From the IMG/VR virus record IMGVR_UViG_3300042914_003282, positions 1 through 25,292 of that record: DNA of 25,292 nucleotides; one strand, 5' to 3'. A program made the translations under genes and the position numbers. How positions within the stretch are numbered: position 1 is the first letter of the stretch; each line of letters begins with the position of its first letter. A model generated the notes under the pieces. The model ran no database searches. It was not told the DNA's origin and saw nothing but the letters and a program-made list of their open reading frames with translations. The DNA is from a virus. Shown one piece after another: positions 1-25,292 of the stretch.

Positions 1-763
1 TGACAGAGCCGGACAGACACCGAAGCCTAGCAGACGCCGCAAGCGCGGAAGTTGTAAGCCTTTGAAAGCCGCCCGTTGCCGTAACGGTGCACCCCGCATC
101 GTTGACCAGTGTCCAACCTTGCGCGGCAAGCGTGACGTTTGATTCCGTTCCGTCCGTCCATGCCTGCATGACGGGCGTGCCTGCGTAGGCAATCGGAGTC
201 ATCCACGCCTGCACGGGGCTACCATACGCAGTGGTGCAAGCTGCCTTATATCGTAGCAAAATGGGCTGTCCGCCCGAAGGCGTAAACACCCCGAAGTCAC
301 CATCCCGTAAACCAATAGCACTAAAATCAAACAGGCTAGAAATTGTCCATGAATAACCAGCTGTAAGCCCTGCAAACCTTACCCAATTACCACCCTGATA
401 AATATAGGTAACGGCATCGCTATTACTTCCACCCGTGTCTTTTACTCTGCCAAATGCGCCTGCATGAACCACCTGCCCTGGGGTTGTATTCCATGCTACC
501 ATATCGGCTACGGTATTCCATTTACCTTCAATTAGTCGCCACTCGCTACCATGACGCTGGGCTATACCGTCTGAATGCGCGGTACCCAGAGTATTAACTG
601 GAACCTCATCATTATTACGAATATCACCGGCCGGAATGGTCGATAAAAGGGACCAATTACCTACCGGTCCCCAGATAGTAGAAACCCCTAAAGGGCCACC
701 GCTAAGGGGTACAATACGACCTGCAGAGGCTAAGCCTAATGCGCTTCCCCATTTAGTAAGCAT
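1..763 (-). CDS. Distal tail fibre / receptor-binding-like protein, C-terminus cut off by the window edge
   Basis: An open frame of 254 codons starts at the ATG at 763-761 (MLTKWGSALGLASAGRIVPL) and runs off the left edge without a stop. The start follows the upstream stop codon by one base and has an AGGGGAT ribosome-binding site. The protein is rich in Gly, Trp, Thr and Ser, with short repeats of the kind GxWRLIEGKWN, GGNWVRFAG and GWTLVNDAG, which suits beta-rich fibre or carbohydrate-contacting domains. It is the last visible gene of the tail cluster, where phages usually encode host-recognition proteins. I do not recognise a specific family. The codons of roughly the last 80 residues (positions 1-250) are markedly richer in GC (GCG, ACG, CTG, GTC) than the rest of the gene, suggesting a C-terminal domain of different origin. 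Confidence 0.75.
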   Translation of the reverse strand, partial: MLTKWGSALGLASAGRIVPLSGGPLGVSTIWGPVGNWSLLSTIPAGDIRNNDEVPVNTLGTAHSDGIAQRHGSEWRLIEGKWNTVADMVAWNTTPGQVVHAGAFGRVKDTGGSNSDAVTYIYQGGNWVRFAGLTAGYSWTISSLFDFSAIGLRDGDFGVFTPSGGQPILLRYKAACTTAYGSPVQAWMTPIAYAGTPVMQAWTDGTESNVTLAAQGWTLVNDAGCTVTATGGFQRLTTSALAASARLRCLSGSV

Positions 764-764
764 A

Positions 765-1145
765 TCAATCCCCTGGTTCTGTAATAGGCAGAAATTGGCA
801 CACTGCAGTAATGGTACCGCTGCCTACTATGCGTACATTACCGCTTGCAATATCAGTATATCGTATAGGGAGCGATACACAACTAAAGGCAACGTTATTA
901 GCGGTATCCTGCTTTGCCTTTAGAAATACAACATCTGGAATATTAGCAGTAGTACCAGAAAAGCCATTTTTACAGATAGCGATTTGCTGGGTATCGGCTG
1001 GCATTTGAATGCATAAAATAGCCGTACTACCCATTTCCTGTGTCCAGCCGCCTGTAAGACTGCCAAAGGAAGACGGGGCGGTAGTTAGTGAGAAAGTAAA
1101 GGGGGTTGTTTGATAACTACTAAATCCAGGTACCTTAGCGCTCAT
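765..1145 (-). CDS. Small virion-associated protein of the tail-tip cluster, function unknown
   Basis: The gene encodes 126 residues starting MSAKVPGFSSYQTTPFTFSL. The ATG has a good AGAGGTG ribosome-binding site about five bases upstream. The protein has alternating polar/hydrophobic stretches typical of a beta-sandwich, several Cys, no signal peptide and no clear membrane segment. It ends one base before the start of the fibre-like gene, so the two are very likely co-translated. Position between tip proteins and the fibre suggests a small tip, collar or fibre-attachment protein. This is inference from context; I recognise no family. Confidence 0.72.
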   Translation of the reverse strand: MSAKVPGFSSYQTTPFTFSLTTAPSSFGSLTGGWTQEMGSTAILCIQMPADTQQIAICKNGFSGTTANIPDVVFLKAKQDTANNVAFSCVSLPIRYTDIASGNVRIVGSGTITAVCQFLPITEPGD

Positions 1146-1193
1146 TTAACACCTCTGGGAAGCGGGTAGATATTCCGTAGCACGTCAATTGAA

Positions 1194-1688
1194 TCAGGTA
1201 AAGGTTCCCCAGCCTAGCCAGATTTCTCTAACCGTAGCGGTAGAACCAGCGGCTGTAACGATTTCGATTTCATAAACCACGTCGCCTAAACTGATAATGC
1301 CTGCATTTACAGTCTGGGTCGATACTGCCCCAGCTAAGGCAATGGAACCGATAGAGGTACCATCTTCCCTTAGCCTTACCGTTGCCCCTGTACCGCCTGC
1401 ATAACTGCCCCTCACGATAAGCCTAAGGCTAACTAATCCGACTGGGTTATGTGCCCTAAATCGGAATACCGTTCTGGTAAGGCTAGGGTTTAGTACTACG
1501 TAATCAGGCCCTACAAAAAACTCACGTCTGGGGAAGGCAAACAGGTAGTTATTGCAGTCTAACCACGAACGGTTTTCTGCGTCTGCTACTCGTTGCAGGG
1601 CAGAATTACCAGGCTGCCCAGAATCCAGAGGTATATCCTTCTGGAATTCACTAGGGGACCACGTTGTATTGCCTAGAGTAATGGCCAT
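1194..1688 (-). CDS. Tail-tip accessory protein, probable beta-sandwich, function unknown
   Basis: The gene encodes 164 residues beginning MAITLGNTTWSPSEFQKDIP. Its ATG shares one base with the TAA stop of the preceding gene (TAATG), a sign of coupled translation. Residues from about 60 on (TRTVFRFRAHNPVGLVSLRLIVRGSYAGG and EIEIVTAAGSTATVREIWLGW) look like the strands of a jelly-roll or carbohydrate-binding-like fold. The ending 'REIWLGWGTF' resembles the 'NKIWLGWKCG' segment of the neighbouring 552-residue protein, hinting that the two carry related domains. No enzyme motif is visible. A structural role at the tail tip is inferred from position. Confidence 0.72.
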   Translation of the reverse strand: MAITLGNTTWSPSEFQKDIPLDSGQPGNSALQRVADAENRSWLDCNNYLFAFPRREFFVGPDYVVLNPSLTRTVFRFRAHNPVGLVSLRLIVRGSYAGGTGATVRLREDGTSIGSIALAGAVSTQTVNAGIISLGDVVYEIEIVTAAGSTATVREIWLGWGTFT

Positions 1689-3346
1689 TATTGCCCCGCT
1701 ATGCGTACAGATAACTGGGATTGTGCTATATAGTAAGCATTTATGGATAATACTGGTAAGGTGGGTGTGATACTAAAAACTACAGGGTCTGTAGGAATAG
1801 AGGTTCTGGGAATACTAAGTGTGCCCCTTACTTCCTGCCACCTCTGGAAGTCACCTCTGAGGGTTAATCCTTCCTGCCCATAATCGCAAAATGCATTAGG
1901 GGTACGGTTATAGGCCAATGCCCAGCTAATCGTTCTGGTTAAATTGCAGTAACCACTAACAGAACCAGAATCTAGCGGTACAGGTATTATGTCGTACCGT
2001 ACTATATTCTGAACAATCGCTACCCCTGTAGCCCAATTACGAATATCTGCAGTAATAAGGCAGTCCACTATTTGTGCTGCTACGTGAGAAACGACGCATA
2101 TACTTAGGCAGTATTCCAGAATAACAGTATCACTGGGTATCTGGAACGGTGGTAAGCTATTCAGGCTTAAAAGGGCATACTGCGTAGTGCCAGTACCCGT
2201 TTCTGATAATGCCCAGCTGTAAGGCTTGTAGCTTCCTGCCAGAGGGTAAGGAATAGGGCTTGCGGGGCGTGTAACCTCTCCCCCTATACTGACCATAGGG
2301 CAGACCGCTCTACGCGCGGATTCGGCTAAATTTGCCGCTTGTCGGTACTGTAGAGCGCTGGGCAATTGCCACCACCGTAACCCAGCCCCGTCGTTATCCT
2401 CTAACTGCCATACCTGGGAACCATCCACCATAAGGGAGTCCAGATTGATTACGTCCAGACTCTGCCGAAAAGCTACTATCGGGTAAGACGTTGCATAAAG
2501 TGCCGAAAATGAGGCCTCTACATTTGTCTGTAATATCGGTCCTATTTGCTCTAACTCATTTCTGAATGGCTCCCATAGGAAATACATACCATCCAGAAGG
2601 GTAGGATTTTTTGCTGGGTTTTCCAGAACTAAAGGGCAGGTATAGGTTGCAGTATATCCAGACGTTCTACCACCGGGATTTACTGATAAAATAATGGCAA
2701 ATGGGGGTACGGATTCGTTTACTACATTTGCCGTCAAAATGGACGGGTGACTGGAAGCAAACGGGGTATTCTGGCTGGTTACTTCTGCAATAAAGGGTTG
2801 ATAATTAACAGTATCGATAACGGCCGATAAATCAGTTTGCTCGCCATATAGGCCACATTTCCAGCCTAACCAGATTTTATTCCAGCCTGGTGTAATAGGT
2901 ACTTCCAGAGTAACAGACCAGTCGGCGGTACTTATGTCGGCCCATTGTGTTCCTGAGCCTAAAATATCGTGGTCCATTTCTGGTTCGGTAGGCGCTCTCA
3001 GTGATTCATTTATTACATATACATAGGTACTAGTTAAACCCGTTGCTCTACCAGTAAGCAATAGCCGTACAAATGGGGTTGCCCTTGCCTGATTCTTCTG
3101 CCCTACAGGGGCGGGGCAAAAATAGTGAATAGGTCCATGATAAGCCCAGTTAGCGGTAATGATTACTCTGGTACTTAATGCTGCCCCGTCCGACCCTACT
3201 AGGCGTTCTGAATACCCTACGTGCCCACATCGTTCATTATAGATAGCCAGCGCATTACGGATTAACCTACGTCCATGCTCTGCAGTTAATGCGCGGTCGG
3301 TATCGAATGCGGTTTCATCTGTTTCCAGAAATACTGGGGTAGTCAT
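1688..3346 (-). CDS. Large tail-tip/virion structural protein, family not recognised
   Basis: The gene encodes 552 residues starting MTTPVFLETDETAFDTDRAL. A GAGG ribosome-binding site lies just upstream of the ATG and overlaps the end of the hub gene. An N-terminal helical segment (about 18-40, LTAEHGRRLIRNALAIYNER) precedes long beta-rich stretches, including 'TLEVPITPGWNKIWLGWKC' near 145-165. There is no signal peptide, transmembrane helix or catalytic motif I can identify. Its place directly after the hub and before two small proteins and the fibre fits a tip, central-fibre or baseplate-peripheral protein. It could also be a receptor-binding protein in its own right; nothing in the sequence separates these options. 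Confidence 0.72.
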   Translation of the reverse strand: MTTPVFLETDETAFDTDRALTAEHGRRLIRNALAIYNERCGHVGYSERLVGSDGAALSTRVIITANWAYHGPIHYFCPAPVGQKNQARATPFVRLLLTGRATGLTSTYVYVINESLRAPTEPEMDHDILGSGTQWADISTADWSVTLEVPITPGWNKIWLGWKCGLYGEQTDLSAVIDTVNYQPFIAEVTSQNTPFASSHPSILTANVVNESVPPFAIILSVNPGGRTSGYTATYTCPLVLENPAKNPTLLDGMYFLWEPFRNELEQIGPILQTNVEASFSALYATSYPIVAFRQSLDVINLDSLMVDGSQVWQLEDNDGAGLRWWQLPSALQYRQAANLAESARRAVCPMVSIGGEVTRPASPIPYPLAGSYKPYSWALSETGTGTTQYALLSLNSLPPFQIPSDTVILEYCLSICVVSHVAAQIVDCLITADIRNWATGVAIVQNIVRYDIIPVPLDSGSVSGYCNLTRTISWALAYNRTPNAFCDYGQEGLTLRGDFQRWQEVRGTLSIPRTSIPTDPVVFSITPTLPVLSINAYYIAQSQLSVRIAGQ

Positions 3347-3352
3347 AATGCC

Positions 3353-5950
3353 TCAGAGGTTGTACTTATCTCGGCCCATAAAGGCATAGAATTCGTCTAC
3401 ATCATTTTCCCCTAATTCTGCCAGCAATACGAAATCACCAGCTACCGGTAAGTAGGCTGCCCCGTAATTAGTGGTAAGGGTATTTGTCGCAATATCATAC
3501 CCTATAACCTGTTCTGCATTAGCAGGCCCTGGGTTTCTATCTGCCAGCGTTTCGTCGTAAAACCTTACAAATTCGTAATCCCCAGAGGTGGTAGCAAATG
3601 CAGAAAGGGTTTCACCATCTTCGGTAATATCGCCAAAAGGCGAAGTATTATAGGGCACCGGTATAACTTCAAAATCAGGCTCTAAAACGATATCCATCGT
3701 CCCGTCCAGATTATCGGTAGCGCTTACCACTCTGCCAGCTGGGGCAATACGAATCAGGTTCCCTAAATCTAAAACTCTGATTTGCTGGGTAGCGCAATTA
3801 TCCTGCCACTGGTGTTCCAGTACCGCACCTAATCTAGGCCCTGCTAATTTACGTAATCCCGGTATATCTGCCGCTATAGTAACATAGGTTCCAGGGAGCG
3901 CATATCTGGAAGGCATAGCAGGGGCTAGCGTATTACCGTTTGGCTTAAATAATTGTTCTTCGTCTGGAAACCCTGAGGGAATACGAAACGTGTACTGTAT
4001 TGCCCCTGCCCTTAAATACGTACCAATTGTGCTAGTCATAGAGCGCATAAACATAATGGGTATAATATCCAGTAACGAAACGTTCTGCATTTCGTTGTCT
4101 GGCGACATAGTACCCATAGCATCAATTACGAACGTGGTATTTTCTGGGTCGCCGTCTGCTACCTTATAGGCATCGATAGATTGAATGGTTAGCCTAGGCT
4201 CTTTACCTAGCCCTTGCCCTGTAATGGACTGCGTTACCCCTGCCTCTACCTCTACGATACGCTGGACCTGCCTACCAGGCGCTAAAACTGAAACGTCGAT
4301 AGAATTACTGGCAGAAGTACCGTCGAACACCTTAGGCACTCCCCAGGGGCTAGAGCGTAGCATGGTAATAGGGGCAACGGATAAGCGGCCGAATTCATCC
4401 GTTACGAATCCGCAACCCAGAGGCTGTAGGAAGGTCTTAGCTAGCCATTCCATCGCCTTTACAGGGCCGGTTACGCATACCCCAGGCCATTCATTTACTA
4501 CCAATTGCTGGGCATATTGCAGAATTGCTGCCTTAGCTACCGCCTGAGTGTCTAGCCTTAATTGCCAGTGATAAGGCAGGTTGCTATTTAACTGCCCTAA
4601 ATGGGCTAGCATCAAATGCAACGGGTGCTGCAGGATACCTGCCCCGCCTGGTTTATCGGTACTGTAATAAGGGTGTGAAGTAGGCGTAAGGGGGTATAAT
4701 GCTTCGTTTCCAGACGTATCCAGTATGATTTCCAGAGGGTCGGAAATTAGTACCTCTTTTACCTTCTGCCCCGTTTCTCTGGAAATGAATCGTGATAATT
4801 CCGATTCTAATTCGTCGGATAATAGGTTTATGGACGTAAACGGTTTTAGTCCTAAACTGCGAGTGGTACGCAAAGCGCGGTAAAATGTGGAACTATTTAC
4901 AATAGCTGTAAATACGAATTCGGATGCGACAAATAAACCCGCTTCTGTACCGTTGCTGTAGCATACCGTACCATCTTTCCAGATTCGACGGTCTAGGCTT
5001 CCAGGGGTATAATCTAAATCAATAAGGGCAACGTTACCGCCTGAGGGTCCATTATATAACTGCAGCCTATCGTTTACACCTAATGCCCCTAATTGTGCCT
5101 TTTCATAACTAGCCACAAGGGAGCCAGCAGTAACGGTAACCGTAGTACCGTCTGAGTTTACTGTTACGTCACGAATTAGGTACTGGCCAAATAATTGTTC
5201 CCTGTAACCCTCAATTCCTGCCTCATTCAAACCCCACGAAACCCGTCGTAAATAAACCCTGCGTCCCTTAACTCTGGGGTTTGCCAGATATACACGGGTA
5301 TCAGGTAGCGGTGGTAATTCATTAGTCTGGGGTACTGCATGAATAGCAATTCTGCTACCGAATGCACCTATTACCCCTACTGCCCCTACAGCTGCCCTTG
5401 TACCTACATTTAAGCTTATCCCATTAGGCCACGTAATATCCGGCCCATTAGTGCTACTGCCTCCGATAATTGATTGATTTACGGTAATAAGCGTAGCGCT
5501 ATTTACTACCGATACCCTGAAACACTCTGCCCCGATATAAATAATATCCCCAGCCGTAAGGGCTGCAGTAGTATCCATCGCTATAGTGTTATCAGTAGGG
5601 TCTATCTGAAAAGTGATATTCGCTACAGGTGTCGGATTACTGAGAAAATACCGTTCAATTTCTGGAAGTGCATCCGGTAAAGCAATATCAAAACTAAGGC
5701 TTTGTGCGCCTGGTTTCTGGGCAAATGGGGAATAAGACATAGCCGATAGCTTGACAGAATCAGGCTGAATTACGGGTTGCCATTCGTCGCAAATGCGAGA
5801 GGTTGCAAATCCACCTGCATAGGCTGCATTAGTAGGCCAGCTTTGCGTAGTAAGCGCCATAGGGGTTATTGAAAACTGGTTATTTGCAGTAAGGTTATCC
5901 CTGCCTAAACCCTCTATTTCAATTAACCAAATCCATGAACCTCTGGTCAT
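3353..5950 (-). CDS. Tail hub / central tip-like protein
   Basis: This 865-residue protein starts MTRGSWIWLIEIEGLG. I prefer this ATG (5950), which forms an ATGA overlap with the upstream stop and has TAGGTG in front, over an upstream ATG at 5980 inside the previous gene. The N-terminal part (1-120) is beta-rich and refers to whole-segment motifs such as 'SLSFDIALPDALPEIERYFLS'. The middle (about 430-560) contains a helical section 'PLHLMLAHLGQLNSNLPYHW' and 'DEFGRLSVAPITML', the pattern seen in hub proteins that form the ring at the tail end. The C-terminus (from about 690) has 'LPGTYVTIAADIPGLR' and 'GRVVSATDNLDGTMDIVLEPDF', reminiscent of the OB/insertion domains of tail hubs. Length and order after the Dit-position gene support a hub. 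The exact family is not certain. Confidence 0.7.
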   Translation of the reverse strand: MTRGSWIWLIEIEGLGRDNLTANNQFSITPMALTTQSWPTNAAYAGGFATSRICDEWQPVIQPDSVKLSAMSYSPFAQKPGAQSLSFDIALPDALPEIERYFLSNPTPVANITFQIDPTDNTIAMDTTAALTAGDIIYIGAECFRVSVVNSATLITVNQSIIGGSSTNGPDITWPNGISLNVGTRAAVGAVGVIGAFGSRIAIHAVPQTNELPPLPDTRVYLANPRVKGRRVYLRRVSWGLNEAGIEGYREQLFGQYLIRDVTVNSDGTTVTVTAGSLVASYEKAQLGALGVNDRLQLYNGPSGGNVALIDLDYTPGSLDRRIWKDGTVCYSNGTEAGLFVASEFVFTAIVNSSTFYRALRTTRSLGLKPFTSINLLSDELESELSRFISRETGQKVKEVLISDPLEIILDTSGNEALYPLTPTSHPYYSTDKPGGAGILQHPLHLMLAHLGQLNSNLPYHWQLRLDTQAVAKAAILQYAQQLVVNEWPGVCVTGPVKAMEWLAKTFLQPLGCGFVTDEFGRLSVAPITMLRSSPWGVPKVFDGTSASNSIDVSVLAPGRQVQRIVEVEAGVTQSITGQGLGKEPRLTIQSIDAYKVADGDPENTTFVIDAMGTMSPDNEMQNVSLLDIIPIMFMRSMTSTIGTYLRAGAIQYTFRIPSGFPDEEQLFKPNGNTLAPAMPSRYALPGTYVTIAADIPGLRKLAGPRLGAVLEHQWQDNCATQQIRVLDLGNLIRIAPAGRVVSATDNLDGTMDIVLEPDFEVIPVPYNTSPFGDITEDGETLSAFATTSGDYEFVRFYDETLADRNPGPANAEQVIGYDIATNTLTTNYGAAYLPVAGDFVLLAELGENDVDEFYAFMGRDKYNL

Positions 5951-6888
5951 AATACACCTACCCGACTGGCCAGAGCGCAAAATTGAATGGTTCTGGTAGC
6001 CCCAGCGGTTGAATAAACAGAAACGTTAGGGTCGCGTAAACCCTTCCATCCGTTCATTCCTAAAGGCTGGTCCTCATCATCGATAACCCGATATATATCC
6101 CAATTAGGGGTAGTAGCGTCGGTTTCATCTTCGATTGCTGCAAATCGATATTGCCCCGCACAAGTGCGCTGCCACCATCCATTTTCGTTATCTAATGCGG
6201 CATCCCCAGGATTAGTGGTTAGCCCTGCAATCGTTGCCCATTCTGGGGAATAGGTACTAACTGCCTTAGGATAACTGCAACGGGCGGCCGCTACCTGAGT
6301 CATTTTCCAGCTTCGCCACCACCTGATTACCCCGTTATCCTGCCTAACGGACGATACAAGGGAACCAGAGCCAGCTAATTTAGACGAATTAGCTTGCTGG
6401 GTTACGGTTGAATAATCGTCCTGATTAATGGCGAACGCCTTAGGGAACCAGGTATATTTAGGAATACCGGTAGTGAATACCGTTCCTAAATCTGCCACTA
6501 CCGTAAAGGTAAGGGTACTTACATTACGAAACCCGATAGCCCAGAACATATCCTGCGCAACCGAATTCATACTGATAAAACTCAGGTTTGTTAATGCAGT
6601 GGGTTCACTGGTATCATCATAGGAAAGGGTACAGGATAGCCCTAAATTATCGCTGGGGTTTATGACGTTGTAAGAAAACGTACCTAAACCGGACGCTGCA
6701 TTTAAGGCAGCTAGTAACGGGGTAACGATATTTCGCGCATTTGTGGAAGCGCCTAAATAATACCGGTCTGCCGGAATAGTAACACTTATGCCAGCGAGCG
6801 GGGTAATTACGGAATTACGCACAACGTTAAATGTGGCTACCTGAGTCGATAACCCGAATTCAGAACTAAAAAATGGTTTCGATGCCAT
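5947..6888 (-). CDS. Distal-tail (Dit-position) protein
   Basis: The gene encodes 313 residues starting MASKPFFSSEFGLSTQVATF. It lies directly after the tape-measure gene and directly before the large hub-like gene, the slot occupied by the distal tail protein in siphophages. The sequence is beta-rich and Ser/Thr/Asn-rich for residues 1-150, then has a Trp-rich stretch (NGVIRWWRSWKMTQ and NENGWWQRTCAGQYRF). No enzymatic motif or signal peptide is visible. The ribosome-binding site is weak (AGAG well upstream of the ATG), so translation may depend on termination of the tape-measure gene a few bases upstream. The Dit assignment rests on gene order rather than on a recognised motif. Confidence 0.68.
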   Translation of the reverse strand: MASKPFFSSEFGLSTQVATFNVVRNSVITPLAGISVTIPADRYYLGASTNARNIVTPLLAALNAASGLGTFSYNVINPSDNLGLSCTLSYDDTSEPTALTNLSFISMNSVAQDMFWAIGFRNVSTLTFTVVADLGTVFTTGIPKYTWFPKAFAINQDDYSTVTQQANSSKLAGSGSLVSSVRQDNGVIRWWRSWKMTQVAAARCSYPKAVSTYSPEWATIAGLTTNPGDAALDNENGWWQRTCAGQYRFAAIEDETDATTPNWDIYRVIDDEDQPLGMNGWKGLRDPNVSVYSTAGATRTIQFCALASRVGVL

Positions 6889-6892
6889 ATCA

Positions 6893-9016
6893 CTAAACTC
6901 TGGAATTACCGCCTAATTGCTCAGTACGGGAGGTTTGATTAATCAGGGTACGCATCGAATCAGTATCGTTAGTGACAATAGTAACACCGGTGTAATCAAT
7001 AAGGCTTAACGGTCCCTGCCTACGGCCGCCCTCGGCTGGCATAATTCCAGAGGATTCACCTACCGACCTATCACCACCACCACCGCCACCACCACCGCCA
7101 CCACCGCTTGATTTACCACCACCACCACCAAAGGCCATGCCCAGCGCTAGCATACCCGCGCCTACGCCTAGCATCACCTTACCCGCTGCAGGGTTGCCCT
7201 GAGGGTTATACGGTGGTGGAATCATAAGGGCGGTGCCCTGGGCTAGGTAAGTGCTACCCAGTGTCTTAAGCATTCCAGAAAGGGCCTTTTTAAGCGCCTT
7301 ATCGATACGCTCCCCAGAGGTAATGGCAGAGGTCATACTGGACATAAATCCGACTGCCATATCCTGCATAGCCGAATTTAGTACCCCTAATGAGGCAGCC
7401 CCATTTTCTGACATACTGGAAAGGTCGGCTTGAAAATCCTTCGATAAGGAATCGAAATCACCACCACCGAAAAGCAAATCCATTCTGCGCTGGTTATATG
7501 CCTCTAATTCAATCAATTCTGCGTCACGCATTTCCTGTTCAATAGCGCGCTTTTCTTCTGCGATTGCCTCATTTTCCGCTTTTATTTGCTGAATAACAGA
7601 GGCTTCCTTTAGCTGTGCATTTAGCAACATTTGTTGCTCAATTTGCACCGCCATGAATTCTTCGCGCTTTATTGCTATTTCTGCTTCCATAGCCTGTAGG
7701 GCTATAATTTCAGAAAGTACCTTAGCCTGCTCCCTTAACTCAGACGTATAAGTGCGGGTACTTTCCGTTACCGGTTCGATTGCATCCCCAGTAAGGAAAT
7801 TGTCCAGAAACCCAGCGTATAACTCAAATGTGCGCCTGGTCTGTTCCTCAGTAAACTGCAATTCCTGATTAATTAGAGGCAGGGTCTGTAACCATATACG
7901 TAATTCATCGGTCGTTAATCTAGCTGCCTCTGCCTGAAATTGCAGGTTCAATACTCTGGCTACTTCCTGTTCTGAAACCCCGCCTAATAGCATCGATTCA
8001 ATTTGTAATTGAGCCGCTGCCGTTTCCATGAATGCCATTTTGGCATCATTTAATATCTCTATTCTTTCCAGATTATCGATTTCTTCTTCGTATGCGCCTA
8101 ATTCCTCTGCCCTAAGGGCAATCGTTCTGGCTATATAGGTATTGGCATCATTTTGTGCCTGGGCAGATTGCTCCTGAATACCGGCCATTATTTCGGCCTG
8201 GTCGGTTTGCTGGGTAAAGGTATCGAAGTAATCCCTAAGGGTTTCTGCGTTCCTTTCGTTCTGCCTTGCTGCCTCTGCCATTGCCTCATTAGTAAGCGCT
8301 ACCTGTTCCCTGTAGGCTATATACCGTTCTATGCCATAGCCCAGCGCTACCACCGCTGCAGCAATACCACCTGTGGCTACAGTCATCGACGCTACAAACC
8401 CTAATACCGCTGTTTTAGCTGCCGCAAATCCAGCTGTAATCGCTGCCGTAATAGTACCTAACTCGGGCAGAATACTAACCATCTGGGCAACGGCAGCGCC
8501 TAATTCTAAACCCGTTCCTGCTACCTCAAATGCAATGGAACCAAATGATGCAACCGCTGCCCCGCCCTCTGCCATTCTGGCAATAAAAGGGTCTTGAATG
8601 GTATCTGCCGTTGCCCTTAATCCATCTTCTACCGCTCGCAAATGCCCAGATAATTCCATAAAGGTACCGCCGATACTCTTTACCGTTTCGGCAACCTGTA
8701 GGTTAGCTAGCAGCTGGACGTTATCGTTAAGGTTATTTACCCCTGTAGCGGCACTATCTGCAGCGGTACCCATTCCCCTTAAATCTGAGTCTGCCCCCGA
8801 AATAGCATTCGCCATACTATTCGTAGCAGTCGTTAAAAGGGTAGCGGCATCTTCGGCATTAATTAGCCCAGTGGACATTCCCCTAATTTGGCTCTCAAAA
8901 GACTGGGATGCATCACCTGCATTTTCTGCCGCATCACCTACCCGCTGCAGTCCCCTTACCGCATCATCTACGTTAGCGGTTCCCCTGACTGTAAACGTAC
9001 TAACTGCGTCTGCCAT
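6893..9016 (-). CDS. Tail tape-measure protein
   Basis: This 707-residue protein starts MADAVSTFTVRGTANVDDAV. It is Ala-rich and mostly helical. The N-terminal part (1-140) reads as helices, a long hydrophobic/Gly-Ala section (about 150-230) could span a membrane during ejection, and highly charged coiled-coil-like stretches follow (about 230-330 and 430-510, with runs such as 'EMRDAELIELEAYNQRRMD'). Near 620-650 there is a glycine run, then a short C-terminal tail. These are the usual hallmarks of tape-measure proteins, and it directly follows the chaperone frameshift gene, overlapping its end by 17 bases. With the usual rule of about 0.15 nm per residue the tail would be near 105 nm, a short to moderate siphovirus tail. 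Confidence 0.9.
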   Translation of the reverse strand: MADAVSTFTVRGTANVDDAVRGLQRVGDAAENAGDASQSFESQIRGMSTGLINAEDAATLLTTATNSMANAISGADSDLRGMGTAADSAATGVNNLNDNVQLLANLQVAETVKSIGGTFMELSGHLRAVEDGLRATADTIQDPFIARMAEGGAAVASFGSIAFEVAGTGLELGAAVAQMVSILPELGTITAAITAGFAAAKTAVLGFVASMTVATGGIAAAVVALGYGIERYIAYREQVALTNEAMAEAARQNERNAETLRDYFDTFTQQTDQAEIMAGIQEQSAQAQNDANTYIARTIALRAEELGAYEEEIDNLERIEILNDAKMAFMETAAAQLQIESMLLGGVSEQEVARVLNLQFQAEAARLTTDELRIWLQTLPLINQELQFTEEQTRRTFELYAGFLDNFLTGDAIEPVTESTRTYTSELREQAKVLSEIIALQAMEAEIAIKREEFMAVQIEQQMLLNAQLKEASVIQQIKAENEAIAEEKRAIEQEMRDAELIELEAYNQRRMDLLFGGGDFDSLSKDFQADLSSMSENGAASLGVLNSAMQDMAVGFMSSMTSAITSGERIDKALKKALSGMLKTLGSTYLAQGTALMIPPPYNPQGNPAAGKVMLGVGAGMLALGMAFGGGGGKSSGGGGGGGGGGGDRSVGESSGIMPAEGGRRQGPLSLIDYTGVTIVTNDTDSMRTLINQTSRTEQLGGNSRV
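7072..7130 (-). repeat. GGN trinucleotide tract encoding polyglycine in the tape-measure gene
   Basis: On the plus strand two runs of CCA/CCG triplets (7072-7107 and 7115-7130) are separated by a Lys-Ser-Ser coding spacer. On the minus strand they encode about five and about eleven consecutive glycines. The tract sits near the C-terminal end of the tape measure, after the hydrophobic 'MLGVGAGMLALGMAFG' segment, and probably acts as a flexible hinge. Such a repeat is prone to length change by slippage. Confidence 0.85.
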
Positions 9017-9817
9017 TTGCTACACTCTCTCTGTGGCTCAAAACTGCCCTATGGATGCTTAGCATGATTCTGTCGTACCACGTAGGCACGTCCAGAGGTG
9101 CAGCGCGCAAATGGGCTTGTATTGACGCGTATAGGCGTAACCATTCCATGACGCCTGGGTCTGCAACGTACAGCCTGAGGCAGTAGGGTAGAGGCTGGAA
9201 GTAATCAGGTCCGGTAAAGGCTTCTGCAAACCCCCGTATTTCCAATTCCTCTGCTTCCTTTGCCACGTCTGCCCATCCATCACGATAAGCCGGTTTATTA
9301 ACTGGATATATCGGTTTAGGTGGGTCGGCATGGTTAATACTTACACCTGCATCATGGTAAATTAAACCCCCGCCGGTGCAATTTCTAGCACCGTAAAGGG
9401 AATGCTGGATACATGTAGGGCAGTCGTATCTAGGATGACTCAGTATTCCTGATACTTCCAGACGGGCTGCCGCTACTATTTTTTTTCGTATGCCTCATTT
9501 ACCCTGCCCGTAAGAATAGCAGTAAAGCATTCCTGTACCGCTTTAGGTGGTAGATTAGCCATAATCCATTCAAAACGGTGTTCTGGCAATTCTGAAAGCG
9601 TCTCAACCTCGCCTTCAAAATCGACCGACCGTAGAGAAATAGATACCAGTCTAACTAACTCCACTTCCTGCGTAAGTACGCTTTCTACGCCTTCCGTTCC
9701 CTTACTGAGGGATTCGGCAAATCGTAGCAATTCCGGCCGTTCATTCATCGAAACCTGATACAGAATCGATACGCCTGGAAAGCTGGGCAACGTGTAACGC
9801 AGTGGTGGAAATCGCAT
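9000..9817 (-). CDS. Tail assembly chaperone GT fusion made by -1 ribosomal frameshift
   Basis: Ribosomes that slip by -1 at 9485-9479 bypass the TAG at 9478-9476 and continue in an open frame to 9000, adding 159 residues to the 113-residue G protein (272 in total). I translated the join: no stop occurs between the slip site and the downstream frame, and the extension reads IVAAARLEVSG...YDCPTC...GWADVAKEAEELEIRGFAEAF...MEWLRLYASIQAHLR. The 'MEWLRLYASIQ' stretch resembles the C-terminal part of chaperone T domains. The extension carries a Cys cluster (Cys133-x2-Cys136, then Cys147, with His128 and His139 nearby) that could bind zinc. In lambda-like phages the GT product recruits tail tube protein to the tape measure. 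Position between tail tube and tape-measure genes agrees with this. Confidence 0.88.
9476..9817 (-). CDS. Tail assembly chaperone G-like protein (unshifted product)
   Basis: This 113-residue protein starts MRFPPLRYTLPSFPGVSILY and ends ...VNEAYEKK. It stops at two tandem TAG codons (9478-9473) directly after an A8 run. Acidic helical content (ELPEHRFEWIMANLPPKAVQECFTAIL) and small size fit the G-type tail chaperone. It is the abundant product, with the GT fusion made in lower amount. The start codon follows the tail tube stop by two bases, with only a modest CTGAG sequence as ribosome-binding site. An internal Met at residue 24 (MNERPELLRF) is an alternative start that would give a more typical acidic N-terminus. 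Confidence 0.82.
   Translation of the reverse strand: MRFPPLRYTLPSFPGVSILYQVSMNERPELLRFAESLSKGTEGVESVLTQEVELVRLVSISLRSVDFEGEVETLSELPEHRFEWIMANLPPKAVQECFTAILTGRVNEAYEKK
9479..9485 (-). promoter_or_regulatory. A_AAA_AAA slippery heptamer for -1 frameshifting
   Basis: In the G frame the codons are GAA AAA AAA TAG, so the heptamer A AAA AAA is in the canonical X_XXY_YYZ phase directly ahead of the stop codon. A short hairpin (arms AGTAT and ATACT, plus positions 9442-9456) starts about 22 bases downstream and could act as a weak stimulator. The stop codon immediately after the slip site may itself favour pausing. Confidence 0.88.
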
Positions 9818-9819
9818 AA

Positions 9820-10881
9820 TTAACTCAGGGTAATAGAAATAGGCGGTGTAGTGCTATCGTCGCTAACCGCTTTCAAGGTGGTAGGCAATCTAACCACGCT
9901 GCCGGACGTATCATAATCGTAAATGATTTGCACGGCCGGTGCTGCAACCTTAATGGTATAACCATTATTAACCGTTTGCCCCTCAGGTGTCATACTTCCT
10001 GACATAGAATAAGCATGGTCCGTCTGGTTAAACTGGGCATCGGTCCAGACACCAATATTAGCGGTAGCCAGAATAGGATTCATGGAACCAGTAACCAGAC
10101 ACTGCCGAGTGCCTACCGTGGAAACACCCGTAACCCCAGAATCGCCTTCCTCCTGATTAGCCCCGAAATCAATAGCCCAGCTTGTGGACTGGCTATTGAG
10201 GGCAATTGCCGAGCCAAGATTTAGGCTGGATTGCGCGGCATTTGCCCTTACGAAATCCGTTCTAACGTTGTCTAAATCTGCCGCCGACAAATCAGTAACC
10301 ACGCTGGCAGGTTCAACCGAAAGGCCTAAAATATCCACTTCCAGCGCTGCCCATTGCCCTACTGTAAGGTTAAGGCGAACCTGGGATACTCTACAACCCA
10401 CCATGCGTTGCAGGATTTTAGTACCTGCAGCAACGCTACCATCTCTGGCCAAATAGTCGTAAACAGTAAAGGTACACTTTTCGGCAGTTGTAATACCGCC
10501 CGTATCAGTATTTCTGGGGAAAATACTATCCGGAGTCCAGGTTACCTGAGTACCACCTGATATATTCTGATTAACGTGTCCACAACTAGCCAGAAATACG
10601 GAAAGCCATTTCGGCAATACCGGTGCGCCTGTTACTTTACCCTTCCCATAAAGGGGAATGATATAGGTAGCGCTTGGCTTAATTGTCGATACGGCAGCTG
10701 GCAATTCATAACCCGTAGGGGAAGCAGGTTCGTTACCCACCTGAGTAACCCCCAGCTTAATTCCTGCCGAGTCCATCGAAACAAATAAATCATCCGTACC
10801 AGGCAGAGGTACTGGGTCTGTACCAGGGGTGGCTTCCAGCTTTGCCAGTACAAGCCGACTTCTAGGATTCAATCCACACAT
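9820..10881 (-). CDS. Major tail tube protein
   Basis: The gene encodes 353 residues starting MCGLNPRSRLVLAKLEATPG. The ATG is preceded by AGGTGA at good spacing. The N-terminal motif 'LAKLEATPGTDPVPLPGTDDLFV' is characteristic of siphovirus tail tube subunits. The central part (about 155-185, MVGCRVSQVRLNLTVGQWAALEVDILG) matches the usual 'g...s.l.l.l.vGe.a...f...G' strand pair. The C-terminal part (about 290-353) is beta-rich and may be an extra domain exposed on the tail surface. Its place between the tail terminator and the frameshifted chaperones is the standard one. Long relative to minimal tube proteins (about 200-250 residues). Confidence 0.85.
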   Translation of the reverse strand: MCGLNPRSRLVLAKLEATPGTDPVPLPGTDDLFVSMDSAGIKLGVTQVGNEPASPTGYELPAAVSTIKPSATYIIPLYGKGKVTGAPVLPKWLSVFLASCGHVNQNISGGTQVTWTPDSIFPRNTDTGGITTAEKCTFTVYDYLARDGSVAAGTKILQRMVGCRVSQVRLNLTVGQWAALEVDILGLSVEPASVVTDLSAADLDNVRTDFVRANAAQSSLNLGSAIALNSQSTSWAIDFGANQEEGDSGVTGVSTVGTRQCLVTGSMNPILATANIGVWTDAQFNQTDHAYSMSGSMTPEGQTVNNGYTIKVAAPAVQIIYDYDTSGSVVRLPTTLKAVSDDSTTPPISITLS

Positions 10882-10898
10882 AATTAATCACCTGAGGG

Positions 10899-11564
10899 TT
10901 AAGGAAGGGCAGGATTACCGCCGATTCCAGCGGGTACAAATAAACGCTGATACACTTCCAGATAAGATACAGAATCTGCCGAAATAGTACCATTTCCATC
11001 CGGTGTAACCGGACTAGCTAAATCTACGCTAGGTGGTGATAAAATATCATTCCAGCAAATACCGAAACCGCTTGTCGGCTCTAACGATAATGCTGCCGAG
11101 CGTAAATATTCAGAGGTCGTAATCTGGGCTAATCGGCAAAGGCTAATTGCCCAGTTATGCAGGGTAGCCACTTGCGCGGCCGTACTGGTTAGGGTTGCAG
11201 GCGGTCCTACAGTAGTCTTTAAGGCTGCAGAAGATACCCTAGCCCTAATCCCTAGACGGACTTGGTAAATAGAGCACATACCGTCTGTATATTGCGAAAT
11301 GCCAGGCTGGCCATCAATCCAGAATTCCACGAAGGGGATAGGTCTAGGGGAGTCCGTAGGGACGTTTTCTCGCATGTAATAACCCCCGTCGTTAGGTACC
11401 CCTTTAGGGGAGTAGCTAGTAGGGGCTGCAGGCAGCGTAGAGGGCAAAAACGGGTCGCTAGTCCAGTTAGCTGTAGCCACTGCCTGTAGGTTATCACCAC
11501 AAGCCCTAACGGCCGCTAGGGTAATATGCTCTGGACCTAGCCAGACTGGTATCTGCAAAGTCAT
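10899..11564 (-). CDS. Tail terminator / tail completion protein
   Basis: The gene encodes 221 residues starting MTLQIPVWLGPEHITLAAVR. It overlaps the upstream neck gene by four bases (ATGA) and precedes the tail tube gene, the usual slot for the protein that caps the tail tube and joins it to the head. 'PRPIPFVEFWIDGQPGISQYTDGMCSIYQVRLGIRARVSS' is a beta-hairpin pattern consistent with a tail terminator, followed by a helix (TLTSTAAQVATLHNWAISLCRLAQ). The assignment combines order, size and secondary-structure pattern. It could also be a second connector. Confidence 0.65.
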   Translation of the reverse strand: MTLQIPVWLGPEHITLAAVRACGDNLQAVATANWTSDPFLPSTLPAAPTSYSPKGVPNDGGYYMRENVPTDSPRPIPFVEFWIDGQPGISQYTDGMCSIYQVRLGIRARVSSAALKTTVGPPATLTSTAAQVATLHNWAISLCRLAQITTSEYLRSAALSLEPTSGFGICWNDILSPPSVDLASPVTPDGNGTISADSVSYLEVYQRLFVPAGIGGNPALP

Positions 11565-12154
11565 AGGTTTACCCTGAGGTTATCAATTCCGGCGCCGGCC
11601 GCTTTCATTTTGAAGCTTAGCCAGCGTTGGTATGCCCTCGCTACCTCTCTGCCGAATTCACGATTAACCACCACAATAGGGCGGCCTGCATGAATCATAT
11701 CGTCCCATTTCTGATAACCGCCTTCGTGGAATCGACCTGCATAAGCACGCTTAGAACCCCAGACAAAACCCTTAGCATCAATTTTACTGATATTCTGCCG
11801 GTGACCCTTTTCAAATGTAGCGAATAAGGGACGGGTAGAACCTGCCCAGATACCTACCTTAGTGCCTGCATTTCTGGCCTTTTTCATTGCCAAATATTTA
11901 GGCTCTCTGGAATATCCCTGCCAGCCTGAATTTAGTACTGTTCTACCCTCATTTTCAAATGCTACCTTTGCCTGCATTTCCAGCGTAAAGGCAGCACGCA
12001 TAATCGGTTGCGACGTGCCTGGGGCAGAGGTCGGCCTAATTATGGACTCATTTATTTTGACCATAGAAGCGGCATCAAACGCACTAGCCATTACGCCTAG
12101 CGTTCTACGGATACCATCGATACCCAGAATATCTACCGATAAAGGATTAGCCAT
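11561..12154 (-). CDS. Neck / virion morphogenesis protein of the Mu gpG type
   Basis: I take the ATG at 12154 (MANPLSVDILGIDGIRRTLG), which shares its A with the upstream TAA and has a strong GGAGG in front, giving 197 residues. An in-frame ATG four codons earlier lies inside the upstream gene and is less likely. The pattern 'REPKYLAMKKARNAGTKVGIWAGSTRPLFATF' followed by 'FVWGSKRAYAGRFHEGGYQ' and 'HAGRPIVVVNREFGREVARAYQRWL' matches the phage virion morphogenesis family (Mu gpG type) and related HK97 gp10-like neck proteins: a KKxxxxK helix, a Gly-Ser strand, 'YA..H.GG' and a final 'RP....' helix. It would act in the head-tail connector. Confidence 0.78.
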   Translation of the reverse strand: MANPLSVDILGIDGIRRTLGVMASAFDAASMVKINESIIRPTSAPGTSQPIMRAAFTLEMQAKVAFENEGRTVLNSGWQGYSREPKYLAMKKARNAGTKVGIWAGSTRPLFATFEKGHRQNISKIDAKGFVWGSKRAYAGRFHEGGYQKWDDMIHAGRPIVVVNREFGREVARAYQRWLSFKMKAAGAGIDNLRVNL

Positions 12155-12630
12155 TATTGCCTCCACCGGCTGGGGATTGCAGGCTGTAGAAACCTTGCTC
12201 TGGCATTCTGGGTTTCAGAGTCGTTAGAAGGCCCTGGGTCGTAATTATTTCGGCTTCTGGCAGTAGCCGTACTAGAAGCATTTTCGTTGTAGCTTTCCAG
12301 CATCTGGGGAGCATCACGAAGCATTTTAATCTGTTCCTGCATAGCTGCTACCCTATCGCCACCCGATTGCCAGGTACCAGTAGCTAGCCAGAGGTAATAG
12401 CCTGAGGCACCTAGAATAACTACGCTTCTACACCAGTTAAAATCGTCCACTGCATTAGCGGCCGTAATGGTGCTAGGGGTTATCCGTAGGCTACGCAGAA
12501 TGACGTTTAGCTGGCTTGCAGCACGGTCAATTGCATCGTCCATAAATGAGGTATTGAATTCCTGTAGGAAGCTCAATTGCTCATTTTTCACTTCGTTAGC
12601 AGTCACTGAAAATGCGTAGGTATTAGCCAT
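12154..12630 (-). CDS. Head-tail connector (adaptor-like) protein
   Basis: The gene encodes 158 residues starting MANTYAFSVTANEVKNEQLS. It has an excellent AGAGAGGTG ribosome-binding site. The first 110 residues are mainly helical (DDAIDRAASQLNVILRSL, DDFNWCRSVVILGASGYYLWLATG, RVAAMQEQIKMLRDAP), the four-helix pattern of connector proteins that bind under the portal. The last 40 residues are Asn/Ser/Arg-rich and probably disordered until assembly. Position right after the capsid gene supports this. No specific family is claimed. Confidence 0.7.
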   Translation of the reverse strand: MANTYAFSVTANEVKNEQLSFLQEFNTSFMDDAIDRAASQLNVILRSLRITPSTITAANAVDDFNWCRSVVILGASGYYLWLATGTWQSGGDRVAAMQEQIKMLRDAPQMLESYNENASSTATARSRNNYDPGPSNDSETQNARARFLQPAIPSRWRQ

Positions 12631-12652
12631 TTTTCACCTCTCTGGGGATTAG

Positions 12653-12667
12653 TACCCTAAAGGGGTA
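12653..12667 (-). other. Small hairpin in the gap after the capsid gene
   Basis: The 108-base gap 12631-12738 separates the capsid gene from the connector gene. It holds a 5-bp inverted repeat (TACCC/GGGTA, loop of five) and the ribosome-binding site of the connector gene. There is no T-run, so this is not a standard terminator. It might cap or process the capsid mRNA. I see no convincing promoter in the gap. Confidence 0.3.
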
Positions 12668-12738
12668 TCCTACGCAATAACGCATGAAAAGGGAACGGTA
12701 CCTAGATATAGTTAAACCAGATACCGCCCCCTAATCAA

Positions 12739-13755
12739 TTACTGCGTAATCGTATCCCAGAGTACGCCGAGCGTATCATCGTACACACTTTCCGACGTAG
12801 CGTGCTGGCCACGATAATAAATGGCCTGCTCATCAGTCTTTTCGTATGTATCAATGGTAAGCTCCAGCATACTGTAACCCTTACCCCAGGCACGACGACG
12901 CAGACCATCACCGGAATTACCCTGAATGGTCGGCTGGCTACGTACAAGCGCGGTCTTATTTGAAACAATATAGGCAGGGGAAGTATTCTGCCCGATATTA
13001 TCCGTAGCTGCCGTTGCCTTAGCAATACGGATTTCAAACGACGCCTGCATTTCAGGCGGATAACCTGCCATAACCGTATTCTTAATAAGGTTAAGCACGT
13101 CTGCAGGCGTAGCAGGTGCGCTTGCATCACCGAAACGGGCACGAACCTTTGCGTTATTCACGAAGGCATTAAAATCACCCTGACTAAACATAAGTCGATA
13201 ATTCTGGCCATTTTCCAGAGTACCACCGTTCTGTTCAATCTGAATAACCGCTTCCTGAATTTGTGCTACAGGGTCGACGCTATCATCGGTCCAGTAACCA
13301 TCACTAGAACCGGTATAGGTCTGCCCGAAATTACCACTAACCAACAAACCAGCGGCACGGCGCTCGCGGTCGTTCAATAGGGTATTTACCAGAAATGGGG
13401 TAGCTACATCTTCTTCCCAATTACTGATACCAAATCGGTCCATGGTCTGCAGCTGGGCAGTCATAATAGGCGTAGCAACCTGATAAACAGGAGCATCCAC
13501 GTCATAATCTTCCAGCGTTGAAAACACCCGCTGGGGTTCTGCGAATTCAACCGCACGCAAATCCACCGTACCAGGGGATTGACGATTCTGATTCTTACGA
13601 ACCCGAAAAGCCTTTCCGCGATAGGTCATTTCGCCTGGCTTAATTGCTGCCCCTGGTACCGGAGTACGGGGAAACAGAAATTCGGCAATAAAAAGAGAAG
13701 GTTCCGTAAATGCAGCGCGAGCCGCAATCTGTAGAGTAGGGGATGCAATAGCCAT
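12739..13755 (-). CDS. Major capsid protein
   Basis: The gene encodes 338 residues starting MAIASPTLQIAARAAFTEPS, after a strong TAGGAGG. Size, position between the decoration and connector genes and features of an HK97-type fold support the call: an N-terminal arm, 'PIMTAQLQTMDRFGISNWEEDVATPFLVNTLLNDRERRAAGLL' as the spine helix, 'DPVAQIQEAVIQIEQNGG....NYRLMFSQGDFNAFVNN' as the P-domain, and a C-terminal beta segment with 'GYSMLELTIDTYEKTDEQAIYYRG'. The gene uses codons in a more biased way than the tail genes, as expected for a highly expressed protein. There is no obvious N-terminal delta domain, consistent with a separate scaffold made by the protease gene. Confidence 0.88.
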   Translation of the reverse strand: MAIASPTLQIAARAAFTEPSLFIAEFLFPRTPVPGAAIKPGEMTYRGKAFRVRKNQNRQSPGTVDLRAVEFAEPQRVFSTLEDYDVDAPVYQVATPIMTAQLQTMDRFGISNWEEDVATPFLVNTLLNDRERRAAGLLVSGNFGQTYTGSSDGYWTDDSVDPVAQIQEAVIQIEQNGGTLENGQNYRLMFSQGDFNAFVNNAKVRARFGDASAPATPADVLNLIKNTVMAGYPPEMQASFEIRIAKATAATDNIGQNTSPAYIVSNKTALVRSQPTIQGNSGDGLRRRAWGKGYSMLELTIDTYEKTDEQAIYYRGQHATSESVYDDTLGVLWDTITQ

Positions 13756-13771
13756 ATTTATAGCCTCCTAA

Positions 13772-14173
13772 TTAAACAAATGCGCCGACGCCGACGACTA
13801 CCCTTACCAAATCGTCTGCAGAGCCAGACGCACCCAAACGCGCATCCGGCGTACAACGTACCATCGACGTAACGCCTGCCAGCGCTTCCTCAAATGCGCC
13901 AGAGGCAGCAACCCCCAGCATAGGGCTTGTGGCCCACGTAACCGCCGAATCCAGCTTAGCATAAGCAGGACCAAAGGTAACCACCGTTACCTGTTCACCG
14001 CTTACAGCGTCTGTAGCAGCAATGCCCAGAATAGGGTCATTAGTGGTCAATTCCACTACCAAACCATTAGAGTTTGGATAGCCTACAGCATGGCCAATGG
14101 AAATGGTACCATTTGCAGTAAATACCTGGGGAACACTACCAGGAAGTAGAAACGCCTGAGTGCTAGAAGCCAT
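13772..14173 (-). CDS. Capsid decoration / cement protein
   Basis: This 133-residue protein starts MASSTQAFLLPGSVPQVFTA, with GAGGTG upstream. The beta-rich pattern 'TISIGHAVGYPNSNGLVVELTTNDPILGIAATDAVSGEQVTVVTFGPAYAKLDSAV' resembles the DUF2190-type capsid cement proteins, which read 'G..v.......v..a..gd.i.Gva....a.gG..v.v...G...v'. The gene sits immediately before the major capsid gene in transcription order, as decoration genes do. It would trimerise on the outside of the expanded capsid and stabilise it. Confidence 0.78.
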   Translation of the reverse strand: MASSTQAFLLPGSVPQVFTANGTISIGHAVGYPNSNGLVVELTTNDPILGIAATDAVSGEQVTVVTFGPAYAKLDSAVTWATSPMLGVAASGAFEEALAGVTSMVRCTPDARLGASGSADDLVRVVVGVGAFV

Positions 14174-14175
14174 AC

Positions 14176-14769
14176 TTACACCTCACTAATAAGGCCCTTT
14201 TGACGGGCGTCTGCAATACGGGACTTGGCAATTTTGAGGTGTTCCGCATAGGAATACCCCTTGCCACGGGAAATCAATTCGCGCTCTACAGTAGCCATAA
14301 TATCGGCTTCTGTAAGGGTATTAACGTTACCCTTCTCACGAGGGGTAGAACCAGTAACCCCCTGCATTACAGAGGCAAGGGACCAATCACGAAGCAGGGT
14401 TTCTACCTTATCACCAACCTTACGACGTGCCACGTAATCCGATACATGACCTGCCAGCAATCGACCAGAACGGACCAATTCCTTAACTTCGTCGCCAATT
14501 ACGGATTCTTCGATAGCGCGCGCCTGGGCGACAATATCGACCGATTCTGGCAATGCCTCAGAAATTGCCTCTGGAAGGGTAACAGAAGCCATTTCGCGCT
14601 TCATATAACCACGGGATTCCAGCATCGAATCCAAATCGGATTCCATCATTTCACGGCACATTTTGCGCATTTTCTCACGTGCCACCTCAGTATCCATCAA
14701 CGCTTCTACAAGCGCTGGGGTTACCTTTTCAGGCGACAATTCAAATTCGACCTTTTCTTCGTTTTCCAT
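14176..14769 (-). CDS. Probable nested scaffold protein from an internal in-frame start
   Basis: An internal ATG at 14769-14767 (MENEEKVEFELSPEKVTPAL) has CGGAG eight bases upstream and starts exactly where the protease domain ends. The product would be 197 residues, highly charged and helical. In Mu the scaffold Z is made in the same way from inside gene I. The codons downstream of this start look more biased (ACC, GAA, CGT) than those of the protease half, as for the capsid gene, which fits separate high-level translation. No experiment supports it here. Confidence 0.62.
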   Translation of the reverse strand: MENEEKVEFELSPEKVTPALVEALMDTEVAREKMRKMCREMMESDLDSMLESRGYMKREMASVTLPEAISEALPESVDIVAQARAIEESVIGDEVKELVRSGRLLAGHVSDYVARRKVGDKVETLLRDWSLASVMQGVTGSTPREKGNVNTLTEADIMATVERELISRGKGYSYAEHLKIAKSRIADARQKGLISEV

Positions 14770-15414
14770 TGGCAAACTCCGATATTGCGCTCCCCGTGAT
14801 ATTACGGGGTTTTCTGTGGAAAGGTTATACCATACTGCAGGAATCGACCTTGCAACGCTTGTAGCGCTACGGGTACCAGAATATTTAATATAGTCAAATG
14901 GTAGGAAATCAGAAGCCGTACCAATACTTTCCAGAAATGGTACATCTACTAAAGAAACCTCTACCAGAAAATCACCTGGTATTTTTCGGCCTGTAGATAA
15001 AATACCATAACTGGAATTTGTAGGGCTAAGGCAATTGAATTTACCCGATTCGATTAACTCAATTCCCTCTAACGTCCATTCGATTAGCGCCCATACCCCA
15101 GAGGGAATATCACTACCCTTAGGGATATAAGCAAGGTCGTAGATAGAACCAACCCTACGCCTTTCCTCTGGGGTTCCAGTACCGTGTATCCCTACGTGCT
15201 GGATTTGTACCGGTAGAGGCTGGGCAGGCATTCCATAGGCTTCTGAGGCACGCTGGAATTCCCTAAACCGCTCTACAATACCCTGGCACCATTTAGGGGA
15301 ATACGTGGTAACAGTAATATCCCCATTTGGCCGAGGATATTCCTCCCGTAAACCTTCTGGGAAAATAAACTGCCAGCGGGCACGTTCTGCATCTATGGTG
15401 CCGGTTTGCATCAT
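14176..15414 (-). CDS. Prohead protease fused to scaffold (Mu I-like)
   Basis: The gene encodes 412 residues starting MMQTGTIDAERARWQFIFPE, with an ATGA overlap to the preceding gene. The N-terminal half (about 1-205) matches the Mu I-like protease: 'LPVQIQHVGIHGTGTPEERRRVGSIYDLAYIP' carries the likely catalytic His, 'GVWALIEWTLEGIELIESGKFNCLSP' the likely nucleophile Ser in the conserved LSP, and 'FLVEVSLVDVPFLES' the final strand. The C-terminal half (from about 217) is charged and helical (MENEEKVEFELSPEKV...REKMRKMCREMMESDLDSML...), as expected of a scaffold. The protease cleaves scaffold and possibly itself during prohead maturation. Catalytic residues are inferred from family patterns. 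Confidence 0.85.
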   Translation of the reverse strand: MMQTGTIDAERARWQFIFPEGLREEYPRPNGDITVTTYSPKWCQGIVERFREFQRASEAYGMPAQPLPVQIQHVGIHGTGTPEERRRVGSIYDLAYIPKGSDIPSGVWALIEWTLEGIELIESGKFNCLSPTNSSYGILSTGRKIPGDFLVEVSLVDVPFLESIGTASDFLPFDYIKYSGTRSATSVARSIPAVWYNLSTENPVISRGAQYRSLPMENEEKVEFELSPEKVTPALVEALMDTEVAREKMRKMCREMMESDLDSMLESRGYMKREMASVTLPEAISEALPESVDIVAQARAIEESVIGDEVKELVRSGRLLAGHVSDYVARRKVGDKVETLLRDWSLASVMQGVTGSTPREKGNVNTLTEADIMATVERELISRGKGYSYAEHLKIAKSRIADARQKGLISEV

Positions 15415-16205
15415 CCCAGTTTAACCACGTCAAAAGTAGCCGAACCAGTCTTAATGTTACGCAATACAGCCGTTTGACTCTGAGCAATGGTAATTGCCCC
15501 GATAAGGGTAACACCTGAACCACCATTAAGGGTAATGGTTTCGGCCGCATCTGCAGTATTCTTAATGGTTACATCAAAGAAACCACCGACTGGCAAATAT
15601 GCGGTAGCGGCTCCCAAATTTACCCCTGTAGGGGTAATATCCGTTACAGCGGTACCATTCGGATCGCGCGCAATATAACCGCCCACATATTGAGTTGTAG
15701 AATAGGTTTGTGCGCCTCCGGTGGTCAATACAGAACCCCTTACTGGTACAACACCAGGCGGTGCATAGGGGTTTACCGCTGTAATAATCACCGTAGTAGA
15801 GGAATTACGATTTACCGTAATCAGGCGAAAATCACCGGTCGGAATAATAAAATCACCCTGCAATGTCGAATTAGCACCGGCTGCAAGGGTAAGTGTATTT
15901 CCGCCGGAAACCTGAATACCAAACGTAATAGTATCCTGATTCTGAGGAAGGGTATAAACGTTAGCAATACCCGAAATAATATCTGCAGCGCTGGGCAGGG
16001 TATCGGTTCGATTGCCTGCGCTAACGTCACGAAGAATAATACCCCGCGCAATCTGGGCAGCGGTATAAGTAGCATTTGCCCCGCTTACTGTAGCAGGGGT
16101 ATTCAGTGAATCAATCCGCCGAGTAAGACGGGGCAGAACGGACGTTCCAGTAACGACAAAACCGCTAAGGAACGAACCTGATACCTTTTCTACTTTCTCG
16201 CCCAT
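15411..16205 (-). CDS. Virion protein with two diverged beta repeats, possible decoration protein
   Basis: This 264-residue protein starts MGEKVEKVSGSFLSGFVVTG, after AGAGGT. Two segments of about 97 residues align: 46-143 (ATYTAAQIARGIILRD...FGIQVSGGNTLTLAAG...VIITAV) and 167-262 (TYSTTQYVGGYIARD...FDVTIKNTADAAETITLNGG...FDVV). Each starts with a Tyr-Thr...Gly-Ile/Tyr-Ile...Arg-Asp strand and ends with a Thr-rich hairpin followed by 'I...T.A....N...S'. It lies between the portal fusion and the protease, where head accessory proteins are found. A head decoration or fibre-like protein is the best guess. I do not recognise the family. Confidence 0.72.
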   Translation of the reverse strand: MGEKVEKVSGSFLSGFVVTGTSVLPRLTRRIDSLNTPATVSGANATYTAAQIARGIILRDVSAGNRTDTLPSAADIISGIANVYTLPQNQDTITFGIQVSGGNTLTLAAGANSTLQGDFIIPTGDFRLITVNRNSSTTVIITAVNPYAPPGVVPVRGSVLTTGGAQTYSTTQYVGGYIARDPNGTAVTDITPTGVNLGAATAYLPVGGFFDVTIKNTADAAETITLNGGSGVTLIGAITIAQSQTAVLRNIKTGSATFDVVKLG

Positions 16206-16243
16206 TTTGGACCTCTGGTTATTATCGCGTAATTAAAACGCGT

Positions 16244-16257
16244 GTAAGGGGGCTTAC
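16244..16257 (-). other. Small GC-rich hairpin in the gap after the portal fusion gene
   Basis: The 72-base gap 16206-16277 contains a perfect 5-bp inverted repeat GTAAG/CTTAC with a 4-base G (or C) loop, followed on the minus strand by ACGCGTTTTAATTACGCG, itself flanked by CGCG. There is no clean T-run after the stem, so it is at best a weak terminator or an RNA-processing element between the portal fusion and the next gene. Confidence 0.35.
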
Positions 16258-16277
16258 TGACATTTCAAGTGATAGAA

Positions 16278-19200
16278 TTATGATTCCCTGTCAAGTGCAA
16301 TAATAGTAACATTATCCATGCTGCTATCTGGTAGCTGGTAGGAATCAATCAAGTGCATCAATTGCTCTACTGGAATGGAACCCCGTGGTTCTGATTTACG
16401 GGATTCATTTACTGCCATAATCGTTTCTGCAGGAATATCAAATGCAGTAACCATTACCTCTACTTCGTTATCCAGAGCGGTCGTTACATAAGCAATAACG
16501 TTCTGCCTTGCCTGCTCACTCAGTAAGCAAGCTACGAAATGTACCGTATCGCCAGGAAGTGCGCTCTGCAGCGTATCGGTTAGGGCTTCCAGTGATTCAA
16601 CCCTGCCAGAGTATTGATAGGTATTTTCGGTATCCTCTCCGAATACGTAATTATCCCTATCGATAACAATACCGTCCTGTAAGGCTGCCCAGGTAGATTT
16701 ACCTGCCCCCGGTAAGCCTACCACTAGGTTTAGTTTAGCTTTAGGCTTTACCGCTTGCCTTACCACTAAACCACCGCCTGAGGTAACATTAATGGGACCA
16801 GGGCCGATTCCCATTTCTGCATATTCATATACCCAGACACACTGGCAGAGGTTTCTTAGGCCACCGGAATTAGTAACCGACTTACATCTAGGGTTAGGTG
16901 GTGTCATTTGTCGGTATTTTTCGGTACCGTAATCCACTTCGGTACCGTCTGCCTTTGCACATACGATACAGGTAAGCCGGTCCATTACGGCAGAATATAC
17001 AGCCTTTTCAATTTTCGGCCCTTGCTCTGAGGCTGTAACCGCTCTGGTTTCGTTGACAGTGGTAGAGGCAGCTTGCTCTAGCAGGCCACTACCCGTGTTC
17101 CCTACTGAGAGCGTAGCAGCCGCTAGAACGCTCAATTTTGCCCCATTAGCCGCTTGCAGGGCAGCGCCCCTTAGCTGTTCATTAACCCTATCGTTGACAG
17201 CCCTAGAAGCCAGCATAGCGGCCGCCTCTACCTGAGAGGCAGAACCGGTGGTTTTGTCACTGGTAGCAACCCAAGTGTTACTACCTATCTGGGCTGCTAT
17301 TTCTTCCAGCATATCTGCATTACTGAATTCAGATAGGCTACGTAGAGAGGGCAGGATTGCTTGCCTGTATTGCTCTGTCCAGTCGATATTAAGGTTAGCA
17401 ATGCCTGCAACGTCCCTGTTATTGATATAGGGGGTTGCAGTATTCGTCCACTGGGTACGGTGTAGCTTTTGTTGCGCCTCTATTGCCTTAGTCATTTGTT
17501 CAACGGCAGAGGTTTTTTCTGTAGCGATACGGTCAAATGCTACCGACTGTTCTACTGGGGTAAGGTTTCGCCACGTCTTAAATACCCCTGTTCTGGTTTT
17601 GACTTCAAAAAGCTGCCTTGCTCTGGAAGTAGTAGTATTACAGCTACCACATTCGCAATCTGATTTATGCCTTCCGAATCCAGAAATGCCACGGGAAGTA
17701 TTACTATTTTCGTCGGCTGCATTCATTTGCTTAACTAGCTTAGCCGACCATGCCTGCCCCGCATCACCTCCCCATAATTGCCAAGCCTGCCAGCCCTTGC
17801 CCAGATTATTCCAGGTAGAACCCTGCTTATCGATTTCATGCCTATCAAAATAGGCTTTCATGCGTCTGGCAGTATCTGGGGAGATTTTCTTACCGTTCGA
17901 TAAATCCCTTGCTCTGGCAATGCCTACAGGCGTTCCGCCCCGCTGGCTAGGTGGTTTGCTAGCCCTTACCTCTAACCCCCTTGCTGCAGCCTCTCTGACA
18001 CCCTTAGGCGGGGTAAAATCAATATGTTCGTACTTGACTGCCCTTGTAGCTGGTTCCTCTAACTCAGGTTCAATATCACTAATAACTGGCTTTTCTGAAA
18101 GGGCAGTATCTAACCACTCTGCCATTTCCAGACCGCCGAAACAGTGGAATTCCTGCCACGAAGGTCCATGATCTTCCCAGTCTGGGGAATTAGTAACATT
18201 CCCAGAGCCTACAAAATACGCCTCTATCATGCGTAAATCCAGCTGGGATAGAGGTTCACCACCTGCTATTTTCTTTACCAGTACACTATCGGCAATAGAA
18301 GGCTGCCAGCGTTCATCTGTAGAGGCATTACGCTTCCTACGTAAACCGACCGCTGCATTACGCCTAGCCTCAGGCGGGGCAATTAAACCGGTAGATTCTG
18401 CCCTAGCCGTTTCATCTATATTTGTCTGGGTAGCATCAAATTCAGTATTACCAATACCCGCATCCATATCAGAAGGGGTTTCACCGTCTGCCACGGGGGC
18501 AGTTTGTGTATCGTCTAATTCCCCTTCCTTACCTCTACCATGCCAGATAACTTCTGCCTTTTCGGCAATTTCCACTAACTCTCTATCGGTATATTGCCCC
18601 GATTGAACCAGTGTACCAAATGAGGTTTGCAGGTTTAGTACCTCAGTACCAGAACGGGTAGCGAAACCAGTAACCCTAAGCGTAGGGTAAATAGGCAAGC
18701 CAGGGAAAAATAGGTCACAATAAACCCGAATCAGGTTAGACCATGCCCTTTCTATTTGTCTGGCAAATACCCCTAAACCCTTTAGCCACATCTGGCTTTT
18801 CACGTCCCCTAAATTATATGCGCCTGCACTCTCTGTACCCAGTCCAGAAATGGCATCACGAATAGCGCTACGCTTATATTTAGCGCACATATCAATAATG
18901 CCTTCCAGCCCCGTATTCATCTGCATTTGCAGTAATTCTACGTCTATTCCGTCGCCTAATTCCAGTACTGCGTCTGCCAGATTTGCGTATTTACTGAGGG
19001 CTGCAAATGCCGCACCACTAGCGGCCGCCGAATTAGGGGCAGCGCTATTACGACGCAATACGGGCACGCCTGGGCCGAACCTCTGCCAGTGTAGAATAGA
19101 AGCGCTGGTTACTTCCATCGATAGCAAATCCCATTGCCTAGCCGAGCGTACCAACGATAACCCTTCAAAATTATCCCCGTCTTTATCGATACTAAGTAGT

Positions 19201-20171
19201 ACTGTTTTCCTTATATCCAGAAATGGGGCTAATCCAGAACGGTAAATACTACCATTTGGGTTCGTTTGCTGGACGCCTACCAATTCCCCAGATAGTCCAT
19301 CAAATACCCACCTCATTACTGTATTCGGTAATCTGGGGGATAAACCAGTAATACGCTTACCGATAGGGGCATGGGGATTAATGGCGAATTCATAAAGGCC
19401 GAAACCATTAATAATGCCAGAGCGTAACATCTGCTCAAATGCATCATCAAAATCCACTGCCCCGAAATGCAAATCTACGTTAATTGCCTCTGCCACCATA
19501 TCCAGCAAATCGCGATTAACCCCCAGTAATTCGGCCTGCCTTTCCGTTAGGCTAGGTGCTTGCACTTCAATTGTAGCACCTGCCATTACGCTAACCAGAT
19601 TCGCTACGCCTTCCCTGATTACAGAATCAGAACGATAGGCAGCCATAAACTGCCCCTGGTCATAACTTAGACCTCTGCCCCGATAAGGGTAAAGGTCTGA
19701 GTTTAATTCTACCGCTGGGGTACCGCCTGCCCACGGGGTACCAGTAACCCCCGTTAATTGATTCCATTCAAATGGAATAGGCTGGATACCGTCTGAGGTA
19801 GAAACAGGGGAAACAGAGGCGCGGGTAAATAATTCCTTTTCTCTGGATTCCTGAGAAACGTGCCGACCGTCTGGACGGATTAGGTTTAGTACCGAATCGC
19901 TGGAATCCTTACGGTAAATGCTTTCCAGCAAATCCGTTCTGCCCAGTTGTTCTGCCACCTGCCTACGTGCCTTAATCAATTCATCGGCTGGGGTTTTCAC
20001 CTGGGCATTTCTACGTGCCTTATCGGCATTATAGGTAGCTGCCTTAGCGGTACGCCATACCTTCTGTAATTCAGTGGATACCTCATTAGGGTTTACCGGC
20101 CTGCCTAATGACTGTTCCAGAAAATCCAGAATTTCTCGACCTGCTACTAATGAAAAGGCACGATTCGACAT
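16278..20171 (-). CDS. Portal / MuF / P-loop kinase-like fusion protein
   Basis: This 1297-residue protein starts MSNRAFSLVAGREILDFLEQ. After a helical N-terminal extension (1-150), residues about 155-560 match DUF935-type portals (SDSVIREGVANLVSVMAGA, FEQMLRSGIINGFGLYEFAI, RWVFDGLSGELVGVQQ, NFEGLSLVRSARQWDLLS, RFGPGVPVLRR). At 640-691 and 763-815 lie two related modules (RMIEAYF...SWQEFHCFGG and RRMKAYFDRHE...WQAWQLWGGDAGQAW), the second preceded by PPKGVREAA...RARDLSNG. A CECGSC cluster is at 839-844. Residues about 868-1118 are MuF-like, with Cys1068-x2-Cys1071, Cys1096, Cys1109 and Cys1111. The last 150 residues carry a Walker A GLPGAGKST (1152-1160), IDRDNY (1170-1175) and a lid-like NESRKSEPRGSIP, as in AAA_33/polynucleotide-kinase folds. 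The usual Asp-x-Thr-Asn after the fourth strand is not visible. The portal docks terminase, and MuF is a minor head protein that can be ejected. Confidence 0.88.
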   Translation of the reverse strand: MSNRAFSLVAGREILDFLEQSLGRPVNPNEVSTELQKVWRTAKAATYNADKARRNAQVKTPADELIKARRQVAEQLGRTDLLESIYRKDSSDSVLNLIRPDGRHVSQESREKELFTRASVSPVSTSDGIQPIPFEWNQLTGVTGTPWAGGTPAVELNSDLYPYRGRGLSYDQGQFMAAYRSDSVIREGVANLVSVMAGATIEVQAPSLTERQAELLGVNRDLLDMVAEAINVDLHFGAVDFDDAFEQMLRSGIINGFGLYEFAINPHAPIGKRITGLSPRLPNTVMRWVFDGLSGELVGVQQTNPNGSIYRSGLAPFLDIRKTVLLSIDKDGDNFEGLSLVRSARQWDLLSMEVTSASILHWQRFGPGVPVLRRNSAAPNSAAASGAAFAALSKYANLADAVLELGDGIDVELLQMQMNTGLEGIIDMCAKYKRSAIRDAISGLGTESAGAYNLGDVKSQMWLKGLGVFARQIERAWSNLIRVYCDLFFPGLPIYPTLRVTGFATRSGTEVLNLQTSFGTLVQSGQYTDRELVEIAEKAEVIWHGRGKEGELDDTQTAPVADGETPSDMDAGIGNTEFDATQTNIDETARAESTGLIAPPEARRNAAVGLRRKRNASTDERWQPSIADSVLVKKIAGGEPLSQLDLRMIEAYFVGSGNVTNSPDWEDHGPSWQEFHCFGGLEMAEWLDTALSEKPVISDIEPELEEPATRAVKYEHIDFTPPKGVREAAARGLEVRASKPPSQRGGTPVGIARARDLSNGKKISPDTARRMKAYFDRHEIDKQGSTWNNLGKGWQAWQLWGGDAGQAWSAKLVKQMNAADENSNTSRGISGFGRHKSDCECGSCNTTTSRARQLFEVKTRTGVFKTWRNLTPVEQSVAFDRIATEKTSAVEQMTKAIEAQQKLHRTQWTNTATPYINNRDVAGIANLNIDWTEQYRQAILPSLRSLSEFSNADMLEEIAAQIGSNTWVATSDKTTGSASQVEAAAMLASRAVNDRVNEQLRGAALQAANGAKLSVLAAATLSVGNTGSGLLEQAASTTVNETRAVTASEQGPKIEKAVYSAVMDRLTCIVCAKADGTEVDYGTEKYRQMTPPNPRCKSVTNSGGLRNLCQCVWVYEYAEMGIGPGPINVTSGGGLVVRQAVKPKAKLNLVVGLPGAGKSTWAALQDGIVIDRDNYVFGEDTENTYQYSGRVESLEALTDTLQSALPGDTVHFVACLLSEQARQNVIAYVTTALDNEVEVMVTAFDIPAETIMAVNESRKSEPRGSIPVEQLMHLIDSYQLPDSSMDNVTIIALDRES

Positions 20172-20191
20172 TTTAGCACTCTGGGTTAGTT

Positions 20192-20211
20192 ATTCCGACA
20201 CTTGACGGAAT
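20192..20211 (-). other. Hairpin in the leader of the portal fusion gene
   Basis: In the 62-base gap between the large terminase and the portal fusion, arms ATTCCG and CGGAAT flank an 8-base loop. No T-run follows, so it is not a standard terminator. It lies about 20 bases before the start codon and its AGAGTG ribosome-binding site, and could influence translation or mRNA stability. Confidence 0.4.
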
Positions 20212-20233
20212 CGGGGTAAACCCTGCCAGATTA

Positions 20234-21883
20234 TTATCTGCGTTGCAATTGCTCTCTGCCCCGTCCGTTATTGCCTTCAATAGCCGAGCGGGTTTTCTGT
20301 ATATGGTCATAACTACTAATATTCTGACCATGTACTGCAACGGTGGTATAAGTACCAGAAACCGAATCTGCAAAGGCTAGTACTAATGCGTCTGCCCTAT
20401 CTGGGGAAGCTACTCCCCTGCGCCTGAGGGAGTCTTTACTTTCCACCTTAAGTAATCCCCGCTCATTAGTCTGTATTTTTGGCATACATAACTGGGAAAT
20501 TAACTTAGCGTCATTCGGAATACTGATACAATCGTCTAAATCAATCTGTTCCCCTTGCAGATACCGATACGAATTCCAGAAACGTAAACGCAAATTCCAC
20601 CATAACTCTGCCTTTAGGTTAGCGAATCTGGAACGTGCCTGCCTATCGGTTGCATCTGCATAGCAGGTGTTCGTAGCTGGCATACCAGTATTTACCCCGA
20701 CTGGGGCAAATCGTAAATCAGACCTGGAACCAAAGGCACCGGTTACGCCTGCCCCTACGCCTATGTTGTCAAAGCGTACAGCGCTCACATTTGCCCCTCT
20801 AGCGCGCTCTGCCACGATACCCGCACTAGCTACAGGGTCACGCCCTCGCCAAGCTTCTAGGGCTATTACAGACGGTCCCTTACGAATGACCAGAACCGAC
20901 TCATTATCCCCAGAGTCGGCTACGTCAAACCCTGCTACAATAGTGCTATTCTTACCCGTAGGGAATTCCAGACCGATAGCAGCCCTTATCCAGTCGTTAG
21001 GGATAATCACGTCATTAGCCCCGCCTGAGTAATCAATATCGACCTCTCTAGCGGTAATCATCGGGCCATTCATTCTGAGGTAATTATCTCGCCATTCTGG
21101 GGATTTTCTAGGGTCGTCCTGCCAGCTAATTCTAAAATGGGGGATATTGTCATCGTGTACCAGTTTATAGAATTCGGTATCTGGACCGGTAGCAGTAGAA
21201 GCAAATAGTACTGTTTTAGAGTTATCGGCTACTGCAGCCCTTACTTGCCCTGCCCTTGGCATAACCCCGAATTCATCCAGAAAATAAAACGATGAACGGC
21301 CGCCACGTCCCATTTCTGGACCTGCCTCCCCAGTAATACTGCTACGCATTTCTGGGTTAATCAGACGTGCATAATTACGGTGGGTTTTCATTTCAAACCC
21401 TACTGGCCTTAACCAGTCGGGTAGCATTCGGATAATGTATTCCAGCTTCCAGAATATTGATTTTGGGTCGTTTAGCTTATCCAGCAAATCTGCCTTACGG
21501 GAACCTATAGCGCCTGCCCAGCCTGGTACAGTTAACCAGCGCCATACGTAATAGGCTGCTACTAACCACGTAACCCCTACGTCACGCGATTTATCCACTA
21601 CCCCATTATCTGGGGTTTCCTCTAATACCTTTACCCAGTCCAGAAATTCGGCCTGCTTAGGCCAGAGAATTAGTGGTAAATCTTTTGGTGTGGTTCCTTT
21701 ATTTCTGGGGTCGTAGGTCCAGACGAAATCACTAACAAAAAGCTGCAACCCAGAACCGTGGTTTGCCAATGCCCTTTTAGTGATATTTCTGGAACGTTCA
21801 TCGGTAAGCTTACCAGCAAGGTAAACCCTTCTACGGATTTCACTACTAATTGCGCCTGCCCATTTTTGTTCGTTGTCATTCAT
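20234..21883 (-). CDS. terL: Terminase large subunit
   Basis: This 549-residue protein starts MNDNEQKWAGAISSEIRRRV. It packages DNA: the N-terminal ATPase drives translocation and the C-terminal nuclease cuts concatemers. The adenine/Q motif region is at 65-80 (LPLILWPKQAEFLDWV). The Walker A-like motif is KSRDVGVTW at 98-106, the variant form seen in many Mu-like and T4-like terminases. Walker B FYFLDE is at 199-204, followed by the coupling motif 'TVLFASTATGP'. The RNase H-like nuclease carries Asp320 (GFDVADSGD), Asp372 (RFDNIGVGAG) and Asp498 (DRADALVLAF). All key residues appear intact. The start overlaps the small-subunit stop by eight bases (ATGAATGA), indicating coupled translation. 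Confidence 0.95.
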   Translation of the reverse strand: MNDNEQKWAGAISSEIRRRVYLAGKLTDERSRNITKRALANHGSGLQLFVSDFVWTYDPRNKGTTPKDLPLILWPKQAEFLDWVKVLEETPDNGVVDKSRDVGVTWLVAAYYVWRWLTVPGWAGAIGSRKADLLDKLNDPKSIFWKLEYIIRMLPDWLRPVGFEMKTHRNYARLINPEMRSSITGEAGPEMGRGGRSSFYFLDEFGVMPRAGQVRAAVADNSKTVLFASTATGPDTEFYKLVHDDNIPHFRISWQDDPRKSPEWRDNYLRMNGPMITAREVDIDYSGGANDVIIPNDWIRAAIGLEFPTGKNSTIVAGFDVADSGDNESVLVIRKGPSVIALEAWRGRDPVASAGIVAERARGANVSAVRFDNIGVGAGVTGAFGSRSDLRFAPVGVNTGMPATNTCYADATDRQARSRFANLKAELWWNLRLRFWNSYRYLQGEQIDLDDCISIPNDAKLISQLCMPKIQTNERGLLKVESKDSLRRRGVASPDRADALVLAFADSVSGTYTTVAVHGQNISSYDHIQKTRSAIEGNNGRGREQLQRR

Positions 21884-22535
21884 CGTAATCCGGTAATTCG
21901 GTTATTTCAATTTCCGTACTGCTATTATCCCCAGAGGTAGAGGGGATTACGGATGAGGTTAAACGTCGATATTCAGAAACCAATTCGGAATCACTAAGGG
22001 CAGAGGCTTTATCTGCTAACTGTAGGTATTCAGATTTACCACCATTCACTAGCGTTACCTGGGCACGCTGCTCTGGCATATCCGCATATTCCTCTCTCAG
22101 GTTACGGTTTACCACGTCGATAAGCCTAGCCATTTCCCCAGCGCTGGCTTTATCGAAATCGAACCTCTGTAGGGTTTCACCTATGCGCCGCTGGGCAGTG
22201 ATTAGAACCGCCCTACGTAGCTTCCTGGCCTTAAGGCGTTCGTCTGTTTCGGCCTGCCAGCTAAGGCGCTCTATATGCGTATCAAACGCCTGGGCACGTT
22301 CCTTCCAGTTATGAACGGCTGCTAACTGGTAGAACCAGCTACCCGCACTCCCTACGTCAACCTTACCGGTATAACGTCGAAAGGCTACCACGATGTTACG
22401 TTCTACTGCAGCAAGGTCACGATAAACGCAGAAGGCAGCATACTGCTTTTCTGTTTCACCATCGAGGCGTTCCCATAAATAAGCCCCCTCTTTTAGCCTT
22501 CCTGCCTGTATTGAGTATTCAAGTTTTTTTGCCAT
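21876..22535 (-). CDS. terS: Terminase small subunit
   Basis: This 219-residue protein starts MAKKLEYSIQAGRLKEGAYL. 'YLWERLDGETEKQYAAFCVYRDLAAVERNIVVAFRRYTG' followed by 'VGSAGSWFYQLAAVHNWKERAQAFD' is the helix-turn-helix pattern of a class of small terminases that read 'WE.L.GES.KAYaAF..Yrdlg..RSl..va'. It continues with a long helix (about 95-145) likely for oligomerisation, and an acidic Ser-rich tail (ITELPDYDE) that may contact the large subunit. It lies directly upstream of terL. No ribosome-binding site is visible before the ATG (the preceding bases are pyrimidine-rich), so initiation may be inefficient or depend on the A-rich start of the coding region. Confidence 0.85.
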   Translation of the reverse strand: MAKKLEYSIQAGRLKEGAYLWERLDGETEKQYAAFCVYRDLAAVERNIVVAFRRYTGKVDVGSAGSWFYQLAAVHNWKERAQAFDTHIERLSWQAETDERLKARKLRRAVLITAQRRIGETLQRFDFDKASAGEMARLIDVVNRNLREEYADMPEQRAQVTLVNGGKSEYLQLADKASALSDSELVSEYRRLTSSVIPSTSGDNSSTEIEITELPDYDE

Positions 22536-22707
22536 AGGTATTGTAAAAGCCCAAAAAAAAGGGTATGGGGGGGTCGTGTTCCAGTAAGGGGGGGACCAAG
22601 CAGGGGTACTAAATCAAGTAAGTAGTAGAGGTTAACTTAGTTGATTAAGTAAATAACGCGTGCGCGCGCGAGGCTTAATTGTACTAAAGTGGAATAAGGG
22701 GTGGTAA
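22536..22707 (-). other. Non-coding stretch before terS with G7 tracts and alternating CG: candidate packaging or control site
   Basis: These 172 bases contain, on the plus strand, an A8 run between CCC and GGG (22550-22563), two G7 tracts at 22567-22573 and 22588-22594 whose starts are 21 bases apart, AATCAA/TTGATT arms (22612-22617 and 22641-22646), an ACTTA/TAAGT pair (22635-22650) and a 15-base alternating purine-pyrimidine stretch of mostly CG (22656-22670). I find no good promoter or open frame. Position next to terS is where cos or pac sites often lie. That function is inferred from position only. Confidence 0.45.
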
Positions 22708-23922
22708 TTAGGGTTTTGTGGTTTGCGTAGTGGTATTTACAGATTCGGCTAAATCATCGAAAGTAACCCCGTCCTCTCTAATAGCCTTATTACCGGTAAG
22801 GGTTTGCCAGCGCCTAATAACTAGGTCGCAGTAAATAGGACTAATTTCTATACCGTAGCAAATTCTACCTAATTGCTCTGCCGCAATGAGAGTAGTACCA
22901 GAACCTAGGAATGGGTCTAAAATGACGCCTTCTGTCATTTCAATGCACCATGCCATAACGGCAGCTGGTTTCTGCGTAGGGTGATTAAACCTTTCCTCTC
23001 TACCTGCTATGGCAAACCCGTTCCATAAATGGCGCTTTATTCGGACTGCCTTATCCAGATTTGTCCAGGCTAATTCACAATCTGCGAAATCGGTAGTGCC
23101 GTTTTCTTTATCCCAGACTAGCCAGCAACGGGAAGGCGGTAAATCGAAGTAATTACCTCCGAAAATAATCGATTGCCTGTAGGCTGTGAGTTTATCGATA
23201 AAATCCTTAGGCGGTAGCTTATCCCAGTCTGTTTCTGCATAATGCTTTTTAGGGGCTAATCCGTTTTTGGACTGAATTCCTCCGCTTTTATGCATAACCT
23301 TATCAACCCCTATTCCATAAGGTGGGTCGGTTACACAAACATCGATATTTTCCCCGCATGCAATTCTGGCAATAGTATCTGTATTGGTACAGTCGCCACA
23401 TAATACCTTATGCGCGCCTAAATGCCAGATTTCGCCACTGGAAGTAATGGCTACCGATTCAACCTCTGGGGTTTCATCTTCGATAATATCGGACTGGTTA
23501 TCGAATAGGTCGCCTTCCTGATTAATAATCCGGTCGATTTCCTCTGAGTCGAACCCCAGTGATTCCAGATTGAAACCATCGATATTCAATTCAGTCAATT
23601 CCAGGGCTAGCATCGATTCATCCCAGCCGGAATTAAGGGCAATACGGTTATCTGCCAGAATATAAGCACGCCTCTGGGTTTCCGATAAATGGCTTAGCCT
23701 AAGGCAAGGTACCTCTGCCAAGCCTAATACCCTTGCTGCCATTACTCGACCATGCCCAGCAATAATGCCATTATCGGAATCAATTAGGACAGGGTTAGTA
23801 AACCCGAATTCCTTTATGCTCCCTGCTATCTGGGAAACCTGTTCGTCGGAGTGTGTTCTAGCATTACGTGCATAGGGGATTAGCTTATCGGTACGGATTA
23901 TTTCTATTTTAGGGGATACCAT
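22708..23922 (-). CDS. ParB-domain / DNA methyltransferase (beta-class N4/N6)
   Basis: I prefer the ATG at 23922 (MVSPKIEIIRTDKLIPYARN, 404 residues), preceded by GGAAAGG, over a GTG two codons earlier. The N-terminal domain (1-110) is ParB-like: 'IPYARNARTHSDEQVSQIAGSIKEFGFTNPVLID' and GHGRVMAARVLGL with the GHGR motif at 56-59. The second domain is a beta-class methyltransferase: catalytic TDPPYGIG (DPPY at 199-202, motif IV), HPTQKP (314-319) and the SAM-binding LDPFLGSGTT (335-344, motif I), in the order IV then I. It transfers methyl from S-adenosylmethionine to adenine or cytosine amino groups. No restriction nuclease is next to it, so it is probably a solitary phage methyltransferase protecting DNA or acting in gene control. 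Its target cannot be read from the sequence. Confidence 0.92.
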   Translation of the reverse strand: MVSPKIEIIRTDKLIPYARNARTHSDEQVSQIAGSIKEFGFTNPVLIDSDNGIIAGHGRVMAARVLGLAEVPCLRLSHLSETQRRAYILADNRIALNSGWDESMLALELTELNIDGFNLESLGFDSEEIDRIINQEGDLFDNQSDIIEDETPEVESVAITSSGEIWHLGAHKVLCGDCTNTDTIARIACGENIDVCVTDPPYGIGVDKVMHKSGGIQSKNGLAPKKHYAETDWDKLPPKDFIDKLTAYRQSIIFGGNYFDLPPSRCWLVWDKENGTTDFADCELAWTNLDKAVRIKRHLWNGFAIAGREERFNHPTQKPAAVMAWCIEMTEGVILDPFLGSGTTLIAAEQLGRICYGIEISPIYCDLVIRRWQTLTGNKAIREDGVTFDDLAESVNTTTQTTKP

Positions 23923-23935
23923 TACCACCTTTCCA

Positions 23936-23979
23936 CGGTAATCTACCGGTGAAATACCGGTAATGCAGATAGATTACCG
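23936..23979 (-). promoter_or_regulatory. Strong hairpin/operator-like element just upstream of the methyltransferase gene
   Basis: Perfect 10-base arms CGGTAATCTA (23936-23945) and TAGATTACCG (23970-23979) enclose two copies of the palindrome ACCGGT (23945-23950 and 23956-23961, 11 bases apart, one helical turn). In RNA this can form a long imperfect hairpin ending about six bases before the ribosome-binding site. As DNA the phased palindromes look like a repressor site. Either would allow control of the methyltransferase. It lies downstream of promoter P2. Confidence 0.6.
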
Positions 23980-23997
23980 GAAACCTTGCCCCGCGCA

Positions 23998-24026
23998 AGT
24001 GTAAATACAGGGACCAAAAACGTCAA
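23998..24026 (-). promoter_or_regulatory. Sigma70-like promoter P2
   Basis: On the minus strand a -35 TTGACG (24026-24021) is followed by a 17-base spacer and a -10 TACACT (24003-23998). The -35 matches the consensus at five of six positions and the -10 at four of six, with ideal spacing. The transcript would start near 23991 and carry the 23936-23979 hairpin in its leader, then the methyltransferase, terminase and structural genes. Confidence 0.6.
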
Positions 24027-24058
24027 ACGCTACCGATAGGGAGAAATACCGGTAGCGT
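24027..24058 (-). other. Nine-base-pair hairpin between P1 and P2
   Basis: Perfect arms ACGCTACCG and CGGTAGCGT flank a 14-base loop. On the minus strand it is followed by TTTGACGTTTTT, which includes the -35 of P2. It may be a weak terminator or attenuator for transcripts from P1, or a protein-binding site. It shares the 12-base word GAAATACCGGTA (24043-24054) with the methyltransferase-proximal element (23951-23962). Confidence 0.5.
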
Positions 24059-24090
24059 CTGGGGTTACCAACGGACGGACGAAGTACGCA

Positions 24091-24143
24091 GGTAAGGCTA
24101 AGGTAGCACGCCTGCCCCCTCTGTCAAGCCTAGGGTAGCACGC
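24091..24143 (-). repeat. Tandem 21-base direct repeat, 32 bases apart, overlapping promoter P1
   Basis: Plus positions 24091-24111 and 24123-24143 are identical at 17 of 21 positions and share on the minus strand the core GCGTGCTACCYTAGSCTT. The 32-base period is three helical turns, so a protein could bind both copies on the same face of the DNA. One copy contains the -10 of P1 and the other its -35. Confidence 0.65.
24100..24127 (-). promoter_or_regulatory. Sigma70-like promoter P1 with extended -10
   Basis: On the minus strand a perfect -35 TTGACA (24127-24122) is followed by a 16-base spacer and TACCTT (24105-24100), which is weak as a -10 but is preceded by TGC, an extended -10 element. 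The start point would be near 24093, upstream of the two hairpins. The promoter lies within the tandem repeat, so it is probably regulated. Confidence 0.5.
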
Positions 24144-24175
24144 TGTAACGCTCAAAAAGGGCCTTTGCGTGCGTT

Positions 24176-24703
24176 CTAGTCTTTCCAGAGGGTAAAGACT
24201 ACGCACTCGCCTATCGGAGAGAATGTAGCAGGGTACACGCCCGATTCTAACTTACTGCTATCTGGGTTCCAGTCTGGTAGCCAAACGCTATCTGGACCCC
24301 GTAGAATGTTGGCATTATCACCTGGTAGAAAATCGTAGTACACCAGACAATCTGCCACTGCCTTAAAGTAGTTATCCCAGTCCCCCTTATTGGTCGGTAC
24401 AGTACCTTTACCTGGGCCTGATTTACCTGGGTTTAGGAATACGGCTACGCCTAACCTAATCGGATACAGGTTGTGCAAAACATCCTTAACGGCAGAGGGG
24501 CTAAGATTATCCTTTTCTAGCTGGCTACAAATGTAATCATTCATGCGAGCCTGAGAATCGTGATATTTCTTAGCTGGCTTGCTGAAATCCCTGTAATTGG
24601 TTCTGACTGCGGGTTGAATACGCCAAGGTATAATCATGGTTAATACAACCTGCCGACCGTTACCACTACCGCCACCATTATAGTTATCTGGCATTTTGGT
24701 CAT
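24176..24703 (-). CDS. rusA: RusA-type Holliday junction resolvase
   Basis: This 175-residue protein starts MTKMPDNYNGGGSGNGRQVV at an ATGA overlap with the upstream gene. RusA enzymes cut Holliday junctions symmetrically as dimers, and phages use them to resolve recombination intermediates before packaging. The core starts near residue 23 (MIIPWRIQPAVRTNYRDFSK) and contains the catalytic pattern GDWDNYFKAVADCLVYYDFL, with Asp108, Asp110, Lys114 and Asp118 matching the acidic and Lys residues of the family. The first 20 residues are an Asn/Gly-rich extension not seen in typical RusA; a shorter product from Met23 is possible but has no good ribosome-binding site. The gene is the last before the promoter region. 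Confidence 0.82.
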   Translation of the reverse strand: MTKMPDNYNGGGSGNGRQVVLTMIIPWRIQPAVRTNYRDFSKPAKKYHDSQARMNDYICSQLEKDNLSPSAVKDVLHNLYPIRLGVAVFLNPGKSGPGKGTVPTNKGDWDNYFKAVADCLVYYDFLPGDNANILRGPDSVWLPDWNPDSSKLESGVYPATFSPIGECVVFTLWKD

Positions 24704-25083
24704 ATTTTTCCCACTGCGAAATTCAGATAATTATTAGGCAGTACAACTGCGTTTATATGTGACAAGCCTAGCCAGCGCGCCTTAGCCAGTCTGTGAATAC
24801 CGTCTGCTATTTTCCCGTCTGGGGTTAGAATTATCGGGTAATACAAATCCGCATCTAGTATGCGCTGAGAGTGTTCCATAATCCACCCTACTGTAATACT
24901 ACTAAACCTAGCAGGATGATTAATCCACGATTTAGGGCTGAATTCCGGTAGAGAGTCAACCGATACTGAAATCGATTCCTTACCATTTACCAGATTAATT
25001 AACGTATCTACTTCCCACGTTAATTCACCATCGATGAATATCTGCATTGATTCGTATTGACCATTATCTGGTATTTTAGTCAT
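24700..25083 (-). CDS. Small ParB-fold protein
   Basis: I place the start at the ATG at 25083 (MTKIPDNGQYESMQIFIDGE, 127 residues). It overlaps the stop of the upstream gene (ATGA) and has a strong GGAGGTGG. The 25098 ATG has its start inside that gene and would add only five residues. The C-terminal half 'RILDADLYYPIILTPDGKIADGIHRLAKARWLGLSHINAVVLP' matches the ParB/sulfiredoxin-like fold: a beta strand, D-G-K-I-x-D-G-x-H-R (GIHR at 95-98), then an Ala-rich helix and a final strand. In phages such proteins may bind nucleotides or DNA or cut DNA. The first 45 residues are of unknown role. It lies next to a resolvase, in a DNA metabolism context. Confidence 0.72.
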   Translation of the reverse strand: MTKIPDNGQYESMQIFIDGELTWEVDTLINLVNGKESISVSVDSLPEFSPKSWINHPARFSSITVGWIMEHSQRILDADLYYPIILTPDGKIADGIHRLAKARWLGLSHINAVVLPNNYLNFAVGKI

Positions 25084-25292
25084 TCTACCACCTCCCATGG
25101 GGATTCACTGCCTACATTAATTAAATAGGCGTGCGCCTCATTCATATCACTAAATACCCGAAATTCACTTCCTCCGTTCGGGTATGCTGCTATTTCCTTT
25201 TCATCGTCTGGCATATCCAGATAATCCATGTACCACCCTTTACCGGTAGTAATTTCATCTGGGGCATACAGATACGCTACTCTATCTGCAGT
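25080..25292 (-). CDS. C-terminal part of an unknown protein cut by the window edge
   Basis: An open frame enters at the right edge and ends with TGA at 25082-25080, giving 70 visible residues: TADRVAYLYAPDEITTGKGW, then an acidic stretch DYLDMPDDEKEIAAYPNGGS, then EFRVFSDMNEAHAYLINV and ...SPWEVVE. Its stop overlaps the next start (ATGA), so it belongs to the same operon as the ParB-fold and RusA genes. I do not recognise it. Confidence 0.65.
   Translation of the reverse strand, partial: TADRVAYLYAPDEITTGKGWYMDYLDMPDDEKEIAAYPNGGSEFRVFSDMNEAHAYLINVGSESPWEVVE

Follow-up and report, generated by a model that had tools for sequence, protein, structure and literature searches.

Enzymes carried in the head are a known route by which phages act ahead of their own gene expression, and the described precedents are linked to either MuF or portal proteins. 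In the parts of Iyer 2017 (PMC5512222) considered here, MuF proteins and portals are found fused to PBECR, 2H phosphoesterase, RelA/SpoT and zeta-toxin-like kinase domains, portal-MuF-PBECR fusions being among these precedents. Fusions of MuF or portal to ART and Nudix domains have also been reported (PMC9503650). Moreover, a MuF C-terminal domain has been shown biochemically to make (p)ppApp, and the Apk2 MuF toxins have their immunity genes next in line (PMC12226406).

The locus described here lies in the virus record IMGVR_UViG_3300042914_003282, whose 25,292 nucleotides were analysed as a whole and are called the window in the following. A single ORF of the minus strand (16278..20171, read from 20171 to 16278), with no internal stop, encodes a protein of 1297 aa made up of an N-terminal extension, a portal, a degenerate copy of a domain X (X'), domain X itself, a MuF region and a kinase-like domain. 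The initial annotation of this DNA had claimed that a single chain combines a portal with MuF and a P-loop kinase fold, and the uninterrupted frame, together with the sequence and structure matches given below, bears this out.

Portal, domain X and MuF region

The Mu-type portal domain (Portal_Mu/DUF935-like; residues 109-560, 18492..19847, minus strand) was recognised through a PHROG_113 portal match (E 1.6e-5, residues 109-603) and through a 720-aa protein from IMG/VR (L013), which matches Portal_Mu with an E of 1e-45, carries MuF at its end and aligns by BLASTP with the portal of the fusion over ~460 aa (E 2e-13). The fusion protein itself gives no direct match to Pfam Portal_Mu (PF06074, the former DUF935), so that the DUF935-type portal of the initial annotation stands by way of PHROG_113 and L013, and not by its own Pfam family. 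A family profile including L013 and another distant relative, L016, matches solved portals (best E 2e-26), and a profile built from the close relatives alone matches none of them, which indicates that the link to solved portals runs through these two intermediates. As for the gene neighbourhood, the large terminase gene (20234-21883, minus strand) lies directly upstream of the fusion gene and is preceded by the small terminase gene (21876-22535, minus strand), whereas the downstream side holds a scaffold-like gene (15411-16205), a 412-aa gene without family assignment (14176-15414) and the gene of the major head protein (PHROG; 12739-13755), followed by tail genes. Since the fusion protein is encoded beside the terminase, and no other scanned product of the head module matched a portal family, homology and gene context together indicate that it is the portal of this phage, of the Mu type.

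Between portal and MuF lies domain X (phrog_2859, E 2e-18; residues 709-828, 17688..18047, minus strand), preceded by a degenerate first copy (X'; residues ~630-690, 18102..18284, minus strand) that was recognised by comparison with domain X and by a secondary BLASTP match (E 0.009) that links this stretch to domain X in the locus L020. Neither copy figured in the initial annotation. Domain X recurs in the head-gene products of many phages, where it follows portals of three Pfam families, namely Phage_portal (L020), Phage_portal_2 (L021, L024) and Portal_Mu (L025, L026), lies beside a protease domain in L022, and stands at the start of the protease-capsid protein of Roseobacter phage CRP-831. 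To judge from these matches, it looks like a shuffled head-module domain. In the L019-L028 set, domain X also adjoins ChaB and a phage serine protease domain, and in CRP-831 (L027, 2935-5907) one ORF combines domain X, a DUF5824-like stretch, an S78 prohead protease and a major capsid domain.

The MuF region (residues 855-1120, 16812..17609, minus strand) consists of long helices followed by a Cys core. Its match to Pfam Phage_Mu_F (PF04233, E 6e-4) falls below the cut-off; the core residues C1068, C1071, C1096, C1109 and C1111 are invariant in five aligned proteins, and a search with this region of the fusion retrieves the MuF ends of L013 and L016. These observations agree with the MuF-like, Cys-containing domain proposed previously. 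A first AlphaFold2 (AF2) model of MuF and kinase together was poor (overall pLDDT of 52), and the MuF fold was accordingly not deduced from it.

Relatives and evolution of the fusion

The complete fusion is also encoded by two other metagenome contigs (L002 and L008), while in two more (L003 and L006) the same fusion is cut by the contig end, which falls inside the kinase; these are portal-MuF-kinase fusions of the kind that the initial annotation had advised searching for. The four contigs are independent of each other, show 69-83% identity and keep an identical domain order, with the Walker A motif and Asp1173 of the kinase-like domain present in all of them. Since independent contigs share an open frame across the MuF-kinase joint, this joint is neither due to chance nor to assembly, and the portal-X-MuF-kinase-fold fusion is real and conserved.

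Searched on its own as a single sequence, the kinase yielded no relatives among viral contigs, a profile search with the MuF-kinase part of the fusion, run with no positive control, gave no matches in 71 genomes, and a plasmid search gave none either. A scan for kinases with the motif PG[AS]GK[ST]TW found at least 71 viral loci, including L030, which lies on the same contig as L002. Among the matches listed, none of the 70 other ORFs looks like a MuF fusion, a CxxC motif is absent from 69 of the 70 (the last one, an ORF of 306 aa, has a single CxxC), and almost all are stand-alone proteins of ~150-310 aa.

The kinase is under purifying selection, with dN/dS values of 0.13-0.24, as compared to 0.03-0.06 for the portal and 0.02-0.04 for the MuF core. 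The kinase values derive from two near pairs with partial kinases (0.13 and 0.24; 41 and 60 codons) and from the L008/L002 pair (0.23), synonymous sites being saturated in the comparisons of the window with L008 and with L002. Of the annotated domains, the kinase shows the lowest conservation, the variable linkers diverging equally, and within it the lowest dN/dS is found over the Walker A/Asp stretch. Among the distant relatives, L013 and L019 stop soon after MuF, without a kinase, and L016 extends past MuF and gives no AAA_33 match. Because of these relatives without a kinase, the simplest order places portal-MuF first, and the kinase was probably added later to an existing portal-MuF protein.

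Several other features accompany these genes. In the window, a protein with ParB N-terminal-like and N6/N4 DNA methylase domains is encoded directly before the terminase genes (22708-23928). Upstream of its fusion gene, L008 (~2469-4874) shows matches to the type IV CRISPR proteins Csf2 (E 3e-8) and Csf3 (E 2e-18), both below the curated cut-off, accompanied by a PAPS-reductase (CysH)-like gene; these genes could possibly represent a type IV CRISPR set that the phage carries within its head module. Between the fusion gene and the scaffold-like gene, palindromic TTGTGCCATTTTGGCACAA-type repeats occur in L008 (two, after 9140) and in L002 (one, after 4995), and are absent from this gap in the window.

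Fold and active site of the kinase-like domain

The C-terminal domain (residues 1146-1297, 16281..16736, minus strand) matches AAA_33 (E 1e-8, 35.9 bits for a Pfam cut-off of 27) and, by phmmer against PDB sequences, T4 PNK (E 1.2e-4); when the domain was searched in phages by tblastn, the best among the matches listed were T4-like PNKs. An AF2 model, built on an alignment of 53 kinase domains taken exclusively from the window and the loci retrieved here, reached a pLDDT of 92.2 and a pTM of 0.85 and showed a five-stranded P-loop layout. Foldseek matched this model to PNK, gluconate kinase and PSTK, and the VIA-align Z values were 16.3 for PSTK, 15.7 for C. thermocellum Pnkp and 14.4 for T4 PNK, values so close that they make the fold group firm, but not the exact substrate class. 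According to both model and sequence matches, the domain has a polynucleotide-kinase fold. The P-loop nature assumed in the initial annotation is thus upheld by AF2, Foldseek and VIA-align alike, and of the types that it had considered, the PNK-like one is favoured by AAA_33, the T4 PNK match and the structure matches. A zeta toxin, the other type, was rejected as the family of this domain, the match to Zeta_toxin (PF06414) having an E of 0.064 and covering only 31 residues around the P-loop.

In T4 PNK, Asp35 is the general base, Arg38 and Asp85 serve the acceptor side, where Arg38 holds the acceptor phosphate, and Arg126 serves the donor phosphate. The Walker A motif of the fused domain, GLPGAGKST (residues 1152-1160, 16692..16718, minus strand), is kept in all relatives and invariant except for an A/S exchange at one position, which leaves the reading of this motif in the initial annotation intact. 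By alignment, the Asp of D1173-N-Y1175 (16647..16655, minus strand), within the IDRDNY motif at residues 1170-1175, is the equivalent of Asp35, and R1258 (16398..16400, minus strand), within the NESRKSEPRGSIP segment at residues 1255-1267, is that of the lid Arg126 (N-x-x-R). An alignment of 67 sequences (3 complete fusions and 64 other viral kinases) was used for a census of the active site, in which the fusion proteins retain the equivalents of T4 Lys15, Ser16, Asp35 and Arg126, and none of the three complete members has those of Arg38 (DxxR) and Asp85 (DxTN). The place of Arg38 is occupied by V1176, a V that comes after Tyr/Phe in the fusion proteins. The segment V-A-C-L-L (residues 1213-1217, 16521..16535, minus strand) stands in place of the D-x-T-N element, Ala-Cys-Leu replacing Asp85-Thr-Asn in all three complete members, and an Asp is present in one of two aligned columns in 63 of the 64 other viral kinases examined. 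The DxTN element, already noticed to be missing from the sequence of the window, is therefore absent from its complete relatives as well. The invariant residues R1190, H1211, C1215 and R1263 are candidates for occupying the site left by Arg38 and Asp85.

As read from these alignments, the domain departs from a canonical PNK in that Arg38 and the Asp of DxTN are replaced, with the ATP-side residues kept, and this pattern suggests that the handling of ATP has been retained and that of the acceptor changed or lost. Given that the Walker A Lys/Ser, the base of the Asp35 type and the lid Arg have been preserved, the domain would bind NTP and probably transfer phosphate. Since the equivalents of Arg38 and Asp85 are both replaced, its acceptor would probably be other than the usual 5'-OH polynucleotide end held by these two residues, and the same loss may even mean that there is no catalysis. 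In any case, the loss of the acceptor-side residues is conserved, which makes the substrate an answerable question.

Possible roles and comparison with known systems

The C-terminal side of portals faces the capsid interior, so that the head interior is the expected place of MuF and the kinase-like domain, with as many as twelve copies of each next to the packaged DNA. Portals normally stay with the virion, and thus the fusion could not reach the host uncleaved, whereas a cut chain would make the entry of the kinase possible. A kinase fold within the portal chain itself would then either be cut off and ejected or work inside the head. With regard to release, strong-SD candidates for an internal start that would produce a free MuF-kinase are not shared between homologues, and no protease able to free the kinase domain was recognised among the scanned products of the window. 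The 412-aa gene (71% identical to its counterpart in L008) sits where a protease or scaffold gene is expected, and its product has no informative match to a known family or phage record, which leaves cleavage unsupported.

We tentatively favour a portal that would carry an NTP-binding domain inside the head, probably a kinase whose acceptor has changed, as a putative accessory enzyme of the MuF-effector type. By analogy with such effectors, the domain would most likely be a virion-carried enzyme acting on nucleic acid or nucleotide early in infection, and such an early action would require the release of the kinase from the portal. A bolder proposal, which we consider rather unlikely, is that each portal subunit bears a working PNK-fold kinase within the head, giving a virion at most twelve of them, and that the acceptor site has been adapted to a new substrate. 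The DNA gateway would then itself be an enzyme for the packaged genome end or for host nucleic acid at injection.

A possible alternative, to which we give less weight than to the accessory enzyme, is a pseudo-kinase that would bind ATP or nucleic acid without phosphate transfer and would plug or scaffold the portal vertex by binding DNA or nucleotides. The loss of the DxTN Asp and DxxR Arg in the complete members and the faster evolution of the domain with respect to portal and MuF core are consistent with it, as are the binding of SPP1 gp7, a MuF protein, to the portal (PMC5576092) and that of MuF proteins to viral DNA (PMC12226406). However, the Walker A motif, the Asp35 equivalent and the lid Arg have all been kept, which is more than a binding scaffold needs, and the dN/dS of the kinase is lowest over the Walker A/Asp stretch.

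A role confined to the producing cell, with no ejection at all, is improbable; in that case the domain would act during assembly or packaging, its targets being for instance the nucleotide pool or DNA ends located at the portal. Being part of the portal, the domain would indeed occur in the infected cell as well as at the vertex used for packaging, and no release signal was found, but portal C-termini should lie within the head and not near the terminase, and the equivalent of T4 Arg38, the holder of the acceptor phosphate, is lost.

A MuF polymorphic toxin that kills by means of a zeta-like or PNK-like domain is highly improbable, even if MuF toxins are built as MuF plus a variable C-terminal domain (PMC5576092; PMC12226406), and zeta-toxin-like kinases occur on MuF in the portions of Iyer 2017 (PMC5512222) taken into account. 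No immunity gene lies directly downstream of the fusion gene in the window, L002 or L008, where there is no room for an immunity ORF in between and the same scaffold-like gene follows after ~70-125 bp. A scaffold-like gene next in line in three contigs, as opposed to the immunity genes after the Apk2 toxins, makes a killing toxin unlikely, and the polymorphic toxin reading was rejected for the lack of an immunity gene. Moreover, the C-terminal domain is the same in all members instead of variable, and the Zeta_toxin match is the marginal one described above. Finally, the reading that separate genes for portal, MuF and kinase were joined by an error of assembly or frame, for which no supporting point was found although all sequences are metagenome contigs, is refuted by the same open frame over the MuF-kinase joint in five independent contigs of 69-83% identity.

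The kinase-like domain and its fusion can be set beside the known systems. The domain resembles the kinase domain of T4 PNK (Pnkp) in its fold, in its Walker A motif (GxPGxGKSTWA), in the equivalents of Asp35 and lid Arg126 and in domain length, and differs from it in the replacement of Arg38 and Asp85-Thr-Asn, in having no phosphatase domain and in being fused to a portal. The archaeal O-phosphoseryl-tRNA(Sec) kinase (PSTK) gives the highest structural Z (16.3), followed by the kinase domain of C. thermocellum Pnkp (15.7), over 142-144 residues and within ~2 of T4 PNK, with a sequence identity of 17-19% to the fusion kinase. The DxxR pair is a feature of both these enzymes and is not kept in the fusion. 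The Apk2 MuF toxins (PMC12226406) are similar in that MuF is followed by a nucleotide-using C-terminal domain, whereas the present fusion has no immunity gene, includes the portal within its chain and is not known to be toxic. The head proteins of Iyer 2017 (PMC5512222) share with it a portal and/or MuF joined to enzyme domains, and in the parts of that work considered here there is no mention of domain X or of a portal-MuF chain with a PNK-type kinase. On the whole, we rate fusions of portal or MuF head proteins to enzyme domains as already known, and the PNK fold on a portal-X-MuF chain as a variant thereof.
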